IMG/VR virus record: IMGVR_UViG_3300035182_002586
Span: 363,585-427,584 of that record
DNA from: a virus
Strand: one strand, 5' to 3'
Length of the DNA: 64,000 nt
The translations under genes were made by a program, and so were the position numbers. Below are positions 1 through 64,000 of this stretch, one piece after another. The notes beneath the pieces are model-generated. The model was given only the letters and a program-made list of their open reading frames with translations. It made no database searches and was not told the DNA's origin. The stretch's first letter is position 1. The number at the start of each line of letters is the position of its first letter.

Positions 1-678
1 AGTGTCCAGCCCCTTGCGTTGTCTCTGCCTCGGGCTGAGTTGCTTGTAAACGGCTGGATTACCGTGCCAGTAATCTCCGGTTTGGATCACAACTCCCAGG
101 GAGGGGATAAGAAAGTCCACGGTGAAGTCCCCCACCTGTCCCTGTGCGACGAAATCCACCGTGAGGCGTTCTAGTACCCCTCTGACCCAAGCCTCAATTT
201 TCGTCTCCCGTCGTTGAAACTTGCGAAGCCTCTCTGGTGAGGCAGCTCGGAGCTTGGCCTTGTACTCCTCTGCCTGAGTTGGACCGTACGTTTCTTCGTA
301 GGAGCGCCCCGCTTTAGACTGGACGTGTGCTCTGATCCCACGTGTGATCTCAGCGACGTACTTGGGATCTTGGTAGAGGTGTTTGACCCTGTGGACAGGG
401 TTCGCTTCACCTCGCTGCTGCTCTCCGAACTCGGGGTGCACACGATGCCATCGACAAAGAGGGTTTCGGTCCCCCTCCAACCATGGCTTGTCCCTCTCAG
501 AAAGCGTCTTGGTACGTAGCCCATGCCGACGTAGTTCACGCTGGATCGTTGCGGACCCGCAGTGGAAAAACGTCTTCAAATCTGACAGCCGTGCGTCTGG
601 ATTCGCAGCCAGTACGGCTTCCAGTTCGGCTTTGGGTATCTCTCGCCCAGGCATTGTTCCTACATCTGAGCCTGGCAT
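1..678 (-). CDS. Homing endonuclease, Vsr-like (partial, runs off left edge)
   Basis: The minus strand is open from an ATG at 678 to the window edge (226 codons, no stop), so the C-terminus is missing. An N-terminal basic helical region is followed by a core with a PD-(D/E)XK/Vsr-like pattern: residues reading TVDFLIPSLGVVIQTGDYWH, where the Asp in VDF and the D-Y-W-H near the end resemble the catalytic site of Vsr-type (EDxHD) phage homing nucleases. It lies 11 bp downstream of the Dps-like gene, a typical position for a free-standing homing nuclease. The function is inferred from motif resemblance only. Confidence 0.7.
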   Translation of the reverse strand, partial: MPGSDVGTMPGREIPKAELEAVLAANPDARLSDLKTFFHCGSATIQRELRRHGLRTKTLSERDKPWLEGDRNPLCRWHRVHPEFGEQQRGEANPVHRVKHLYQDPKYVAEITRGIRAHVQSKAGRSYEETYGPTQAEEYKAKLRAASPERLRKFQRRETKIEAWVRGVLERLTVDFVAQGQVGDFTVDFLIPSLGVVIQTGDYWHGNPAVYKQLSPRQRQRKGLDT

Positions 679-689
679 AAGAGCAATCT

Positions 690-1418
690 CTAGCGGCAGT
701 CGTACTTGTAGCCCGACTGAGAAGCCGTCTTCGCCGTCCTCTGGTTCAGGAGGTAGACGAACTCCTCGTGCTTGTCGGCGATGCCCTGGAGCATGTTGTC
801 CGTGCCCGACGAGAGCATGTTGAGGGCCGTCAGGTCCGCCCTCACAGCCTCGACGAGCGCGATGGCCATCTTCACGACCGCCAGACTGCACGCAGGGAAG
901 TTCGCAGGCCCTTCGAGACCTTCCGGCTGCGCGTAGGCCACGAGAACCGCCTGGTGGGCCATCTGGATGACCGGACCCACGTACTCGACGCCCCCCGTGC
1001 TGACCGTGCGCTCGGCCCACGAGTCGATCAGCCCGTTCGTGTCGTTGTAGAGGCGATCGAAGAGAAGGTGGTCCCCGTAGTAGTCCGGGCCCCTCGTCTG
1101 CCAGTGGTGCGTCTGGTGGATGACGGTCTCCGCCCGGAGCATCGACAGCAGCACGCCCATGAGCCCGAAGGGACCCGCGTACTGCGCCTTCAAGAGCCCG
1201 AAGACCTTCTCCGGAGACGCTCCCGCAAGCCACTGTGACGGCGGCAGCATGAGCGGCGTGTCTGCGCCGACCGCCGCCGTCTTCGGACGTGCGGATGCAA
1301 TCGGAGCCCCATCGACGGTCTGACCGGGGAGGTAGGGCGGACCGTGCGCGAAGTGGTTGTACTGCGTAGGGTCGTGCCAGATCGCGTAGGCTGCCGCGCC
1401 GTTGGGATCGTGAGCCAT
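690..1418 (-). CDS. Dps/ferritin-like protein
   Basis: 242 residues. The start ATG at 1418 overlaps the upstream stop (ATGA). The first ~65 residues are a Pro/Ala-rich extension. Residues ~75-215 look like a four-helix ferritin fold, with the Dps signature HHWQTRGPDYYGDHLLFD at about 104-121 followed by a WAER segment. In the Dps family the matching His, Asp and Glu residues bind iron at the ferroxidase site, and the protein protects or condenses DNA. Here it sits at the downstream end of a virion gene run, so a packaged or structural role is possible. The C-terminal tail is basic/polar and ends in KYDCR. Confidence 0.72.
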   Translation of the reverse strand: MAHDPNGAAAYAIWHDPTQYNHFAHGPPYLPGQTVDGAPIASARPKTAAVGADTPLMLPPSQWLAGASPEKVFGLLKAQYAGPFGLMGVLLSMLRAETVIHQTHHWQTRGPDYYGDHLLFDRLYNDTNGLIDSWAERTVSTGGVEYVGPVIQMAHQAVLVAYAQPEGLEGPANFPACSLAVVKMAIALVEAVRADLTALNMLSSGTDNMLQGIADKHEEFVYLLNQRTAKTASQSGYKYDCR

Positions 1419-1750
1419 CACTTCACCGCCTTGTCCTTCAGCAGCGTACGGAGGTGCTCGATGTCGCCCGGGAAGATCCAGCCTTCCCACGCCTTCGTGA
1501 GCTTGGCCTCCGCCGCCTTGAACGCGGGACCAACCTTCGGATCGAGCGCGATGGGAGAGTCGGACTCCAGGGCACTCAGCTCGATGTGGGCGTCCTGGAG
1601 GAGCTTCCCCGCTTCCTTGAGGGCGTGCTCGATCTTCGCGAGCTGCGCGAGGTACTTGGGCACGTTGGCCTGGAGCTGCTCCGGGTGCGGGACGACCCTG
1701 GCAAGGACCTCTCGCGACTGCTGAATGAGACTGGCCTGACGAGCGTGCAT
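1418..1750 (-). CDS. Small helical protein in virion gene run
   Basis: 110 residues. The ATG at 1750 is chosen because AGGAG lies 7-8 nt upstream; a longer reading exists but lacks this. The sequence is rich in Ala, Leu, Lys and Glu and is probably mostly helical. It overlaps the Dps-like gene by 4 bp (ATGA) and lies 39 bp after the preceding gene, so it is probably co-transcribed. The family is not recognised. Confidence 0.7.
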   Translation of the reverse strand: MHARQASLIQQSREVLARVVPHPEQLQANVPKYLAQLAKIEHALKEAGKLLQDAHIELSALESDSPIALDPKVGPAFKAAEAKLTKAWEGWIFPGDIEHLRTLLKDKAVK

Positions 1751-1789
1751 GGGGGCTCTCCTACAGGGCGTCTTTGACAAGGAACTTTA

Positions 1790-2416
1790 TCAAGACGGCC
1801 CCTTCTCGCGGATCTTCCGGAGAGCAGCGGAAGCTGCCCCAACCCCACCAGCCTGCCCCTCGTCCTTCTGGACGTTCACGTAGTCCTTCACGTCGGTGGG
1901 CTTGATGGTGGACGGGATGAAGAGGGGGGCGTCTCCCGAGGGGGCATCCGAGGCCGGCTTTTCGGCACGCGCAGCCGAGGAGGCTCCTCCACTGCCGGCG
2001 GAAACCCCGCGGATGAGCGCCGCCATCTCGTTGAAGCGTTCCTGCTGCACGATCAGCACGGCCGCAAATGCCTGGTCACGGTGCGACATCTCTTCGCGAA
2101 GCAGACGGTTCTGCTCCTCCAGGGCCGAAACGAGAGCCGTGGGAGGTGCTGCCGCCGTGGGGACGGGGGGTGGGGGTGCAGCCACCGTAGGAACGGGAAG
2201 CGGAGCGGGGTGAGGCATTCCGTGAGGTGCCGCCGAATGAATCGACCCCCCGTGGAACTGGAACAAGAGACGCTGGCTGATGAGACGCCACAGGTCCTTG
2301 GAACGGTGAGCCTTCTCTGCGGAGATGGACACCACCACACCATGTGGCACGTCAACGAAGATATCCTCGATGAGGATCGTCCCTGTCTTCGTGTTGATCA
2401 CCTTCACATCGTTCAT
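1790..2416 (-). CDS. Virion-associated protein with Pro/Ala-rich linker
   Basis: 208 residues, start ATG at 2416 overlapping the upstream stop (ATGA). The N-terminal ~75 residues are a compact beta-rich segment (INTKTGTILIEDIFVDVP). A low-complexity Pro/Ala/Val linker, a short coiled-coil (LEEQNRLLREEMSHRDQ) and a Ser/Ala/Gly-rich tail follow. This domain-linker-coil layout is common in phage structural accessory proteins. No enzymatic motif is seen. Confidence 0.7.
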   Translation of the reverse strand: MNDVKVINTKTGTILIEDIFVDVPHGVVVSISAEKAHRSKDLWRLISQRLLFQFHGGSIHSAAPHGMPHPAPLPVPTVAAPPPPVPTAAAPPTALVSALEEQNRLLREEMSHRDQAFAAVLIVQQERFNEMAALIRGVSAGSGGASSAARAEKPASDAPSGDAPLFIPSTIKPTDVKDYVNVQKDEGQAGGVGAASAALRKIREKGPS

Positions 2417-2928
2417 CACTTGGACCTGAATGCGGCTGCGACCTGGCGTTGAAGGTCTCGTTTGATGGCCTTCTTGATGTGCTCGCGAGCTTCCTTGCGA
2501 GCCTTCTCGATGATGGTCGTCGGCTCGTGACCCGGGTGGATCCACTTACCGTTCTTCATCGACCGCGGCGTAGCCGAGCGGAAAATCAGCTCTCCCTCTT
2601 CCGTGATGATCGGGATGGGAGCCCGAGCCTTTACGAGCCACCGCATCTGCCCACCCTCGCGACCCATGAGAAGGGGTCGGAACGCCGGGTGGTTTGCCGT
2701 GATCTGAATGCTCGATGCTTTCGCGACGACCTTCAACGCCCGACTGAGCGCGGCCCGCGCGCGCGTCGAGAAGGTCGTCTGCATCATGATGTTGTTCTTG
2801 ACCCTCTTCATCACGTCAGCCCGGAGCTTGCGGAGAACCGCTTCCGGGTCGATCTTCCTCAGGGCTGCCGCTGAGGTGACGAGGGGCTTGAGGTTGATCT
2901 GCCCAACGGTGACGAACGGGTGCGCCAC
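2416..2928 (-). CDS. Putative neck/tail-completion-type structural protein
   Basis: 170 residues, very basic in its C-terminal third. The segment GKWIHPGHEPTTIIEKA followed by a basic amphipathic helix resembles the ending of HK97-gp10-like or neck/tail-completion proteins, where a G-x-W-x-H-P-G turn precedes a long helix. The resemblance is by eye only. It is translationally coupled to the next gene and 3 bp downstream of the zinc-motif structural protein. Confidence 0.6.
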   Translation of the reverse strand: MAHPFVTVGQINLKPLVTSAAALRKIDPEAVLRKLRADVMKRVKNNIMMQTTFSTRARAALSRALKVVAKASSIQITANHPAFRPLLMGREGGQMRWLVKARAPIPIITEEGELIFRSATPRSMKNGKWIHPGHEPTTIIEKARKEAREHIKKAIKRDLQRQVAAAFRSK

Positions 2929-2931
2929 GGG

Positions 2932-4287
2932 CTAGTACTCCAGGTTCTCCCAAGCGATCGTGCGGCCGCGAAGCTGCTGCTCACTCGGGATGTTGGGCTT
3001 GTTGGTGACACCAGAGGACGCCTCGTTCTCTGGGCCGTCCGGTGCGAACTGCACCGCGGGCGCGTGTAGAGGAGATCCCACCGGCACCTTGTATCGGATG
3101 TCCTTCTCGTCGAGGTGCCCGACCGTGAAGTGCTGCTGGATGATGTTCCCGCGGTTGTTCGGGAAGCGCACCCCGCCCACCGAGTAGCGCTCGCCGTTCA
3201 CCTTCACGATGAAGTCGCGATGCGCGAGGATGGGGGTGGGCCCGGTCCAGGTCTCGTAGGAGTGCTCGACCGTTCGACCCAGTTCCGTCTGCGAGATCTT
3301 CCGTTCGGCGTCGTCGGGGGCAACGATGAGGTCGTACGGTCCCTCATACCCCCCAAGAATGCCCGTGCCGTAGCAGTTCAGGCAGTCGTTCTGCGGCTGC
3401 TTGTGCTGCTCGCTAGGGTCACAGGGGCACGGTACCCCAACGTTCTTGCGAAGGAACGCCTTCACACGCTCGCCGCCCTGCTCCAAGATCCACCGGTTGC
3501 GACGAACCGCTTCGCGCCAGATGTAGTCGAGCTTCTCAACTTCGTAGGACGAGGCAGCGGCCGCACTCTCCAGAGGGGTCTCCACGAGGTCCTGAGGTTG
3601 AACCGTGGCGAGGTCGAGGTTGATCGGGATGCCGACCGTGGCCACCCGCCAGAACACCCTCTGCGCCAGGTCCGTCTTGAGGAGGGTCCGGGTGTAGCGG
3701 TAGTAGCAGACCACCCGGCTGTTCGGACCCGGAATCACCGCCGGGGTGAGGCTCTGCGTCCCGACCTCCGGGAACATGCGAGGGTCAATTTCGACCTCCC
3801 CCGCCTTCCCGAAGACACGGAGCACCCGCGCCTCCACACCGTCCACGAAGACACGAACGTCGAGCGGGTAATCCGCAGGGATCTGCTGCGACCCCTCCTT
3901 GACGATCGGCGAGTGGAGGGTCCGGAAGACGTACCTCGGCGCATCCTGCCCGGAAGCCGTCGCCAGACCCTTGAGGATGAACTGGTCGGAGACGTCCTCC
4001 TCCAAGAGCACGTTGTCCGTCTGGTCACGCCAGAACGTCGCCCCCACAGGTAGGTCGGTCACCCGCTCGAACGGGCCGAACTCCGAGTCGAACGACCGGT
4101 ACACGTTGACCCCGAGAATCCGGAACCGCCCGTTCACGGGGAGTTGGGCAGGGTCATCCCACTGGAGATCGAACACACCCGCGTGATACCCGCTCGACGA
4201 GAACAGGTTCAGCGGGGCCGCCGGCCAAGGCGCGCGTTCGATCTCCAGGGGCCCGGGGGTCCGGTCTCGTTGCGTCGAGTAGGGCAT
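2932..4287 (-). CDS. Virion structural protein with a four-Cys motif
   Basis: 451 residues. The N-terminal half is beta-rich with Ig-like patterning (DLQWDDPAQLPVNGRFRILG). The second half starts with a helical stretch, then a Cys cluster PCPCD...DCLNCYGTG that resembles one DnaJ-type zinc repeat. In many phage baseplate or neck proteins such a motif holds the fold together with a metal ion. Its place at the head of a run of structural genes supports a virion role; the exact component is unknown. Confidence 0.68.
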   Translation of the reverse strand: MPYSTQRDRTPGPLEIERAPWPAAPLNLFSSSGYHAGVFDLQWDDPAQLPVNGRFRILGVNVYRSFDSEFGPFERVTDLPVGATFWRDQTDNVLLEEDVSDQFILKGLATASGQDAPRYVFRTLHSPIVKEGSQQIPADYPLDVRVFVDGVEARVLRVFGKAGEVEIDPRMFPEVGTQSLTPAVIPGPNSRVVCYYRYTRTLLKTDLAQRVFWRVATVGIPINLDLATVQPQDLVETPLESAAAASSYEVEKLDYIWREAVRRNRWILEQGGERVKAFLRKNVGVPCPCDPSEQHKQPQNDCLNCYGTGILGGYEGPYDLIVAPDDAERKISQTELGRTVEHSYETWTGPTPILAHRDFIVKVNGERYSVGGVRFPNNRGNIIQQHFTVGHLDEKDIRYKVPVGSPLHAPAVQFAPDGPENEASSGVTNKPNIPSEQQLRGRTIAWENLEY

Positions 4288-4323
4288 CGGGCCTCCTCAA
4301 ACCGGCCCGGACAAGTGGAAACG

Positions 4324-4656
4324 TCAGGAAGCGGCGGCCGCCTGCGCAGCCTGACCGTTCGGGGCATCTCCCTGGGGGACGAGAACCCGGATCTTGCCCG
4401 TACCCGCGTCGATCTCGACCGGCGTGGAGGGCGCGACGCCACGGTCGCTGAGGACCTTCTCGAAGAGCCGCTGACGCTCCACGTCGATCTGACGCGCCGC
4501 GACCATGATCTTGACCTTCTCGGCCTCCACATCGAGGAGCTGTGCTCCGAGGCGCATCCGCGCCGACTCCAGATCGCCGAAGCGCTGGAGGATGGCCGGG
4601 TCGATGGGGTCTTCGACGGACAGGCGCTTGGTGTTCGGATCCACTTCGGTGCTCAT
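4324..4656 (-). CDS. Small coiled-coil protein
   Basis: 110 residues. ATG at 4656 is preferred over the in-frame ATG at 4668 because GGAGAT lies 3-4 nt upstream of it. The middle (residues ~25-75) is heptad-like, charged and Ala/Leu-rich, so probably a coiled coil. The end is Ala-rich (GQAAQAAAAS). It is divergent from the plus-strand gene at 4739. No family is recognised. Confidence 0.68.
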   Translation of the reverse strand: MSTEVDPNTKRLSVEDPIDPAILQRFGDLESARMRLGAQLLDVEAEKVKIMVAARQIDVERQRLFEKVLSDRGVAPSTPVEIDAGTGKIRVLVPQGDAPNGQAAQAAAAS

Positions 4657-4671
4657 TTCGATCTCCATCTG

Positions 4672-4703
4672 GATGGATCGGTGCGGGGGCCGATCGGTAG
4701 TCC
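4672..4703 (+). promoter_or_regulatory. Bipartite GATGGATCG-15-GGTAGTCC element
   Basis: GATGGATCG at 4672-4680, a 15-bp spacer, then GGTAGTCC at 4696-4703. This matches the element repeated before minus-strand genes at 53.9 and 58-63 kb. It lies 35 bp before the ATG at 4739, which has its own AAGGAG, so in this copy the element is clearly upstream of the ribosome binding site. That supports a promoter rather than a translational signal. Confidence 0.6.
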
Positions 4704-4738
4704 GCAGTAGGGTGTTTCTACAAGGAGAACCTCGACCG

Positions 4739-5032
4739 ATGGACCTTATGACCATGCCCAAAGGGGCACCTTCTCTGCACGCACTGAACAACGCAACCTC
4801 CGGAAATCTATTGGATTTCGCGGGGTATTGCCGACAGCACGGCTTCACGGCGTCGGTCGTCGTTCAGACGGAAGGTCTGCATGACGACGAGGCGGTCCTG
4901 CACCTGCACGCAGCCAACGCCTTCGGGCGGACCACGCACTTCGAGTCCCATCAGCTCACGGGGCGAGCGGCGAAGGCCGCCCGGGACCTCAAGAACCTGT
5001 CTCCGGATCTGACCTTCCGCTTCCGCCTGTAG
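4739..5032 (+). CDS. Small protein of unknown function
   Basis: 97 residues on the plus strand, against the flow of the neighbouring genes. The start ATG has AAGGAG 10 nt upstream and a bipartite promoter-like element further up. The sequence looks like a compact alpha/beta protein (TASVVVQTEGLHDDEAVLHL). Its 3' end overlaps the convergent zinc-finger gene by 44 bp. No family is recognised. Confidence 0.7.
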   Translation: MDLMTMPKGAPSLHALNNATSGNLLDFAGYCRQHGFTASVVVQTEGLHDDEAVLHLHAANAFGRTTHFESHQLTGRAAKAARDLKNLSPDLTFRFRL

Positions 5033-5390
5033 ACGGAGGAGGGACCTCAGCCTTCGTCTCGTACCTCTTCGCCAAAACGATCAGGACCCGCCGCCACACA
5101 CGTAACGGGATCCCGTGCTGACGGATCAGCTCCCTGCGGGCTCGCTCCGACTGCGAGTTCGGGCAGGTGTGGAGGTGATGGTCGGAACGACGGCGACACA
5201 AGCGGCAGACCGGCTCTTTTGGCGGCCCGACAGCTTCCTGTGCCTCTCTCGTCAACTGGTGGCGTGCCTTGCGGATCGCCTTCGGATCCGAACGATTGAC
5301 CCATGGGACGCAGGCCCGCCGATGTCGCCGCATCTGCGGGTACGTCCGGCAGGTGAACCCGCAGATGCAGGGGTGGATCCTGGTGGCCAT
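4989..5390 (-). CDS. Zinc-finger protein related to homing-nuclease N-terminus
   Basis: 133 residues from ATG 5390 (GGGAAG 8 nt upstream). Residues ~7-30 form a finger, PCICGFTCRTYPQMRRHRRAC, and residues ~60-80 a second, CRLCRRRSDHHLHTCPN. The first finger closely matches one in the large Vsr-like nuclease at 6313-7785 (PCLCGFEAMSATQMKRHRTSC). No nuclease core follows. This could be a nucleic-acid-binding protein derived from, or donating to, the nuclease. Confidence 0.7.
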   Translation of the reverse strand: MATRIHPCICGFTCRTYPQMRRHRRACVPWVNRSDPKAIRKARHQLTREAQEAVGPPKEPVCRLCRRRSDHHLHTCPNSQSERARRELIRQHGIPLRVWRRVLIVLAKRYETKAEVPPPSTGGSGRSDPETGS

Positions 5391-5435
5391 GGCTCGCACT
5401 TCCCAAGGGAGCTACCCCTCGTCGCAGCATGGTGA

Positions 5436-5461
5436 TTCCCGGGTGCTTGTGCACCCGGGAA
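5436..5461. other. Perfect 11-bp hairpin in leader region
   Basis: TTCCCGGGTGC, loop TTGT, GCACCCGGGAA. It lies between the end of the 100-residue gene (5521) and the start of the zinc-finger gene (5390). No T-run follows on either strand, so it is not a classical intrinsic terminator. It may be a processed or regulatory leader structure. Confidence 0.45.
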
Positions 5462-5505
5462 CCGTCCCACCAAGCCGCAAAGTGCCCTCCATTCAAGGCG
5501 TTAGG

Positions 5506-5511
5506 TACACC
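5506..5511 (-). promoter_or_regulatory. GGTGTA motif
   Basis: GGTGTA on the minus strand just after the 5521 stop, upstream of the hairpin and the zinc-finger gene. It belongs to the repeated GGTGTA class. The first obvious gene start is 116 nt away, so assignment here is weaker than for other copies. Confidence 0.35.
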
Positions 5512-5520
5512 AGCTTCACG

Positions 5521-5823
5521 CTACGCGTTCAGGAACGGCGACTCGATGCGGACAAACGGGAAGCACCGAAGCCCCCGGATCGCGTACACGATCGCGTCAC
5601 GCATCGCAGGCGGAGCCTTCCGCGCCTCTTCCGGAGTCATCCCCTCCGCGAACCGGATGACCAGCAAGTGCTCGCCTGCCTCGGACATCCGCATCTCCAA
5701 GGACGACACGTGCTCCACCTTGTGTCCGTCCACGAGCAGGTCGCCCGAGACTTGAAAGGGGAACGCTCCTGGTGCCACGTGTAGGTCCAGGTTCACAGAG
5801 ATACGATGGGCGAGGGAAGACAT
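5521..5823 (-). CDS. Small protein of unknown function
   Basis: 100 residues, start ATG 5823 with AGGAG 3 nt upstream. It reads as a small alpha/beta protein: two beta stretches (ISVNLDLHVAP, HLLVIRFAEGM) followed by a helix (TPEEARKAPPAMRDAIVYAI). It is divergent from the plus-strand gene at 5852; the 28-bp gap contains a GGTGT...ACACC dyad. Confidence 0.68.
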   Translation of the reverse strand: MSSLAHRISVNLDLHVAPGAFPFQVSGDLLVDGHKVEHVSSLEMRMSEAGEHLLVIRFAEGMTPEEARKAPPAMRDAIVYAIRGLRCFPFVRIESPFLNA

Positions 5824-5835
5824 GAACTCCTAGAC

Positions 5836-5841
5836 GGTGTA
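5836..5841 (+). promoter_or_regulatory. GGTGTA motif in divergent intergenic region
   Basis: GGTGTA 10 nt before the ATG at 5852. It is part of a dyad GGTGTAGTAGACACC spanning 5836-5850. The stretch CTAGACGGTGTAG is shared with the copy before the DUF4419 gene near 60.19 kb. Confidence 0.45.
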
Positions 5842-5851
5842 GTAGACACCC

Positions 5852-6316
5852 ATGAGCCAAGGTGTGTTGGTCGTGTCTCTGGCCGATGGGAAGGTGGTGG
5901 TTTCTGCTGGGGATGAAAAGCGTACCTTTGCCCACGAGGACACGGAGAAGATCGGAGATTTCCTAGCGGAGCAAGAGCCGCACCGCATCATGTACTCTTC
6001 GTCGGTGAGCCACCCCGACGAGTACGGGTTCCCCGAGGACTTCAACCTGGACCCGTTTCTCGCGAAGGCCGAAGCACACGCCAGGATGAAGACGGCGGTG
6101 AGGTTCCCACCCCACCCTCTACAGGAGGCCACCGAAGCTCTCGAAGCGGCCACCGCCTCGGCACCCAAGGACAGACCTGTCGCGGTGCTGTTCCTCCAGG
6201 CGGGCAAAGAGGGTCAGGACGCCCTCGTCGAGTTCGCAGGCGAGTCCGAGCTGGAGATGTTCCTTGGGGGTATGCGGTACGCGAGGAACCTCGCCAAGCT
6301 CACGTCGAAGGACTAG
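5852..6316 (+). CDS. Protein of unknown function
   Basis: 154 residues, acidic. It starts with a beta hairpin (VLVVSLADGKVVVSAG), has a helical, Ala/Glu-rich middle (LQEATEALEAATASAP), and ends with another beta stretch plus a helix. The gene is preceded by a GGTGTA element rather than a strong ribosome binding site. It converges with the nuclease gene at 6313, overlapping by 4 bp. Not recognised. Confidence 0.68.
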   Translation: MSQGVLVVSLADGKVVVSAGDEKRTFAHEDTEKIGDFLAEQEPHRIMYSSSVSHPDEYGFPEDFNLDPFLAKAEAHARMKTAVRFPPHPLQEATEALEAATASAPKDRPVAVLFLQAGKEGQDALVEFAGESELEMFLGGMRYARNLAKLTSKD

Positions 6317-7785
6317 GGCTTGTGTAGTTTCGACAGGAACTCTGCGACGCGCCCCTGTACTTCTTGGGGGTCTGCCTTGAGGTCGGACTCCCACACGACC
6401 AAGCAAGACACCCCGATGTCTGCGTAGGCTCCGATCAGCTCTTGTTCGTGATCGAAGTTCGCTTTGCCCGTGAACATTCGGGAGTGCCAAAAGTCCCCAA
6501 ACAACTCGACCGCTTTCGTAATACCCATTTTCGGGCGTGCGAGGTCCGGGCCGGGAAGAAGAAAATCGGGGTTCTTGTGTTGCCCCAGCTTAGGCAACCA
6601 CCGCCAGAATGTACCGTTCCCCGTGTAGAGAAGCTGTGGGACGAGTGCATGAAGCATCCGTTCGGACAGGTTCGGCCCCGATCGTACATTCGCACAGAGG
6701 GCTTTGAAAGCCACACCGGGGTCCATCATGGCATTGGGGACACCGTAGGTGTCCATACACGTAGCTTTGTACGACTCGACTGCCTTCACGTAGACTTCTG
6801 GGCTCTTCATGGGGTTATCGAACCCATACCGTTCCAAGCATACGGTGCGTCGTTTCTCCAGCACCTCTGCAAGTTGCAGAGGGTGTGTCACGCCGTACTT
6901 GCGCAAGAAAGTCTCAACGGCCCTATCCCAAAACCCGTCGATCTTTGCAGGATGATCGACCCCATACCTTTCTATGAGTGCCTCTCGGATCTTCGCTCGA
7001 CCTTCATCCGAGGCTAGAAAGTGGCTGCCGTACCGTCCTTCCATGGTGTCGTACTGTTGCTGACGCACACCAGGATGTTGTGCGGTCCAGTCTACACCCC
7101 AGCGCTTCTGGTTCGTCTGGCGTGTACGCCCCACAACCTCTGCCGAGGCACCAGGAGATGGCCCCCCGTACCGTTTAGTGTTGGTCGCAATGATACGCGC
7201 CCGCACCTCAGGAGAAGCTAACACCTCCCCCACGCCATACCTATCCAAGTTCGTAGCGCGTGTCTGTGCCCGAACGACAGGTGACTGCTGAGGGTTCTCC
7301 GCTCCACGACGTGCGAGATGTGTAGCTCGGATCTTAGCTTTTACGTCAGCACGAGAGAAAGGATTGTCCTCCCCCGTAAGCGACCGGTGGTTCGCTTTCG
7401 ACGCTGCTTGTACTTGAGCGAAAAGTGCGGACTCACGTGCGAAGTTGTTTTCCGCTCCGTACCTCTCTCTTAGCGTGGCTTTACGTCTTTCTTCAGCAGA
7501 CGTAATGCTTCGGGGGTTTACCACACCTTCGCCATGATTTCGTTGGAGGGTCTCCGCAAGACGCTCCATCTGCACCTCCCCCCGATCGCGCTCCGCCCAA
7601 CGTGTACACGATGTTCGATGGCGCTTCATCTGCGTAGCAGACATCGCCTCAAACCCACACAGACAGGGCCTTGGTCTGCGATCACCCAGTGCCTCTCGCC
7701 AGCCCTCACACACAGACTTGTGGCGAGAGTTGATCACGTCAGAGGTAGCGAAGTGCTTTTGGCAGTGGGGGCAAGTGACGGGCAC
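6313..7785 (-). CDS. Homing endonuclease with zinc fingers, YG repeats and Vsr-like core
   Basis: 490 residues from a GTG at 7785. Residues 1-65 hold two finger motifs (CPHCQKHF...H...C and PCLCGFEAMSATQMKRHRTSC). Residues ~105-375 hold about ten repeats centred on (R/K)(Y/W)G, such as ERYGVDHP, RKYGVTHP and ERYGFDNP, known from DNA-binding regions of phage homing nucleases. The C-terminal ~110 residues form a Vsr/EDxHD-type core with KAVELFGDFWHSRMF and CLVVWESDL. It probably cleaves and copies itself into phage DNA. It sits next to the fractured intein gene. Confidence 0.78.
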   Translation of the reverse strand: MPVTCPHCQKHFATSDVINSRHKSVCEGWREALGDRRPRPCLCGFEAMSATQMKRHRTSCTRWAERDRGEVQMERLAETLQRNHGEGVVNPRSITSAEERRKATLRERYGAENNFARESALFAQVQAASKANHRSLTGEDNPFSRADVKAKIRATHLARRGAENPQQSPVVRAQTRATNLDRYGVGEVLASPEVRARIIATNTKRYGGPSPGASAEVVGRTRQTNQKRWGVDWTAQHPGVRQQQYDTMEGRYGSHFLASDEGRAKIREALIERYGVDHPAKIDGFWDRAVETFLRKYGVTHPLQLAEVLEKRRTVCLERYGFDNPMKSPEVYVKAVESYKATCMDTYGVPNAMMDPGVAFKALCANVRSGPNLSERMLHALVPQLLYTGNGTFWRWLPKLGQHKNPDFLLPGPDLARPKMGITKAVELFGDFWHSRMFTGKANFDHEQELIGAYADIGVSCLVVWESDLKADPQEVQGRVAEFLSKLHKP

Positions 7786-7812
7786 ACAGGTGTTGTACCG
7801 TAGGGCCCTACG

Positions 7813-8757
7813 TTAGGCAAGGTGTGGGGACAGCATATCGAGAATAACCTTACAAAACAGGAACAAGGGGATGACGAATCCTACGAACTTTCTAGGTGTG
7901 AGTACACCTGCACCTACATAGGGTCCAAAACTCGACCTGATTCCCGTTCCGAACTTCGGCTGCTGAAGACCACGGACGAAGTTGACGGTGGCTTTCGCGC
8001 GATCAAGCTGCTTGTCGAATTGGTCAGCCGCCGCGTTCATCGCCGCTTCGTACTTGCTTGCCTTGTCGATGCCGAGCGAAACGCCGCCGATGGAGTAGTC
8101 GAACTCGTCCGCCACCCAGTTGATGCGGAGCGCCTGTAGGGCGTGAATCTGCGCGGCCGTGAGCAGGAGCGTGGTCCACTCGCGTCGCTCACGCACCATC
8201 ACATCGACGCTCGGGAAGGGCGTGCGCGGCGGTGCCGAGACGATCATATCCAGACCGCGCTGGATGTACTCGTTCAGCTCTTCCTCTTCCCAGATGAAGC
8301 CGAAGACCCGGTTGAACTGCCGGATGGTCGTCTCGTGGGTCGGGGGGCGGAAGTGGTAATTGCGGTCAGGGGAGTTCGAGACGAGCATCCCGGATCGGTG
8401 GAGAACGAAGTTGTGCCAGTCCTCCGCTGTCAGATCATACATGTACTGTCTGGAGGGCAGACGTTCCACAGAGAGAACCTGTACAGAGGCACTGTGACTC
8501 GCAACCTTGGTGTCTGTGCTCAGTCTCTCCGTCTCTACCTTGGTGCGCGGGGTCAGAAACACCCGGTGACCACCAGTCAGGACAGACGAACCCTTGGAGG
8601 TCGTCACCTTGAGGATCGATTCCGGACCCACCTCAGCTCGATGAACGTGTAGGACGCGCTTCCACTCCGACTGACCCTCGGGGGAGACAGACTGCACACG
8701 CAACGACCCTTGTTCAAAGGCCGCTCGGATCTTCTCGCGTTGCAAGGGGCTCAGCAT
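7813..8757 (-). CDS. Split-intein C-half fused to C-extein of a virion protein
   Basis: 314 residues. ATG 8757 is chosen because AAGGAC lies 5 nt upstream. Residues 1-128 are the C-terminal part of an intein: block B-like TGGHRVFLTP (~61-70), block F-like YDLTAEDWHNFVLH (~107-120) and block G GMLVSN, with Ser129 as the +1 nucleophile. The penultimate residue is Ser rather than the usual His. Residues 129-314 are the C-extein, beginning SPDRNYHFRPP and ending with a hydrophobic segment. The partner is the gene at 9636-10142; trans-splicing would give a ~319-residue virion protein. The nuclease gene between them overlaps this one by 44 bp. Confidence 0.82.
   Translation of the reverse strand: MLSPLQREKIRAAFEQGSLRVQSVSPEGQSEWKRVLHVHRAEVGPESILKVTTSKGSSVLTGGHRVFLTPRTKVETERLSTDTKVASHSASVQVLSVERLPSRQYMYDLTAEDWHNFVLHRSGMLVSNSPDRNYHFRPPTHETTIRQFNRVFGFIWEEEELNEYIQRGLDMIVSAPPRTPFPSVDVMVRERREWTTLLLTAAQIHALQALRINWVADEFDYSIGGVSLGIDKASKYEAAMNAAADQFDKQLDRAKATVNFVRGLQQPKFGTGIRSSFGPYVGAGVLTPRKFVGFVIPLFLFCKVILDMLSPHLA
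8374..8757 (-). other. C-terminal split intein (128 residues)
   Basis: Codons 1-128 of the downstream half gene. The junction Asn128/Ser129 is at 8374/8373. It contains the N3-like TxxH region as well as the C-terminal splicing blocks, so the split is very early, leaving only ~35 residues to the N-half. This matches the 'atypically split' class known from phage metagenomes. Confidence 0.78.
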
Positions 8758-9679
8758 CGAAGTCCTTCTCCGTCCAGATGAGGAAGTCCCACCCCATGCG
8801 CGCTGCATAGGAAGAAGCTGCTTCGAGCCTGCGCGTCACACGGTGGTCCGGGGGGAGGCTCAGGGTCCAGCTCGCCTTCACTTCGACCAGAACGATGGAC
8901 CCGTCATGGTGGGTCACAAAGAAGTCGGGAAGGATCCAACGACCATCTGGCAGCTCTACCCGTGGCTCAAACAAGTACTCTTTCACAGACGGGTCACGAT
9001 CCAGAAGGCGCACCACAACCCGCTCATAGCTGCTGCGCGTCCAAATGAGTGCCCGTGTGCACTTCTTGGGGGACACCCACTCGCCGCGACCCCGCTGCCA
9101 CTTTTCGGGGTTGTCCAACATACGTTGTGTCTGCGCCGCAGACCGGAGCGCCCGCACATCCTCTCGGTGATGATACGCCAGAAGACGGCCACGCTCCTCA
9201 GGACGTTGCCACCTGCGAAGCGCGGATTCACGGCGGCGATGCTTTACATCGGGCCTCTGTGCGACAAGGCGTAGCGTTTCCCGCTCCTCAACAGACCGAA
9301 TACGACCACGGTGAAAGTCGAACGAGCCGGCCTCCCACGCTTTCTGCATCCGCAATGAGAGCCACGGCTTCTCTCGGCCCTTACCTGCACGGCCAACGAC
9401 AGCAGCGTTTGCGGCCCGGTTAGCTCTGGAGGCGTCGTTCCACGCTGCCTTGGTCAGTCGTTGTATGGCAGCGAGTGACAAGCCGGTCAGAGACATCATC
9501 CGCTTCCAGGGGGTCCCTGCGGCATGTAACTCTGTGACCAAAGCACTGCGTTTCTGGGCAACCCCCAAAGGAGGGCGACCGGGCTTTCGAAACACCTCCC
9601 AAGAAATACCGTGCTTCGCAAGCAACGGTACCAGTTCAGGGGGCGGGAGTAGTTCCGTGGATCGCCTCGTAGAGATCAC
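8714..9679 (-). CDS. TnsA-like PD-(D/E)XK homing endonuclease in fractured gene
   Basis: 321 residues. An N-terminal helix-turn-helix-like region and a long basic middle precede a C-terminal nuclease core: SSYERVVVRLLDRDP, LPDGRWILPDFFV, then VLVEVKASW. The E..D..E-x-K pattern matches TnsA-N/PD-(D/E)XK nucleases. It overlaps the N-extein gene (44 bp) and the C-intein gene (44 bp). It therefore occupies exactly the break of a split-intein gene, the 'fractured gene' arrangement known from environmental phage sequences. It presumably spreads the insertion. Confidence 0.75.
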   Translation of the reverse strand: MISTRRSTELLPPPELVPLLAKHGISWEVFRKPGRPPLGVAQKRSALVTELHAAGTPWKRMMSLTGLSLAAIQRLTKAAWNDASRANRAANAAVVGRAGKGREKPWLSLRMQKAWEAGSFDFHRGRIRSVEERETLRLVAQRPDVKHRRRESALRRWQRPEERGRLLAYHHREDVRALRSAAQTQRMLDNPEKWQRGRGEWVSPKKCTRALIWTRSSYERVVVRLLDRDPSVKEYLFEPRVELPDGRWILPDFFVTHHDGSIVLVEVKASWTLSLPPDHRVTRRLEAASSYAARMGWDFLIWTEKDFDAEPLATREDPSGL

Positions 9680-10142
9680 GGATAGTAACTACCATTTTCT
9701 CGCCCCCCACGTCAAGTTCGACCTCTTCCTCCCCACCTACACAGTTGTCGCGGAGCAGGATGCGCAGGCGGCGCATCAGGTCGCTCTCGATCTGCGTGAA
9801 CGTCGAGGTGCCCATGAGCGAGGCGGTCACCTTGTCGACGACCTCGAACTCCTGGAGCACCTGCTGGATCGCTGCCCCGACCGACTGCCTGAACGTCCAT
9901 CGGATGCGGTAGCTGCCGATGTTGGCGTCGAGAGGGATGATGATCGACGAGTAGTACTCGCCGACCGACGGGTTCACCGGCGTCCGCTTCGCGGGACCGA
10001 GGAGGACCTCCATCCCCGTCGTGTAGTCGTAGAGGGCGTAGGAGATCTCCGCGGCGTTCACCGGCACGTCAGACGACGAGACGAGGAAGATGTTGAGGTC
10101 CTCCCGCCCGAGCTGCTGACCCTTGTAGAACGCCGTGGACAT
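9636..10142 (-). CDS. N-extein of a virion protein fused to split-intein N-half
   Basis: 168 residues. Residues 1-133 form an Ig-like virion domain (GSYRIRWTFRQSV ... EFEVVDKVTASLM) followed by a helix ending RILLRDN. Cys134 begins an intein block A, CVGGEEEVELDVGG, and the protein stops 35 residues later. Joining Asn133 to Ser129 of the downstream half yields RILLRDNSPDRNYHFRPP, a continuous-looking virion sequence. On its own this half would be non-functional; splicing in trans is inferred. Confidence 0.8.
   Translation of the reverse strand: MSTAFYKGQQLGREDLNIFLVSSSDVPVNAAEISYALYDYTTGMEVLLGPAKRTPVNPSVGEYYSSIIIPLDANIGSYRIRWTFRQSVGAAIQQVLQEFEVVDKVTASLMGTSTFTQIESDLMRRLRILLRDNCVGGEEEVELDVGGEKMVVTIRDLYEAIHGTTPAP
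9639..9743 (-). other. N-terminal split intein (35 residues)
   Basis: Codons 134-168 of the upstream half gene, starting with the catalytic Cys (TGT, complement of 9741-9743). The block A pattern is C-V-G-G-x3-V-x-L-D-x-G-G. It ends TTPAP just before the stop. Such a short N-intein is unusual and is paired with a 128-residue C-half. Confidence 0.76.
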
Positions 10143-10146
10143 CGAT

Positions 10147-11262
10147 TCACTCTTCCGACATGCTCTTGAGCCCGTCGATCACCGACTTGATCTTTTTGTG
10201 ATCGACCTTCTGCGGGTTTGCTCCGGGAAGCTTCATGCCCTCCGGCAGGTCGAGATGCTGCTCCAGACTCTTGATCGTCGAGTCGATCTTCTTCTTGGAG
10301 ACTGCTTCGCCCTTTTCGAGCGCACGGGCGATCTCGTTCATCGAGCCGCCGCCCTGCGAGAATTCGTACAGCTTGTTCGAGAGGTCGCGCACTGCACCAG
10401 CATCACCCTTGTGCTTGTGCATCTTGTCGCCGCCGCTCTCCCCGCCCGACTCTTGGCCCTTGCTCTCTTCCTTCTTCTCGGGCTTGCCCTTTCCACCGGG
10501 CTTGCCGACGGTGTGCTTCGACTTGTCGGCTTTCGGGTGCTTCTTGAGGTAGGCGTCGAGCGCCTCCTGCGTCGGGAAGGTCGTGGCGGTCTTCTCCGTC
10601 GAGGCTTCGACGAAGCGCGCGACGACGTTGCGGACCGTGAGGGCGTGCTTGAACTCGAAGGCGGGATCGCGCGGCATGTTCTTGTCCTCGTACAAGGGGA
10701 TTTTTGCTTGCGGTTGGGGCACCAGGAGTACCCGGGGACGTAGCCCAAAGGCCCGGAAGGTCATGAGCCGAGTGTTCCCGCCCACGAGAACGGTGCTGCC
10801 ATCCGGCCGCTGGATGACCATGGGCGTTTCCATGCTGCCGCCCAGGCCAAGGATCAGGTCTCGGATGTCCTTGTCGTAGAGGCGGGCGTACTCGATCGCC
10901 TTGTCGATCGTATCGGTGCCCCACGAGTCCGTGTTCTGCATCGTGGACCACATGGCGTCCGAGAGCACCACCGTGGGGGCTGTCCTGGCTGCTTCGAGTA
11001 GGGCGTCACCGGGGACGCCTACGAGCTTGCCCGCGCGCTCGAACTCCTCCCGTTCGGCTTCGAGGTCGGGAAGCCTCCATGTGGTCTTGTGGGCGAGGAG
11101 GGAAGCGCAAGCGACCTCCAGTGGGGTCGGCTCGACGAACGCGTTGTGCACGGTCTGATACTCGTCTGGAGCCGCCCGCAGCGTGGCGCGCGGAACCATC
11201 ATCGTCTGCCCCGTGGCGAGGTGACGAACGAGCACGTCCTCTGCTGCCTGTCGCTGCGCCAC
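10147..11262 (-). CDS. ParB-like domain protein
   Basis: 371 residues. The GTG at 11262 has GGGAGG 4 nt upstream and overlaps the upstream TAG. Residues ~95-185 look like a ParB/sulfiredoxin-type domain, with PMVIQRPDGSTVLVGGNTRL (about 147-166) matching the conserved G-G-N/H-T-R box. Residues ~240-330 are a Lys/Gly/Glu-rich linker, and the end is a small charged helical domain. ParB-like domains bind or cut DNA or hydrolyse CTP. In this virion context the role is unknown; it may act on DNA in the particle. Confidence 0.68.
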   Translation of the reverse strand: MAQRQAAEDVLVRHLATGQTMMVPRATLRAAPDEYQTVHNAFVEPTPLEVACASLLAHKTTWRLPDLEAEREEFERAGKLVGVPGDALLEAARTAPTVVLSDAMWSTMQNTDSWGTDTIDKAIEYARLYDKDIRDLILGLGGSMETPMVIQRPDGSTVLVGGNTRLMTFRAFGLRPRVLLVPQPQAKIPLYEDKNMPRDPAFEFKHALTVRNVVARFVEASTEKTATTFPTQEALDAYLKKHPKADKSKHTVGKPGGKGKPEKKEESKGQESGGESGGDKMHKHKGDAGAVRDLSNKLYEFSQGGGSMNEIARALEKGEAVSKKKIDSTIKSLEQHLDLPEGMKLPGANPQKVDHKKIKSVIDGLKSMSEE

Positions 11263-12026
11263 TATTCCTCCCAACCGTACTTGCACTTGCGGGGGGTCAG
11301 ATCGTTCGGGTCGTACGCGAGAACCGCATCCAAAACCACAAACGGGTACTCTTGCTTGTACACGGGGCCGTTCTGGTAGCGCTGCCACTCCCAACGGACG
11401 ACCCACTCACCCGGCTGCCCGCCCTCACCTGCGATGCCCACCGCGTAGAAGTCGCCTACGTCGGACATGATCGGGCTGCGATCGGCTGGACCCACCCTCT
11501 GCTTGATCCCCCCGGGAAGGACCTGGAAGAACGTGAAGTTGATGGCGAAGGGAGCGTACCGGTCGCCCGAGTTGGTCCGGAGGTAGAACGGCAGCTCGTC
11601 TTTCGAGATGAACTGCCCCCACCGCAGCTCGATGTAGGGGGGAGGCGGGCACGGGCAGATCGGCGGAAGGTGCAGAACCTCGGCATACCCTGCGAGACTC
11701 GACGTGCCCTCCAACGGAAGGGGGACGCCTGCGTCGAAGAAAGAACCCTGGCCGTCAACGTCACCGCTCGTGAAGGCCCAGATGATGGCGGGACCAACGA
11801 GCGACACACCCCCCGTGCCGGCGGTCGTCCCCGACGCGTCGATACGCAGGGGGTCGTTGAGATCCCCTTGCCCGAACGTGTACCCCGAAACGTACCAGAC
11901 GTTACCAGGCGCGCTGAGCACGTCACCGGACCCAGAGACACCCTGGAGGATGTTCCGGACGATGAGAGGGACGACGCCGAGAAGCTCCCCAACGCCGCCG
12001 ACGGTGCCGCCAGCGTCAATCAGCAT
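11262..12026 (-). CDS. Virion structural protein
   Basis: 254 residues. The N-terminal half is Gly/Val-rich and low in charge, with beta-repeat-like text (SGTTAGTGGVSLVGPAI). A proline knot PPICPCPPPPY lies at ~125. The C-terminal half is Ig-like (GEWVVRWEWQRYQNGPVYKQ), similar in style to the other beta-sandwich virion proteins nearby. It is coupled to the ParB-like gene by a TAGTG overlap. No enzyme motif is seen. Confidence 0.66.
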   Translation of the reverse strand: MLIDAGGTVGGVGELLGVVPLIVRNILQGVSGSGDVLSAPGNVWYVSGYTFGQGDLNDPLRIDASGTTAGTGGVSLVGPAIIWAFTSGDVDGQGSFFDAGVPLPLEGTSSLAGYAEVLHLPPICPCPPPPYIELRWGQFISKDELPFYLRTNSGDRYAPFAINFTFFQVLPGGIKQRVGPADRSPIMSDVGDFYAVGIAGEGGQPGEWVVRWEWQRYQNGPVYKQEYPFVVLDAVLAYDPNDLTPRKCKYGWEE

Positions 12027-12039
12027 GGGAGGTCACGCC

Positions 12040-12423
12040 CTAGCTTTCGGTGGCGACGAGCTGTCCTGCGGGGAACCGCAACTGGTCATTGATGCCGATC
12101 GTCCGCGGAGACGAGAGGTTCGCGAAGTACAGCATGTTGCCCCCCGTCGGCGCGTCGAAGAGTGCGAAGGCGACGACAGTGCCGTACGGCGAAGACGCGA
12201 GCGGGAAGACCACATCTGCGCTACTCGCACAGACCTGACCCACCGGTGCGGCGAAAGGGGCAGGCTGACGGGTGTAACCCCCACCACTCACTTCCACACC
12301 ACCACCGCCTGAGGTTGGCGCCGTCGTGAAGAGGGCGACATAGACCGTGGCGGGGGGAGTGAACGGGATGTTGCGGAGGGCCGCGTTCAGAACAACCGTG
12401 TCGAGGTAGAGGCTCTTAGGCAT
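12040..12423 (-). CDS. Tail-fibre-type virion protein (paralogue of 14094 gene)
   Basis: 127 residues. It opens with a helix (YLDTVVLNAALRNIPFTPPA), then TVYVALFTTAPT, a GYTRQPAPFAAP segment and an ending GNMLYFANL...GINDQLRFPAG. This is the pattern of a widespread small phage tail-fibre/decoration family (L-N-A-x-L-R-N-x-x-x-T-x-P, Y-V-A-L-x-T-x-A-P-T, G-x-L-x-Y). The gene at 14094-14495 is a clear paralogue. Confidence 0.68.
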   Translation of the reverse strand: MPKSLYLDTVVLNAALRNIPFTPPATVYVALFTTAPTSGGGGVEVSGGGYTRQPAPFAAPVGQVCASSADVVFPLASSPYGTVVAFALFDAPTGGNMLYFANLSSPRTIGINDQLRFPAGQLVATES

Positions 12424-12456
12424 GGCTCTATGAGCCCCGGCGCACAAGAGGAAGAA

Positions 12457-12861
12457 CTAGACCGTGCCGGGTTTGACGAACGAAGGCTTGAGACCCTGTT
12501 CGATCGTCGGAGACGCTGGGAGGACGTCGTAGTCCTGTGCGAGGATTTGCTGCCCAACCGGGTAGGAGATGAGCAGACGCCAGTACCCCACAGCGCTCGG
12601 ACGGAACCGGACCCCGTAGAATCCAGGCGCTCCCGGGATGGCGTTCCAGTAGATCGACCCCGAAGTGGCCTTCACGTCCGAGATCGACGTGCCATCCACG
12701 AAGGGCCACGGCTGCGCTTCGTTGTTGTAGAAGAGGTTCATCACGAGCTGCGATGGGGTGAGCCCCACCACACGTGTGAACCCGTCCGTCTGGAAGAAGT
12801 CGGACTGGTCGAACACCAGAGTGTTGACGTAGACCTGACGACCACGTGTCGTGTTCGGCAT
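12457..12861 (-). CDS. Small beta-sandwich virion protein
   Basis: 134 residues. After ~40 residues of N-terminal strand and loop (TLVFDQSDFFQTDGF) it has an Ig-like pattern, GSIYWNAIPGAPGFYGVRF then GYWRLLISYPVGQQILAQDY. A similar pattern occurs in the N-extein protein at 9636. It lies between two tail-fibre-type paralogues, which suggests a fibre or baseplate component. Confidence 0.65.
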   Translation of the reverse strand: MPNTTRGRQVYVNTLVFDQSDFFQTDGFTRVVGLTPSQLVMNLFYNNEAQPWPFVDGTSISDVKATSGSIYWNAIPGAPGFYGVRFRPSAVGYWRLLISYPVGQQILAQDYDVLPASPTIEQGLKPSFVKPGTV

Positions 12862-12867
12862 CGCGGT

Positions 12868-13080
12868 TCAGCCTTTCGTCGGAACTACCCGCTGGAGCAC
12901 CACCGTTCCGAGGTCGATCGTGCCGGGCACCGGGATGGGAGAAGCTGCTGGGGGAGCTTGTCGCACCGGTTGGGGATCGGTCTTCCCGACGATGGCAGCG
13001 CTGAGGGACATGCAAAGACGCCCGGAGGCAGCGCAGTCCGCCCCACAGTCGATGTTCGCTTCGATTCCGATCTGGGCCAT
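12868..13080 (-). CDS. Small Cys-containing protein
   Basis: 70 residues from ATG 13080 (AGGA 5 nt upstream; an in-frame ATG at 13086 is the alternative). Three Cys occur early (NIDCGADCAASGRLC), followed by a Pro-rich linker and a beta-like end. It lies 6 bp upstream of the 134-residue virion gene. No family is recognised. Confidence 0.58.
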   Translation of the reverse strand: MAQIGIEANIDCGADCAASGRLCMSLSAAIVGKTDPQPVRQAPPAASPIPVPGTIDLGTVVLQRVVPTKG

Positions 13081-13087
13081 GTTCATC

Positions 13088-13684
13088 CTACGGGCGGCGC
13101 GGCGCCCGGACCTTGAGTTTCGGGAGTGCGGGAGAGTACATGATCTGACGCGGCGGGACGGCTGCCTTGCGGAATCCGGGTGCTGGCGTGTAGCGCACGA
13201 GCATCATGTTCGCCGTGACTGTGGCTCCGCTGCTCAGTGCTGCGTTGACCGGCTTCACGTAGATGGGGTTCGCCACCACCGTCGCGTCGCTGGTGAGGAT
13301 CACCGTCACCGAGTCCAGCTCCGTCAGAAGGGCCACCACTGCGGCCGTCGGAGAGAGAGCACCCGTAACGCCTACGGTGAGGAAGCCTGTGGCCCCTACC
13401 ACCGCATCCGGGAACATCGCTGCGTCTGCGGCGTACGTTGCCGTGCCGTCCGGACTCCCGCCCGCTGAGGGGGCGAGGTTCGAGAGGAGAGAGATCTGGA
13501 GAACCACCCCTGCGGACAAGTCCACGTCCGGAGCAAGCGCTGCGTCCAGAGAGTAGGTCGCCGTGGGGTCGGCCGTCGTCCCCGCTTCCGGTTCGAGCGC
13601 CGCATCCACGACGTACTGGATCGCGGTGTCTCCGAGATAGGAGGCATCGGGGAACAGGTCAGCAGTTACGTCGACGACAGGCAT
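13088..13684 (-). CDS. Repetitive Ala/Val-rich virion protein
   Basis: 198 residues. Four or five degenerate ~30-residue units follow the pattern AALxPxAx(n)ATYxxDAAL, for example AALEPEAGTTADPTATYSLD and AALAPDVDLS. The composition is low in Lys and Trp and rich in Ala, Val, Thr and Asp, as in fibre-like beta-repeat proteins. The basic end (KLKVRAPRRP) is shared in style with the next gene upstream, which has the same type of repeats. Confidence 0.62.
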   Translation of the reverse strand: MPVVDVTADLFPDASYLGDTAIQYVVDAALEPEAGTTADPTATYSLDAALAPDVDLSAGVVLQISLLSNLAPSAGGSPDGTATYAADAAMFPDAVVGATGFLTVGVTGALSPTAAVVALLTELDSVTVILTSDATVVANPIYVKPVNAALSSGATVTANMMLVRYTPAPGFRKAAVPPRQIMYSPALPKLKVRAPRRP

Positions 13685-14094
13685 CACGGCCTCCGGTGAA
13701 CAGTGAGTGTGTACGAGGGCGTGTTAGGGCCGGGAATCACCACCCCTGGACCGGGAACGACAGGGGGAGCAGCTCTAGGCTTCGCCTTCATGAGTGTCGG
13801 GACTGCGGTAAGTCCAGACGCACCCACTAGGGTGGAGGTCACGATCCGATAGAGTTCCAGGTCCGACGTGACCGTGGCTTCGGGCCGCAGATCGGCCACA
13901 GAGGTGTTGAGGGGGAAGGGGTCGGACGCGAAGCTCGCGTCCCCGCTGGGGGTGGCAACGAGGTCCGTTGCCACCCCACCCCCAGGGACCATACCAGAAG
14001 CGGGGGAAAAGGCCGCGATGAGGACGTAGGAAGCAGTGGCACCCACCGAAGCGGATGCCCCTGCCTCCAACCCCGCCGTGACCTCGACCTGCAT
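13684..14094 (-). CDS. Repetitive virion protein, sibling of 13088 gene
   Basis: 136 residues from ATG 14094, which overlaps the upstream stop (ATGA). The repeats resemble those of the neighbour (EAGASASVGATASYVLIAAF, RPEATVTSDLELYRIV). A Pro/Gly-rich stretch and a basic tail TVHRRP end the protein. Its stop is coupled to the next gene. Together with the neighbour it looks like a duplicated fibre or collar component. Confidence 0.62.
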   Translation of the reverse strand: MQVEVTAGLEAGASASVGATASYVLIAAFSPASGMVPGGGVATDLVATPSGDASFASDPFPLNTSVADLRPEATVTSDLELYRIVTSTLVGASGLTAVPTLMKAKPRAAPPVVPGPGVVIPGPNTPSYTLTVHRRP

Positions 14095-14495
14095 CAGGTC
14101 TCGGTGACGGTGAGCGCGCCCGTGCCGAACGACACCTGGTCGCCCGTGCCCACGGTCTTGCTCGTGCCGAGCGCGCCGTAGTAGAGCGCGTTGCCCGCCG
14201 TCGGGTCGTCGAGGATCGCCATCGCGACGATGGTGCCGTAGGGCGCCGTCGCGACCGGGTACACGACCGGAGCCGAGTTCGCCACCGCGCCTGCCGGCGA
14301 CGGAGCGCCGAACGTGATGGCCTGGCGCGCGTACGCCGTGCCAACAGTGGTGACCTCGGTGCCCGAGCCGACCGCGTTCGTCGGGGCCACCGTGTAGAGC
14401 GCCGCGTAGACCGTCACGGGTGACGTGTAGCTCGTGTTGCGGAGGACCGCGTTGACGATTGCGCTGCGGAGATAGTCGTTCTTGGCGTTGGCCAT
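14094..14495 (-). CDS. Tail-fibre-type virion protein (paralogue of 12040 gene)
   Basis: 133 residues with AAAGGAG upstream. It shares the family layout of the 12040 protein: AIVNAVLRNTSYTSPVTVYA, ALYTVAPTN, TAYARQAITFGAPS, GTIVAMAILDDPTAGNALYY, GTGDQVSFGTGAL. The two are divergent in sequence but co-linear, so the duplication is old. The likely role is a small tail fibre or decoration subunit. Confidence 0.7.
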   Translation of the reverse strand: MANAKNDYLRSAIVNAVLRNTSYTSPVTVYAALYTVAPTNAVGSGTEVTTVGTAYARQAITFGAPSPAGAVANSAPVVYPVATAPYGTIVAMAILDDPTAGNALYYGALGTSKTVGTGDQVSFGTGALTVTET

Positions 14496-14559
14496 TGCTC
14501 AGGGCTCCTTTGACAGAGGGGGTCGCCCTGATCGTCTTCACAACGAGAATATCGATCCG

Positions 14560-15102
14560 CTACTCCGTTACCGGACGCGCCTTCCAACGCTCGATGTACT
14601 CGATCGCCGCACGAAGAACCTGAGGGTCTTCCTTCGCGTACCCGATCATCACGTTGCAGCTCCAGTGGATGAGACCCCTCACACACTTGCCGCAGGACTT
14701 CCGGTCAGCACAGCAGCTTCGATCGTGGTCCACGACCACAGAGTCCAACTGCTTGCCCGAACGCTCCATGGCCCCACCACAGAGCGCACAGAGCCCCTTC
14801 TGCGCTCCCCACATCGCATCGAAGTCGATGTTGAAGCGACCCTTCCGCTGCATCGCCCGAAACTGGTCCGGGTTCCGCAGTTGCCAGGCACGAGAGATCG
14901 CTGACGCCCGACCGGGGTTGGCGTCACGCCACGCCTTCGATCGGGCGTTCGCTTTTTCAGGGTTGGCCGCCGCACGAGCGGCGTTCTCTCTGTTCACACA
15001 CGTCTTACAAGCCCCACGAGGCTTCCCCAACCTCTTGGAGACCTTGTGGAAGTCCTTCTCTTCATCCTGAGGTACGCCGCACTTTGTACAGATGCGCTGC
15101 AT
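14560..15102 (-). CDS. Endonuclease VII-like homing nuclease
   Basis: 180 residues from ATG 15102. The N-terminus has a CTKCG...CKTC zinc finger. The C-terminal half has the recombination endonuclease VII signature: CALCGG (105-110), VVVDHD (122-127), then VRGLIHWSCNVMIG (141-154). T4 endonuclease VII resolves branched DNA, but isolated copies like this act as mobile nucleases. An AATAAAGTTC box lies just upstream. It interrupts a run of virion genes. Confidence 0.75.
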   Translation of the reverse strand: MQRICTKCGVPQDEEKDFHKVSKRLGKPRGACKTCVNRENAARAAANPEKANARSKAWRDANPGRASAISRAWQLRNPDQFRAMQRKGRFNIDFDAMWGAQKGLCALCGGAMERSGKQLDSVVVDHDRSCCADRKSCGKCVRGLIHWSCNVMIGYAKEDPQVLRAAIEYIERWKARPVTE

Positions 15103-15125
15103 ACAACGAATGCCAGATAAGAACT

Positions 15126-15401
15126 TTATTGCATGTGGCAGATGCTTTTCAACGATTTTACGTTGTGGGCATAAGGCTGCGCGGCCACCTTGCCGGTGTT
15201 GTTGAACCACGCGGTCTTCAGCTCGTCGACGTTCGAGATCGACGTGTCGAAGAAGAAGTAGATCCGCCCGTCGTACCGCTCGTGCCGGATCAACTCCACG
15301 CCTGCTGTCTGCAAGTACGCGGCGAAGTACAGGTCGGGCGTGCAGAACTCGTTCGGCTTCGTGGCCGGGCCACGACCGTTGCCATTCCTGGGCATCGACA
15401 T
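15126..15401 (-). CDS. DUF5659-like small protein
   Basis: 91 residues. The pattern TPDLYFAAYLQTAGVELI, RIYFFFDTS, LKTAWFNNT and a final LKSICHMQ matches small phage proteins of the DUF5659 type (Y-x-A-x-Y-L, F-x-F, then LKS near the end), whose function is unknown. GAGG lies 8 nt before the ATG. Confidence 0.6.
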   Translation of the reverse strand: MSMPRNGNGRGPATKPNEFCTPDLYFAAYLQTAGVELIRHERYDGRIYFFFDTSISNVDELKTAWFNNTGKVAAQPYAHNVKSLKSICHMQ

Positions 15402-15492
15402 CTATGCATCCTCATCTCGGCGCGAAGGATCGTGCCGGCTATTCTGACTCCCGATTCGCTATCCAGATTCGATTCAGATCTTCATCTTGGGG

Positions 15493-15535
15493 GAACGAAG
15501 AGGGCCGCCCCCTTGCGTGGAAGCGGCCCTCGTTC
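15493..15535 (-). terminator. Stem-loop terminator after virion gene
   Basis: Arms GAACGAAGAGGGCCGC and GCGGCCCTCGTTC with a 14-nt loop, placed directly after the stop of the 368-residue virion gene. The stem is strong but the following T-run is poor, so it may work as a factor-dependent or bare-hairpin terminator. Confidence 0.6.
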
Positions 15536-15537
15536 GA

Positions 15538-16644
15538 TCAGGTCGTGGTGAAGCGGTTCGAGGCGAGGCTCGTGTACTTCACCTGCGCGACGTTGCCCGC
15601 CACGCCGAGGCCGTGGAGCAGCGACGCCGGGATGACGATGGAGGTGGCCGAGACCGCCCCCGTGGTGCCACCCGAAACGGTCGTCTCGATGATCTTCTGA
15701 TCGAGGACGACGACCGCCCCCGTCGTCGGGTTCGAGACCTTGACCTTGACGGCATCCCACTCCGAGTTGCCGAGGCCGGTCCCGGTGATGGTGAGGTCGC
15801 CCGGGTTCGGGACGTTGTGGACCGCACCAGAGATGGTCGGGACCGGTGCCGTGAAGAGGCTCACGCCGTCGTTCTGGACGACCGTGATGGCTGCGCCGAG
15901 GGCGAGGGCCGGGAGGCGGCTCGGATCCGGCGAGTACGTCGCCTTGAGGTAGCCCGCGAGGTTGCCCACCTCGAAGCTCTTGATCGCCACGTCGGTCTCC
16001 ACGAACTGCGGTGCGATCGCGTCCTGGATGGCCAAGATCTGCGCTGCCGTGAGCATCGGAGACACCGCCGTCGCGAGCGTGCCGGTGCTCACGTCGAGGG
16101 GGCCGCCCACCGGGAGAAGCGCCGTGATGGTCGCTGCCGCCGTCGGGATGGTCCATGTAGCGCCGTCCGGGAGCCCGAGGTCCGTGTTCGCGGTCGAGCC
16201 GTTCAGCACGGTGTCGTTCGCGATGTACGCCCCGGGGCCCGACGGACCCATGAGGATCAGGCGGGTCGTCGAGAGACCCGAGGGTGCCGTGATGTTCAGA
16301 CCTGCTGCCACGAGGGCCGCGTTCACGGCCACGAGGAGGGTCGCGAGGCTCGCGTAGACCGCGTGCCCGAGGGTGACGGTCGTGAACGCCACGGCTGCCG
16401 AGTTGTCCTTCAGCAGGAGGGTGTCGTTCGCCCCGTTGATGGTCAGCGGGAACGTGATCGCCCCGATGCCCACGAGAGGTGCATGAACCGAAGCGAGTGC
16501 CGCTCCGACCCCTGCGGTGGTGGGCCGACCGACGTAGCGCGTCTGCCCCGCCGGATCGACCGGGAAGTTCATCTGGCTGGTGGGCTCCAGGTCCGCCATG
16601 AAGAGGGGGCCCGGGAGATCCCCGCGAATGATGCCAACGCGCAT
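15538..16644 (-). CDS. Virion structural protein, beta-rich
   Basis: 368 residues. Low charge, rich in Ala, Thr, Val, Gly and Leu. It contains a helical stretch (LTAAQILAIQDAIAPQFVE) after a long beta-rich part, then a C-terminal IPT/TIG-like domain (GDLTITGTGLGNSEW ... VKVSNPTT ... SIVIPASLLHG). The same kind of C-terminal module recurs in the neighbour at 17142, suggesting related surface or tail components. Confidence 0.66.
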   Translation of the reverse strand: MRVGIIRGDLPGPLFMADLEPTSQMNFPVDPAGQTRYVGRPTTAGVGAALASVHAPLVGIGAITFPLTINGANDTLLLKDNSAAVAFTTVTLGHAVYASLATLLVAVNAALVAAGLNITAPSGLSTTRLILMGPSGPGAYIANDTVLNGSTANTDLGLPDGATWTIPTAAATITALLPVGGPLDVSTGTLATAVSPMLTAAQILAIQDAIAPQFVETDVAIKSFEVGNLAGYLKATYSPDPSRLPALALGAAITVVQNDGVSLFTAPVPTISGAVHNVPNPGDLTITGTGLGNSEWDAVKVKVSNPTTGAVVVLDQKIIETTVSGGTTGAVSATSIVIPASLLHGLGVAGNVAQVKYTSLASNRFTTT

Positions 16645-16668
16645 GTTGATCAGACTCCTTCCGTGCTT

Positions 16669-17121
16669 TCAGCTTGTCTTAGGGTGGGCAGGCTTCTGGA
16701 GACGCTCTTTCGGGTCAGGGCGGGGAACCACACGCTCCGAGGGAGTCGGGGGTGTGGGTGCCGAGTCGACGAAGCGGCCGAGGTCCTGTTCGTTCTTGAG
16801 GGTCCGCATGATGACGCCGAGGTCTGCGTAGAACCCGGCCACTGCGCGGATGAACGAGAGGTGGTCGGTTTTCCAGAAGAGACCCGCCTGGCGCACGTAC
16901 ATGCGCATGCGGGTGAGCAACTTGATGAGTAGATCGGCCTTCGTGAGGGTTTGAAGCTCGGCCTGTGCGACCGCGAGTTGCTCATACCGCTCGCGGAGAT
17001 CGTGGAGGAGCGCGCGCGTTTGCTGGATGTACAGAATGTCCACCGGCCTCCAGCGCTGCTCAATGCGCTGGAAGTCGGTGCCCTCCTGTTGGAGCAGCCA
17101 GGGTAGGTATCGGTAACGCAC
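16669..17121 (-). CDS. Helical protein of unknown function
   Basis: 150 residues from GTG 17121. It is mainly helical with many charged residues (LLHDLRERYEQLAVAQAELQ, LLIKLLTRMRMYVRQAG), ending in a Pro-rich tail. It lies between two beta-rich virion genes and is probably co-transcribed with them. It may be a chaperone-like or connector component; there is no direct evidence for either. Confidence 0.62.
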   Translation of the reverse strand: MRYRYLPWLLQQEGTDFQRIEQRWRPVDILYIQQTRALLHDLRERYEQLAVAQAELQTLTKADLLIKLLTRMRMYVRQAGLFWKTDHLSFIRAVAGFYADLGVIMRTLKNEQDLGRFVDSAPTPPTPSERVVPRPDPKERLQKPAHPKTS

Positions 17122-17141
17122 GCGCTCATTGCCCCATCAGC

Positions 17142-18077
17142 TCAGGTCAGGGCGACAGCAGCGGTGAGCTGCCCGTTGGCGCGAACGCGCGCGAAGGTGT
17201 CGCCGGCCTTGTTGGTCCCCGTCGGAACGAGGGCTGCCGGGATGACGATCGAGGTGGCGCCGACGCTGCCGCCTGCACCCGTGATCTGCGTCTGCGTGAG
17301 CGTCACGTTCGGGTAGACGAGGTTCGTCGCCACGACCGCTGCGATGAGGCCGAGGCCCGTGCCCTGCGCCGTCGCCGTGACGAGAGCCGAGGCCGGAGCC
17401 GAAGCCAGGATGGCCGCTGCCACGTCCGCTGCCGTCGAGGTGACGAGACCGCCACCGTCCGTTGCGCTGTTCACCGTGATGGCCGTGCCGACTACGGAGA
17501 CCGAGAGCGCCGTGCCGAGACCTGCCACGACATGACGGACCGTGATGGCCGTGCCCGTCGAGTTCGGGGCGACAGCCTTGTAGAGCACGTCACCGTTCGG
17601 CGAAACTGCACCCGCGAGGAGCCGGTAGGCGTTCGTCGTCGAGAGCGTCACGCTCGTCACGTCCGGCGAGAGCGACACGAGGGTCGTCCCCGTCAGGGTC
17701 ATCTGCCCGGCACCCGGCGTGTTCGTCGCCGCCGTCGCCATCGTCGGAGCCACCACGTCTGCGGGGACGAAGACGGTCGCGGTGATGAAGCCCGCTCGTA
17801 CGAGCTTCGAGATCTTGCCCTTGCCCGCCGAGAACACGACGCGGGGCGTCTGCTGGAGGTCGATGTAGCCCGGGATGGCGGGCTCGCCGATCTTCGTGCG
17901 CGGGATGTAGGACCGCTGCTTCGGCTTGTTGGCGTACCCGTCGTGCTCGAAAGCCTTCGGGTTGCCGCTCGAACCGAGGCGGTAGACTTCCTTGTTCGGC
18001 AGGCCGTCGTCGATGTCGTCGACGAGGATCGCGCCGGGGGTGACTGCGAGCTGGTTGTGGATCAGACGAAGCGGCAT
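17142..18077 (-). CDS. Virion structural protein with TIG-like modules
   Basis: 311 residues with GGAGG upstream. The N-terminal ~100 residues are a compact domain (IPRTKIGEPAIPGYIDLQQT). The remainder is Ala/Thr/Val-rich, with repeated beta modules (GQMTLTGTTLVSLSPD, SIVIPAALVPTGTNKAGD) resembling the end of the 15538 protein. The likely role is a tail or surface subunit. Confidence 0.65.
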   Translation of the reverse strand: MPLRLIHNQLAVTPGAILVDDIDDGLPNKEVYRLGSSGNPKAFEHDGYANKPKQRSYIPRTKIGEPAIPGYIDLQQTPRVVFSAGKGKISKLVRAGFITATVFVPADVVAPTMATAATNTPGAGQMTLTGTTLVSLSPDVTSVTLSTTNAYRLLAGAVSPNGDVLYKAVAPNSTGTAITVRHVVAGLGTALSVSVVGTAITVNSATDGGGLVTSTAADVAAAILASAPASALVTATAQGTGLGLIAAVVATNLVYPNVTLTQTQITGAGGSVGATSIVIPAALVPTGTNKAGDTFARVRANGQLTAAVALT

Positions 18078-18164
18078 AGGGAGCCTCCTTGACCTGGTTC
18101 GGGTCCTCGTCGGATCGAACCAATAAAAGGAAACCCCACGGCTCTACGAGCTTCGCCGATGTCC

Positions 18165-19019
18165 TCAGGGCACCTGGCAGGCGTCCTTGTAGCCCGTCGC
18201 GATCATCTCTCGGATGGCTTCCGGGTCGAAGGCCAGAGAGTCGAGAACGAGCTTCCTGGAGGGCTGGAGCACCCGGACGGAGACCTTCTTGTACTTGGGG
18301 TCCATCTCGGCGATGTCGTTTTTCAGCCCACACACCTTCAAGTCGGCCCGGATGATCTCGTCGGACATGAGGTCGACAGTGCGCTCCAGGAAGCCCGGAA
18401 TGGCGTGCTGCCCCGCAGGATCCCACAGGTTCGGGATGTCCGGGTTGGTGCACATGATCACGTCGATTTCGTCAGCCCCAAGCCGGATCGCTGTCCCGAG
18501 GGGGGTGACCGATCGCACCCCTCCGTCCGTCCAGAGCTGCCCATCGACCTCGACGGGCTCCAGGAAGACCGGGAAGCTCGCCGAAGCAGCTACCCACTTG
18601 GCGAAGTCCGGGTCCGTTTCCTCCGCCAGGCGATACTCCCCCGTCGACCAGGACGTGCAGCCCACCCGGACCTTGCGCCCAGATGCCGCCACCGCCTTCA
18701 CGTCCAGGGACTCATTGATGAGCTGCACCAGCGGATGGGACTTGTAGACGCTGACGCTCCACAGGGCGGAGAGCATCCCGAAGCACCGTGACTTGCGCAC
18801 CTTGTCGTCGGTGATGGTGCCCCACAGATCTGCGAGCTTCTTGTACGCTTCCGCGATGTTCCCAAGCGGCGCCTGGCTGAGAAACGAGACGTTCAGCGCA
18901 CCAACAGAGACGCCGCAGAGGATGTCGTAGTCCCTACCGTCTTCGAGGAGCCACTTCTTGAGGGCACCCACCTGGTAAGCGCCCTTCACCCCACCGCCGC
19001 TAAGCACGAGAGCACGCAT
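18165..19019 (-). CDS. Patatin-like phospholipase
   Basis: 284 residues from ATG 19019. It has the full patatin signature: oxyanion loop SGGGVKGAY (7-15), nucleophile elbow GVSVG with Ser38 (36-40) and the catalytic Asp in DGG (Asp165). Patatins hydrolyse acyl ester bonds of phospholipids with a Ser-Asp dyad. No signal peptide or membrane segment is seen. The gene lies inside the virion cluster between two structural genes, so a virion-borne or lysis-related lipase is possible. An effector-like role, as in CBASS patatins, is less likely in this context. Confidence 0.82.
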   Translation of the reverse strand: MRALVLSGGGVKGAYQVGALKKWLLEDGRDYDILCGVSVGALNVSFLSQAPLGNIAEAYKKLADLWGTITDDKVRKSRCFGMLSALWSVSVYKSHPLVQLINESLDVKAVAASGRKVRVGCTSWSTGEYRLAEETDPDFAKWVAASASFPVFLEPVEVDGQLWTDGGVRSVTPLGTAIRLGADEIDVIMCTNPDIPNLWDPAGQHAIPGFLERTVDLMSDEIIRADLKVCGLKNDIAEMDPKYKKVSVRVLQPSRKLVLDSLAFDPEAIREMIATGYKDACQVP

Positions 19020-19053
19020 CTTTGGACTCCGTTTCTGACCGACGAGCTGAGGC

Positions 19054-20244
19054 TCAGGCCACAACCTCGTCCTTGGAAACGCAGTAGAAGGTTACCGTTA
19101 CGGTGTCCCCCTCGAAGGGTCGGTCGTGCTTTGTGTGGACCCGGACTTCCATCAGAGCGGCGCTAGAGAGGTCTCGACTCGTCGAGTAGTTGAACGGGAG
19201 GGCCTGGACCTTGGATCGAGTACCGCGCGACTTGCGGCGAAACTCGTCGAGCGAGAGTAGGAGGTCGGTATCCGAGGCGCCGAGCACCTCAATACTGGGG
19301 TACGCACCCTGCGCTTCGGCTGCGATCTGCCCCATGCGCTTGTAGACGACCTCATCGATGAGAATCATGGTCCCCGACGGAACCATGTTGGCGGCCACCA
19401 GTTGAGGCGCCACAGCATCTACGAGCGCGTAGATGGAGTACACGACGGTATCCGTCATGACAGCACCCATGGCTACGTCCACTTCTGCCTTGAGAATACG
19501 AAGCACTTTACCGGGAGTCGGACGAATGTAGAAGGTCGAGGTTGTGGCGTAGGAGTAGTCTGCAACGGGGGCTGCCGCTGGAGACGCGAAGAAGTTGACC
19601 TGCCCCGTCTCCCAGATGACCTCGTAGTCCCCTCCCGTGGCCTCGAAGGGCCCCCGCATCGTTTGCGCGACTCCGTTCACCTTGACGGTGACCTGATAGC
19701 CGTGAGGGTCGCCCGGGTTGCGATTCTTCTGATCCTGTACCCACCCGTCGTCGTTGTGGACGCGGCCCGAGATCATATCGATCCAGTGTGTGTGGGCGGA
19801 CCCGAAGAGCTTGCCGTCACCTGTGTCCGTGAGCGTCTCCCCAGTCACCCGAACGGAGTCACCGAACCACGAGCACTTGTCACAGAGGTTGTGGCTCGCG
19901 ATGACTGTCTCGGACCCTGTGGTCGGAGCGATCGCGATTTGAGGGATGCCGTCTGACTGGCGCTGCGCGATGGCAACAAGTGGGGTCCCATCGGGGAGGA
20001 AACCCGGCACCGGGTAGGGTTCTCCAGAGTGGACCGCCACGAGGCCGTCGAGCGTCGTCACATCCCCGGCCGAGAGGGCGTCCTTGAACCAGATGTCGCA
20101 GGCGTCATTCGCCGTGTCGATGTGACCGAGGGCGGTGACGATGGTGCTCGCTTGAATCTCGTTCGTGAGTCGATCCGTCGCGACCTTGTGGTTCGGGAAC
20201 GCGGTCGAGATCGTGAACGTGTACTTCGTCGGCGTTGCCATCAT
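19054..20244 (-). CDS. Virion structural protein
   Basis: 396 residues. The ATG at 20244 overlaps the tail-fibre stop (ATGA); ATG 20241 is equally possible. Beta-rich, with a segment HNLCDKCSWFGDSVRVTG and a later HTHWIDM. The central part (YQVTVKVNGVAQTMRGPF, YEVIWETGQVNFF) is typical of phage fibre-attachment or baseplate-rim proteins. The C-terminal third has Ig-like strands (VHTKHDRPFEGDTVTVTFY). It is probably a partner of the fibre encoded just upstream. Confidence 0.65.
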   Translation of the reverse strand: MMATPTKYTFTISTAFPNHKVATDRLTNEIQASTIVTALGHIDTANDACDIWFKDALSAGDVTTLDGLVAVHSGEPYPVPGFLPDGTPLVAIAQRQSDGIPQIAIAPTTGSETVIASHNLCDKCSWFGDSVRVTGETLTDTGDGKLFGSAHTHWIDMISGRVHNDDGWVQDQKNRNPGDPHGYQVTVKVNGVAQTMRGPFEATGGDYEVIWETGQVNFFASPAAAPVADYSYATTSTFYIRPTPGKVLRILKAEVDVAMGAVMTDTVVYSIYALVDAVAPQLVAANMVPSGTMILIDEVVYKRMGQIAAEAQGAYPSIEVLGASDTDLLLSLDEFRRKSRGTRSKVQALPFNYSTSRDLSSAALMEVRVHTKHDRPFEGDTVTVTFYCVSKDEVVA

Positions 20245-23200
20245 GCCACCTTGATGTAGGAGAGGGTTCGGCGCGTGTTCGTCATTGTACCCGCACCACG
20301 ACGCCATCTACCTTCGATTGCCTGCGCACCGTTCACGGTGACGAGAGCTTGGCAGGCGAACACGTACTTCTGCGTCGCACTGCTCTGAGTCGAAGGTCGT
20401 TCCGAGGCCGTCACGACTACGCCGCCGACCCAGATGTCAGCCGTCATCGTGGTTGCCGAAGTCGAGATGTAGTCTCCAGAGAACCATACGAGGTAGTTGC
20501 CGGCCGGCGGGGTGACCGTCATACCGGTCATCAGGACGTCCGTGGCGCTGGAAGTAGTGATCGTCGAAGTACCAGAGACCTCCCCCGCTGTGGGGTTCTG
20601 GACGGGGACGTTGATGGTTGCGACACCACCGCCAGCATCCGTTGCCGTCACGCTCCCCGTAAAGTTGAGCGTTGCGTGCGGGGTGTTTGTAAGCGGGACG
20701 CCCTCGTCCTGCACTGTGACGGTGCTTCCGGACCCTGGAGCCCCTTGAGTCCCGTCCATCCTCTGGACAATGAACGTTGCCCCTACCTGCACGGTGCCGG
20801 CGCTGGACGTCCCGTTCTGAACCTGGACTGTAAGGTAGTCGCTAGGCGATAGGGTGACGATTACGTCACAGTCGATGAGGTCCGACTCGTTCTGGAAGAT
20901 CGTCGAGTGGTTCTCGGACCCAGGGACCAGAGTTGCCCCATTCTTGAAGACACGCCCCTGAATGGACTGGTTCGTCGCCGCAGCGTGTGTGGCCTCGAAC
21001 TCGTACTTGACACGATAAGTGCCAGAGGCCGCTACCTGGATACGGGTCGGAGTACCGGCCAGGTGATCGACGACCGCTGCGTCTGTCTCTACGTCTGTCG
21101 TATCGAAGCTGATGTCGGTCCAAGCGTTCGTGATCGTCTGCGTCGTCGTACGGCGAGCCTGCGCAGCCGCCAGAGTCGAACCGCCGGCCGAGATGGTCTG
21201 CCAGGTGGCAGCCGTCCCCGACGTGGCTACGAGAGCCTGACCCGCTGTGGGAGCCGTCGCTGCGGAGACAGAGACGACGGTGGTAGCCGTACGGAGACCG
21301 GAGGCCGTGCGATCGTCTGAGAGGCGGGAGTCGTTACCCTGGCAGAACGTACCTGCGGTAGATCCGAAAGCTGCCAGAGAGTGCGTGTGGTCTGAACGAG
21401 CGAGGGAGGTGGCTGTACCTTCGGCTGCGGAGGCGCCCGGAGTGACAGCACCCACTACGGCCGTCGAGACATCGTGCTTGTGGTCTGCACGAGCTGCGGC
21501 GGTTGCAACACCAACGGCTGCGGCTGCCTTCGTCACGTCCGCTGGGGCGGAAGCCGTCAGAGCGGCTGCTCCTGCGGAGATCCCATCCAGCTTCGTCTTG
21601 TCGGTCCCGGTCATGAAACCGGAGGTACCTCCCGCGATGACCGCTGCGTGGAGAGTCCCGCTCGTCTGAGCACCGTGGTCGTGTGTGTGGTCAGATCGGG
21701 CGAGGGAGGTGGCTGTGCCCTCGGCGTTCGCCGTCCCCACGGTGCTCGGGGCTGCCGTGGTGATGTCGTGCTTGTGGTCCGCGCGAGCAGCGTCCGTGGC
21801 CACGCCGACTGCCGCCGCCGTCTTCGTGACGTTCACCGGAGCGGTGGAAGTCAGGGGGGTGTTCGTGGCACCCGCGGCGATCCCATCGAGTTTAGTCTTG
21901 TCCGACTTGTCGAAGAAACCGTGGGCTACCCCTGCAACCGCAAGGGCGTGGAGGGTATCGACCGTCTGGCTGCCGTGGTCGTGGACGTGATCCGACCGCG
22001 CCAGAGAGGTGGCCGTACCCTCTGCGTTCGCGGTTCCGATCGTACCCACCACGGCGGTGGAGATGTCGTGCTTGTGATCCGCCCGGGCTGCCGAAGTCGC
22101 GACACCGACCGCTGCCGCCGCCTTCGTGACGTTCGCAGGGGCACTCGCGGTCAGCGCAAGGGGAGTCTCCCAGTCGGCCGCAGAACTACCCGTAGCGGTG
22201 AGCACTTGCCCCGCAGTGGGGGCGGTTGCGGCCGAAACTGCCACCACTGTCGTTGCGGACCGGAGGCCGGAAGCCGTGCGGTCGTTCGTGTTTCTTGTGT
22301 CCGCGTCGGTGACGTACTTGTTCGTTGAGCCGGGAGTACCGCTGGTGCCTGCGAGGGCGAAGACCTGGTTCGCAAAAACAGCGTCACGTCCGTCGATAGA
22401 GACGAAGATGTGCCCATCGGACGGGTGGACCCTGGACACAACCCCAATGGGCTGCACCACACCATCACCGAAACCGGGGTTGGCGTCCGGAGGGCGGACC
22501 CAGGTGCCTGCGTCTCCGAGGACGAGCTGATCTGTGATCGCAAATGCTGAGGTGTCGAGTCCCTGGACGAGCCCCATCGTGGTGGCGGTCCCGGTCGTGG
22601 CGTCGGGGAGATTCGCCACCATGAACCCGATGGCTGGACGCAGAGCCGCGAACCGCTTGTCGGCGGGTTCGACCAAGCTCGTATGGCTAGGGGCATCCCA
22701 CCCCGTCGCCACGACGAGTGTGCCCGCAGGGATAGTGATCCCCGTCTCGTTGCGGACCGGGATCGTCAGATTCCCGGCGGCAATAGCGTCAAGTGTCACC
22801 TTATCGGCCGCCGACATGAACCCGGCCACCGAAGTCGTGACAACGGCGTGCTGGGTGCCACCACCCCTCAAACCGTGCTGAGCGTCCGTGGCCAGAATCC
22901 CGACCTGAATGTCGTTCGCGTTGACGGTGATGCTGCCGTCGGCGTTCGCCACGACGTTGAACGTCCGGTTCGCCGAGAGGTCGCCACCGCCCGTCATGCC
23001 GGCGCCGGCCGTCAGGGTCAGGGACGTGGGAACGGTCCCCGTCGTGCTGGCCGACGCACACAGAAACGCCCGCTCCAGGATGATCCGGGTAATGAACCCG
23101 CCCGACGTCACCACCCGGGCGAGCGGGATGTAGATGCCTGAGACCGGGTAGCCGACGACCGAGATGGCCAGCGACGCCCCGCTATCGAGGTAGACGTAGT

Positions 23201-23393
23201 TCGTCGTGTTGTCAGCGACGACGTTGTTGCACGACCCCAGGTACTTCCCCCTGGTGCCGCCTATGTCGTAATAGAAGTTGTTGACCTTGATGGTCAGGTC
23301 GCCGTCCGCAACCGTAGCCCCATCATAGAGGACGGCGCTCGGTGCGAGGCTGACCTCGTTGATGACTTCTACTTCCCCGATGGTGAAAGGCAT
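20241..23393 (-). CDS. Long tail fibre with repeated HxH motifs
   Basis: 1050 residues. After a ~250-residue N-terminal part with GAGMTGGGDLSANRTF, a ~350-residue repeat region holds motifs ARADHKHD (three copies) and LARSDHTHDHG-like (three copies), each about 40 residues apart. In T4-type fibres such His-rich loops bind metal along a trimeric shaft. The C-terminal ~250 residues look like a beta-jelly-roll receptor domain (YRVKYEFEATHAAATN) followed by another beta module. It probably determines host binding. Confidence 0.8.
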   Translation of the reverse strand: MPFTIGEVEVINEVSLAPSAVLYDGATVADGDLTIKVNNFYYDIGGTRGKYLGSCNNVVADNTTNYVYLDSGASLAISVVGYPVSGIYIPLARVVTSGGFITRIILERAFLCASASTTGTVPTSLTLTAGAGMTGGGDLSANRTFNVVANADGSITVNANDIQVGILATDAQHGLRGGGTQHAVVTTSVAGFMSAADKVTLDAIAAGNLTIPVRNETGITIPAGTLVVATGWDAPSHTSLVEPADKRFAALRPAIGFMVANLPDATTGTATTMGLVQGLDTSAFAITDQLVLGDAGTWVRPPDANPGFGDGVVQPIGVVSRVHPSDGHIFVSIDGRDAVFANQVFALAGTSGTPGSTNKYVTDADTRNTNDRTASGLRSATTVVAVSAATAPTAGQVLTATGSSAADWETPLALTASAPANVTKAAAAVGVATSAARADHKHDISTAVVGTIGTANAEGTATSLARSDHVHDHGSQTVDTLHALAVAGVAHGFFDKSDKTKLDGIAAGATNTPLTSTAPVNVTKTAAAVGVATDAARADHKHDITTAAPSTVGTANAEGTATSLARSDHTHDHGAQTSGTLHAAVIAGGTSGFMTGTDKTKLDGISAGAAALTASAPADVTKAAAAVGVATAAARADHKHDVSTAVVGAVTPGASAAEGTATSLARSDHTHSLAAFGSTAGTFCQGNDSRLSDDRTASGLRTATTVVSVSAATAPTAGQALVATSGTAATWQTISAGGSTLAAAQARRTTTQTITNAWTDISFDTTDVETDAAVVDHLAGTPTRIQVAASGTYRVKYEFEATHAAATNQSIQGRVFKNGATLVPGSENHSTIFQNESDLIDCDVIVTLSPSDYLTVQVQNGTSSAGTVQVGATFIVQRMDGTQGAPGSGSTVTVQDEGVPLTNTPHATLNFTGSVTATDAGGGVATINVPVQNPTAGEVSGTSTITTSSATDVLMTGMTVTPPAGNYLVWFSGDYISTSATTMTADIWVGGVVVTASERPSTQSSATQKYVFACQALVTVNGAQAIEGRWRRGAGTMTNTRRTLSYIKVA

Positions 23394-23397
23394 GGTG

Positions 23398-24141
23398 CTA
23401 CGTCCTCACCCGGGTGATAGAAGCAACCTTGCTACACGTCCGGCTGACGGTTTCGGTCAGCGTTTCCTTGACCGCCCCGAAGCCGTCGTACTGGATAGTC
23501 ACGAGCTGTGTGACCCGTCCCAGAGAGTTTCGTGTCACCTGGACCTCCCGGATCTTGAGAAGCATCGCCGGGCTGTCCCACGTCGTGACGTTGCTGACCC
23601 GATCGTTCACATCACGAGTCACGTCGTCGTAGGAGTTCTCGTCGATCTCATGGACGAGGGTGTCGAGGTTCTGGTGCTGCCCCTCGGTGATCCCTCCTCC
23701 CGTGACTGCGTTCGCAACGTCCTTGAGGGCTGCTTGGAGGTTCGCAGCCGTCGTGATCGTCTGTCCTGTGGGGTCGAACCCCACTCGGCTCGCTCCAGAC
23801 GGGTAGAACCACGTCAGCGTTCCGCCGGTGGAGGTTGGGATCGACCCTTCCACCGTCACGGACGTGTCATCTACAATCGTCGCAACAACGTAGGTGCCGT
23901 CAGCACCCGAGGACCCCACCAGACGAACGAAGTCGCCCGCTTCGACAGGGTGATCGCTGCTATACAGCAGACCCTCACCATCCGGCCCAAGACCCGAAAC
24001 GATGGTGTTCGTCCCGCTTGTGGTCGAGACCGCAGTAGTTGTGCGGTAGACGGAGGGCGTGGTTGTGGCACGCCCGTCCGACTTCAGCTCGTACGAGTCG
24101 AGGATGTCTACGTCTTTGAAGTCAGCCTTCGTCAGGGGCAT
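23398..24141 (-). CDS. Virion protein with repeated 'GTF/W' beta module
   Basis: 247 residues from ATG 24141, overlapping the upstream gene by 20 bp. Residues ~70-115 contain a module, FVRLVGSSGADGTYVVATIV followed by TSVTVEG and LTWF, that recurs twice in the 591-residue virion protein at 24869. A helical part (TTAANLQAALKDVANAV) and a beta-rich end follow. It lies just upstream of the tail fibre and could be its adaptor. Confidence 0.65.
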   Translation of the reverse strand: MPLTKADFKDVDILDSYELKSDGRATTTPSVYRTTTAVSTTSGTNTIVSGLGPDGEGLLYSSDHPVEAGDFVRLVGSSGADGTYVVATIVDDTSVTVEGSIPTSTGGTLTWFYPSGASRVGFDPTGQTITTAANLQAALKDVANAVTGGGITEGQHQNLDTLVHEIDENSYDDVTRDVNDRVSNVTTWDSPAMLLKIREVQVTRNSLGRVTQLVTIQYDGFGAVKETLTETVSRTCSKVASITRVRT

Positions 24142-24589
24142 TGGAGCCCGCCTCCGGCGTAGATGCTTCCGCACCCACGGCCGGTTCTGAGGCTTCCGGG
24201 GCCTTCTTCTTGGGTCGACCCCCCTTGCCCTTCTTGGGGGCTACCACCTCGGACTTCGGGGCCTCCTGGGCCTTCCGCTCCGCTTCCTCGCGGGCGTTCT
24301 TCTCCTGGATGTCGAGGTACCCGTTCACGACCGCGAAGAGCACGGAGCCAGAGACCGAGAAGGCGTGCCCCTGAGCCTCACTAGCAGCCGCCTGCGCCCG
24401 GAGCGTATCTGCCTGCTGAAAGCAGGTGGCCTTCCGACGATCGAACTCCTGGAGGAGTTGCAGCATCGTCTGCTGATACATGCCGAACCCCTCCGGTGTC
24501 ACGACCCCCGTGCGAAGCAGGTCGTTCATCCGGGTACGGAGCTTGACGAGAACGGTCGTGGGGGACTCGTCGGCTTGATTCTGGCTCAT
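24122..24589 (-). CDS. Helical protein with AT-hook-like basic tail
   Basis: 155 residues. The first ~95 are helical (LRTRMNDLLRTGVVTPEGF ... LQEFDRRKATCFQQADTLRA). The C-terminal third is a low-complexity basic/acidic tail with KGKGGRPKKKAPE, an AT-hook-like element. A DNA-contacting or assembly role is possible. Not recognised. Confidence 0.62.
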   Translation of the reverse strand: MSQNQADESPTTVLVKLRTRMNDLLRTGVVTPEGFGMYQQTMLQLLQEFDRRKATCFQQADTLRAQAAASEAQGHAFSVSGSVLFAVVNGYLDIQEKNAREEAERKAQEAPKSEVVAPKKGKGGRPKKKAPEASEPAVGAEASTPEAGSNAPDEG

Positions 24590-24602
24590 TTGGATATGGT
24601 TC

Positions 24603-24845
24603 CTATCTGGGTTTCACGCCAATTTCGTTGCGCTGCATGGCGTGAGCGAGAACGAGGCACGGCTCACAGTAAACCCCGTTCACCTGTGGGTTCGCATTGC
24701 TCGCGATCTGGAAGAACCGCGTGGGTTGAGCTTCCCCCTTCTCCCCATCACGGTGGAACTCCGTCGGTGCACTGTGCCCCGACTTGCACCAGAGACCGTG
24801 AGGGGAGGGGACTTCCTTGACGACGAGATCAGCCTTCGGGAGCAT
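24603..24845 (-). CDS. Small Cys-containing protein
   Basis: 80 residues with three Cys, one near residue 20 (GLWCKSGH) and a pair C-E-P-C near residue 60. With nearby His residues these could bind zinc. It is short, lies between virion genes, and no family is recognised. Confidence 0.6.
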   Translation of the reverse strand: MLPKADLVVKEVPSPHGLWCKSGHSAPTEFHRDGEKGEAQPTRFFQIASNANPQVNGVYCEPCLVLAHAMQRNEIGVKPR

Positions 24846-24868
24846 GACTCACACTAGACCGACGGCGA

Positions 24869-26644
24869 CTACTGGACCACGAAGAAGTTGATGTGGTCGT
24901 TCTTGTTGATGGTCGCGTACGGTGTGATCTGCGTCGTGCTCGTCTCGGCATAGTCGTCGCCGTTGACCACCGAGCCAGGGTCGCGGAGGATACCGCGCCA
25001 GAAGACCCAGAGGTTGCGGCCGTTGTTGGTGCCGTCGATCGTGTACGTTGCGGCGCCCGGGAGCGTGATCGCCACGTTGGCCGGGGCCGCTGCGGCGAGG
25101 CGGGTGATGTAGCGAACGACGCTCGCTGCCGAAATGGCGTTCGAGAGCGCCTGGAGCGACGCCGTGATCGTCTGGCCGTTCGTGAGTACGCCGAGGGGCG
25201 AGTACGTCCGGTTGCCGATCTGCGCGTTGAGGGCGTTGAGGGCCGACACCACCGTGTCCCCAGCGCCGCCGGGGAGGGTGAAGAAGACGAAGTTCGCGCC
25301 CGTGTTCGTGAGGTACGTCGAGAGGTTCGTCGTACCGTCCGCCCAACCCCCCGTGCTCTGGAGGTCGATGATGTCCTGGCGAAGGTCCGCGTCACCGACG
25401 AGGCCCGAGGCCATCGGGAAGCGGAAGGCGTTCTGGTCGAGCTGGTCGAGGCGCTGGTTGTAGCCGTACGTCAGGTTGACGAACGTGGGCTGCGTCTTGG
25501 TGTACTGCGTCCAGGTGACCGAGGCAGTCGGGCCTTCCGCGACGGCTGCACGGTTCTGGACAGTGACGGCCGTACCCGACTGCACTGAGAGGATGACGAA
25601 CGTTCCGTCGTTCGCCGGGTTCGCCGAACCCGAAATCGTGAGCCAGGTGCCGACATCTGCCGGCGTCGCGAAACCGCCCGCCGTGAGACCTGTGAGAGCC
25701 GACGCGCCGTTCGTACCCGGGGTGACCGTGACCGACGTGGTACCGGTCTTGGCCGTCGCCGTACCCTGCTCCCACGTGTACGCCGTGGAGCTGGTCGCGA
25801 TGTTCCCGCCGTTCGGGCAGGAGTACCACTTGATCCCCACCGAGTTCGGCGAGGTCGAACCTGCGGCCTGCGTGACACCGAAGATCTTCTCGCCGATGTG
25901 GAGACCCGCAAGGACCTCCAGCTCGTTCCCCGTCACCGAGTCGGTGACCTCGACGAAGCAGGTGTTGTAGTCACCAACCCACGGGGCGGCGTCGAAGCAG
26001 GGAACGCCGGTCTCGTCCGTCGCGTCCGAGTGCTTGAGGACACCCACACCGTAGATGTTCGTGACCGTTGCTTCGACGGCCCAGTTGAACTGACCACGGC
26101 TCACCGAACGGGCGAACGAGTCGAGGGTCTTGCCCGCGATGTTCGAGAGGTTCGCCGGGACGTTCGTACCGATCGCCGTCGGACGTACGTACGTCGGGAT
26201 CGGCTGGTCGTAGTTGACGCCCTTGATCGCCTGACGATCGGTGCGCTCGAAGTTGAGGTCGTCGAGGAGCGTGTACGGCCGACGCTCGGTCCAGGTGATC
26301 GCACCGTTGTTGGGGTCCGGCACCGTACCCGGCGTCGCGTTCGCGACCTGCACGCTCGTCGCCGAGATGTAGTTCGTGATGAGGAACGTGCCGTTGCTGG
26401 TCGTGTCAGCACCGGACACCGTGAGGTAGTTCCCCACGGAGTTCGCCGTCATGCCTGTCAGACCCGTGAAGGTCGACAAGCCGCCCGCAGCGGCGGTGAT
26501 GTTCGCAACAGCACCCGTCTGGCCCGCCAACGCGGCGCCGAACCCGGATGTCTCGTCCGTCAGGGTAGCGGAGCTGGTCTGCGACGGAGACCCCGCGATG
26601 TCGAGAAGCTGATCGATGGCGTTGAAACGGGGAAACTGGGGCAT
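24869..26644 (-). CDS. Large virion structural protein
   Basis: 591 residues with AAGGAG upstream. The base fold is interrupted by two copies of a beta module of the form G-x-W/Y-L-T-(I/V)-S-G...N-G-T-F...V-x-V...W-T (about residues 70-115 and 330-375), also found in the 23398 protein. The conserved C-terminal third includes LVGDADLRQDIIDLQSTGGW and NINKNDHINFFVV-like strands. It is one of the largest proteins of the virion run, probably a major tail or surface component. Confidence 0.68.
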   Translation of the reverse strand: MPQFPRFNAIDQLLDIAGSPSQTSSATLTDETSGFGAALAGQTGAVANITAAAGGLSTFTGLTGMTANSVGNYLTVSGADTTSNGTFLITNYISATSVQVANATPGTVPDPNNGAITWTERRPYTLLDDLNFERTDRQAIKGVNYDQPIPTYVRPTAIGTNVPANLSNIAGKTLDSFARSVSRGQFNWAVEATVTNIYGVGVLKHSDATDETGVPCFDAAPWVGDYNTCFVEVTDSVTGNELEVLAGLHIGEKIFGVTQAAGSTSPNSVGIKWYSCPNGGNIATSSTAYTWEQGTATAKTGTTSVTVTPGTNGASALTGLTAGGFATPADVGTWLTISGSANPANDGTFVILSVQSGTAVTVQNRAAVAEGPTASVTWTQYTKTQPTFVNLTYGYNQRLDQLDQNAFRFPMASGLVGDADLRQDIIDLQSTGGWADGTTNLSTYLTNTGANFVFFTLPGGAGDTVVSALNALNAQIGNRTYSPLGVLTNGQTITASLQALSNAISAASVVRYITRLAAAAPANVAITLPGAATYTIDGTNNGRNLWVFWRGILRDPGSVVNGDDYAETSTTQITPYATINKNDHINFFVVQ

Positions 26645-26659
26645 CTCGGACTCCTTGGG

Positions 26660-27175
26660 CTACGGAAGCACCTGGTAGTTCGCCACCAGGACCGAGCCCC
26701 CTACTGGGGCAAAGCTCAAAAGGTTTATTGTGTCGAACCCTGAGATCGAGCCCGTGACGTAGTAGTCGCCGTCTCGCGGGTCAGCAGTGGCGCTCTGCGC
26801 GAGCCGTCTGCCGTTGTGGAACACCTCTACGGTCTTCCCGGTGGGCAAGTCGTGGACGAAGTAGTCGGGCGTCGTGAACGTCCGATTCAGCCCGTTTCGA
26901 GCACCTAGAAGAGAGATCCCGATCTTCGAGTGGGCAAGCCCGGAGATCCCCGTGAGGTCATAGAGACTCGGAATCCCCGTGGATCGGAAGTCGTCGAACC
27001 ACCGGCCCGGGTGGTCCCCGAAGATGATCTGCTTGACCTGGCTGAGGATGTAGCTCTGGAGGTCTTCCTGCGTGACCGACACGATCTCCGCGAGCTTGAT
27101 CTGCCCGGGCGTGTGCTGGTCCTGCCGCACGTCTGCGACTCGGATTTGCTTGTATCGGAGGCGCGTCTGCGACAT
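26660..27175 (-). CDS. Virion protein with 'GFDTI' domain
   Basis: 171 residues. The N-terminal half is helical (VTQEDLQSYILSQVKQIIFG). The C-terminal ~75 residues (FTTPDYFVHDLP ... VEVFHNGRRL ... GFDTINLLSFAP ... LVANYQVLP) match the whole C-terminal part of the next gene, so the two are paralogues. This domain is common in small phage baseplate or fibre proteins. Structural role inferred. Confidence 0.64.
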   Translation of the reverse strand: MSQTRLRYKQIRVADVRQDQHTPGQIKLAEIVSVTQEDLQSYILSQVKQIIFGDHPGRWFDDFRSTGIPSLYDLTGISGLAHSKIGISLLGARNGLNRTFTTPDYFVHDLPTGKTVEVFHNGRRLAQSATADPRDGDYYVTGSISGFDTINLLSFAPVGGSVLVANYQVLP

Positions 27176-27193
27176 GGCCTACCCCTGTCCGCC

Positions 27194-27511
27194 CTACGCG
27201 AGGACGTAATCCGCGACGAGGTGGTCGTCAGGGTAGGGTGCCATGGTGACGGTGATTGTATCGAATCCCGTTCCGGGGCCCCCGCTCTCCGACACCATGT
27301 AGTCGTCGAGGAGGGTCAGACGGACGCCATTGTAGTAGACCGTGACATCCAAGAAGGGCAGGTTGTGGGCGAATTTGTCCGTACCCGGTGTGTGGAACAC
27401 CAGATTCGTGCCGTCTTTCACACCAGAGAGGTTCTGCGCGGTGCGGAACCGACTGATCTGAATGAAGCGGGCTTGAAGCGATGAGAGTGAGAGGCCGTTG
27501 AGAAGGTACAC
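27194..27511 (-). CDS. Virion protein with 'GFDTI' domain (paralogue)
   Basis: 105 residues, nearly all corresponding to the C-terminal domain of the 26660 protein: VFHTPGTDKFAHNLP, VTVYYNGVRLTLLDDY, GFDTITVTMAP, LVADYVLA. It lies 18 bp from its paralogue. Probably a small beta-rich virion subunit. Confidence 0.66.
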   Translation of the reverse strand: MYLLNGLSLSSLQARFIQISRFRTAQNLSGVKDGTNLVFHTPGTDKFAHNLPFLDVTVYYNGVRLTLLDDYMVSESGGPGTGFDTITVTMAPYPDDHLVADYVLA

Positions 27512-27555
27512 TCACACCCACCCTCCTCCCGTGGGAACGTGAGGGAGCCAGGCCC

Positions 27556-28191
27556 TCACTTGGGGAAGGCGCGAGTAGAGGTCATCGAGAAGGTCGTGGG
27601 TCCGCCACTACCTCGGACGAAGATGCTCCCCTGCGTTGCGACGAACGAGAGGAACTGGCCGACTTCGCCTGCGGGGAAGTGCGTCTCCGCACCCCCAAGC
27701 TCCGTCGAGACGAGAAGGGGGTTCGCTCCGTCGACGTGCACACGCATGTCGAACATGAGTGTGGGGAGGTCGATCTGGAGCGCGAGGTCCGCAGATACGA
27801 CATCCGGTGCCGTCCCTGCGATGGTTACGACCCCGACACCGTGATTCGCCTCGTCGGGGAGGAGAAGCGTCGGCGGGCTCACGTACGTCTCGACGGCACC
27901 GTCGAAGCGTGCGAGCTGGAGCCACATGCTCTTCGTGTCGGAGGCGATGCCGTACGCGGGGTTCGTCGGGTCGAAGATGATCCGAACGTTGTTCCCGTAC
28001 ATCACCGCGACCGTCGCCTGATTGATCTGCGGGTCGAGGTAGCCCGTGGCGGGCGCTGCGATGATCGTGTTAAACACCCCGTCGAAGTTGGTGGCGTACT
28101 TGAGGCGGTACTCCGCCGTCCCGTACACGAAGGGGGTGATGATGTCGACGTGCTTGGGACGGCGACGGATGGTCGAGAATTGGCGGCTCAC
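27556..28191 (-). CDS. Virion structural protein
   Basis: 211 residues. It starts with a basic N-terminus (STIRRRPKHVDIITPF) and continues as a beta-rich protein with few helices (YRLKYATNFDGVFNTII, LQIDLPTLMFDMRVHVDG). Its start overlaps the end of the zinc-ribbon gene. A tail or baseplate role is inferred from context only. Confidence 0.63.
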   Translation of the reverse strand: MSRQFSTIRRRPKHVDIITPFVYGTAEYRLKYATNFDGVFNTIIAAPATGYLDPQINQATVAVMYGNNVRIIFDPTNPAYGIASDTKSMWLQLARFDGAVETYVSPPTLLLPDEANHGVGVVTIAGTAPDVVSADLALQIDLPTLMFDMRVHVDGANPLLVSTELGGAETHFPAGEVGQFLSFVATQGSIFVRGSGGPTTFSMTSTRAFPK

Positions 28192-28595
28192 GTGTTCTGC
28201 TCCTGGCTGACGAGGGGTTCGTAGGTGATGGCCGAGACTTCACCGCCCTTGTCCCGGGCGACTTCCTGGGCATCCTTCCAGGTGGGAGCTTCGATGCCGT
28301 CGTAGTTCGGAACGAGCTTCGGCTTGAACACGTTGTCCCGTTCCCGCTGCGCCATCGTCGTTGCCCGACGCGCGCGGTACTTGTTCTCCTTGCCCGCCTT
28401 CGAGGCCCAGCCGCCGCTCTCCCCGTCCTTCATGACGAAGCCCAAGATACCGGGAGCGAACTCGATCACGGACTTGCCGCCGCACTCGCATTCGACCGCC
28501 ATCGCACCGCTCTTCACCGAGTCGTACTCAGCAAATGTCAGGCGAACGTCGCGGGTTTCTTTGCACGTGGTACAGCGGGTCGCATAGTTCGGCAT
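28188..28595 (-). CDS. Zinc-ribbon protein (FmdB-like)
   Basis: 135 residues. The N-terminus has CTTCKETRDV and, 30 residues later, VECECGGK, giving a C-x2-C ... C-x-C zinc ribbon like the FmdB family of small regulators and phage structural zinc proteins. The middle is basic (KYRARRATTMAQRERDN). It lies between virion genes. Confidence 0.63.
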   Translation of the reverse strand: MPNYATRCTTCKETRDVRLTFAEYDSVKSGAMAVECECGGKSVIEFAPGILGFVMKDGESGGWASKAGKENKYRARRATTMAQRERDNVFKPKLVPNYDGIEAPTWKDAQEVARDKGGEVSAITYEPLVSQEQNT

Positions 28596-28608
28596 TTGAT
28601 CCCTTCTT

Positions 28609-29715
28609 TCATCCCGTAACCCCGATCGAGAGCATCGCCGTTGCGAGGTCCTCGGTCGGCGTCCACGTCTGTGGCCAAGGAGTACCCTCAGCTCGAATCT
28701 GGTACGCGCCAGCTCCCTCGGGGTCTCCCACTGCCCTCACGTAGAGGCCGGCGGTCCGGTGCCCCGTCTCGAAGCTCCTGAGAGCTTCGGTTGCCACGCA
28801 GATGGCAGAAGCGCGCTTCACAAGGGCGTAGAGGTCGACCTCCTCGCCCGCTTTCTTCACCTTCCCCTTGGCCTTGGGCTTCGGAAGCTCCCAAGAACGC
28901 AGAGAGGACATGGTAGCCGCCACGTGCTTGCACACGTGGTTGATGCCCCGAGGATCCTTCACGACCGGCACGGAGGCCGTTCCGCGAGGCTTGCCGTCCA
29001 GGTACTCTTCCCGCTGCGCGTGGTGCTCGCTTCCGAGCCACTGCCACGCATTGCAGGAACACGAGAAGAGGAGGTCCATCTTCGTGATCTTCGTGACGTT
29101 CCCCTTGCGAACGGCCTTGACCTTGACGGCCTTCGGCCCGTTCCCGCAGTCCACGGAGAAGATCCAACGAAGGTTGGGGATGTCGGCCCGCTTCATCGTG
29201 GCCGAACACGTGGCCGCACGCTGCACCGTCTTGGGGTTGAGCCCCGAGAGGATGTCGTCGATCTTGGCCGCCACCTTCACGTCACTGTTAGCCCGAACGA
29301 GCAGCTCCGGTGCGTGAGCGAGCTTGAAGAGTGCCGCGACAAACTCAGCCGACGCGTTGTGCGCGTTGGGGATGCCGTCTCGGTACGGGTACTTCGTGAT
29401 GGAGTCGTCGTCATCACGTGGGCCCGGTACACCGATGGACGGCTTGAACTGCTCGTGGTGCCGCTCATCGTCCTTGGGGTCGTTCTGCGGCTTGGCCCGG
29501 TCGTCGGGGCCGTCCACCCGGTAGATGGAGCCCTCCTCGGCCTTGTCGAACTCGCGGATGTCGTCGACTTCTTTATCGAAGGTCGACGTTCCTGGGATAC
29601 TCCTATCCAGAGAGAGGCCCTTGTCGGAGGGGCCCGTGCCGGGAAGGCCCGACTCCGCGAGGATAGACTGAGAGCACACCCGTCCACACGCAGGACGTGG
29701 AGTTAGGGGTTGCAT
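28609..29715 (-). CDS. Protein with SWIM-type zinc finger
   Basis: 368 residues, with an acidic N-terminal third. Residues 219-264 match a SWIM finger: C-S-C (219-221), a 40-residue gap, then V-C-K-H (261-264). SWIM domains bind DNA or proteins and occur in several large phages. Its start overlaps the GIY-YIG gene end by 13 bp, so the nuclease may have inserted at the edge of this gene and altered its N-terminus. Confidence 0.63.
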   Translation of the reverse strand: MQPLTPRPACGRVCSQSILAESGLPGTGPSDKGLSLDRSIPGTSTFDKEVDDIREFDKAEEGSIYRVDGPDDRAKPQNDPKDDERHHEQFKPSIGVPGPRDDDDSITKYPYRDGIPNAHNASAEFVAALFKLAHAPELLVRANSDVKVAAKIDDILSGLNPKTVQRAATCSATMKRADIPNLRWIFSVDCGNGPKAVKVKAVRKGNVTKITKMDLLFSCSCNAWQWLGSEHHAQREEYLDGKPRGTASVPVVKDPRGINHVCKHVAATMSSLRSWELPKPKAKGKVKKAGEEVDLYALVKRASAICVATEALRSFETGHRTAGLYVRAVGDPEGAGAYQIRAEGTPWPQTWTPTEDLATAMLSIGVTG

Positions 29716-30515
29716 AGTGCCCCTTTCTTTTTCCGAGCACGTGACCTGCGGGCGCTATCCCTGTTGCGGATCCTACGGTCGAGTTCCTCTGCCGAGTAAA
29801 GAGCGTCCCTCGCCGCTGTCTTCGCAGCCATAGCAGCCCGGCCCTTTACCAGGTTACCCTTAACTGCATCACGCCACACCGTGTTGGACGCCCTCTTGAG
29901 CATCCTCCCCTGGTGTGCTTCCTGCCATGCGGGGTCTGCCGAGCGCTTATGCATAGCCTCCGCATGTGCTCTTTGGTACGCAGGGTCCTTCGCCTTATCT
30001 CGGTTGAATCTCGTGACTGCTGCCAGCCACTCGGGGTTAGTAGCCAGTTTGCGAGCTGACTCGGTTTGATGCGCCCGCACAAGAGGGTCGGCTGCTCTCC
30101 TAGCCGCCGCTTCGGCGGTATGCTTCAACCACTCCGGGCTTGCGGAACGTTTTCGGGCACCCTCCAACATCCGTTCATACACCCCAGGCACTTGAAGGTC
30201 CACTCCGTCGCCCCCACTTGTGAGGTTGTACCCCAAGGGGGAGGCACTCTTGTACGCAGCGATGTAGCGGATTTCCGCTTCCATCAAGTCAGCATGTGCG
30301 CCCTTTACGGTCTCGACTCTCTCGATCGTAAAGTTCACGGCACCGTACTTACGAATCGCTGCGTGCAGTGCGAGAGGACTACCTTTCTTCGCGGCACTGA
30401 GGTGTTGGACCCACCTGTGTTTCAGGGTGGCTTTCGTGCAGCCCACGTACAATTTCCCGTTCACGAGATTCGTGACGAGATAGACGTAGCCTGCGATAGC
30501 AACCTCTTGTTCCAC
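29703..30515 (-). CDS. GIY-YIG homing endonuclease
   Basis: 270 residues. The N-terminal ~95 residues are a GIY-YIG catalytic domain: GYVYLVTN (9-16), NGKLYVG (19-25), a basic HRW (33-35), and a Glu in LMEAEIRYIAAY. The rest is very basic with repeated ARKRSASPEWLKH-like units, typical of homing-nuclease DNA-binding repeats. It is free-standing between virion genes. Confidence 0.83.
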   Translation of the reverse strand: MEQEVAIAGYVYLVTNLVNGKLYVGCTKATLKHRWVQHLSAAKKGSPLALHAAIRKYGAVNFTIERVETVKGAHADLMEAEIRYIAAYKSASPLGYNLTSGGDGVDLQVPGVYERMLEGARKRSASPEWLKHTAEAAARRAADPLVRAHQTESARKLATNPEWLAAVTRFNRDKAKDPAYQRAHAEAMHKRSADPAWQEAHQGRMLKRASNTVWRDAVKGNLVKGRAAMAAKTAARDALYSAEELDRRIRNRDSARRSRARKKKGALCNP

Positions 30516-30537
30516 GGGGGTCCTTTCACCACAGTTC

Positions 30538-30840
30538 CTAGTGCTTGCCCTTGACTACATCCTTATTTTTCTCCCAGTGGTCAGCGATCTCTTCGAGCTG
30601 ATCCTTGGTGAGCGAGGGATTCGACTCCTTGAACCCCTTCATGACCTCTTCGCGGGAGTTCGCCTGGAGCGGGCCCATCGCCTGAACGGCTTCCTGCGCC
30701 GTCTCGGAGAGGGCCATCTTCACGCGATGGAGTGCGGCGACGACGACGTGCTTGTTCGGCTTTGCTTCCGTCTCGACGTACGCGAGGATGTCACGGAGCG
30801 ACTGAGCGATGAAGTTCTTGGAGGCGATCTTGAGCGGCAT
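30538..30840 (-). CDS. Small protein with duplicated helical domain
   Basis: 100 residues from ATG 30840. Its end carries ANSREEVMKGFKESNPSLT...IADHWEKNKDVVKGK, almost the same as a segment in the 432-residue neighbour at 30855, so one is derived from part of the other. The N-terminal half is helical. Function unknown; perhaps a virion or scaffold-like protein. Confidence 0.66.
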   Translation of the reverse strand: MPLKIASKNFIAQSLRDILAYVETEAKPNKHVVVAALHRVKMALSETAQEAVQAMGPLQANSREEVMKGFKESNPSLTKDQLEEIADHWEKNKDVVKGKH

Positions 30841-30854
30841 GTTCGTGGGTCTCC

Positions 30855-32153
30855 TCAGAGAGTCGAGAGGGTCTTCTTGGCGGCGTTCTGGAGCAGCTCT
30901 CCGGCGTACTTGAGAGACGACGCCGACGAGGGGAGCCCACAAGAGTGCAGAGCCTCTCCGAGCCCCTGCACCCCACTTGCGAGCATCATCAGGGCGACGG
31001 GCTTGTTCACCCCGAGCATCCGGCCACCGTTGACCAGAGACGAAGCTGCATCGATGACGGCAGCCGACGCCTTCTTGTCGGCCTCCTCGTCCTGTGCACT
31101 CTCGTGGTGGCTGCCCTCGACCTGCTCGGCGTGGTGGGAAGAGAGCTTGGAGAGGAGCTTCTTCTTGTTCTCGATGACGGCCGACAGACCCTTCTCGACG
31201 TCCTTGGCGCCATCCAGGGTGAGGTTCTCGACCTTCTCACCCTTCTCCAGCTTGGCGATGTCCTTCTTGATCTTCACCAAGTCCGACTCGTCCTTCTTGA
31301 GACCGGATTCGATGTCGGCCTTCACCGCGGCCGACTTGTCCTTCACGACGGACTTGTTCTTCTCCCACTCGTCCGCGATGCGCTTGAGCTGTTCCTCGGT
31401 GAGGTCCGGGTTCGACTCCTTGAAGCCCTTCATGACCTCTTCGCGGGAGTTCGCCTGCTGCATGACGGCGACGGCGCTCTGCGAGGCCGTGGGCTGAACC
31501 GAGTCCGCGAGGAACGATCGGAGGGACTTGGCGATCTCGATCCGGCTCGGGTTGGTGCGGGTCTCGACACTCGCAGCCAGCTCGCGCAGACGGTCCGAGG
31601 CGCTCACCTTCGAGCCTGCCGTCCGGCCCCCACGCTCCAGAGACGCGAGAAGGACCATCACGTCCTCGACGGGAACCCGGCCCGTAGCATCCGACACGTC
31701 CGCGATGCGGCGGATCTCCGCAGCCGCCTGCTTGGCGTTCGACACCCCACCACCAGACCGACGCTGGAGGTAGCGGACGCGTGCATCTTGAAGGACCGTC
31801 TCCAGCTCCTCGACCTTTTCGGGCTTGAGATTCTGCTTGATCTCTTCGTAGTCCATGCGGGCAGCGGACATCGCCGCTGCGTCCAGGGCCTTCTCCAGCT
31901 TGAAGAGGGCGTCCGGGATGCCCTGGATCAGGTGCGCAGCGACCTCGAAGAAGTGGTCCCGATGGGTGGACTTCTCCACGAGTTGCTGTGCCTCGGACAC
32001 GTACTTCTTGAGTTGCGCACAGCGGAGCCGTGCATCCCCCAGCTCCTCCAGGAGGTACACGGCGATGCCAGCCGCCGTTTTCGCGGGACTGGCATCGCCA
32101 GCGGTCGCAACCTTCGTCGTCGTATTGCAGCGATCGTCGAGCGGCTTTTCCAC
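30855..32153 (-). CDS. Helical coiled-coil virion-associated protein
   Basis: 432 residues. The GTG at 32153 has GGGAGA 8 nt upstream; no good ATG lies nearby. It is mainly helical and charged, with a long coiled-coil middle (KKDESDLVKIKKDIAKLEKG). It shares ANSREEVMKGFKESNP with the smaller next gene. There is a hydrophobic helix near the C-terminus (VALMMLASGVQGLGEAL). No family is recognised. Confidence 0.64.
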   Translation of the reverse strand: MEKPLDDRCNTTTKVATAGDASPAKTAAGIAVYLLEELGDARLRCAQLKKYVSEAQQLVEKSTHRDHFFEVAAHLIQGIPDALFKLEKALDAAAMSAARMDYEEIKQNLKPEKVEELETVLQDARVRYLQRRSGGGVSNAKQAAAEIRRIADVSDATGRVPVEDVMVLLASLERGGRTAGSKVSASDRLRELAASVETRTNPSRIEIAKSLRSFLADSVQPTASQSAVAVMQQANSREEVMKGFKESNPDLTEEQLKRIADEWEKNKSVVKDKSAAVKADIESGLKKDESDLVKIKKDIAKLEKGEKVENLTLDGAKDVEKGLSAVIENKKKLLSKLSSHHAEQVEGSHHESAQDEEADKKASAAVIDAASSLVNGGRMLGVNKPVALMMLASGVQGLGEALHSCGLPSSASSLKYAGELLQNAAKKTLSTL

Positions 32154-32205
32154 GTGGTACGTCTCCCGTTCGCAGGGAGGCAGTACACAAGAGGAAACGC
32201 TACGC

Positions 32206-33426
32206 CTACGCGCCGCTCTGCGGGAAAGCGGCCGGGAACTCCTGGACGAGGAGGGGCTTGAAGTCCTCCGTCTCGGCCATGTAGATCGCCTGGATGATGT
32301 CCAGACGGTCCTCGAAGTCGAGGGAGATGCGGGCCAGCTTCTTCTTGGCGGGGGCCGCGAAGTCGTAGTTGTCGGGGACGTCCGCACAGACGCTCTTGGC
32401 GATTCCCATGCGCACAGCCGGGGAGAGCTGCATCACGTAGGCCGCCGGGGCCGGAGCGGCGGGGGCCGCCGGGGCGGCCTGCTGGCTGGCCTGACGGGGG
32501 TGTACCGAGGGCTGGAGGTCGCGCTTCGGGCCGTTCACGGAGCGGAAGCGGATCCCCTCCTGGTCGTAGGTCGACTCCACGGGCTTGCCGGTGCTGAGAC
32601 CCGCCGGGTCGGCGATCTCGGTACCCCCGCCGACGCTGTTGGCGTAGCGGATGCCCTCCTGCTGACCCGTCTTGTTCGAGGCGATGCGGTTGACGACCTG
32701 CCGGGACTCGGCCACGACCGGGGGCTCGTCGACGTACTGCGCCTTGTTCGCCGAGATGCGCGCGAGGTACTCCTCGCGCTCTTCCGGTGACATCCGCTCG
32801 ATCAGCTCGTCCCGGGTCGCCCCCTGAACGGGCTCGATCTTGAGCTTCGAGATCTGCGACTCGACCGCGCTGGCGTTGTCCGCCGAGGTGCGCGTGTGCT
32901 TCGCCTTCTCGCCGGCTGCCGTCTTGAGGGGCGCACGGTCGACCACCTGACCGTCCTGGAGTTCGACCTCCATGACGCCACGCTGCGACTTGACGAGCTG
33001 ACCCGCCTGAACGTTGCGCGGATTCACCGGGGTCTGACCCCGCACGTAGCCCGTGTTCGCGTTGCGCGTCTGCGCCGCGTGCGTCTGCGTGTTGCCGATG
33101 ACCCTCTCCTCCTCGGAGATCTCGGTCGACATCGACTGCCGGGGCTGCATCGGATTGCCGCCCTGCGTCGGATGACGCACCTGGATGTTCGCGCGCGTTG
33201 CCACCGGTCCGACGTTCTCGTCGTACTCGTCGAAGGGCATCAGCCAGCCGGCCTTCACGGCCCCACGGAGCTGCGGGCAGACGTACTCACTTCCGTCGAC
33301 CTGCGCCTTGGTCCCGTCGAAGAAGACTTCCTGACCCCTGGCCAGGTTGACGCCGGTGTTGCCCAGAGCGAAGGGGCGCGTTGCCACGAGGTGGTGGGGG
33401 TGGCCCCCCTGGTATCGCAGTTCCAT
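32206..33426 (-). CDS. Long largely disordered virion-associated protein
   Basis: 406 residues, first gene of the virion run on this strand, with AGGAGA upstream. A ~70-residue N-terminal domain (GQEVFFDGTKAQVDGSEYVC) is followed by long polar, Gln/Asn/Arg-rich low-complexity sequence. A Pro/Ala stretch and a final ~70-residue helical part (AKKKLARISLDFEDRLDIIQ) end the protein. Function unknown. Confidence 0.63.
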   Translation of the reverse strand: MELRYQGGHPHHLVATRPFALGNTGVNLARGQEVFFDGTKAQVDGSEYVCPQLRGAVKAGWLMPFDEYDENVGPVATRANIQVRHPTQGGNPMQPRQSMSTEISEEERVIGNTQTHAAQTRNANTGYVRGQTPVNPRNVQAGQLVKSQRGVMEVELQDGQVVDRAPLKTAAGEKAKHTRTSADNASAVESQISKLKIEPVQGATRDELIERMSPEEREEYLARISANKAQYVDEPPVVAESRQVVNRIASNKTGQQEGIRYANSVGGGTEIADPAGLSTGKPVESTYDQEGIRFRSVNGPKRDLQPSVHPRQASQQAAPAAPAAPAPAAYVMQLSPAVRMGIAKSVCADVPDNYDFAAPAKKKLARISLDFEDRLDIIQAIYMAETEDFKPLLVQEFPAAFPQSGA

Positions 33427-33516
33427 GTCGATCCGATCTCCTCTGGGGCAAGAGGTGGCCCCAAAGTCACGGAAAGATAAGAAGACTAGCGATCCAAAAT
33501 CACCCGCGAGGGACCC

Positions 33517-33900
33517 TCAGGGTACGGGAGGGGGAGGGGCAGCTTCCGGGAGGGCTTGTTTCAGAGCCTCCAGAGCCAACCCACAGGCTTCGGCTTCGGC
33601 GGTACGAATTGCCTTCTGCTCGTCGAGGAAGTCGACGACCTTGGCAGCCAGGGCGTCGATCGACCCCGCGTAGTCCCCCTCCCCGTCGAAGTTGTACGTG
33701 AAGGACACGTTGGGGTGCCCCTCCTCGTTGAAGCCCTCGATGCCGAAGAGGGTAGCCGTCGCCTTCCACTCGGGACCTGCCTCCGGCATCTCGACCGTCG
33801 TGCGTTCGAGCGTGAAGGCCACCTTCGGGATGACCGCTTGGGCGCTACCCCGGGCATACGTGATGAGAGCGTCGGAGATGTACGGGAGGGGATCGTTCAT
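33517..33900 (-). CDS. Small protein of unknown function
   Basis: 127 residues from ATG 33900. The first part suggests a beta-rich fold (VAFTLERTTVEMPE, WKATATLFGIEGFN, NVSFTYNFDGEG), then a helix (SIDALAAKVVDFLDEQKAI) and a Pro-rich end. It has its own GGTGTA element 10 nt upstream, and the terminator of the reductase gene lies just before that, so it is an independent transcription unit. Confidence 0.66.
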   Translation of the reverse strand: MNDPLPYISDALITYARGSAQAVIPKVAFTLERTTVEMPEAGPEWKATATLFGIEGFNEEGHPNVSFTYNFDGEGDYAGSIDALAAKVVDFLDEQKAIRTAEAEACGLALEALKQALPEAAPPPPVP

Positions 33901-33910
33901 GCCGCCCCCG

Positions 33911-33916
33911 TACACC
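33911..33916 (-). promoter_or_regulatory. GGTGTA motif after reductase terminator
   Basis: GGTGTA on the minus strand, 10 nt before ATG 33900 and 9 nt after the hairpin at 33926-33955. The order terminator, motif, start codon supports its being a promoter core. Confidence 0.5.
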
Positions 33917-33925
33917 GGAAACGAC

Positions 33926-33955
33926 GAAGGGCTCGTGGTCACCCACGAGCCCTTC
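33926..33955 (-). terminator. Perfect hairpin terminator after ribonucleotide reductase
   Basis: GAAGGGCTCGTGG, loop TCAC, CCACGAGCCCTTC: a perfect 13-bp stem, 22 bp after the reductase stop. It is followed on the minus strand by GTCGTTTCC, a weak T-rich tract. Terminator role inferred. Confidence 0.7.
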
Positions 33956-33977
33956 GCACTTGCTAGAAGCGCGCTGC

Positions 33978-36900
33978 CTACACGAGGAGGCAGACACCGC
34001 CCGAGCAGGCGACCTCGCCCTTGAGGTCCGTGTCGTCGCTGTCCTCGACCATGAGCGTGTAGTCGAGGGGCTCGTAGCTCTCCAGGATCGCGTTCCAGCG
34101 AGCCTCGTCCACCGGGGTCACGATGGCCTCGTTGGGCGCGAAGGCGTAGTCCTTGTCCCCCGTGCTCGCCAGGAGGCTGACGCCCGTGAAGAACTCCCGG
34201 TTCTCCCACAGGTAGTCCGCCACCTTGTCCCACTCGTCCGGGCGGACCGTCACGGTGTTCGAGACGTTGTGGTTGAGGCCCGGCGAGTACGTGGAGTCGG
34301 CCGTACCGGCGAGGACCCAGTTCTGCTGCGTGGACTTCACCATGTCGAGGAACGGGATGGCCGTGATGTCGTCCTTGATCGTCGCCTCGGGGGGCGCCTC
34401 GACCGGGAACTCGATCACGTACTTGCCGTCGGGCTTCCTGACGCACATGTGCGGGTTCTTGGCCTTGAACGCCTGGAAGACCGGCTCCAGCTCGTCGGCG
34501 GTGACGCGGCGGATGTATCGTCTGGCGTGGTGGGCGTGGTGGCCCGAGCCGACGCACCCCAGCTCCAAGCTGGTCGTGCCGGAGGGCTTCACGCAGGTCG
34601 TACGGGCAGCGGGCCGGATCCCGATGCGAGCCGACAGCTCGATGTTCCACTGCTTGATGAGCCCCGCGACCTCACGCTGGTATTCGGGGTTGCACGCGAT
34701 GTGCGGTGCGTCGAGCATCCCGGTCATGCCGATACCGAGAAGCGACTCGCGCTCGGCGATCACCTCGGAGACGGCGCCGAGGTAGGGCATCTTCGTGTAC
34801 CCTGCCTGGAGGGTCCCGATGATCGTGGCAGCCCTGGCGGCCTCCTTGAAGTCCTCCAGGCTGGTCAACCGGGCCGCGTTGATCTCGCAGAGGTTGCAGA
34901 AGGCCCACCCCGTGTGAGACGAACCAAGGGCGACGGTGACACCCTTGGCAGCGAACTTCGCCTGCATCTCGGCGTCCACGACCACCTTCGGGTTCATCCC
35001 GATCTCACAGCACGGGTTGGTGCCGTAGTCGTAGTCGCTGGTGAAGTAGAAGCCGGGCTCGCCCCACTGGCGAGTCATGTTGAAGATGCGCTTGAACTGC
35101 TTCTTCTTCACCTCGTCGCGCTTGAGCACGACGGAATTGTTCGAGTTCGCGAGCCACGGCTCCTTGGCGAACCAGTTGCCCGTCTTGATGTGCATCATCT
35201 CCGAGTCGTCGAGGGAGAAGAGGCAAATCATCGCGGACCGACGGATGCCGCCGGAGAGGACCGCATCAGCCGCGTGGCACATGATCCGGTGGCACTCGAC
35301 CGAGCGGAGCTTGCGACCCTGCGCGCCGCTCAGGACGCCGCGGATCTGTTCCAGGGAGTCCTTGAGCTTGAGGTGGCCGGGGGCCCGACCACCGCTGGTG
35401 CGCAGAGGCGTCCCTGCGTCCCGGATCAGGTGATAGCTGATCTCCAGGTTCACGCCGTCGAGGAAGCTCTGGACGAGGGCCTTGAGGCCGTCCGCCCACC
35501 CCTCGATGGTGTCCTGCACGACGTGGTGCCGAACCTTCTTCGGATCGACGTACGCGATGGCGGGGAGCTTCTCGATGTGATCGAACTGGACCGAGTAGCC
35601 CACGCCGCAACCGGAGAGGAGAAGGTAGAGGGCCTCTGAGAAGACCTCCATGCGGTCGACGAGGCTGAACGAGCAGTTACCCGTCACGATGCCGTTCGGC
35701 AGGACGAACGAGTGATCGTCCTCGACCTCAAGACACCAGACCGTCTCGTATCCCGCTTCCTTGATGGACTGCACGCTGTAGGGAGACGATGGGGCATCCC
35801 CAAAGCCGAGCACGAGGCCGAACCGAGAGGTTTCCGGGCGGATACCGAAGTTCGTCTCCTGGCCAGTCAGGTCGTCCTCACGGGTGATGTACGCCCCAAC
35901 AGCCGGGAAAACCTTACGGATGAAGTCGATGGCTTCGCCACCCGTTGCCTGGATGCCGTTGAAGGGGCTCGGCCAATCCCCGTTCTCGTTCTTGTGCCCG
36001 TCCGCATCGAGGAAGCCCCGCACGAACGCCATGACGTTCTCGAAGCCGTCCTGCTCGATGCTAGGCAGCGTCTTGAGATACTTCCCCGTGTAGGCCATCG
36101 CGTCGCCGCCGAAGGTTGCAGGAGAACTCGTCGCAAAGCCCAACTCCTTGAACCGCTCCAAGAAGCGTTCCTTGTCCTTCCCGCAGAGACGGACCATCGA
36201 GTAGGTCGGCTCCCCCTCGCGACCCTTCACGAGGGTACCGTCGCCGTAGACATACCCGAGAGCCCAGTAGTACCGGGCCTCGGGATTGGCCTCGGTGTAG
36301 TCCCAGGCCCCGACGAGACGCGGAGCCTTTGCGAGCTTGTGCTTGACGGAGAGGTCACGGGTACGCTCCCCGTTCTCCAGTAGCCACTGGTGGTCTCGGG
36401 TCGACCGCACCGTGAACGAAGACCGCCCCCGGCCGATGGTGACCTCGAAAAGCTGCTGCGTCCCGTAGCTCTTCACGACGGCGGACTTCCACGCCCCCGT
36501 GTGCGTTAGGACGGTGATCTTATCACCGTCCTTGAAGTCGGAGAACTTCTTGACCCCTTGCGTCGTGATGAACTCCGTCTCGACCCCCATGCAGTTGTAG
36601 ATACGGTTGTTGTTCGCGAGGATGGCCTGCCCACCGAACTGCATCGAGCGCATCGACGGCAGCACACGCTTCTCCCGCACCCGGTCGAAGGCCCACCGGA
36701 TTTCCTTCTGCATCTCGGGGTATACCTCCAGGTGCATCCCCTCGATGCGGGCGACCGTCTCGGAGTAGACCTCGCGGCGCTTCTGCCTCGGCAGGTAGCG
36801 TGCGTACTTCCCCGCGTGGATGTAGTCGGAGATCGCCTTGGGGTCCGGGGTCTTCGCAGTTCGACCCTGACGGGCTTCCGCCCGCTGATGCCGGTAAAGA

Positions 36901-37208
36901 ATGAACGCCTTGGCGACGGCGAACTGACCCTGCCGCATGAGCGCCGTCTCGACGGCATCCTGCACGTTCTCGACGCAGACGACTTCTTCCGTCAGTGCAT
37001 CGATGACCGTGTTGAGGGTCCGATTCAGTGCCCTCTCGTCGACGCTTCCCTTGGCTTCCTCCCATGCGCGGCTGATGGCGCGACGCAGCTTGGACGTGTC
37101 GAACGGTTGGTGAACCTTACCGTCGCGCTTTCGGATGCTCTGCACCACCGCCCGCATCGAAGGGGCGTGGTCGTTCGAGATGGCCTGGATAACCGCAGCA
37201 GCTTGCAT
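33978..37208 (-). CDS. nrdJ: Class II (B12-dependent) ribonucleotide reductase with intein
   Basis: 1076 residues including a 306-residue intein; the spliced enzyme is 770. Residues ~17-112 are an ATP-cone (SIRKRDGKVHQPFDTSKL). The catalytic part has the RTPR-like features NxCxF at the intein joint, PCCEIGMNP, and CVKPSGTTSLELGCVGSG. The C-terminus ends CSGGVCLLV, the C-x4-C redox pair known from adenosylcobalamin-dependent ribonucleoside triphosphate reductases. It makes dNTPs for phage replication without oxygen or a second subunit. It starts 16 bp downstream of the delta-subunit gene, so the order on the strand is delta-prime, delta, reductase. Confidence 0.9.
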   Translation of the reverse strand: MQAAAVIQAISNDHAPSMRAVVQSIRKRDGKVHQPFDTSKLRRAISRAWEEAKGSVDERALNRTLNTVIDALTEEVVCVENVQDAVETALMRQGQFAVAKAFILYRHQRAEARQGRTAKTPDPKAISDYIHAGKYARYLPRQKRREVYSETVARIEGMHLEVYPEMQKEIRWAFDRVREKRVLPSMRSMQFGGQAILANNNRIYNCMGVETEFITTQGVKKFSDFKDGDKITVLTHTGAWKSAVVKSYGTQQLFEVTIGRGRSSFTVRSTRDHQWLLENGERTRDLSVKHKLAKAPRLVGAWDYTEANPEARYYWALGYVYGDGTLVKGREGEPTYSMVRLCGKDKERFLERFKELGFATSSPATFGGDAMAYTGKYLKTLPSIEQDGFENVMAFVRGFLDADGHKNENGDWPSPFNGIQATGGEAIDFIRKVFPAVGAYITREDDLTGQETNFGIRPETSRFGLVLGFGDAPSSPYSVQSIKEAGYETVWCLEVEDDHSFVLPNGIVTGNCSFSLVDRMEVFSEALYLLLSGCGVGYSVQFDHIEKLPAIAYVDPKKVRHHVVQDTIEGWADGLKALVQSFLDGVNLEISYHLIRDAGTPLRTSGGRAPGHLKLKDSLEQIRGVLSGAQGRKLRSVECHRIMCHAADAVLSGGIRRSAMICLFSLDDSEMMHIKTGNWFAKEPWLANSNNSVVLKRDEVKKKQFKRIFNMTRQWGEPGFYFTSDYDYGTNPCCEIGMNPKVVVDAEMQAKFAAKGVTVALGSSHTGWAFCNLCEINAARLTSLEDFKEAARAATIIGTLQAGYTKMPYLGAVSEVIAERESLLGIGMTGMLDAPHIACNPEYQREVAGLIKQWNIELSARIGIRPAARTTCVKPSGTTSLELGCVGSGHHAHHARRYIRRVTADELEPVFQAFKAKNPHMCVRKPDGKYVIEFPVEAPPEATIKDDITAIPFLDMVKSTQQNWVLAGTADSTYSPGLNHNVSNTVTVRPDEWDKVADYLWENREFFTGVSLLASTGDKDYAFAPNEAIVTPVDEARWNAILESYEPLDYTLMVEDSDDTDLKGEVACSGGVCLLV
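35676..36593 (-). other. Intein with LAGLIDADG homing endonuclease in NrdJ
   Basis: 306 residues, from Cys206 (codon at 36591-36593) to Asn511; Cys is the +1 residue. Block A is CMGVETEFITTQG, block B is near VRSTRDHQW, and the end is LEVEDDHSFVLPNGIVTGN. The penultimate residue is Gly rather than His. The two LAGLIDADG helices are WALGYVYGDGT (~110-120) and FVRGFLDADGH (~190-200), both with acidic residues, so the nuclease may be active. Insertion is at the conserved N/CSF site of the reductase. Confidence 0.87.
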
Positions 37209-37223
37209 GGAGCCCTTTCCTCC

Positions 37224-38192
37224 TCACCCGGCAGCAATCGACAGGACCGCCAGCTCCACGAGGGTGCGCTTCGAGCGGGCCGGTCCTTTGACGTCCACAT
37301 CCAATTTACATAGCCGTCCCATGTGGCGGACGAGCGATCCCAAGTCGTGCTTGCGCACGTTGGGGATGAACTGTGTCTTACACCTCCACGGATTCATCGA
37401 CAGACGGGCAGCGACGTCTTCTTCGTTCCCGCCCCTGTCCAAGATCCGCCGTGCAACCGCAACCTTCTCGACGGCCTTGAGCAGAGCCGCCGTGATCGGA
37501 ACGTTCGCCTCCTCCCCCATGGTCTTGTAGACGATGGACAGCGTGTTCATCGCCTTGCGGGGGTTCTTCTCAACCACCGCATCGGCAACTTCGTACGGCT
37601 CCGCAGAGGGCGACGGAGACAGGACCAAGCTGAGATGCTTCTTGGTCACCTTGTCACCCTCAGGGACCAAGAGCGCGAGCTTGCGCACCTCGTTCACGAT
37701 CTTGTGCAGACCGGGCCCCACGACATCGTAGACGGTTTGCGAGATGCCCACGTCCGTACGGAGACCCACACGACGGAACTCCGCATCGATGAACTTCACG
37801 ACCTCGTTGTTGCTGTCGAAGGTCTTGAGCTTCTCGTGCTTCATCAGGCGACCCTTCGCGGCCGCCTTGGACCAAACCTCAGGGAGCTTCTCCGATCGGA
37901 CGATGGCGAAGAGGATCGTCGAGAGGTCGGTGGGGCTCCTCTCCTCGATGTACAGCTTGAGGGCCTTGTCCCCCTTGATCTTGTTCGCCGTGTCGACGAT
38001 GACGACGCGAGGCTCCTCACCGTGCTCTTCGCACAGCGTGACCAACTCCTGGTCGGGCATCCCCTCGCCATCAACGAAGATGATCTCCCGGTCCTTCCAC
38101 TGGCGAGCCTTCTCGATGTCCTGATCGAGGAAGTAGTCTTCGCCTCCATAAGAGACGAAAAAAGGCACGTTGTTCTTCTTCGGCGCTGCCAT
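37224..38192 (-). CDS. holA: DNA polymerase III delta subunit-like clamp-loader protein
   Basis: 322 residues with HolA-like layout: N-terminal sensor-like region (VVIVDTANKIKGDKALKLYI), middle helical lid, and the diagnostic C-terminal collar pattern EVADAVVEKNPRKAMNTL ... VARRILDRGGNEEDVAARL ... CKLDVDVKG. In bacteria delta opens the sliding clamp. It lies between the delta-prime-like gene and the reductase gene. Confidence 0.82.
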   Translation of the reverse strand: MAAPKKNNVPFFVSYGGEDYFLDQDIEKARQWKDREIIFVDGEGMPDQELVTLCEEHGEEPRVVIVDTANKIKGDKALKLYIEERSPTDLSTILFAIVRSEKLPEVWSKAAAKGRLMKHEKLKTFDSNNEVVKFIDAEFRRVGLRTDVGISQTVYDVVGPGLHKIVNEVRKLALLVPEGDKVTKKHLSLVLSPSPSAEPYEVADAVVEKNPRKAMNTLSIVYKTMGEEANVPITAALLKAVEKVAVARRILDRGGNEEDVAARLSMNPWRCKTQFIPNVRKHDLGSLVRHMGRLCKLDVDVKGPARSKRTLVELAVLSIAAG

Positions 38193-38199
38193 GTCTCGC

Positions 38200-39162
38200 T
38201 CAGTTCCCCGAGAAGGCTTCGACGAAGAGGGTCTTCATGTGGAAGGCCGCGTTGATCTTGGACGCACGCATGCGATCACGGATCACCCGAGTGCCCGTGA
38301 GGAGACGCGGAAGCGCCTTCACCAGAACGCCTTCGGATGCGAGCGCGTTGATCTTGTCGGCGAGGTCGACGTTCACGATTCGTCCTGGCTCGTGGTGGAT
38401 CATGAGGAAGTCGTGAAGGATCAACTCAAGGAAACGAAGCACGAGGGGAATGTCCTGCGTAACCGCGTCGACGGCGGAAAAAAGAGACGACAAGTCCCCG
38501 CTGAAACCCTGTTCGAGCAGCGTCCAAGCTTGATCTCGTGTGCGGAGGCGACCTGCGCCCCAGTACCGTGTGGCGCGGCCGAGTGAACCGTCCGCCATAC
38601 GTGCGTAGACAAGAGCTTTAGTGTTGTCGCGCTCGAACTTGGACAGCTCGGCTACGACAACGGATTCAGGTAGACGACTGAAAGGGACCTTACCGCAGCG
38701 TGAACGGATGGTCGGGATCACCCGTTGCATCTGTTCAGCGAGCAGGAAGAAGCGAGACGTTTCGGGAGGTTCCTCTAGGGTCTTGAGCAGTGCGTTTGCT
38801 GCGGCGCTTGTCATCCGATCCGCACCATCGATCACGAAGAGGCGCAACGGTGCCGTAGTGGGAGAGATACCCGCAGTCTCGATCACCTCTCGCATCGCAT
38901 CGATGCCGATGTCTTTCCCATCAGCGGGAGACACGACCTTGAAGTCGAGGTGCACCCCTTCGTCGATCTGGCTGCAATCTAGGCACGTGCACCCTGAGGC
39001 ACGAGAGCCCGTACAGAAGATCTCTTTGGCGGTCTGTGTCGCAGCGAAGCGTCGCCCCGTACCATCGTCGCCGATGAACAGAAGCGGACTCACGACCCTC
39101 CGATCGATCACACCCCGCAGGTACAGGAGCGCGCGATCTTGACCTCGTACGTCACCCAGCAC
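38200..39162 (-). CDS. holB: DNA polymerase III delta-prime/gamma-like clamp-loader protein
   Basis: 320 residues. AAA+ features: a degenerate Walker A GDDGTGRRF (31-39) lacking the usual Lys, a Cys cluster CTGSRASGCTCLDC (50-63), VIDGADRM (~109-116), ALLKTLEEPPE, and SRC in IPTIRSRC. A degenerate P-loop fits delta-prime (HolB), the non-hydrolysing partner. It is directly upstream of the delta gene. Confidence 0.82.
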   Translation of the reverse strand: MLGDVRGQDRALLYLRGVIDRRVVSPLLFIGDDGTGRRFAATQTAKEIFCTGSRASGCTCLDCSQIDEGVHLDFKVVSPADGKDIGIDAMREVIETAGISPTTAPLRLFVIDGADRMTSAAANALLKTLEEPPETSRFFLLAEQMQRVIPTIRSRCGKVPFSRLPESVVVAELSKFERDNTKALVYARMADGSLGRATRYWGAGRLRTRDQAWTLLEQGFSGDLSSLFSAVDAVTQDIPLVLRFLELILHDFLMIHHEPGRIVNVDLADKINALASEGVLVKALPRLLTGTRVIRDRMRASKINAAFHMKTLFVEAFSGN

Positions 39163-39355
39163 GACCGGGCTCCTCCGCTGCTGGAAGTTGCAGAGGACGG
39201 AGAGGTTCGACGGGGACGAGCTGCATCACCGCCACGAAATTCTGCCCACAGGCAGAGCAAACGTAGCGGTACGGCTCTTGGCCACTCGCTTCGAGGGGAT
39301 GCTTGCAGTGGAGGCAGCGCATGTGCGCCTCCGGTCTCGGCAGGTTGTCGGGCAT
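39152..39355 (-). CDS. Small zinc-ribbon protein
   Basis: 67 residues. C-L-H-C near residue 14 and C-S-A-C near residue 33 form a rubredoxin-like zinc ribbon. The tail is Pro/Leu-rich. It overlaps the delta-prime gene by 11 bp, so it may be translated with the replication genes. Function unknown. Confidence 0.66.
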   Translation of the reverse strand: MPDNLPRPEAHMRCLHCKHPLEASGQEPYRYVCSACGQNFVAVMQLVPVEPLRPLQLPAAEEPGRAG

Positions 39356-39358
39356 GGG

Positions 39359-40183
39359 TCAGTTCCCTTGGGGCGGGATCAATCCGTATTCCGACGCGCA
39401 CCGGTACACCAGGTCGTAGGGCGTTTCCTTCTGGAGTTCCCCGCTCTTTGCCCGAGCCACGATGTCGAGAAGACGCTGCCTTGTGGCAGCCGGCGCCCAG
39501 CTCATGAAGTAGTAGTTGGAGCCGGTGAAGTTGGAGAGGATCCCGTCGACGTAGGTGTCCGGCACGGATCCGTAGTGCCACTGCCGAAGGGCGAGCTGGA
39601 CGGAGTAGCCACGCAGCTCCCAGTGCACCCGGCCCGGGGAGGGCCACGGCAGGAACAGTACGATGGCGGCGAGCAGAAGCAGCGACCACCACCCTGTGAT
39701 CAGCACGGCCCCCGTCCCCACCGCGAGCGCGGTAGTACCAAGCAGCACCCAGAACGCGCTCATCGAGGTGCGTGCAACCGTGAGGCTCATCACGAACCCG
39801 AAGAGGAAGGCCGCCAGGAGCACAGACGCTCGCCATCCACCGAAGACCCCGTAGAGAACGAGGGGGATGAGTGCGAGCACCTGAGGGAAGATGGTCCCGA
39901 GCGTGTACGTCCAGTAGCTCTTCTTGGAGTCCGTCAGGTGCACGTACTCATGGGCGAGGATAGAGAAGCTCGACGCCGGCTGCGCCTCGTAGAACTCCCT
40001 GCTCGGGAACCACACCTTCGGCGCGAGCGTCGTCGTGTAGGACTCCATGAACGTGCGGTTGAATGGGTACGCGAAGAACCCCAAGACCTTCATCAGGGGT
40101 GACTCGTTCTTGAAGCGGATCTGGAACCCCGGGATGGCGGCCCCAACCTCACGCTCGAATGCCTGGAGCTTCGCGACGTCCAT
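39359..40183 (-). CDS. Membrane zinc metalloprotease-like protein
   Basis: 274 residues. HEYVH (78-82) is an HExxH zinc-protease motif. Four strongly hydrophobic segments follow (~95-115, 118-140, 142-165, 166-185), then a soluble C-terminus with a possible third ligand region. This resembles small M48-like or phage-encoded membrane peptidases. The target is unknown. It lies in an operon with two small proteins. Confidence 0.65.
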   Translation of the reverse strand: MDVAKLQAFEREVGAAIPGFQIRFKNESPLMKVLGFFAYPFNRTFMESYTTTLAPKVWFPSREFYEAQPASSFSILAHEYVHLTDSKKSYWTYTLGTIFPQVLALIPLVLYGVFGGWRASVLLAAFLFGFVMSLTVARTSMSAFWVLLGTTALAVGTGAVLITGWWSLLLLAAIVLFLPWPSPGRVHWELRGYSVQLALRQWHYGSVPDTYVDGILSNFTGSNYYFMSWAPAATRQRLLDIVARAKSGELQKETPYDLVYRCASEYGLIPPQGN

Positions 40184-40189
40184 GTCTGG

Positions 40190-40438
40190 TCACCCGATCG
40201 TGAAACTGCCACCCATCTGAACGTTGTGCGTGTGCCCGCACTTCACGCACCGGTACATGCGGAACCCCGCGTTGCCCGGCACCTGCATCTCGTAGGCTTC
40301 GATCGAGTCACAGGACCAGACCACGCGACCCTCGCTGTCCGTGCGGCTCTGCTTGCAGCGCATGAAGCTCTTGGGGAGGTCGGCGGCACCAGGGGGGAGG
40401 CCAGGGGTCGTCCCGGCAGGATCGATCGGCATCTGCAT
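40190..40438 (-). CDS. Small four-Cys zinc-binding protein
   Basis: 82 residues. The start has AGGAG 4-10 nt upstream of two in-frame ATGs (40438 or 40432). MRCKQSR, VWSCDS and YRCVKCGHTH give a four-Cys, possibly His-assisted, zinc site. It lies 6 bp from the metalloprotease gene. Not recognised. Confidence 0.64.
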   Translation of the reverse strand: MQMPIDPAGTTPGLPPGAADLPKSFMRCKQSRTDSEGRVVWSCDSIEAYEMQVPGNAGFRMYRCVKCGHTHNVQMGGSFTIG

Positions 40439-40444
40439 TTTCTC

Positions 40445-40837
40445 CTAGAGAGGGGAGGTGGGGAAGTCGTCGGTGAAGATGGTCTGGAGGGTCAAGAGCA
40501 CGCGCCCGTAGAACTCCGGGTTGGCCTGTGGGGCCGGCGTGTCATCTGTCGTGTTGCGAGGCTTGATCACAGCGCTGTTCTGAGGGGCGAAGGTGCCGTC
40601 CACGAGGTGGGGGATGATCTTCAACCAGTCCTCTTGGCGGACGAGGATGTCGACTCCCGGGCCCTCAAGGTAGACCGCTTCGATCTGCGCCTGGTACACC
40701 CGAGAGACACGCACGCGTCCGCGATAGTAGTCGACGATCGCACCCGCCAACGCAGGCAGGTCCATGCGACGAAGAAACACAGGACGGTGCCCCCGGATTG
40801 TCAGCAGTCGTGCATCCACGAAAGGGGGCGGGCACAA
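40445..40837 (-). CDS. Small protein of unknown function
   Basis: Up to 130 residues. The reading from a TTG at 40837 (GGTGGG 6 nt upstream) keeps the 34-bp gap to the neighbour and has coding-like sequence (LLTIRGHRPVFLRR). ATG 40765 (106 residues) is the alternative. It seems an alpha/beta protein (VYLEGPGVDILVRQEDWLK). Not recognised. Confidence 0.58.
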   Translation of the reverse strand: MCPPPFVDARLLTIRGHRPVFLRRMDLPALAGAIVDYYRGRVRVSRVYQAQIEAVYLEGPGVDILVRQEDWLKIIPHLVDGTFAPQNSAVIKPRNTTDDTPAPQANPEFYGRVLLTLQTIFTDDFPTSPL

Positions 40838-40870
40838 GAAGACCCACCACCCACCCGGGACGCTACAAGG

Positions 40871-41209
40871 TCACTGGCAGACCTTATTCCGTGCAGCCTC
40901 GATCTCGTCGCAGGACTTGACGAGAAGCAGGCATTTCGGGTTCAGCACGACGCCATTGTTCTGCTGGAGCGCGCAGAACTCCTCGCAGCTTTCGTTCGGG
41001 ACGCCCTTGGGGCCCGGCTTGTCTGAGTCGTAGACCGGCTGCCCTTCCTCGCAGTTCAACCCCTCGGGCCCGATGTGCTTGCACACGGCGCCACAGAGTT
41101 CCGTGTCCGGTGCCGGACGGGGCTTCGGTGGGGCGGGGTCTCGACTCGGGGGGCACGCACACACAAGCGTGGCGACGGCGGCAGCGAACAGCAGGGGCTT
41201 GAGGTTCAT
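40871..41209 (-). CDS. Cys-rich lipoprotein
   Basis: 112 residues. The N-terminus MNLKPLLFAAAVATLVCAC is a signal peptide ending in a lipobox-like V-C-A-C (Cys19 lipidated by inference). A Pro-rich linker and a domain with six further Cys follow, a pattern of small exported Cys-stabilised lipoproteins. It could be a surface-exclusion or lysis-related protein. It is divergent from the protease at 41265; an AATAAA-type box lies ~35 nt upstream. Confidence 0.68.
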   Translation of the reverse strand: MNLKPLLFAAAVATLVCACPPSRDPAPPKPRPAPDTELCGAVCKHIGPEGLNCEEGQPVYDSDKPGPKGVPNESCEEFCALQQNNGVVLNPKCLLLVKSCDEIEAARNKVCQ

Positions 41210-41264
41210 GGCTTCGTCCTTCCCCTAGGGCCCGCGACGAATCGTTTATTGGGCGTGCTGAGGC

Positions 41265-42068
41265 ATGGCGAACGTCTACGGGTACAGGCGAGATCCTGCG
41301 GAAAAGGTGGCTCAGGCACTCAAGTTCGCAACGGACTTGAAGCCGAAACTCGTCACGGTTTCGACCGGTGACGTGGACCTGCGTGGTTTCTGCACGGACA
41401 CCAACCAGCTCCAGCTCTCCGCTTGCGCCGGCAACGCCACCGCAGACTCGATCGAGATCCTCGGAGCCATCGAAGAGGACACCCTCGCGAAGTCCGAAGG
41501 CCGAGAGCCGCAACCGCAGATTCAAGTCGCCCGGCTCTACATCTACTCGATGGCCCGAGACGAGCACGACGAGATCGACAAGGACGAAGGGACCTACATC
41601 TCAACGTGCTTCGACGTGCTCTCACGCTTCGGGGTCTGCGACGAGACCGTGTGGCCCTACGACGAGTCGAAGGTCTATGTCCGCCCCTCGATCAAGGCCC
41701 TCCGCCAGGCGACCGGGCACAAGATCCACAGCTACTACCGCATCGAGGGGACCGGTGACGACCGCATCGACGAAGTGATCTCGGCCCTCCGTGCGGACCA
41801 CCCCGTCGTCTTCGGCACGGACATCAACGAGAAGGTCTTCAACGAGTACGACGGGAGCTACGTGCTCACGCCGCCGGCTCACTCGGACGGTGGCCACGCG
41901 ATGATCATCGTCGGCTGGCTGTCCAAGATCAACGCCTTCATCGTGAAGAACTCTTGGGGCGGCCGCTGGGGCGACAAGGGCTTCGCGTACTTCTCCACCG
42001 ACTACATCAAGTGGGCAAGGACGACGGACCTGTGGGTCCCCACGAAGGGCACGAACCTCGCCTTCTAG
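41265..42068 (+). CDS. Papain-like (C1-family) cysteine protease
   Basis: 267 residues on the plus strand. The papain triad is visible: Gln48 and Cys54 in NQLQLSACAGNA, His in DGGHAMIIVGW (~210), Asn in IVKNSWGGRWGDKGFAYF (~225). No signal peptide or long pro-domain is seen, so the enzyme may act in the cytoplasm or be delivered with the virion. Phage C1 proteases are uncommon. It overlaps the convergent small gene by 4 bp. Confidence 0.86.
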   Translation: MANVYGYRRDPAEKVAQALKFATDLKPKLVTVSTGDVDLRGFCTDTNQLQLSACAGNATADSIEILGAIEEDTLAKSEGREPQPQIQVARLYIYSMARDEHDEIDKDEGTYISTCFDVLSRFGVCDETVWPYDESKVYVRPSIKALRQATGHKIHSYYRIEGTGDDRIDEVISALRADHPVVFGTDINEKVFNEYDGSYVLTPPAHSDGGHAMIIVGWLSKINAFIVKNSWGGRWGDKGFAYFSTDYIKWARTTDLWVPTKGTNLAF

Positions 42069-42261
42069 CCGACCTTGCGACGCAGGATCTCGTCGAGGGA
42101 TGACGGACGCTCCGCGAACGCGGCGTACTCCTCCCACGTGAGGCCGAGATAGGCGTGTAGTGGCCCCGAGTTGTTCGGGGCCACGTGCCACGCGTCGATC
42201 CAGTCGTCGATGTCCGCGAGAACAGCGTCTCCGCTCCTCACAGCTTCGACGAACGTGGGCA

Positions 42262-42262
<1 letters not shown>
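42065..42262 (-). CDS. Small acidic protein
   Basis: 65 residues, ATG 42262 overlapping the GroEL stop (ATGA). The pattern VLADIDDWIDAWHVAP ... LHAYLGLTWEEYAAF ... RPSSLDEIL belongs to a widespread small bacterial/phage family of unknown function. It is translationally coupled to GroEL. Confidence 0.66.
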
Positions 42263-44343
<2,081 letters not shown>

Positions 44344-44347
<4 letters not shown>

Positions 44348-45408
44348 TGGAAGCTCCCTACGTGGTCCACCGCAGCTTGGTAGGTGCTCTCGGACTCGAC
44401 GAGGCCAAGGAACCGGTGGCCCACACAGCGGGCGGCAGCACACGCGTCACCGAGCCCGCAGTAAGGGTCCAGCATCAAACCCCCCGGCGGGCAGATCATC
44501 TGCACGAGGTAGCTGAGCAGCTCGACCGGGATGGCCCCCGCAGTCTGCGTGGCGAAGGTGCGAAAGAACCGCGAGGCCCCGCCGGCATCCCCGTGTTGAT
44601 TCGAGGGGCCCGAACGACCTCGCAGGAAGGGCGTGTTTGACACCCCCTCGTAGGCTTCGACCTCACGACGCATGGCCCCCGATCTAGTAACGCCGCTCAG
44701 GCTGTCGAGGGCTGAGATCGGGCAGTCCTCGACACAGGACCAGGACGCCACCTCTTCCATCCCGTCGGCGTCCCCGGTCTGAACCGTGTGGTACTCATGG
44801 CCGGCACCACCTCCGAACGGCTTCATCCCGTCGGAGAAGCGGTTGATCACGGGAGCCGGCACCCGGCGGGAGCCGATCTTCTGACACGCAGGAGCGTGAG
44901 CGAAGACGGCATTCGCCGGCCACCGGCCCGCTTGCGTCACATCGTTCGCCCCGGCCAAGTCGGACGAGTTCTTCCAAGAGTTCCCGAGGGAACCCCCGCG
45001 CGCCTTGAGGGCCTCGACCCCCGCCTTGTGCTTCTCGAAGTCGGCGGCCGAAGAGTGGCGCACCCGTGTCCCGTCGATGTTGATGGCCCCCGTCCCGGTA
45101 GCGAGCGTCTGTGCAGCCACCGTGGAAGCTCGAAGCGGGCGACGTACGAGGTACGCCACTTCGTTGACGACCCTCGCACCATGGGTGATGAAGAGGGAGT
45201 CACGCATCTCGAACCCAACACGGCGAAGGGTGACCCCCACCTGCCACGTGCCGAACACGATCGCGTGCGCACCGGGACGGAGAACCCTGGCGATCTCCGT
45301 CCAGTCTTCGACCGCCGCACTCCCCGTATACGTGAGCACAGCGGAAGCCGCTCCCTCCGGAATCTGGCGGAGCGTTGCGAGACGGTCCCCGAGAACGATC
45401 CCTTCCAT
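44344..45408 (-). CDS. DNA methyltransferase-like protein lacking the catalytic motif
   Basis: 354 residues. Layout of a beta-class N6-adenine/N4-cytosine methyltransferase: an N-terminal motif IV region, a long middle (GTGAINIDGTRV, GRWPANAVFAHAP), and the C-terminal SAM motif I LDPYCGLGDACAAARCVG near 317-334. Where DPPY or SPPY should be, the sequence reads AVLTYTGSAAVEDW, so the catalytic tetrad is gone. It may be a SAM- or DNA-binding decoy, or an enzyme with altered chemistry. Confidence 0.72.
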
Positions 45409-45828
45409 CTAGGCGAGCTTGCCCCCGTGAAGCAGGGGGCGTCCAGTGTTGAACGCGTGCTTCACGGCGACCGCCTTGGCCACGTCCACACCGTGCGCCT
45501 GTGCCTTGTCGAGGGCGCGGATGATCTCGTCCGCGATCTCCTCCTCCGCGTTGGTGAGCGGGGGGAGGCCCATCGCCTGCATCTTCTCGGCCTTGTCGCA
45601 CAGCTTGTCGAGGGTCCCCTTACGGAACGCCTCCCAGAACTCTGACGCCTCGCCGTGCTGGTTGGACGTGTACGTAGCGGCCCGAACGAGCTGCCCGAGC
45701 GGGCCGTTCCACTGCTCGTCGGTCATGTCCTTCCGCATCTGGTCTCGGAAGCCCTTGTTCACGGCGTTCGCGGCCACAGCGTCACGGATGGTGTTGAGAA
45801 ACGCAAGCTGGTCGGGGGTGATGTCCAT
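45409..45828 (-). CDS. MazG-like nucleotide pyrophosphohydrolase
   Basis: 139 residues. The all-alpha MazG pattern is present: HGEASEFWEAFRKG (Glu60, Glu63) then EEEIADEIIRALDKA (~95-109) and a final KHAFNTGRPLLHGGK. These acidic pairs bind magnesium and nucleoside triphosphate. Phage MazG proteins lower non-canonical or signalling nucleotides. The ATG has a GGTGTA element 11 nt upstream. Confidence 0.75.
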   Translation of the reverse strand: MDITPDQLAFLNTIRDAVAANAVNKGFRDQMRKDMTDEQWNGPLGQLVRAATYTSNQHGEASEFWEAFRKGTLDKLCDKAEKMQAMGLPPLTNAEEEIADEIIRALDKAQAHGVDVAKAVAVKHAFNTGRPLLHGGKLA

Positions 45829-45839
45829 GCGCGCGCCGG

Positions 45840-45845
45840 TACACC
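45840..45845 (-). promoter_or_regulatory. GGTGTA motif before MazG-like gene
   Basis: GGTGTA on the minus strand, 11 nt before ATG 45828, with no clear Shine-Dalgarno in between. Confidence 0.45.
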
Positions 45846-45849
45846 GAGT

Positions 45850-46248
45850 TCAGCGTCGCCGTGTCCCTAGAAAGTCCCGAAGCGTGTGAGCGTTCGCGGC
45901 ATCTTCAAGGCGCCCGGTCAGAGACAACATCCGTAGGGTCGACGAGAGCGAAGCCACCCGAATCCCGCTTCGGACTTCGACGTCACGGAGCACTTCTTCG
46001 GTGAGCCCCGGCGCAAGATGTTCGAGGGTAGGAGTAGCCTCGAACACGAACCCACCGAAGTCACCAACCTCTTTCTCCGCGTCCAGCCCTGGGACTAGGA
46101 GCACAACGTCTCGGAAGTCCTCTCGAATTCCGTGCAGCCACAAGGCTGCGCCGGTGAGCACAACGTACCCACCCTCCGCGAGGCCCCGCCCCAGCAAGAA
46201 CGTCTGGAGGGCGTACTGGAGGCGGTTGGCGACGAATCGAGCGATCAC
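45850..46248 (-). CDS. Degenerate nucleotidyltransferase-like protein
   Basis: 132 residues. YVVLTGAALWLHGIREDFRD followed by VVLLVPG resembles the G-A-A-L-x-L-H-G ... D-x-D site of minimal nucleotidyltransferases, but the second Asp is Val, so transfer activity is doubtful. Co-translated with the Acb2-like gene (4-bp overlap). An alternative is an unrelated alpha/beta fold. Confidence 0.55.
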   Translation of the reverse strand: MIARFVANRLQYALQTFLLGRGLAEGGYVVLTGAALWLHGIREDFRDVVLLVPGLDAEKEVGDFGGFVFEATPTLEHLAPGLTEEVLRDVEVRSGIRVASLSSTLRMLSLTGRLEDAANAHTLRDFLGTRRR

Positions 46249-46763
46249 GTCACCGCGAGAACGACCGGACGAGGCGACGACTGCTCACCCCGCTCGACCA
46301 CGTGGACGGAGCCCTCCGGAATGGCCGAAGACACGATGATGGCAGCGCCTTCGACGTGTCCCACGACACCCTGACGTAGGCGGTCCGGATCCGACTCACG
46401 ATCGAACCGTGCATGGCCGTGGAGCTTCTCGACGTCGAGCTTGTTCATGAAGATCGCTTCGACCACCCCACCACGCGAACGAACCGGGTCGAGCACGCGG
46501 TCGAGTAGGTGGCTGATCATCACCTCGCTCTTGAGGATCGAGCCCTCCAGAGCCACCGCCGAGTTCGCCATCATGACGGCCTTGCGCACGTGGCGGATGG
46601 CATCGTCTTGGTCTGGCCCCGGCGGAACGTTTTCCAGAAGGGTCTCCGCAAACACCACCGCGGCCGCTCGGATGGCCTCGTACTTGGGGAGGTGATGGCC
46701 CTTCTGTCGGTGAAGCGCAAACAGATGGTCCAGGTCGTAGGGACGCGGCGTCGGTCGGGGCAT
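46245..46763 (-). CDS. Acb2-like anti-CBASS domain with extra C-terminal domain
   Basis: 172 residues. Residues ~27-75 match the Acb2 (T4 Vs.4) helical core: KYEAIRAAAVVFAETLLENV, PPGPDQDDAIRHVR, KAVMMANSAVALEG, with the conserved P-P-G and A-x-M-x-A-N pattern. Acb2 proteins sequester cyclic oligonucleotides and block CBASS. The C-terminal ~95 residues (LRQGVVGHVEGAAIIVSSAI) are not part of classical Acb2 and are unassigned. Sequence resemblance only. Confidence 0.68.
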   Translation of the reverse strand: MPRPTPRPYDLDHLFALHRQKGHHLPKYEAIRAAAVVFAETLLENVPPGPDQDDAIRHVRKAVMMANSAVALEGSILKSEVMISHLLDRVLDPVRSRGGVVEAIFMNKLDVEKLHGHARFDRESDPDRLRQGVVGHVEGAAIIVSSAIPEGSVHVVERGEQSSPRPVVLAVT

Positions 46764-46802
46764 CGCGGGCTATCTCCTGATGAGGCACGCGATACCAATG
46801 GA

Positions 46803-47141
46803 TTAGAAGGCCAACCCTAGGGACAAGACTACCCGACGACCCCGTACAGTAGAGACAGAGTGGGGTGAAATGTCCGGGCGAAACAGCGTGAACCGACGCC
46901 CAACACGCAGAATCGCGAGGCCCTCGAAGTCCCCGCCCTCTTTCGGGCCCCAAAGGACGAGGTTCGCACGATAGTGTCTGCGGCCCGGAACCTCATCCAC
47001 ATGCGTTGGGATGTAGGTATCCTCCGGGTAGTCGATCACCCACGAATCCCAACCGAGGCTCCCAAGCGTTCCTTGTGCGAGGAGACGCTTCCGGTACCCG
47101 GTGCCCTGTCGCCCTGCCTCCCACGACCCCCAGAAGCGCAT
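46803..47141 (-). CDS. 2OG-Fe(II) oxygenase-like protein
   Basis: 112 residues from ATG 47141. The iron site pattern H-x-D...H is visible: PTHVDEV (His47, Asp49) and SPHSVSTVRGRR (His94, with Arg100/102 as the 2-oxoglutarate anchor), within a beta-helix-like core (NLVLWGPKEGGDFEG). The small size suggests a minimal domain. Such enzymes hydroxylate proteins or DNA bases. It is the divergent neighbour of the HD hydrolase. Confidence 0.68.
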   Translation of the reverse strand: MRFWGSWEAGRQGTGYRKRLLAQGTLGSLGWDSWVIDYPEDTYIPTHVDEVPGRRHYRANLVLWGPKEGGDFEGLAILRVGRRFTLFRPDISPHSVSTVRGRRVVLSLGLAF

Positions 47142-47153
47142 CGTACCGAGTTT

Positions 47154-47159
47154 TACACC
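47154..47159 (-). promoter_or_regulatory. GGTGTA motif, minus half of divergent pair
   Basis: GGTGTA 12 nt before ATG 47141. It forms an inverted pair with the plus-strand copy at 47170 (TACACC, 10 bp, GGTGTA). Confidence 0.55.
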
Positions 47160-47169
47160 GGCGGGTTCT

Positions 47170-47175
47170 GGTGTA
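47170..47175 (+). promoter_or_regulatory. GGTGTA motif, plus half of divergent pair
   Basis: GGTGTA 17 nt before ATG 47193. It continues as GGTGTAGAG, similar to the second block of the bipartite element. Confidence 0.55.
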
Positions 47176-47192
47176 GAGATGTAGTAGAAAAC

Positions 47193-47828
47193 ATGACCAA
47201 GACCAAAGAAGAGAAGCTGGCCCGGCGCTGGATGCCCGGCATTCGACAGCGGGCGAAGGGCGACACGAGCCCGGCCCGACCTGCATGGAAGCATCCGGAG
47301 GACCTCGCGAAGCTCCTCCACGACCTGATCGGCCCGACCCCCGACCCCGGCCCGGAAGGCCCCGGTGGGCTCCCCGTGAGCGAACGCGAACAGCACGAGT
47401 ACACACGCTACCGGGACCAGCTCGTCGCGACCGCCTGGCTCCACGACATCATCGAGGACGGGCGGAAGCTCGACGGCACGGAGGTCACCGAAGAGGACCT
47501 CCGAGCGGAAGGCGTCGAGGAGATCGTCATCGAGGACGTCGTGGCCCTCACGCAGCGGGAGGGGGAAGACAAACCCGTCTACCTGGCCCGCCTCGAAGCC
47601 GCATCGTCGCGGGCGAAGCTCGTGAAGATCGTCGACCGCATCTGCAACCTCCGCGAGGGGAAGACAACCTTCAAGGACGCCCGGTGGGCCCGCTACCTCG
47701 ACGAGACGCAGAAGTACATCGTCCCGCTCCTCGGAGGCGTCACCCACTCGTACATCCGCCTCGTACTCCGGGACTTGCTGCACACGGCTGCCGGCGCGCG
47801 CCCGGCAGTCCCTCCGGCCTCCTCGTGA
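47193..47828 (+). CDS. SpoT/MESH1-like HD hydrolase (putative ppGpp hydrolase)
   Basis: 211 residues. HD-superfamily signature: KHPEDLAKLL (His34), VATAWLHDIIEDG (His84-Asp85, Glu88-Asp89), ALTQREG, then AKLVKIVDRICNLR (Asp148). This is the arrangement of the (p)ppGpp 3'-pyrophosphohydrolases SpoT and MESH1. A conserved signalling-nucleotide hydrolase role is inferred. The next gene starts within its stop (GTGA). Confidence 0.75.
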   Translation: MTKTKEEKLARRWMPGIRQRAKGDTSPARPAWKHPEDLAKLLHDLIGPTPDPGPEGPGGLPVSEREQHEYTRYRDQLVATAWLHDIIEDGRKLDGTEVTEEDLRAEGVEEIVIEDVVALTQREGEDKPVYLARLEAASSRAKLVKIVDRICNLREGKTTFKDARWARYLDETQKYIVPLLGGVTHSYIRLVLRDLLHTAAGARPAVPPASS

Positions 47829-48139
47829 AGGTCATCCGCGTCGACTTCAAGAAGAGGGTCCGGGTCAAGACCCCCCAGAAGCTCTCCTCGGAGGAGTACG
47901 CTCAGCGCGACTTCCCGTTGAAGTGCAGCACATGTCGCCACTGGATGCGCATGCGCCCGAAGGACGGGCGGTGCGTTCAGAGGCGACCCTCCCCGCATGC
48001 AAGCCAGTGCGTCCACTGCAAGGTGAAGCACCCCTGCCGCACCGAACGGGAGCAGCGGTGTGACCAGTGCCGCAACCTCGTGAAGGATCCGAGTACGGCC
48101 ATCTGGCATGAGCTGCACGACGTGAAGGCGAACTCCTAG
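47825..48139 (+). CDS. Cys/His-rich zinc protein
   Basis: 104 residues from GTG 47825, coupled to the HD hydrolase. The second half holds KCSTCRHW, RCVQRRPSPHASQCVHC, KHPC and RCDQCRN, enough for two or three zinc sites. The N-terminus is basic (FKKRVRVKTPQKL). It may be a nucleic-acid binder or a zinc-dependent adaptor for the hydrolase. Confidence 0.7.
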   Translation: MKVIRVDFKKRVRVKTPQKLSSEEYAQRDFPLKCSTCRHWMRMRPKDGRCVQRRPSPHASQCVHCKVKHPCRTEREQRCDQCRNLVKDPSTAIWHELHDVKANS

Positions 48140-48408
48140 AGATCGGTGTCCACGCCGCGCGCTAGGCGCACCCACACCGACGGCCCCTTGCGAACCACTC
48201 GCGGGGGCTTGGGGTGGTAGTAGCCCCACCCACCTCTCGGGCCTACCCCCGACTGGCGCTGGAGCGTGCCCTGGTGCACGAGCTTCACGAGCAGGGAGGA
48301 GAGGGAGGCTGCATGGCGCCTAAGCGCGTGGGAAAGCTCCGTCGCGCTCATGCCCGGGTGGGCCCGGACGTACTCCACAACCTCGTTGACCGTCCCCGGC
48401 TCAGCCAC
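48136..48408 (-). CDS. Small winged-helix-like DNA-binding protein
   Basis: 90 residues. VVEYVRAHPGMSATELSHAL followed by SSLLVKLVHQGTLQRQSG and GGWGYYHP matches a winged helix-turn-helix (helix, recognition helix, wing). The tail is basic. It probably regulates a nearby gene. Its 3' end overlaps the plus-strand gene by 4 bp. Confidence 0.65.
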   Translation of the reverse strand: MAEPGTVNEVVEYVRAHPGMSATELSHALRRHAASLSSLLVKLVHQGTLQRQSGVGPRGGWGYYHPKPPRVVRKGPSVWVRLARGVDTDL

Positions 48409-48985
48409 AGTCGATTCCGACGAGGGCGAACAGGGCGCGGTTGTACTCGCGGTACGAGCAGTTCGGCGTCACGATCGCACTTGGCGGAACCCATGCAGCC
48501 CGACCTTCTCCCTGGACCTGGCGCACCGGGCCCTCCCACCGGAGGACCTTGAAGCACGCCACGGGCAGGGTCGGCGTGGACTCGCCGGGCCGGTAGTCGA
48601 GGCGCCGGAAGATGAACTCGGCCTCGTGGATGGCCACCCCAGTCTCTTCCCTCGTCTCTCGAATGGCTGCGTCGAGGGGGGACTCACCAGGCTCGTTCTT
48701 GCCTCCGGGGAGGCCGAGGTCGGTCAGGTCAGTCTTCCGGGAGGTCGACAGCACGTACCCGTCCGAGTCACGGACGAACAAGGAGACGGCTGCGAAGCGC
48801 TCCCCCATGTACACGACCGGACGCTCGCTCCCAGGACACCGCTGGCTGCTGGTCGCCCCGTGGTGTGGCTCGATCATGTGCGCGCCCGTCTTCGGGTCGG
48901 GCTTGAGCCTCATGTCGAAACCACAGTCCACGCAGGTGGTCGTGGTGATCATCGCGGGTTCGTAGATCCACAGGGGGCTGCGCAT
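48401..48985 (-). CDS. Nudix hydrolase with N-terminal zinc ribbon
   Basis: 194 residues. Nudix box from Gly95 to ~118: GGKNEPGE, then RETREETGV, fulfilling Gx5Ex7REUxEExGU. The N-terminal ~55 residues have CVDCGF and a later Cys/His pair, a zinc-ribbon extension as in NADH pyrophosphatases. It may hydrolyse nucleotide diphosphate compounds. It overlaps the winged-helix gene by 8 bp. Confidence 0.85.
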   Translation of the reverse strand: MRSPLWIYEPAMITTTTCVDCGFDMRLKPDPKTGAHMIEPHHGATSSQRCPGSERPVVYMGERFAAVSLFVRDSDGYVLSTSRKTDLTDLGLPGGKNEPGESPLDAAIRETREETGVAIHEAEFIFRRLDYRPGESTPTLPVACFKVLRWEGPVRQVQGEGRAAWVPPSAIVTPNCSYREYNRALFALVGIDCG

Positions 48986-48994
48986 GGTCTTTCT

Positions 48995-49123
48995 CTACTT
49001 GCGAGCGGTCGTACGTGCGAGGAGGAGGAAGTAGAGGTCGTACAGTACGACGGTGAGGAGGATCGCGCTAACCGTCAGGGGCAGCAGCCAATCCGGGTAA
49101 CCGGGATCGAGGTCGGGAGCCAC
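48995..49123 (-). CDS. 42-residue single-pass membrane protein
   Basis: Starts at GTG 49123, 12 nt after a GGTGTA element, and ends with TAG at 48995-48997. The order is an acidic N-terminus (VAPDLDPGYPDW), a hydrophobic segment of about 25 residues (LLPLTVSAILLTVVLYDLYF), and a basic end (ARTTARK). The charge pattern suggests an N-out, C-in orientation. Shorter than usual gene-calling limits. Possibly a small membrane effector. Confidence 0.55.
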   Translation of the reverse strand: MAPDLDPGYPDWLLPLTVSAILLTVVLYDLYFLLLARTTARK

Positions 49124-49135
49124 GCGTCTATCAGG

Positions 49136-49141
49136 TACACC
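49136..49141 (-). promoter_or_regulatory. GGTGTA motif before small membrane protein
   Basis: GGTGTA on the minus strand, 12 nt before GTG 49123. No Shine-Dalgarno is seen between. Confidence 0.45.
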
Positions 49142-49146
49142 AGACC

Positions 49147-52100
49147 CTAAGCACCCGCCTCGATCATCCCGATCAAGTCCATAACCGAGGGCTCGTGATG
49201 AACGACCGCCGGTTTCCTGTGGGTGGACCCCACGCGGAAGACCTCCTCATCCCGAGCCCTCTCTCGCGCCGAACCCTCCGTCAACATGGCGTAGAGCTGC
49301 TTGCCGATCGAGAGGCCCGCAAGGTACTCGTCTTCCGCCACGCCCGCCGCCTGGAGAGCAGCCTCGGGGTCGAGGCCGTCCGTGGAGACGGAGACGGCGA
49401 CCTTGTGCATGAGCAGGTCGTGGAGCTGTTCCTGGAGAGTGTCGACGTAGATCGGCACGTGCACCCGCGTCTCAATCTTCTGCCCGATGCGATCGATGCG
49501 ACCGATCGCCTGACGAAACACGACCGGGTTGCACGCCGGGTTCTGCATCCACACTTCCGTCGCGAAGTGCACGAGATTGTTGAGCCCCGTCTGGATGCAC
49601 ACAGGGTTGGTGACGAGCACCTGGCGCTTCTTCTTGACGATCTCGCGATCGATCCAGTCCTGACGCTTGGCCGTCGACACCTTGTCGGCGTAGAGGACCG
49701 GGACCGTCTCACCGATGCGCTCGGAGATGATGCGCGCGAGGCGCGGCAGCAGCGTGATGTGCCACGCAAAGACCATCACGTTCCGACCCTCGGCCAGCTC
49801 CGCCTCGATGGTCCGGAGCATCCACTCTTCTTTCGCGAGGAGGGTCGAGGGGTCGAGAGGGGTTGCTGCCGCCACGAGCGCCGAACCCACGGACTCGGGG
49901 TAGCGGACCTCGAAGACGCCCTTGTCGCAGTTGCCCACGTCTCCCGTCGCGCGGTCGAGGTACGACGGCAGCTCGGAGAGCTGACCGAAGAGCTTTCCCG
50001 CCATGTCCGGCTCGAACTGGTCCTTGCGTACGGCCGCGAGAACTGCATCGAGGAGATGACGGTACTGCTTCATCACGTCCGTCTCCGCCTGGATGAGATG
50101 ACGGTGCTGACGGCACGGCGGAAGGTCGATCGCGAGGTCAGTCTTGTGCAAAGTGACCGACATCGGGAGAAGATGACGGAGCAAGAACAGGGGAAGGACG
50201 CCGGGGGCGTTCCCCACGAAGCGCTCCTGACGCTCGACGCGATCGGTGTGCGAGCCGAACTCGACGATCTTGCCGGTTTCCTTGTCCTTGTCCTCGACGA
50301 GCCGCTTGCGGTAGCCGTAGCGATCGACGAACTTGGTGCGCTCGCTGCGGTCGAACTCAGTACGGAACGCGGGGGAAAGGGCCCAGAAGTTCGTGAACAG
50401 GCTCTCCGCGTAGCCGTTCATGATCGTCCCCGTCATCAGGATCGTGGGGAGGCCGAGCCCCGTGAGACGGTGCGCCGACCGCTCCTGCGCCGACCCGTCC
50501 GTCGCGTACTCATGCCCTTCGTCCAGCACGAGGAAGTCGAAGAGGCGCGGGTGACGCATCGAGATGAGGCGGGCGAGGGGGTAGCGAAGGGGGGCGGGGC
50601 TCGCCTGGAAGAGAGGCTCGCCGCACTCGGGCCCCATCGGGAAGTGCCCGAGCGAGCACAAGGAAGCGAGCACTTCCCGGGCGAGGCGCATGGACCCGGC
50701 CGCGTGTTCCGCGACGACGAAGTGCCCGTCCCGGAACGCCAGCTCGCCGGCCCCCATGAAGTTGGGGAGCCCCTTGCCCGAAGCCAGCTCGCCGATCCGG
50801 CGATTGATGTCCCCCCACGGCCCGCTGCCGCCGTAGCTGCCGTAGCCGTAGTACCCATGGGTCGGTACGGCGCGCATCTCCTCGATGAGGCTCATCTGGA
50901 GGTCACTGCCCGGGGGGAGAAGCAGCACGAGGTCTCGCGAGAGGTCGCGGCCACCGCCCCACCCCTCCTCTGCCCACATGAGCAGGCGGATGGCCCGAAC
51001 GAGACGTTCCGTGTCGTTCGCCGCAAGAAGCGTGTTCAGAAGAGCCCGGTCCAACTTCTCCCGGGCCCCCTCACCTTCGAGGCGAGCCGTCACGATCTCC
51101 GCAAGAACCCGGTCGACGATCTCGCTCGGGATCCCTGCCCACACCGGCGCCGCGCCGCCCTTGATCCGTGCCGCGTACCTCACCTTGCGGGCACGGCCCG
51201 CCCGACCCGACATCAGAGCCGTCACGTTGCCGTCGGTCGGGGCGTGCGGCTGGAGGAGCACGGCGAGGCGGTGCGCAATCGCGGCCTTGGAGCAACCCAG
51301 CGTGTACGCTTTCGCCTCGCAGCGAGCGCGTTTCTTCACGAGATCCACGTCCGTCGGAACCGGAGCCCCACACTTCGGGCACGCCCCCGTCGAGACCCCC
51401 TCCCACCCGTGACCGAGCTTGGCCGACTCTCGCGAGAGGACCGCCACGACCGGCTGATCCATCGGGATTTCGGTGAGGGCGTCGACATCCGCCACGTTCT
51501 GGAGAACGCGGACCGTCGCCTCGGGAACAACCGCAGAGATCTCGTTCTTCCACGAGGTCAGGAGGTGCGGCGGACACAGGATCAGGATCCGCTTCGCGCC
51601 GATGGAGCGCGCCGCCATGAGAGAGACGGTGGACTTCCCCGACCCGATCTCACCGAGCAGGATCGCCGTCTTGCCGCGACGAGAAGCCGCAGAGGCACCC
51701 GTGCCCCCAAGGAGCTTTACGAGGGCGCGCGAGGCGTGAGCCTGCGCCGAGAAGAGCCGACGGGGCGACGACGCGAGCGTGATGCTCTCCGCATCCGTGC
51801 GGGGGTCGTAGAGAATCGGGCACTGGCGTTCCATCACCGCCATGAGGCTTTCGCCGTAGTGCGCGAGCAGGTCTGCCACCGTCATCGACTCGACGGACGG
51901 AGCCTTCGATGCTTCCGTGCCCGTCTTGAGCACGTGGTAGTGATGCGTGTGGAGGTCGAGAACCGTGGTGACCAGCTTCGGCTGCTGGACCTGGACGACG
52001 CCCCGCACTTCCCCTTCCTTGTTCTTCTTCTCTTCGATGGTCCGGAACTCCCGGTCGAAGACGCCCTTCACGAGCAAGGGCGGGAGCCGAGTGTTCTTCG

Positions 52101-53070
52101 ACTCGATACGGGCCCCGTTGAAGATGCCGCTGGCGATACCGGCCGCGATGTGCGCCGGCCGCGGGGGCATCGCTACGGGGTACTTCCGGAGAAGCATCTC
52201 CGCCACGGGCACGTCGGGGATGATACCGGGCGTCGGCACGAGAGCGCCCGCGCGCGTCGTCTGCATCCAGGGGCGAGCCTTGGCCGTGAGCGTCGCCACA
52301 TCGACCGGACGCATGACCCACTCGGTCAGCCCGTAGCTACCGTGGTAGTCGACCGTCGCGGGGACCGTCGTGCGCTCGACTTCACCACCCTCCGGAAGGA
52401 CGGGCATTGCGGACGGGTCCGACGCCCACTTGAGGACGGCCAGGACAGCATCGGGGTCCGGGTTCAGCAGGGGCGCTGAACGCTTGACGCCGATCAGGAC
52501 AACCTGCTTGTAGCTGTCCCAGTCCGGATCCGGGAAACGGAAGCACCGGAGAGACTCGAACTCCCGGCTAAGGGTCTCGGCCGACGCCTTGAGCGCCGAA
52601 TAGGGGACTACGAAAACGAGAACGCCCGAGGTTGCCAGCGTCCCGAGGAAGCGGACGAGGAAGCGTTGCTCCAACCGCCCGTGGATCGGGTCGAGGTCGT
52701 ACGGGGGGTTGAGGTAGAGCAGGGAGACGCCACGGCTATACCCGTGCGCGTAGGTGACCCGGAAGGCGTCTCCGTGCACCAGGCTGCGAGACAGGTTGTA
52801 GGAGATTCCCTCGCAGGTCTTCTTCAACGCGTTGAAGCGCGTCTCTTCCATCTCGCACGCGTAGAGGTGGCTGTCTCGGGACCAGTTGTCCCCGCCGCCG
52901 CGAAGCTCCTTGATGAGGTCCAGGACGGCCGAACCCTCACCCGCGCAGGGGTCGAGGAACGCCGGGGTGCGGGCTTCTTCTGGCAGGGCCAGGACCGCCG
53001 CGATGCGCGGGATCAGACGGCTCGGGGTGGGGTAGTACCCCGCCACTGCCACGCTCTCAAGCCTCGCCAT
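49147..53070 (-). CDS. Methyltransferase-SNF2 helicase fusion
   Basis: 1307 residues. The N-terminal ~250 residues are an adenine-methyltransferase-like domain (LDPCAGEG 39-46, NPPYD 121-125, both intact), like the DUF6094 family. From ~440 a SNF2/DEAD-type helicase follows: Walker A GEIGSGKS (473-480), a Cys-rich insert (CPKCGAP ... RCEAKAYTLGC, ~564-593), DEGHEY (850-855), GTIMN, and a motif VI RQAIGRIDRIGQK near residue 1190. These two activities are usually separate genes on mobile elements. It could modify or protect phage DNA while translocating. Confidence 0.83.
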   Translation of the reverse strand: MARLESVAVAGYYPTPSRLIPRIAAVLALPEEARTPAFLDPCAGEGSAVLDLIKELRGGGDNWSRDSHLYACEMEETRFNALKKTCEGISYNLSRSLVHGDAFRVTYAHGYSRGVSLLYLNPPYDLDPIHGRLEQRFLVRFLGTLATSGVLVFVVPYSALKASAETLSREFESLRCFRFPDPDWDSYKQVVLIGVKRSAPLLNPDPDAVLAVLKWASDPSAMPVLPEGGEVERTTVPATVDYHGSYGLTEWVMRPVDVATLTAKARPWMQTTRAGALVPTPGIIPDVPVAEMLLRKYPVAMPPRPAHIAAGIASGIFNGARIESKNTRLPPLLVKGVFDREFRTIEEKKNKEGEVRGVVQVQQPKLVTTVLDLHTHHYHVLKTGTEASKAPSVESMTVADLLAHYGESLMAVMERQCPILYDPRTDAESITLASSPRRLFSAQAHASRALVKLLGGTGASAASRRGKTAILLGEIGSGKSTVSLMAARSIGAKRILILCPPHLLTSWKNEISAVVPEATVRVLQNVADVDALTEIPMDQPVVAVLSRESAKLGHGWEGVSTGACPKCGAPVPTDVDLVKKRARCEAKAYTLGCSKAAIAHRLAVLLQPHAPTDGNVTALMSGRAGRARKVRYAARIKGGAAPVWAGIPSEIVDRVLAEIVTARLEGEGAREKLDRALLNTLLAANDTERLVRAIRLLMWAEEGWGGGRDLSRDLVLLLPPGSDLQMSLIEEMRAVPTHGYYGYGSYGGSGPWGDINRRIGELASGKGLPNFMGAGELAFRDGHFVVAEHAAGSMRLAREVLASLCSLGHFPMGPECGEPLFQASPAPLRYPLARLISMRHPRLFDFLVLDEGHEYATDGSAQERSAHRLTGLGLPTILMTGTIMNGYAESLFTNFWALSPAFRTEFDRSERTKFVDRYGYRKRLVEDKDKETGKIVEFGSHTDRVERQERFVGNAPGVLPLFLLRHLLPMSVTLHKTDLAIDLPPCRQHRHLIQAETDVMKQYRHLLDAVLAAVRKDQFEPDMAGKLFGQLSELPSYLDRATGDVGNCDKGVFEVRYPESVGSALVAAATPLDPSTLLAKEEWMLRTIEAELAEGRNVMVFAWHITLLPRLARIISERIGETVPVLYADKVSTAKRQDWIDREIVKKKRQVLVTNPVCIQTGLNNLVHFATEVWMQNPACNPVVFRQAIGRIDRIGQKIETRVHVPIYVDTLQEQLHDLLMHKVAVSVSTDGLDPEAALQAAGVAEDEYLAGLSIGKQLYAMLTEGSARERARDEEVFRVGSTHRKPAVVHHEPSVMDLIGMIEAGA

Positions 53071-53883
53071 TTAGACACCACCCGTGTGCTGGAAGAACAG
53101 GGCCACTTGCTCCGCGAGAATCGTCTCGATTTGCTCGTGGCTGGCCTTGAAAGAGATGCCGGGGAGCAACCCCACGTCTGCCGTATCGACCTCGAAGAAG
53201 ACGTGGTGCGAATGCCGCCCCCACTGCTTCTCACGGTACGAGTACTTCTCCGCCCCCGACCACGACGCGTAGCCCGCGTCCAAACAGGCGAGGAGGAGCT
53301 GGAGATAGAAGCGACCGTCCGAGAGCAACGGACAACGGGTCCGGCGGTCCAAGTAGACGGCGAAGAGGAACGCGACGGACACGAGCGACGGGAACGCTTC
53401 CTCCGTGAGGGGGTAGCCCAAGCGCGTCGCGTGTTCGAGAATGGGGGCCGTCTCGATCTTCTGTTCTGCCGCCCACGAAGCGGAGGGGAGCACGACGAAC
53501 CGAACTCCGCTCGGATCAACCATCCCAGGATCCGCCCGAAAGAGGTCCGGAAGGAACACCGTGGCGATCATGCCCTCAGGCTCCCGCTGCCAGGTCACCT
53601 GGTAGCCCGCAGAGCGGAGCAGCTCCAAGCGATCACCGCCCTTGCGGGAGTTGTGGTACTCGTTGGCCTTGAGGAACATGCCCTTCCGGCCGCTAGTCAG
53701 GTTCGCCATGAAGGGGCGCATCTCCGCGTCGCTTCCGGCGAACATCGCCCACACGGGCCGTGTGTCGTCGGTCGTTGCGTTGCCGCCCGACCAGAGACCA
53801 TCGGCGATGACACTGGCCAGGCAAAGGGCCTCGAACGAGCGCCCTTTGCCCTCCTGCTGCGGTGCGATGACGATGCGCCTCAT
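53071..53883 (-). CDS. Protein of unknown function upstream of helicase fusion
   Basis: 270 residues from ATG 53883, immediately after a bipartite promoter-like element. Mixed alpha/beta; starts MRRIVIAPQQEGKGRS, with a hydrophobic helix (LVSVAFLFAVYL) in the middle and a beta end. Its TAA and the helicase ATG are adjacent, so the two are co-translated and probably act together. Not recognised. Confidence 0.66.
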   Translation of the reverse strand: MRRIVIAPQQEGKGRSFEALCLASVIADGLWSGGNATTDDTRPVWAMFAGSDAEMRPFMANLTSGRKGMFLKANEYHNSRKGGDRLELLRSAGYQVTWQREPEGMIATVFLPDLFRADPGMVDPSGVRFVVLPSASWAAEQKIETAPILEHATRLGYPLTEEAFPSLVSVAFLFAVYLDRRTRCPLLSDGRFYLQLLLACLDAGYASWSGAEKYSYREKQWGRHSHHVFFEVDTADVGLLPGISFKASHEQIETILAEQVALFFQHTGGV

Positions 53884-53890
53884 CTCAGAC

Positions 53891-53922
53891 CCTCTACCGC
53901 ACGAACCCGAAGCCGATCCATC
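53891..53922 (-). promoter_or_regulatory. Bipartite element GATGGATCG-15-GGTAGAGG
   Basis: GATGGATCG (complement of 53914-53922), 15 bp, GGTAGAGG (complement of 53891-53898). The ATG at 53883 follows after 7 nt. Confidence 0.6.
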
Positions 53923-53961
53923 GGGAATCGTCCGGAAGGCCCGGAGGCCACCATTCAAGGA

Positions 53962-53967
53962 TACACC
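53962..53967 (-). promoter_or_regulatory. GGTGTA motif, minus half of divergent pair
   Basis: GGTGTA on the minus strand, paired with the plus-strand copy at 53990 (22 bp between). It lies 78 nt before ATG 53883, beyond the bipartite element, so that gene may have two tandem signals. Confidence 0.45.
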
Positions 53968-53989
53968 GTGATCCTTCGATACAAACAGA

Positions 53990-53995
53990 GGTGTA
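53990..53995 (+). promoter_or_regulatory. GGTGTA motif, plus half of divergent pair
   Basis: GGTGTA 17 nt before ATG 54013, followed by CAGGAG as a ribosome binding site. Confidence 0.5.
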
Positions 53996-54012
53996 CTCTA
54001 TCAGGAGCCCCC

Positions 54013-54209
54013 ATGTCCTACACCTACGACCAACGCACCGCCTCGAAGAAGCTCACCCCGGCGCCGCCCGCATCCTCAAGGACGTGGAGCACGCGATGCA
54101 GGAAGCAGAAGAGATGAGCGGGCCGGAGGGGGAGGACTACCTCAACCTCATGGAAGCGATCGCGGCTGAGGCCAAGAAGCGGCACGACGCCTACAAGGCG
54201 ACGCTCTAG
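54013..54209 (+). pseudogene. Small gene with apparent one-base frameshift
   Basis: ATG 54013 has CAGGAG 6 nt upstream and reads MSYTYDQRTASKKLTP, then a stop arrives soon (54118). From about 54060 the other frame reads AARILKDVEHAMQEAEEMSG and continues, clearly coding, to TAG 54209. One extra G near 54060 would join them into a ~65-residue protein. Either a deletion, an assembly error, or a start at GTG 53991 in the second frame (weaker, no binding site). The composition of the second part is alpha-helical and acidic. Confidence 0.55.
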
Positions 54210-54469
54210 GGCTTCTTCGGAACAGGGACTCCTCGACGCTCTAGCTCGGCACGCGCTTGCTTCAGGTCACGCTGAACCAAGTCATCGTCACCCGCATTCA
54301 TCGAGTCGTAGCGACCCTCCACGAGGCCCACGAGGTACTCCGTCTCGGCCTCCTCAGGAACGAGGGTCCAGCGACCGGGGACGGCGAGCAAGCTCGGGGT
54401 GTCGGGCCCGAACTTGAACTTGGCCCCTCCCAGGGCCGCCAGAAGACCTCGGGGCTTGTTCTCGCTCAC
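54206..54469 (-). CDS. Small protein of unknown function
   Basis: 87 residues from GTG 54469, which overlaps the upstream TGA (GTGA). A Gly/Lys-rich start (LAALGGAKFKFGPDTPSLL), a central beta pair and a helical end (VQRDLKQARAELERRG). Co-translated with the next upstream gene. Not recognised. Confidence 0.62.
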   Translation of the reverse strand: MSENKPRGLLAALGGAKFKFGPDTPSLLAVPGRWTLVPEEAETEYLVGLVEGRYDSMNAGDDDLVQRDLKQARAELERRGVPVPKKP

Positions 54470-54777
54470 CTCTTGGACCTCTTGGTGCGCCGGCCGACCC
54501 CTTGGAGTTGCTCCAGCACGAACACAGCGTCGCTGTACATCTGAGCCCCTTTCTTCGAGGCAATGGGGTCCCCGTGGACGTTCACGTCGACGTCGTAACC
54601 GTGCGAGACGAGGAACATGGCCTCGGCCACCGTGAGCTTGCGGCTCACCCAGGTCTTGAAGGCGGGGCTCACGTCCCACAAGTACTCGGAGTTGTTCGGG
54701 CTCCGGTAGTTGTGGTTCTTGGGGAGGCGGGGCAGACAGTCCAACGGCCTCCAGTAGTTCGGTCGCGTCTCCGGCAT
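54466..54777 (-). CDS. Small protein of unknown function
   Basis: 103 residues, ATG 54777 overlapping the nucleoside hydrolase stop (ATGA). Tyr/Pro/Asn-rich N-terminus, then a helical part (KLTVAEAMFLVSHGYDVDVN) and a basic tail. Coupled on both sides to its neighbours. Not recognised. Confidence 0.64.
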   Translation of the reverse strand: MPETRPNYWRPLDCLPRLPKNHNYRSPNNSEYLWDVSPAFKTWVSRKLTVAEAMFLVSHGYDVDVNVHGDPIASKKGAQMYSDAVFVLEQLQGVGRRTKRSKR

Positions 54778-55658
54778 CACGCCTCCGTCAGAACCCGGAA
54801 GAACCTCTCCCGGTCGATGGACACAGAGATACGGGTCCGCGTCCCCTCTGCGAGGCGCGAGCCCCACTCCCCCCGCTCACGGTAGACCTCGACCTCCCGG
54901 AAGGCACAGACCTCTCGGTCGATAGCCACCGCAGCCGCGAGGGGGTCGTGGAACGCCTTCCCCTCCGCCCTTCGCGCGAGGTAGACCTCCATCCCCTCTT
55001 GCACGAGGAGCATCCCCGCCGTCTTGTGCGTGAGCGCCTTGACCCTCTCGTGCATGGCCTGGTCGTACACAACGCCGTGGCAGACGTTCTTCGAGACGAG
55101 CCAGCGCTCCCCGATCCGGTCACTCGCGAGCATCTCCTTGGCGAGGTCGGGGGCTCCGTTGAAGTTGAAGGTCGGACACGTCTCCCGACCCGCGAACTTG
55201 GCCAACCGGTGCTCGGGCGGCACCACAGAGTCCCCCGCGAAACCCCCCTGCGCGACCCACGTGCCAATCCGCACGTCCGCGTGCTGTCGTAGAAGGGTCC
55301 CCGGATTCTTGAGCGCCGCGCCTGTAAGCATCGTGGCATCCGGGCGGCGACGGAACACGGCGGCCAAGATCTCGGCGCCGCTTCCCGTCGGGTCCGTTGG
55401 AGCGATGTCCCCGAGCCACCGGTGGTGGAACTCCGAGACGTTCTTCGGGTTGGAGGTGCCCGTGAACGCACCGATAGGGAGTGCGGATCGACCCAGGCGA
55501 TCCAAGAGGTGACGGACGATGCCTACCTGTTCGAGAGAGCCCGGCGTCACCGTGACCGCCATCAGGTCGACGCGCGGGTGTGTGGCCAGGATGCAGAGCG
55601 TGAGCGCGTCGTCCGGGTCCGACGTCTCCATGTCGAAGACAAGAGCCACAGGGTTCAT
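54777..55658 (-). CDS. Nucleoside hydrolase-like protein
   Basis: 293 residues. N-terminal VFDMETSDPDDALTL keeps the Asp cluster of the calcium site in inosine-uridine nucleoside hydrolases (usual DTDxGxDDA, here with Met-Glu in front). Later NFNGAPDLAKEML and AFHDPLAAAVAI match the family. It would split a ribonucleoside, or a related N-glycoside, to base and sugar. It is coupled to the response-regulator gene. Confidence 0.78.
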   Translation of the reverse strand: MNPVALVFDMETSDPDDALTLCILATHPRVDLMAVTVTPGSLEQVGIVRHLLDRLGRSALPIGAFTGTSNPKNVSEFHHRWLGDIAPTDPTGSGAEILAAVFRRRPDATMLTGAALKNPGTLLRQHADVRIGTWVAQGGFAGDSVVPPEHRLAKFAGRETCPTFNFNGAPDLAKEMLASDRIGERWLVSKNVCHGVVYDQAMHERVKALTHKTAGMLLVQEGMEVYLARRAEGKAFHDPLAAAVAIDREVCAFREVEVYRERGEWGSRLAEGTRTRISVSIDRERFFRVLTEA

Positions 55659-56338
55659 GCGGTGCCGGAGGCAGGTGCCTCCTCCTCGACGAAGAGCCCG
55701 CGAACCAGGTCCCTCATCACGGACAGCAGCGCGCCCGACATCAGGTTCGCGAGGTAGATGCGGGCCCACCCCCGGTCTTTGGTCGAGTCCGGTGGCACTT
55801 CATCCAGCAACCGCACGGCCGTAGCCCCGGGAGGAACCTCCTCCGTGCTGACACAAACGTGCACCGTCACGTCATGTCCCTCCAGAGTGGGCTCCTTTCG
55901 CAGCTCCTCCGCACACAGGTGTCCGATCGAGTGGGCCTCTGCCACGCTGATGCGGCACGACTCGACCACAAGCGCCAGTGTGAGCGACGGCCGGGAAGGG
56001 CAGGAGAGTGCGTCGCTGAGCGCCGACTTCGAGAACGGCTTGAGGAGGAAGTTGTCGAGGTCGGGGTACGATCGATCGGTCCCGGACATCAGCACGATCC
56101 GCAGGTGAGGGTAGGACTCGCGAGCGAGGCGGAGAAAGTCGGCACCCGTCTTCTCCGACCCCAAGTCGTGGTCCGACCCCAAGTCGTGGTCCGAGATCAC
56201 GACATCCAGATCCGCCCCGAGGGCGCTCACGGCTTCGTCGTACGTTGCGGCTTGCACTGTCTCGTGGCCCAGCGTGCGCAACGTACGGCTGAGCGACGAA
56301 CGGTTCCCTGCGCAGTCATCAAGGACGAGCACTTTCAT
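55655..56338 (-). CDS. Response-regulator receiver protein with duplicated phospho-site loop
   Basis: 227 residues. Residues 1-115 are a CheY-like receiver: VLVLDD (Asp7, Asp8), ISDHDLG with phospho-Asp50, VLMSGTD, LLKPF with Lys100. An exact 18-bp tandem duplication makes SDHDLGSDHDLGSEKTG at the phospho-site. The C-terminal ~110 residues (VTVHVCVSTEEVPPGATAV, a helix) are not a known output domain. Phage receivers may hijack host two-component signalling. Confidence 0.8.
   Translation of the reverse strand: MKVLVLDDCAGNRSSLSRTLRTLGHETVQAATYDEAVSALGADLDVVISDHDLGSDHDLGSEKTGADFLRLARESYPHLRIVLMSGTDRSYPDLDNFLLKPFSKSALSDALSCPSRPSLTLALVVESCRISVAEAHSIGHLCAEELRKEPTLEGHDVTVHVCVSTEEVPPGATAVRLLDEVPPDSTKDRGWARIYLANLMSGALLSVMRDLVRGLFVEEEAPASGTA
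56155..56190. repeat. Exact 18-bp tandem duplication in receiver gene
   Basis: CCGACCCCAAGTCGTGGT occurs twice back to back (56155-56172 and 56173-56190). It adds six residues, SDHDLG, in frame, so the gene stays open. It lies on the beta3/alpha3 phospho-acceptor loop. Confidence 0.85.
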
Positions 56339-56350
56339 CCCTGCTAGCCC

Positions 56351-56356
56351 TACACC
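56351..56356 (-). promoter_or_regulatory. GGTGTA motif, minus half of divergent pair
   Basis: GGTGTA 12 nt before ATG 56338, inverted relative to the plus copy at 56370 (13 bp between). Confidence 0.55.
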
Positions 56357-56369
56357 GAATGTCCTGCGC

Positions 56370-56375
56370 GGTGTA
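56370..56375 (+). promoter_or_regulatory. GGTGTA motif, plus half of divergent pair
   Basis: GGTGTA 11 nt before ATG 56387. Confidence 0.55.
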
Positions 56376-56386
56376 CGCGTAGTTGC

Positions 56387-56848
56387 ATGAAGGCGAAAAC
56401 TCTCGTGCACAAGTGCCACCAGAACCTCCTGGAGCTGCACTCTCGCCTGTGCGTCGATGTGATCGACGACCACTCGAAGGCCGTCGCGCTGGCTGCGGCC
56501 AAGAAGCTCGCCGAAGACGCCGCGCAGCTCGTCGAGGCGATCACGAGGGGCGTTCCCGAACCCCTGCCCAAGAGCCCCCCGTGTGTGGCGAACGTCGGCG
56601 AGGGCTTCGGCGGGTGGGACGAGGCCCTCGAAGACGGGACCCCGCGCTCCCCGCTCATCTTCTCGTGCCAGATCGAAGCACGGGCCAAAGCTCGAAAGCT
56701 CCTCCGGGAAGTGCTCGATATCCCTCTGGAAGTCGCCGCTCGTTCCGTACCCACGGATGCGGGGCCCGAGGTGTCGGACCGTGACGTGGAGAGGCTGGAC
56801 GCCGCCCTCAAGGCGCACCGGATCGACGCAAAGGTTTCGCGGCGCTAG
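56387..56848 (+). CDS. Helical protein of unknown function
   Basis: 153 residues on the plus strand, after a GGTGTA element. A helical N-terminal half (LVHKCHQNLLELHSRLCVDV, KKLAEDAAQLVEAI), a Pro/Gly loop, then more helices. The end overlaps the convergent small gene by 4 bp. Not recognised. Confidence 0.65.
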   Translation: MKAKTLVHKCHQNLLELHSRLCVDVIDDHSKAVALAAAKKLAEDAAQLVEAITRGVPEPLPKSPPCVANVGEGFGGWDEALEDGTPRSPLIFSCQIEARAKARKLLREVLDIPLEVAARSVPTDAGPEVSDRDVERLDAALKAHRIDAKVSRR

Positions 56849-57096
56849 TTCATCGCCACGGGCGCGATGAGTACGCGCAACTCTTGCCGTGCCTCGTCCG
56901 CGTGAGGGAAGCTCCCGATGAGGATGTCGAGGACCTCATCCATGGAGCGACGCTTGTTGTGCATCACGTCGTGGATGGCCCGGGCCGCACGGTTCCGGTC
57001 GTCCACGCTCACCGTGCCCACTGGTCGACGGTAGAGGATCGAGGCCACGCGGCAGAACGGGTCGCCCTTCTGATACATCAGCACAGGAGTGAGCAT
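56845..57096 (-). CDS. Small protein of unknown function
   Basis: 83 residues from ATG 57096, with GGAGG 4 nt upstream. A start like MLTPVLMYQKGDPF, then a helical, basic part (RNRAARAIHDVMHNKRRSMD) and a helical end. Convergent with the gene at 56387. Not recognised. Confidence 0.63.
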   Translation of the reverse strand: MLTPVLMYQKGDPFCRVASILYRRPVGTVSVDDRNRAARAIHDVMHNKRRSMDEVLDILIGSFPHADEARQELRVLIAPVAMN

Positions 57097-57133
57097 AGCG
57101 CCTCCAAGAAGAAGTGGGACCCCCAGTGCCGTT

Positions 57134-57604
57134 CTACTTCTCCAAGAGGTCGTCCTCCAGGACCCTCTCGTAGCAGGATTGTGCTTCCGGGGAGGTTCGG
57201 GCAGGAACCTGTGCACGCTTGAGAGCACCGTCAAGACGGGTATCCAAGGCCCGGGCTTGGAGGTAGATCGCCCTAGGAGATAGGGAAGGACCGCCGATTA
57301 CGCGCTCCCAATCCAGAGGCAGACCGTCCAACCCTCCCATCCTAGCGCCCAAAGGTTCGGGGTCAGGGTGGTTCAAAGGTGACGGGATCACACGCGGCAC
57401 GGGAAGGGACCTCGTGTGAAGAGCCCTCTCGAACGCGTCCAGCTCCTTGTCCACATCGGCCAAGCGTGCGCGATCCTCACGGGCTTGCTTCCCCATGGTT
57501 TTCAGCAGGGGGTGCAAGTACAGGTAGATGTAGAGCACGAGGCCCGTGACCACGAGGGCCAACACCGCTGAGAGGGCCTCTAGGGCGTGTAGACTCTGCT
57601 CCAC
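57134..57604 (-). CDS. Membrane-anchored coiled-coil protein
   Basis: 156 residues from GTG 57604. Residues ~12-35 form one membrane segment (VLALVVTGLVLYIYLYLHPL), then a charged coiled coil (AREDRARLADVDKELDAFE) and a Pro-rich soluble end. An inner-membrane, lysis- or spanin-like role is possible but no lipobox or second segment is seen. Confidence 0.63.
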   Translation of the reverse strand: MEQSLHALEALSAVLALVVTGLVLYIYLYLHPLLKTMGKQAREDRARLADVDKELDAFERALHTRSLPVPRVIPSPLNHPDPEPLGARMGGLDGLPLDWERVIGGPSLSPRAIYLQARALDTRLDGALKRAQVPARTSPEAQSCYERVLEDDLLEK

Positions 57605-57614
57605 CCCTACGCTG

Positions 57615-57974
57615 TTACACCACGCCGTCAGGGAACGTCGGATCAGGCTCTTCGTGCCAGTCGAGGCCCCCGCGATTGCTCTCCTCGTAGACGACCATGC
57701 CGGGATGCAGCCCGTCGTGGACCTCCCGGTGGCAGTTCGCGCAGAGCAGCTCGCACTTGTCCAGCTCGGGCTTGATCGCCTCGAACGAGGTCATCCTGTC
57801 GGAAATCGTGAAGTCCTTGAGCCAGACCTCGACGTGGTGGAACTCCAGAGCAGAGGGGCACTTGTCATAGCCGCACAAACGGCACTTGCCCCCGAGGTAC
57901 GCGATCGCGTGCTCCCGGAGCTGCCGTCGCCTACGAGCCTCTTTGAACCGCCGATCGTAGCTCTCGCTCGCCAT
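57615..57974 (-). CDS. HNH homing endonuclease
   Basis: 119 residues from ATG 57974. A basic helical N-terminus, then C-R-L-C (31-34), EFHHVEVWLKDF (44-55) and LLCANCHREVHDGLHPG (76-92): the full zinc-anchored HNH fold. Its upstream region carries the long hairpin at 58001-58124. Confidence 0.83.
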   Translation of the reverse strand: MASESYDRRFKEARRRRQLREHAIAYLGGKCRLCGYDKCPSALEFHHVEVWLKDFTISDRMTSFEAIKPELDKCELLCANCHREVHDGLHPGMVVYEESNRGGLDWHEEPDPTFPDGVV

Positions 57975-58128
57975 CCACAGGGGGTGGCGTATCGAAAGAA
58001 CGTCGAGGGCTTGATACGGCCCGTCACCCTCGTCTGAGGAGAGTGCCGACTCCGAGTGATCAGCCCGGAGAGGGTGGGTCTCTTGGCCTTCGAGCCCACC
58101 ACAAGCCGTATCAAGCCCTCGACGAATC
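57975..58128. other. Intergenic gap, 154 bp
   Basis: One of the longest gaps in the window. Apart from the inverted-repeat structure (58001-58124) no coding frame is convincing on either strand. No stretch over 300 bp without a gene exists in the window. Confidence 0.6.
58001..58124 (-). ncRNA. Candidate structured RNA with 20-bp outer stem
   Basis: Perfect 20-bp inverted repeat: CGTCGAGGGCTTGATACGGC (58001-58020) and its complement at 58105-58124, with an 84-nt loop. Inside, 58073-58100 folds as GGTGGG-x-CTC / GAG-x-CCCACC (9 of 10 pairs), and further short complementary segments are present. It fills the gap between two minus-strand genes. It could be a terminator, intron remnant or regulatory RNA. 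The strand is given as that of the neighbours. Confidence 0.5.
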
Positions 58129-58488
58129 TCACACGCTGACGCAGATCTCCCCCTCCTGACGCGCGCCTTCGACCGCCTCTGGGAAGGCGGCGACGATCGC
58201 CGCGTAACACTCCTCACGCACCTGCTTGCGCCACGCGTCGATCGCGTCGAACCGCGCCTGGTTCCACTCGCCGTTGACGCGGACGGGGATGGCGTCGATC
58301 GCCCCCGGGAGACGGCGCGACGTGACGCTGCCGTGCACCTGGTTGCCGATCGTGAAGAGCGTCGAATGCGGGCCGAAGTACGACGACGGCTCGTAGACCG
58401 AGAACACGATGCGGCCCGTCGGGGCGATCGAGTTCTTGCACACCACGAACCCGCCGACCGCCTTCTTCTCGTTGATGTATTGCGCCAT
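58129..58488 (-). CDS. Protein of unknown function
   Basis: 119 residues from ATG 58488, just after a bipartite element. A beta-rich N-terminal half (GGFVVCKNS, GRIVFSVYEPSSYF, HSTLFTIGNQVHGSV), then a helical end with REECYAAIVAAFPEA. Early gene by its promoter class (inference). Not recognised. Confidence 0.65.
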   Translation of the reverse strand: MAQYINEKKAVGGFVVCKNSIAPTGRIVFSVYEPSSYFGPHSTLFTIGNQVHGSVTSRRLPGAIDAIPVRVNGEWNQARFDAIDAWRKQVREECYAAIVAAFPEAVEGARQEGEICVSV

Positions 58489-58492
58489 GTCC

Positions 58493-58524
58493 CCTCTACA
58501 ATGGGGGACCCCCGACGATCCATC
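58493..58524 (-). promoter_or_regulatory. Bipartite element GATGGATCG-15-TGTAGAGG
   Basis: First block is the complement of 58516-58524, second block the complement of 58493-58500. ATG 58488 follows after 4 nt. Confidence 0.65.
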
Positions 58525-58531
58525 CGAGAAG

Positions 58532-58822
58532 CTACATGCCGGGGAAAGAAAGTTGGCGGGGGTCGCCACCCTCCTCAACCGCTGCGGCTACCGCGAGCAG
58601 AGCGCTCCGAGGCCCTACGGTCCCCACGAACGCCCGTGCGACCACGAGCGCGGAAGTCCAGGAGACCTGTGCGCCACCGCTCTTCGTGAGCGTCCACGCG
58701 GCCTCTCCGGACTTCTGCGCCTCCGTGCAGGGGCCGATCGTCACCCCTCGTGAGGTCAGCGTGCGACCCGCGATGAGCAGGCCCTCTACCCTTCGTACGA
58801 CGTAGGAAGTGTCGTTCGACAT
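58532..58822 (-). CDS. Small protein of unknown function
   Basis: 96 residues from ATG 58822 (GTAGGAG upstream). Beta start (TSYVVRRVEGLLIAG), then AAWTLTKSG and a hydrophobic helix (SALVVARAFVGTVG, SALLAVAAAVEEGG). Not recognised. Confidence 0.6.
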   Translation of the reverse strand: MSNDTSYVVRRVEGLLIAGRTLTSRGVTIGPCTEAQKSGEAAWTLTKSGGAQVSWTSALVVARAFVGTVGPRSALLAVAAAVEEGGDPRQLSFPGM

Positions 58823-58852
58823 CTCCTACGTCGTATGACAAGAGGAAGTTCG

Positions 58853-60172
58853 CTAGCCGTCGACAGACACTTCCTTCGCCGAGCAGTAGTGCAACTGCCC
58901 GCAATCGGGGCAGGTCACCTCGACCTCGCCGCCCATCTTGCGGGGCTTGGCCGAGAGCTGCTTCTTGCACTTGTGGCAGGCGAACGAGCGGTCGACCGTC
59001 TCCTCCTCGGGCGGGATGTAGACCTCGGGGCGGTCCCGGACGGCCCACCCGATCGACGGGCGGATCACGAGCGTCTCCGGGTCCTGCGAGTAGCCGAGGA
59101 GCCCCGCGACGAACTCCATCGGGAACTCCTGCTCGTAGTAGGACCACTTGAAGTCGACCTTCGAGAGGCTCGGGGGCACGGAGTCTACGGTCGGTCCGTG
59201 GTGGGAGTCGAAACCCGTGTCACGGTGACGCAGCTCGGAGGCGGGGCGCTCCCCCCACTTGAGGACGGTGGAGTTCTGGCACGTGTACTTGCCCGGGGAC
59301 TTCCAGTCCTCGACGTACGGGAAGAAGAACTGGATCCAGCCCGTCACGAAGGGCCCACCGGAGCCGCCCCCCTGGTGGTAGATGGACTGCCAGAACTTCT
59401 GGTCCTCCTGGCTCAGCGGGCCGTCGAATGCCCGGACGAAGTACTGGAGGATGCCGGAGAGGGGTTTCGTCCACCACCCGAGGTCGTACTCGGCGAGGAC
59501 TTCCGCCCGCTGCTGGACGCTCTTCCAATCGGCCTGCGTACCGAGGAGCGTGACCTCGGGGATCCCGCACATCGTCGAGACGCGGTACTCGAAGTAGTTG
59601 CGCATCGCGTCCATCAGGACGACCTCGGAAGCGGCGCGCTCGACGGGGCCCGTGGTCGAGAAGGCGGAGACCACGAGGTCCCGCTGCTTGCCGATGTGCT
59701 CGCCGATCTGATCGGAGAACTCGCCGAAGACCCCCTGCCAGTCGTTGGCGGCGGAGCCCTTCACGAAACTGTCCCGGACGACGAGCAGCTCTTTCTTGCC
59801 CTCGTGCTGGACGAACCGGCTGCGCAAGGCTTCGGCGTTCGCGTCCACGTGCCGGGCGAACCCCTGCGCGATCGTGAGCCAGATGTCGTCCGGGCTCAGG
59901 GCGAGGGGGTAGTGACGGTTGAACGCCGCGTCCACGGCCCCGAGGAGCCCGTTCGGCGTCCAGCCGTCGCAGATGTTCGGCGTGTTGACGCCGGACGCCT
60001 CGATGGTCGGCGGGGGCTTGGAGTGGCCCTCTTTGACATACCGGCTTGGCTTCACGCCGAGCTGGACGGAGAACGCCTTGTTGAAGTCCTGCGAGGTCGC
60101 GAGAGGGCCTTCCGGCTTGGTGAGCGGATTGCCCCTCGCGTCCTTCTCGTTGACCTTGAACTTGATCGCCAT
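58853..60172 (-). CDS. DUF4419-like protein with C-terminal zinc ribbon
   Basis: 439 residues. The core follows DUF4419: LALSPDDIWLTIAQGFARHV, AFSTTGPVERAASEVVLMDA, CGIPEVTLLGTQADWKSV, FWQSIYHQGGGSGGPFVTGW, IQFFFPYV. This family is known chiefly from fungi and some bacteria and is of unknown function. A short C-terminal zinc ribbon, CHKCKKQ ... CPDCGQLHYC, is added. Preceded by GGTGTA. Confidence 0.78.
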   Translation of the reverse strand: MAIKFKVNEKDARGNPLTKPEGPLATSQDFNKAFSVQLGVKPSRYVKEGHSKPPPTIEASGVNTPNICDGWTPNGLLGAVDAAFNRHYPLALSPDDIWLTIAQGFARHVDANAEALRSRFVQHEGKKELLVVRDSFVKGSAANDWQGVFGEFSDQIGEHIGKQRDLVVSAFSTTGPVERAASEVVLMDAMRNYFEYRVSTMCGIPEVTLLGTQADWKSVQQRAEVLAEYDLGWWTKPLSGILQYFVRAFDGPLSQEDQKFWQSIYHQGGGSGGPFVTGWIQFFFPYVEDWKSPGKYTCQNSTVLKWGERPASELRHRDTGFDSHHGPTVDSVPPSLSKVDFKWSYYEQEFPMEFVAGLLGYSQDPETLVIRPSIGWAVRDRPEVYIPPEEETVDRSFACHKCKKQLSAKPRKMGGEVEVTCPDCGQLHYCSAKEVSVDG

Positions 60173-60183
60173 GAGGGGCGATC

Positions 60184-60189
60184 TACACC
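60184..60189 (-). promoter_or_regulatory. GGTGTA motif before DUF4419 gene
   Basis: GGTGTA 11 nt before ATG 60172, within CTAGACGGTGTAG, a 13-bp string identical to that at 5831-5842. Confidence 0.5.
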
Positions 60190-60251
60190 GTCTAGTCTTG
60201 CACTTGGGAGCGGCAAGCAGCTTTTCCAGTTTGGGTGCAGGGGCACACCGC

Positions 60252-60596
60252 CTAGAAGCGCTTGCCCTTGAGCAGCGAGTCGATCGTGCGGACGAGGGAG
60301 TCGTTGTACACGCCTTCGACCTTGCCCTCCTCGACCCACTTGATGCCCGTCGCCATGCGACGGCCGAGGATCTTCTCGAAGGTCTGCGCGTTGCGGCCCA
60401 CGGTGACCTCGTAGAGGTCGCTGCCGGCGTCGAGCTTCACGATGACCTTGCGGCCACGCGCGAGGCAGAACTGGACGCCCGACTCGTCGAAGAGGACTTC
60501 CGTGCGGCCGGACATCCCGGTGATGCCCCACGAAGCGAGGGCGTAGCGGTCGGTGGCGCGGATCTGAGCGATGATGGTGGAGGCAACGGGGGTCAT
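60252..60596 (-). CDS. Small protein of unknown function
   Basis: 114 residues, right after a bipartite element. Helical start (VASTIIAQIRATDRYALASW), a beta core (GRTEVLFDESGVQFCLARG, KVIVKLDAGSDLYEVTVG) and a basic end. Size and context suggest an early host-interaction protein (inference). Not recognised. Confidence 0.64.
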   Translation of the reverse strand: MTPVASTIIAQIRATDRYALASWGITGMSGRTEVLFDESGVQFCLARGRKVIVKLDAGSDLYEVTVGRNAQTFEKILGRRMATGIKWVEEGKVEGVYNDSLVRTIDSLLKGKRF

Positions 60597-60600
60597 GTCC

Positions 60601-60632
60601 CCTCTACAACGCGAGGGGTGGACCGATCCATC
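60601..60632 (-). promoter_or_regulatory. Bipartite element GATGGATCG-15-TGTAGAGG
   Basis: First block is the complement of 60624-60632, second block the complement of 60601-60608. ATG 60596 follows after 4 nt. Confidence 0.65.
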
Positions 60633-60639
60633 GAGATTG

Positions 60640-60909
60640 TTACAGCTTCCCGGTCAGATGGTACCGGTAGCGGCCGATCGTCTTGTCGAGCAGACCGTCG
60701 AGCGTGTCTTCCCCCAAGGTCCGCAGCGTGACCATCTTCCCGGGCATGATCCGGAAGCGCTTGTCACGCGCGGGGACTGCGACCGAAGTATCGAACGAGT
60801 ACTGCCCTTGGATCAGAACGCGGTTGACCGTGACCATCGTGGCCTCGGGGATGGCTACCTGGATGGCCGCGCACAGCGTGTCGATGTCGTCGAGGGTCGG
60901 GGTCGGCAT
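60640..60909 (-). CDS. Small protein of unknown function
   Basis: 89 residues. DDIDTLCAAIQVAIPEATMV then beta strands (VNRVLIQGQYSFDTSVAV, FRIMPGKMVTLRTLG) and a helix. Expressed from its own bipartite element. Not recognised. Confidence 0.63.
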   Translation of the reverse strand: MPTPTLDDIDTLCAAIQVAIPEATMVTVNRVLIQGQYSFDTSVAVPARDKRFRIMPGKMVTLRTLGEDTLDGLLDKTIGRYRYHLTGKL

Positions 60910-60913
60910 GTCT

Positions 60914-60945
60914 CCTCTACAGCGGGGCGCGGCCCCTGATCCATC
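60914..60945 (-). promoter_or_regulatory. Bipartite element GATGGATCA-15-TGTAGAGG
   Basis: First block is the complement of 60937-60945 (last base A), second block the complement of 60914-60921. ATG 60909 follows after 4 nt. Confidence 0.62.
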
Positions 60946-60947
60946 CC

Positions 60948-61247
60948 CTACACCGAGACCATCGCGAACGCGTCGGCCAGGGCGGCCAAGAAGCTCGTGC
61001 GCTGCATCCAGATCGTGGTCGACGTGTCGCCGTTGTCACGGCTCGCGCAGTAGTAGCGGCCGAAGGGGCCAACCTGAACGTCGAGAACCGAGTCCTTGCC
61101 GTCCTTGACGAGGATGACTGACGCGTCCTCGGACTCGTCCTTGGCGGGCTCGAAGCGCAGTTCGTACCCATGCTCACGCGCGAGCTTGGTGGACTTGGCC
61201 GAGATCGGGTTGTGGTTCACGTCGCGGGGGGTACGGGAGGTTGCCAT
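60948..61247 (-). CDS. Small protein of unknown function
   Basis: 99 residues from ATG 61247. A basic start (SRTPRDVNHNPISAKSTKL), a beta sheet (YELRFEPAK, ASVILVKDGKDSVLDVQVG, GRYYCASRDNGD) and an Ala-rich helical end. Own bipartite element. Not recognised. Confidence 0.63.
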   Translation of the reverse strand: MATSRTPRDVNHNPISAKSTKLAREHGYELRFEPAKDESEDASVILVKDGKDSVLDVQVGPFGRYYCASRDNGDTSTTIWMQRTSFLAALADAFAMVSV

Positions 61248-61251
61248 GCTC

Positions 61252-61283
61252 CCTTTACAATGCGGGACCCGGATCGATCCATC
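61252..61283 (-). promoter_or_regulatory. Bipartite element GATGGATCG-15-TGTAAAGG
   Basis: First block is the complement of 61275-61283, second block the complement of 61252-61259 (one change, TGTAAAGG). ATG 61247 follows after 4 nt. Confidence 0.62.
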
Positions 61284-61288
61284 GGGGG

Positions 61289-61585
61289 TCAGGGCGTGAT
61301 CTTCGACGCCCACTCGGCCAGGGCCGTCGCGAGGTTGCCACCATTCGCTTCCGCAGCCTTCACGACCTCCTCGACGCGACCGTAGTGGTGGCTCCAGCCG
61401 TTCCCGAAGACGATGTTCGCCTTGTGTTCCCAGCAGACGGCCAGCATCTCGGTGCAGATGTTCGTCTGGCGCGAGACCTCGGACTTCGCACTGCTCTTCT
61501 TCAGGAGCAGGCCGGAGAGGGTCGCCAGGTTGTACTCGGTGGCGTTCGCGTACTGGTTGAAAATGTCCTTGGGGCCACGGTTCAT
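61289..61585 (-). CDS. Small protein of unknown function
   Basis: 98 residues. Helical, with CTEMLAVCWEHKANIVFGNG and a GWSHHYGRVEEVV segment. It lies in an operon with the next two upstream genes under one bipartite element. Not recognised. Confidence 0.62.
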   Translation of the reverse strand: MNRGPKDIFNQYANATEYNLATLSGLLLKKSSAKSEVSRQTNICTEMLAVCWEHKANIVFGNGWSHHYGRVEEVVKAAEANGGNLATALAEWASKITP

Positions 61586-61595
61586 GACATCCTCC

Positions 61596-61871
61596 TCACA
61601 CCAGATCGAAGATCACGCCCTTATCCTGGTCGGCAAAGTGGAACTTCGCCGTCTCACTGTCGACCTTGAAGGTCACGTAGCGCGTCCCGATGTCGGTGAC
61701 GAGGCAACCACCGCCGCTGCCGCTGCCGCAGAAGGCGAGTTCGCCCTTGGAGTCGGTCACCGTGCTCTGGATGCGCAGCGCGGGCTTATGCCCGAAGAGC
61801 ACCTGAAAGGCCGCCACGACCTGGTTCAGCTCGCGGATGGAAGAGACCTCACGACGAATGTTGCTCGACAT
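61596..61871 (-). CDS. Small protein of unknown function
   Basis: 91 residues. Helical start (SSIRELNQVVAAFQVLFG), then a beta sheet with a Gly/Ser-rich loop (FCGSGSGGGCLV) and KFHFADQDKGVIFDL. It lies 10 bp from its downstream neighbour. Not recognised. Confidence 0.62.
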   Translation of the reverse strand: MSSNIRREVSSIRELNQVVAAFQVLFGHKPALRIQSTVTDSKGELAFCGSGSGGGCLVTDIGTRYVTFKVDSETAKFHFADQDKGVIFDLV

Positions 61872-61872
61872 G

Positions 61873-62058
61873 TCAGACCTCCTCAGAGACGCGGGCGACG
61901 GCCTTGTTGAGACGGCGGGCCGCGCGAGCGGTGAAGCGCTTGGCCCAACGGGTGGACTTGGGGGAGCGGGCGACGGGCGACTCGAAGAAGTCGTGGCCCT
62001 TGAAGCTGTGGCAGGCGACGAGCGCCTTTTCGGCCTTGCGGAGGGATGCGGTGTTCAT
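61873..62058 (-). CDS. Small basic protein
   Basis: 61 residues. Basic, Ala/Arg-rich (RWAKRFTARAARRLNKAV), perhaps nucleic-acid binding. First gene after a bipartite element. Not recognised. Confidence 0.6.
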   Translation of the reverse strand: MNTASLRKAEKALVACHSFKGHDFFESPVARSPKSTRWAKRFTARAARRLNKAVARVSEEV

Positions 62059-62062
62059 ATCC

Positions 62063-62094
62063 CCACTACCGCGCGACCCCCGGATCGATCCATC
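62063..62094 (-). promoter_or_regulatory. Bipartite element GATGGATCG-15-GGTAGTGG
   Basis: First block is the complement of 62086-62094, second block the complement of 62063-62070. ATG 62058 follows after 4 nt. Confidence 0.6.
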
Positions 62095-62097
62095 AGG

Positions 62098-62379
62098 CTA
62101 CTCGTCGAATTCCTCCGCAGCGAGGGAAGCCTCGAAATCCGCGTCGTCCCCGGCCCGGCGGGCGAAGTCCTCCGCGAACGCGTCCTGGATGAACGCCTTG
62201 GGCGGGGTCTTGGCCGCGAACGCCTCTGCGGCGACCATCTTGAGGTCGTAGGGGTCGTCGTCCGCGAAGCAGTCCGCGAGCCCAAGCTCGCTCTCCGCGT
62301 AGGCGGCGGCTCTTTCTCTCCACTGCTCGAAGGTCAGGACCGAAGCGGCCCTGACCCTCTTCTTGCGCCTCGCACCCAT
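62098..62379 (-). CDS. Small acidic helical protein
   Basis: 93 residues, ATG 62379 overlapping the upstream stop (ATGA). A basic first 10 residues, then helical and acidic (LTFEQWRERAAAYAESELG ... FARRAGDDADFEASLAAEEF). Not recognised. Confidence 0.62.
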   Translation of the reverse strand: MGARRKKRVRAASVLTFEQWRERAAAYAESELGLADCFADDDPYDLKMVAAEAFAAKTPPKAFIQDAFAEDFARRAGDDADFEASLAAEEFDE

Positions 62380-62969
62380 CACGCCCCCACGGGCGCGCCG
62401 CAGTTGAGCGAGCGGTTGCGGTAGAGGCCCTCGGAGCGGCGCTTGGCTGCGATCGCGCCACGGTCGCCGATGAGGGCTTCCCACTGGCGGGCGGAGAGGG
62501 GGGAGCGGTACTTGCGCTCCTCAGCCGGGGTCTCTAGCCAGGCGACGATCTGGTCGCGGAGCGACTTGCGGAACTCCGAGCGGAAGTTCTTGGTCTTGAG
62601 GAGCGTGGCGGCCGCCATGCACTCGGCCATGTCCAGGCCGCGGAGACCGCGCTGCCACGCCTCGCACCAGGTCGGGTCCACGCCCGCGCCCCACAGGTAC
62701 TTCCACGCGGTCACGTTGTCGGCCCACGACTGGACCGAGAGCCACGACGGGAGCGTGACCTCGTGGACCTCGTACTTGTTCGCGGTCACGAGCATGTCGT
62801 TGTCGTACGACATGCAGTAGCTCTCCTTGATCGAGAGCAGGTGGTCGTCGGCGCCGTCCACGAACGCGCGGATCGGGTCCGCGGCGGTGGTGACGTTCTC
62901 GCCCGTCTTCTGGAAGAGGACGCGGATGGTGGTGAGGGTCGAGGCGGCGGAGGCGGTCGTGATGTCCAT
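62379..62969 (-). CDS. Protein of unknown function
   Basis: 196 residues from ATG 62969, after a bipartite element. The middle has Trp-rich helical text (WLSVQSWADNVTAWKYLWG, WCEAWQRGLRGLDMAECM), and the C-terminus is basic. Not recognised. Confidence 0.65.
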   Translation of the reverse strand: MDITTASAASTLTTIRVLFQKTGENVTTAADPIRAFVDGADDHLLSIKESYCMSYDNDMLVTANKYEVHEVTLPSWLSVQSWADNVTAWKYLWGAGVDPTWCEAWQRGLRGLDMAECMAAATLLKTKNFRSEFRKSLRDQIVAWLETPAEERKYRSPLSARQWEALIGDRGAIAAKRRSEGLYRNRSLNCGAPVGA

Positions 62970-62973
62970 GTCC

Positions 62974-63004
62974 CTCCTACAACGCGGGCCAGACCCGATC
63001 CATC
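62974..63004 (-). promoter_or_regulatory. Bipartite element GATGGATCG-14-TGTAGGAG
   Basis: First block is the complement of 62996-63004; second block TGTAGGAG is the complement of 62974-62981, 14 bp away. ATG 62969 follows after 4 nt. The only copy with a spacing other than 15. Confidence 0.58.
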
Positions 63005-63281
63005 AACTTTCGATCGCGAGGACGATGTAGCCCGTGGGCTTGCCCCCATCGAGCACGACCATGCCCATGCCCTGCACCTCGTCCAGGTTGATCAGGCCAT
63101 ACTTCGACGGCGAGATGTCCAGGCCACGAACGTCGAGCACGGGCCGGAGGGACATCTTCTCCAAGTCCACGTGGTCGAGCGCGATGGAGGTGAGCTTCCG
63201 AAAGACCCCCATGAAGGTCCAATCGGGGGTCGTGTTGAAGGTCGATGGCGCGGGGTCTCGGTAGAGTAGGATGAACAGCAA
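63003..63281 (-). CDS. Small protein of unknown function
   Basis: 92 residues, mostly beta (MLFILLYRDPAPSTF, LRPVLDVRGLDI, MGMVVLDGGKPTGYIVLAI). Its last codons overlap the start of the bipartite element. Downstream of the YkgJ-like gene (12-bp gap). Not recognised. Confidence 0.6.
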   Translation of the reverse strand: MLFILLYRDPAPSTFNTTPDWTFMGVFRKLTSIALDHVDLEKMSLRPVLDVRGLDISPSKYGLINLDEVQGMGMVVLDGGKPTGYIVLAIES

Positions 63282-63293
63282 GGGGCCTCCAAG

Positions 63294-63923
63294 TCAGCGA
63301 AAGATCGCAGCACCGGGCATGGTCTTGGGCTCCGGGCGGCCGAGCTTCCGCCGGATCGCGGACGCCAGCATGTCCGGGAGGGTGCCCACGTCCGTAGGCA
63401 GCCCGGCGTCCTCACAGGCCGCCAGGAGCCACTGCAACAGCGCCACCTGCCCCTGCTCTCCGAGGTTCACCTGACTCGTGTTCGTGGGTGTACGGCGCCC
63501 ACAGAGGGCGGGGTCGCTCACGACGAGGTGGGTCCGGCAGGGAGCCGGACGGTACTCGTATACTCGACAGAGCTTGGTCTCGGGGTCGAGCAGGGCACAC
63601 TGGTGGCGCGCCTGCCACCACTCGTGGCGGAGCGGGCCGATGTCGTCCGCGCCCCACACGAGGGCGACGGACTGACGGTCGAGGTTCGCGAGGATGGCCT
63701 CTACGTCCCCTTTGAGCGCCGGGTCGTTCACCACACGGTCCGCCAGTGCGTCCGCCTCGACGGCCGTAAGGACCACGAGGAGTTCGCAACAGGCGGAGCA
63801 CCCCTTGGTGCAGGTCGGATGGTGCCGCTCGGCGGCGATCTGCATACTCCGGTCGATCTCCTGATAGATCGGGAGCAGAACGCGCGTCGAGCTGCGCTTC
63901 TTGGGGGTGGCCTTCTTAGGCAC
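63294..63923 (-). CDS. YkgJ-like cysteine-cluster protein
   Basis: 209 residues from GTG 63923. Residues 38-46 read CTKGCSACC, and later CALLDPETKLCRVYEYRPAPC adds further Cys (near 110-130): the two-part cluster of YkgJ-family zinc/iron-chelating proteins. Function of the family is unclear; metal binding is inferred. Confidence 0.76.
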   Translation of the reverse strand: MPKKATPKKRSSTRVLLPIYQEIDRSMQIAAERHHPTCTKGCSACCELLVVLTAVEADALADRVVNDPALKGDVEAILANLDRQSVALVWGADDIGPLRHEWWQARHQCALLDPETKLCRVYEYRPAPCRTHLVVSDPALCGRRTPTNTSQVNLGEQGQVALLQWLLAACEDAGLPTDVGTLPDMLASAIRRKLGRPEPKTMPGAAIFR

Positions 63924-64000
63924 GCCGGACCTCGATCCGGTGCTCGGGGCGGCCGTCGTTCATGGCGACGAACACGTCCGAGAGGCGGTTCGTGTGACGG
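63916..64000 (-). CDS. C-terminal end of an unknown gene (partial)
   Basis: Runs in from the right edge, with stop TAA at 63916-63918. 28 codons are visible, ending DGRPEHRIEVRRA. Its stop overlaps the YkgJ-like start by 8 bp. Confidence 0.55.
   Translation of the reverse strand, partial: RHTNRLSDVFVAMNDGRPEHRIEVRRA

Follow-up and report, generated by a model that had tools for sequence, protein, structure and literature searches.

A two-part sequence element, here called class A, stands in front of start codons in the window (the whole 64-kb stretch analysed, bases 363,585–427,584 of a 528,957-bp virus record; that phage is labelled G000). Class A is very likely a promoter, and quite probably a two-part promoter of the ECF type that gives leaderless or near-leaderless mRNA and is read by a phage ECF-like sigma factor on the host polymerase. 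According to this model GATGGATC would serve as -35 and [TG]GTAG as -10 element, with 16–17 bp between them, a placement that would put the start of transcription at, or a few bases from, the A of the ATG; where the ATG is more distant, a Shine-Dalgarno sequence would be supplied in the leader. The reader would be host RNA polymerase carrying a phage ECF-like sigma factor in which region 2 is split.

Copies and geometry of class A

An earlier note on this DNA described eight copies, six in 58493–63004 and two more at 4672 and 53891. All eight were found where it placed them, against 0.39 copies expected in the 64-kb window from dinucleotide shuffles when up to three mismatches are allowed. The two blocks as delimited there are 15 bp apart in seven of the eight copies and 14 bp apart in the copy at 62973. 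The bipartite arrangement held; for the second block [TG]GTAG[AT][GA]GG fits better than (T/G)GTAGAGG. All six copies in 58493–63004 have the base before GTA at -12 relative to the A of the ATG, in line with the closeness to the start codon that had been described, and the copy at 4672 does have its own ribosome site, AAGGAG followed by an ATG at 4739. The copies, in window positions, are:

58488–58524, minus strand: class A element (GATGGATC at 58524–58517, GTAG at 58499); ATG at 58488, gene 58488–58129, 119 aa
60596–60632, minus strand: class A element upstream of the 114-aa gene 60596–60252 (ATG at 60596)
60909–60945, minus strand: class A element upstream of the 89-aa gene 60909–60640 (ATG at 60909)
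61247–61283, minus strand: class A element upstream of the 99-aa gene 61247–60948 (ATG at 61247)
62058–62094, minus strand: class A element upstream of the 61-aa gene 62058–61873 (ATG at 62058)
62969–63004, minus strand: class A element with a 16-bp spacer; ATG at 62969, gene 62969–62379, 196 aa
53883–53922, minus strand: class A element with the base before GTA at -15; ATG at 53883, gene 53883–53071, 270 aa
4672–4739, plus strand: class A element whose start is displaced; its GTAG is at 4697, followed by AAGGAG as Shine-Dalgarno sequence, ATG at 4739, 97-aa ORF to 5032

The scan of the whole record that the earlier note had called for found 74 matches to GATGGATC-N12..20-GTA at 69 distinct sites and a single match to the reversed pattern (genome-wide counts are from a pattern search over the 528,957-bp record, of which less than 300 kb was read as stretches; the strict form of class A is GATGGATC-N16/17-GTAG). 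The spacer is 17 bp at 48 sites and 16 bp at 18, with lengths of 12, 15, and 18 bp occurring once each, and of the 47 GATGGATC words in an unbroken stretch of 162 kb that includes these copies, 43 are followed by GTA at 14–18 bp. A C is additionally conserved 6 bases before GTA (61/66) and another 4 bases before it (54/66). An ATG-started ORF of at least 35 codons lies downstream of 58 of the 69 sites. Measured from the A of the ATG, the base before GTA has position -12 at 45/69 sites and -13 at 7/69. With the A of the ATG as +1, KGTAGW covers -12 to -7 and ATGGAT covers -35 to -30, which is the -35/-10 geometry of a sigma factor on the condition that transcription begins with the start codon. 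ECF promoters are expected to start transcription about 10 nt 3' of the -10 core, and by register the position so predicted is the ATG. Class A mRNAs are probably leaderless or near-leaderless on this account, and the nearly leaderless mRNA first proposed from the window is the reading best supported, with 5' ends predicted from the 52 of 69 sites that have the base before GTA at one of these two positions, -12 or -13. The same register answers the objection that the pattern might be as frequent inside coding regions, since counts inside and outside ORFs are uninformative because the ORF caller over-extends. About 3–5 of the 69 sites (e.g., 15195, 86773, and 117212) are without a gene start and are probably chance matches, leaving some 65 copies in the 529-kb phage. 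As for the sigma-70-like character suggested at first, the spacing of 16–17 bp is indeed sigma-like, but the class is probably ECF-type instead.

Seven copies were flagged with the ATG 21–46 bases downstream, and two of these (86773 and 135328) look like chance. A plausible gene is found at the other five (93249, 216278, 368256, 455321, and 491769), all of which have a Shine-Dalgarno-like sequence before the ATG; four were scored positive by script, and at 93249 the true start is an ATG 4 bases beyond the scored one and after GAGGG. Displaced copies with a separate Shine-Dalgarno sequence fit a promoter followed by a leader and not a purely translational element. When class A was folded as RNA there was no excess structure (spacer-shuffle z +0.22) and the consensus fold was empty, and an Rfam search gave no match. 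An RNA hairpin or riboregulator was rejected on these grounds.

Class B and the elements of related phages

A second class of element, beyond the one noted at first, is the box GGTGTA (class B), which emerged from positional word counts with its T at about -14 from the ATG. Such positional counts upstream of ATG worked, whereas maximal-order Markov word counts recovered no motif, not even the known one. GGTGTA is the most start-associated hexamer in G000, where 61 of 148 lie near a start, and in most relatives; it is weak in G008 and does not occur in the stretches sampled from LR745208 (sigma-4 protein of 39.5% identity) and KX853510. Class B starts are without Shine-Dalgarno pairing, 3–12% of them reaching -6 kcal/mol or lower compared to 38–52% of operon-internal starts. 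Back-to-back TACACC..GGTGTA pairs number 12 in 223 kb and lie mostly between divergent ATGs. A CGGTGTA box starts at 60955 in the window, just 5' of the class A element at 60909–60945, and other class B boxes of the window are:

60172–60190, minus strand: class B box CGGTGTA; DUF4419 gene 60172–58853 follows
56338–56387, both strands: back-to-back class B boxes TACACCG..CGGTGTA; divergent genes start at 56338 (minus) and 56387 (plus)
47141–47160, minus strand: class B box CGGTGTA; ATG at 47141, opposite-strand box from 47169
45828–45846, minus strand: class B box CGGTGTA; ATG at 45828, 139 aa

Relatives of the phage were found with a 215-aa sigma-4-like protein as query, which returned 33 related loci at 58–65% identity, many in records of 230–435 kb, and they were sampled as stretches of their records. 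In the 17 searched relatives with this protein the GATGGATC form does not rise above background. A looser pattern brought up 59 viral contigs as candidate close relatives with the same letters, and these were rejected as apparently chance matches, none having an ATG in register; two further viral matches and one genome-contig match also look like chance.

Elements with other letters were found in the relatives. G010 has GGTTGATC-N17-GTAG (GTTGATC-N17-GTA) with the base before GTA at -12 in most copies, G009 and G012 have GGTTGATTC..GTAGT and GTTGAATC..GTGTTC, respectively, at start codons, and G014 has a weaker TTGAACC..GTA. In G015 it is GGAAAA..CGTC (GGAAAA-N16-CGTC) that lies upstream of orthologues of class A genes, mostly of 41–57% identity. 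In 200 kb of this phage 20 copies stand before an ATG, 19 of them with the second block exactly 17 bp after GGAAA, and the reversed control gave 1; the register differs, with -15 instead of -12 as the commonest position of the base in front of GT. Published ECF promoters read GGAAC-N16-CGTT (PMC10012870) or GGAAC..CGTC (PMC6767563), and judged by its letters the G015 form is close to the classical ECF-sigma form. The -35 blocks of G000, G010, G009, and G015 share columns when the elements are aligned on GT. Among genes of the window, 58488–58129 has a weak G015 orthologue (34% identity) with GGAAAAAG upstream, the G015 orthologue of 62058–61873 has GGAAAAAG..CGATCGTT in front, 62969–62379 has a G015 orthologue of 52% identity, and the G009 orthologue of 53883–53071 has GTTGATTC..GTAGT in front. 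Of 18 matches to relatives of class A genes, only 2 were scored as class A and 3 as class B by a script that did not include the G015 form. The phage-specific promoter proposed in the earlier note is supported by relatives that keep the geometry and the distance to the start codon while the letters change, by the ECF form in front of orthologous genes of G015, and by the presence of a divergent ECF-like sigma gene.

Candidate readers and rival explanations

A search for sigma region 2 gave half-length matches in proteins of G012, G004, and G007, in which an insertion separates a segment like 2.1–2.2 from a segment like 2.3–2.4. A domain inserted in region 2 would be unusual for a sigma factor. 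The G000 homologue lies at G000:C1 93,299–94,477 (393 aa; 35% identity to the G007 protein, E 1.8e-24), and a second G000 gene, at 492 kb, is related to the ECF-like protein in the insertion only. When the insertion is left out, the G000 sequence matches Sigma70_r2 over 1–70 of 71 positions with E 2e-4, below the cut-off, and the G012 sequence scores 28.6 bits, over the cut-off, both without a decoy control. NCBIfam matches obtained in the same way are sigma families, mostly of ECF type and mostly below curated cut-offs; those of G000 are TIGR02985 (1.5e-6) and TIGR02937 (1.2e-5, extending to 137 of 165 positions), both below theirs. The Pfam model of sigma region 4 did not match the insertion-removed sequences. 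The AlphaFold model of the G000 protein has a mean pLDDT of 66 and is weak; sigma factors head its Foldseek list, but at non-significant scores.

A single-protein search for relatives of the ECF-like protein returned nothing, whereas a search with an alignment did find them. Of eight relatives searched, seven have one homologue apiece, G009, G010, G012, G014, and G015 among them, and the eighth, the 184-kb record of G016, has none. All relatives with sampled elements encode such a putative ECF-like sigma factor, which may read class A. Identity to G000 is 25–31% for the ECF-like protein and 61–67% for the sigma-4-like protein, i.e., drifting class A letters accompany a drifting ECF-like protein and constant class B letters the constant sigma-4-like protein, which is a correlation. 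The ECF-like gene itself is preceded in G000 by the class A element at 93249 and in G015 by a G015-type element, in both cases with a displaced ATG and a Shine-Dalgarno sequence, and this position behind an element of its own type suggests autoregulation. No class A element is visible before the sigma gene in G009 and G014. We infer that the phage ECF-like sigma factor is fairly likely to be the reader of class A.

No beta' gene of a multisubunit RNA polymerase was found in the record, so the host core polymerase is likely used. This and the ECF-like geometry would also suit a host sigma factor, ECF or housekeeping, that reads the promoter while the phage ECF-like protein acts elsewhere. Such a host reader is rather unlikely, as the -35 and -10 letters vary among related phages and none fits a housekeeping consensus, every relative showing class A has a fast-diverging ECF-like gene, and a scan of genome contigs gave one match, apparently by chance. 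There is a similarly small chance that the -35 recognition of class A comes from the 215-aa protein (G000:C1 71,524–72,171), which has two sigma-4-like helix-turn-helix domains (Sigma70_r4 E 2.4e-11) and a sigma-4 fold near region 4 of SigF and SigR (Foldseek E-values >0.1). A sigma-2 domain was not found in it, and it is 61–67% identical to its relatives while class A letters change, whereas class B keeps its box GGTGTA.

A start-associated translation element similar to SAS/ESAS, with block 2 as a Shine-Dalgarno variant and block 1 as a site for leader RNA or protein, would account for a site just 5' of the ATG with a G-rich run in G000, and the SAS repeats sit at a similar location (PMC3203893). 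Anti-Shine-Dalgarno pairing of -6 kcal/mol or lower is found at 39% of class A starts and 39% of operon-internal starts in G000, an equality due to the G-rich bases after GTAG, and a translational contribution is possible in G000, judged from that genome alone. The G-run is however conserved less strongly in G009, G010, and G015 than in G000, and AGGAG-like words (AGGAG, GGAGG, AAGGA, or GAGGT) occur in 16% of class A leaders, which does not amount to the AGGAG core of SAS. Displaced copies carry a separate Shine-Dalgarno sequence, there is no conserved fold, relatives lose the purine run (TGTAGGACCCCCATG, TTGTAGTACCTTCATG) while the spacing stays, and G015 uses the ECF form GGAAAA..CGTC; all of this makes a translation element quite unlikely as the explanation. 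Copies that are dispersed and in both orientations may also recall an operator or silencer repeat, like the mycobacteriophage stoperators, or a mobile repeat, but with a fixed ATG register, an orientation that follows the gene and a conservation confined to both blocks plus a C-rich stretch this is very improbable.

Implications and comparison with known systems

It is conceivable, although it could go either way, that this clade of huge phages has a private near-leaderless programme in which the ECF-sigma/promoter pair has been re-coded in each lineage while a constant GGTGTA class serves other genes. There would then be at least five promoter alphabets (GATGGATC/GTAG, GGTTGATC/GTAG, GGTTGATTC/GTAGT, GTTGAATC/GTGTTC, and GGAAAA/CGTC) matched to a fast-evolving sigma factor with an inserted region 2 domain. 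Phage sigma factors with promoters of their own are already known; it is the re-coding among relatives and the split region 2 that are unusual here. If true, the orthologous sigma factors and promoters of these phages form a natural series in which specificity has diverged, and the drift of sigma-promoter codes would become directly testable. It would also mean that leaderless mRNAs express large parts of huge-phage genomes, and the motifs could be used to assign the start codons and transcription units of uncultured phages.

Promoters of ECF sigma factors, such as SigH and SigE of C. glutamicum and SigE of S. coelicolor, are likewise bipartite with -35 and -10 blocks 16–19 bp apart (PMC10012870, PMC6767563), and the distance in G000 is 16 or 17 bp at 66 of 69 sites. 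ECF promoters have GGAA(C) and (C)GT(C/T), letters that are found upstream of the G015 orthologues, where G000 has GGATC and GTAG, and GATGGATC and GTAG match no listed ECF consensus. Class A is moreover phage-borne, mostly placed at the start codon and variable in its letters among relatives. In the phages phiEco32 and 7-11 short conserved motifs before phage genes are attributed to a phage sigma factor with host polymerase (PMC4331800), but these are few in number and consist of a -10-like core only, in contrast to the approximately 65 two-part copies and the additional GGTGTA class found here. The SAS and ESAS of cluster K mycobacteriophages are repeated asymmetric elements a few bases before the ATG of non-structural genes, where SAS has AGGAG and a proposed translational role and ESAS has 17-bp inverted repeats (PMC3203893). 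Column counts over all sites gave no such inverted repeats in class A or in the 10 bp upstream of it, and unlike SAS/ESAS its spacing is fixed at 16–17 bp. Leaderless genes of Deinococcus-Thermus and M. tuberculosis, in which a -10 lies next to the ORF so that transcription begins with the start codon itself (PMC12340547, PMC3898074), have TANNNT without a conserved -35, whereas class A is phage-specific and has a strong -35.

Repeated ten-mers and paired class B boxes

In the window and the further stretches of this phage that were read (L082-L086), the ten-mers TAGGAACGCA/TGCGTTCCTA and AACGCACGCA occur in nine copies each. The class B box (GGTGTA, before start codons) is also found back to back, as TACACC..GGTGTA, in 12 pairs with a gap of 2-22 bp, most of which are flanked by divergent start codons:

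L083:14643
L082:11017
window 56350
9 more pairs

Genes behind class B boxes

One class B box precedes the gene of a 796-aa protein, another a LAGLIDADG endonuclease gene (stretch L233:4943-5887, minus strand), close to which lies a protein that, judged by eye, resembles a major capsid protein.

L085:14849-17236 (about 501,849-504,236 on the whole record, G000:C1), minus strand, product of 796 aa containing a Cas12f1-like TNB domain (PF07282, E 1.6e-10)

Other phage proteins

A second protein has only the insertion domain in common with the ECF-like sigma factor, the candidate reader of class A elements.

L256:1159-1821 (G000:C1 about 491,832-492,494), plus strand, insertion-domain-only protein, gene downstream of a class A element

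In the window, the ribonucleotide reductase large subunit (33978-37208, minus strand) probably carries an intein, with an Intein_splicing match below the cut-off, and a GroEL-type chaperonin is encoded at 42262-43911 (minus strand).
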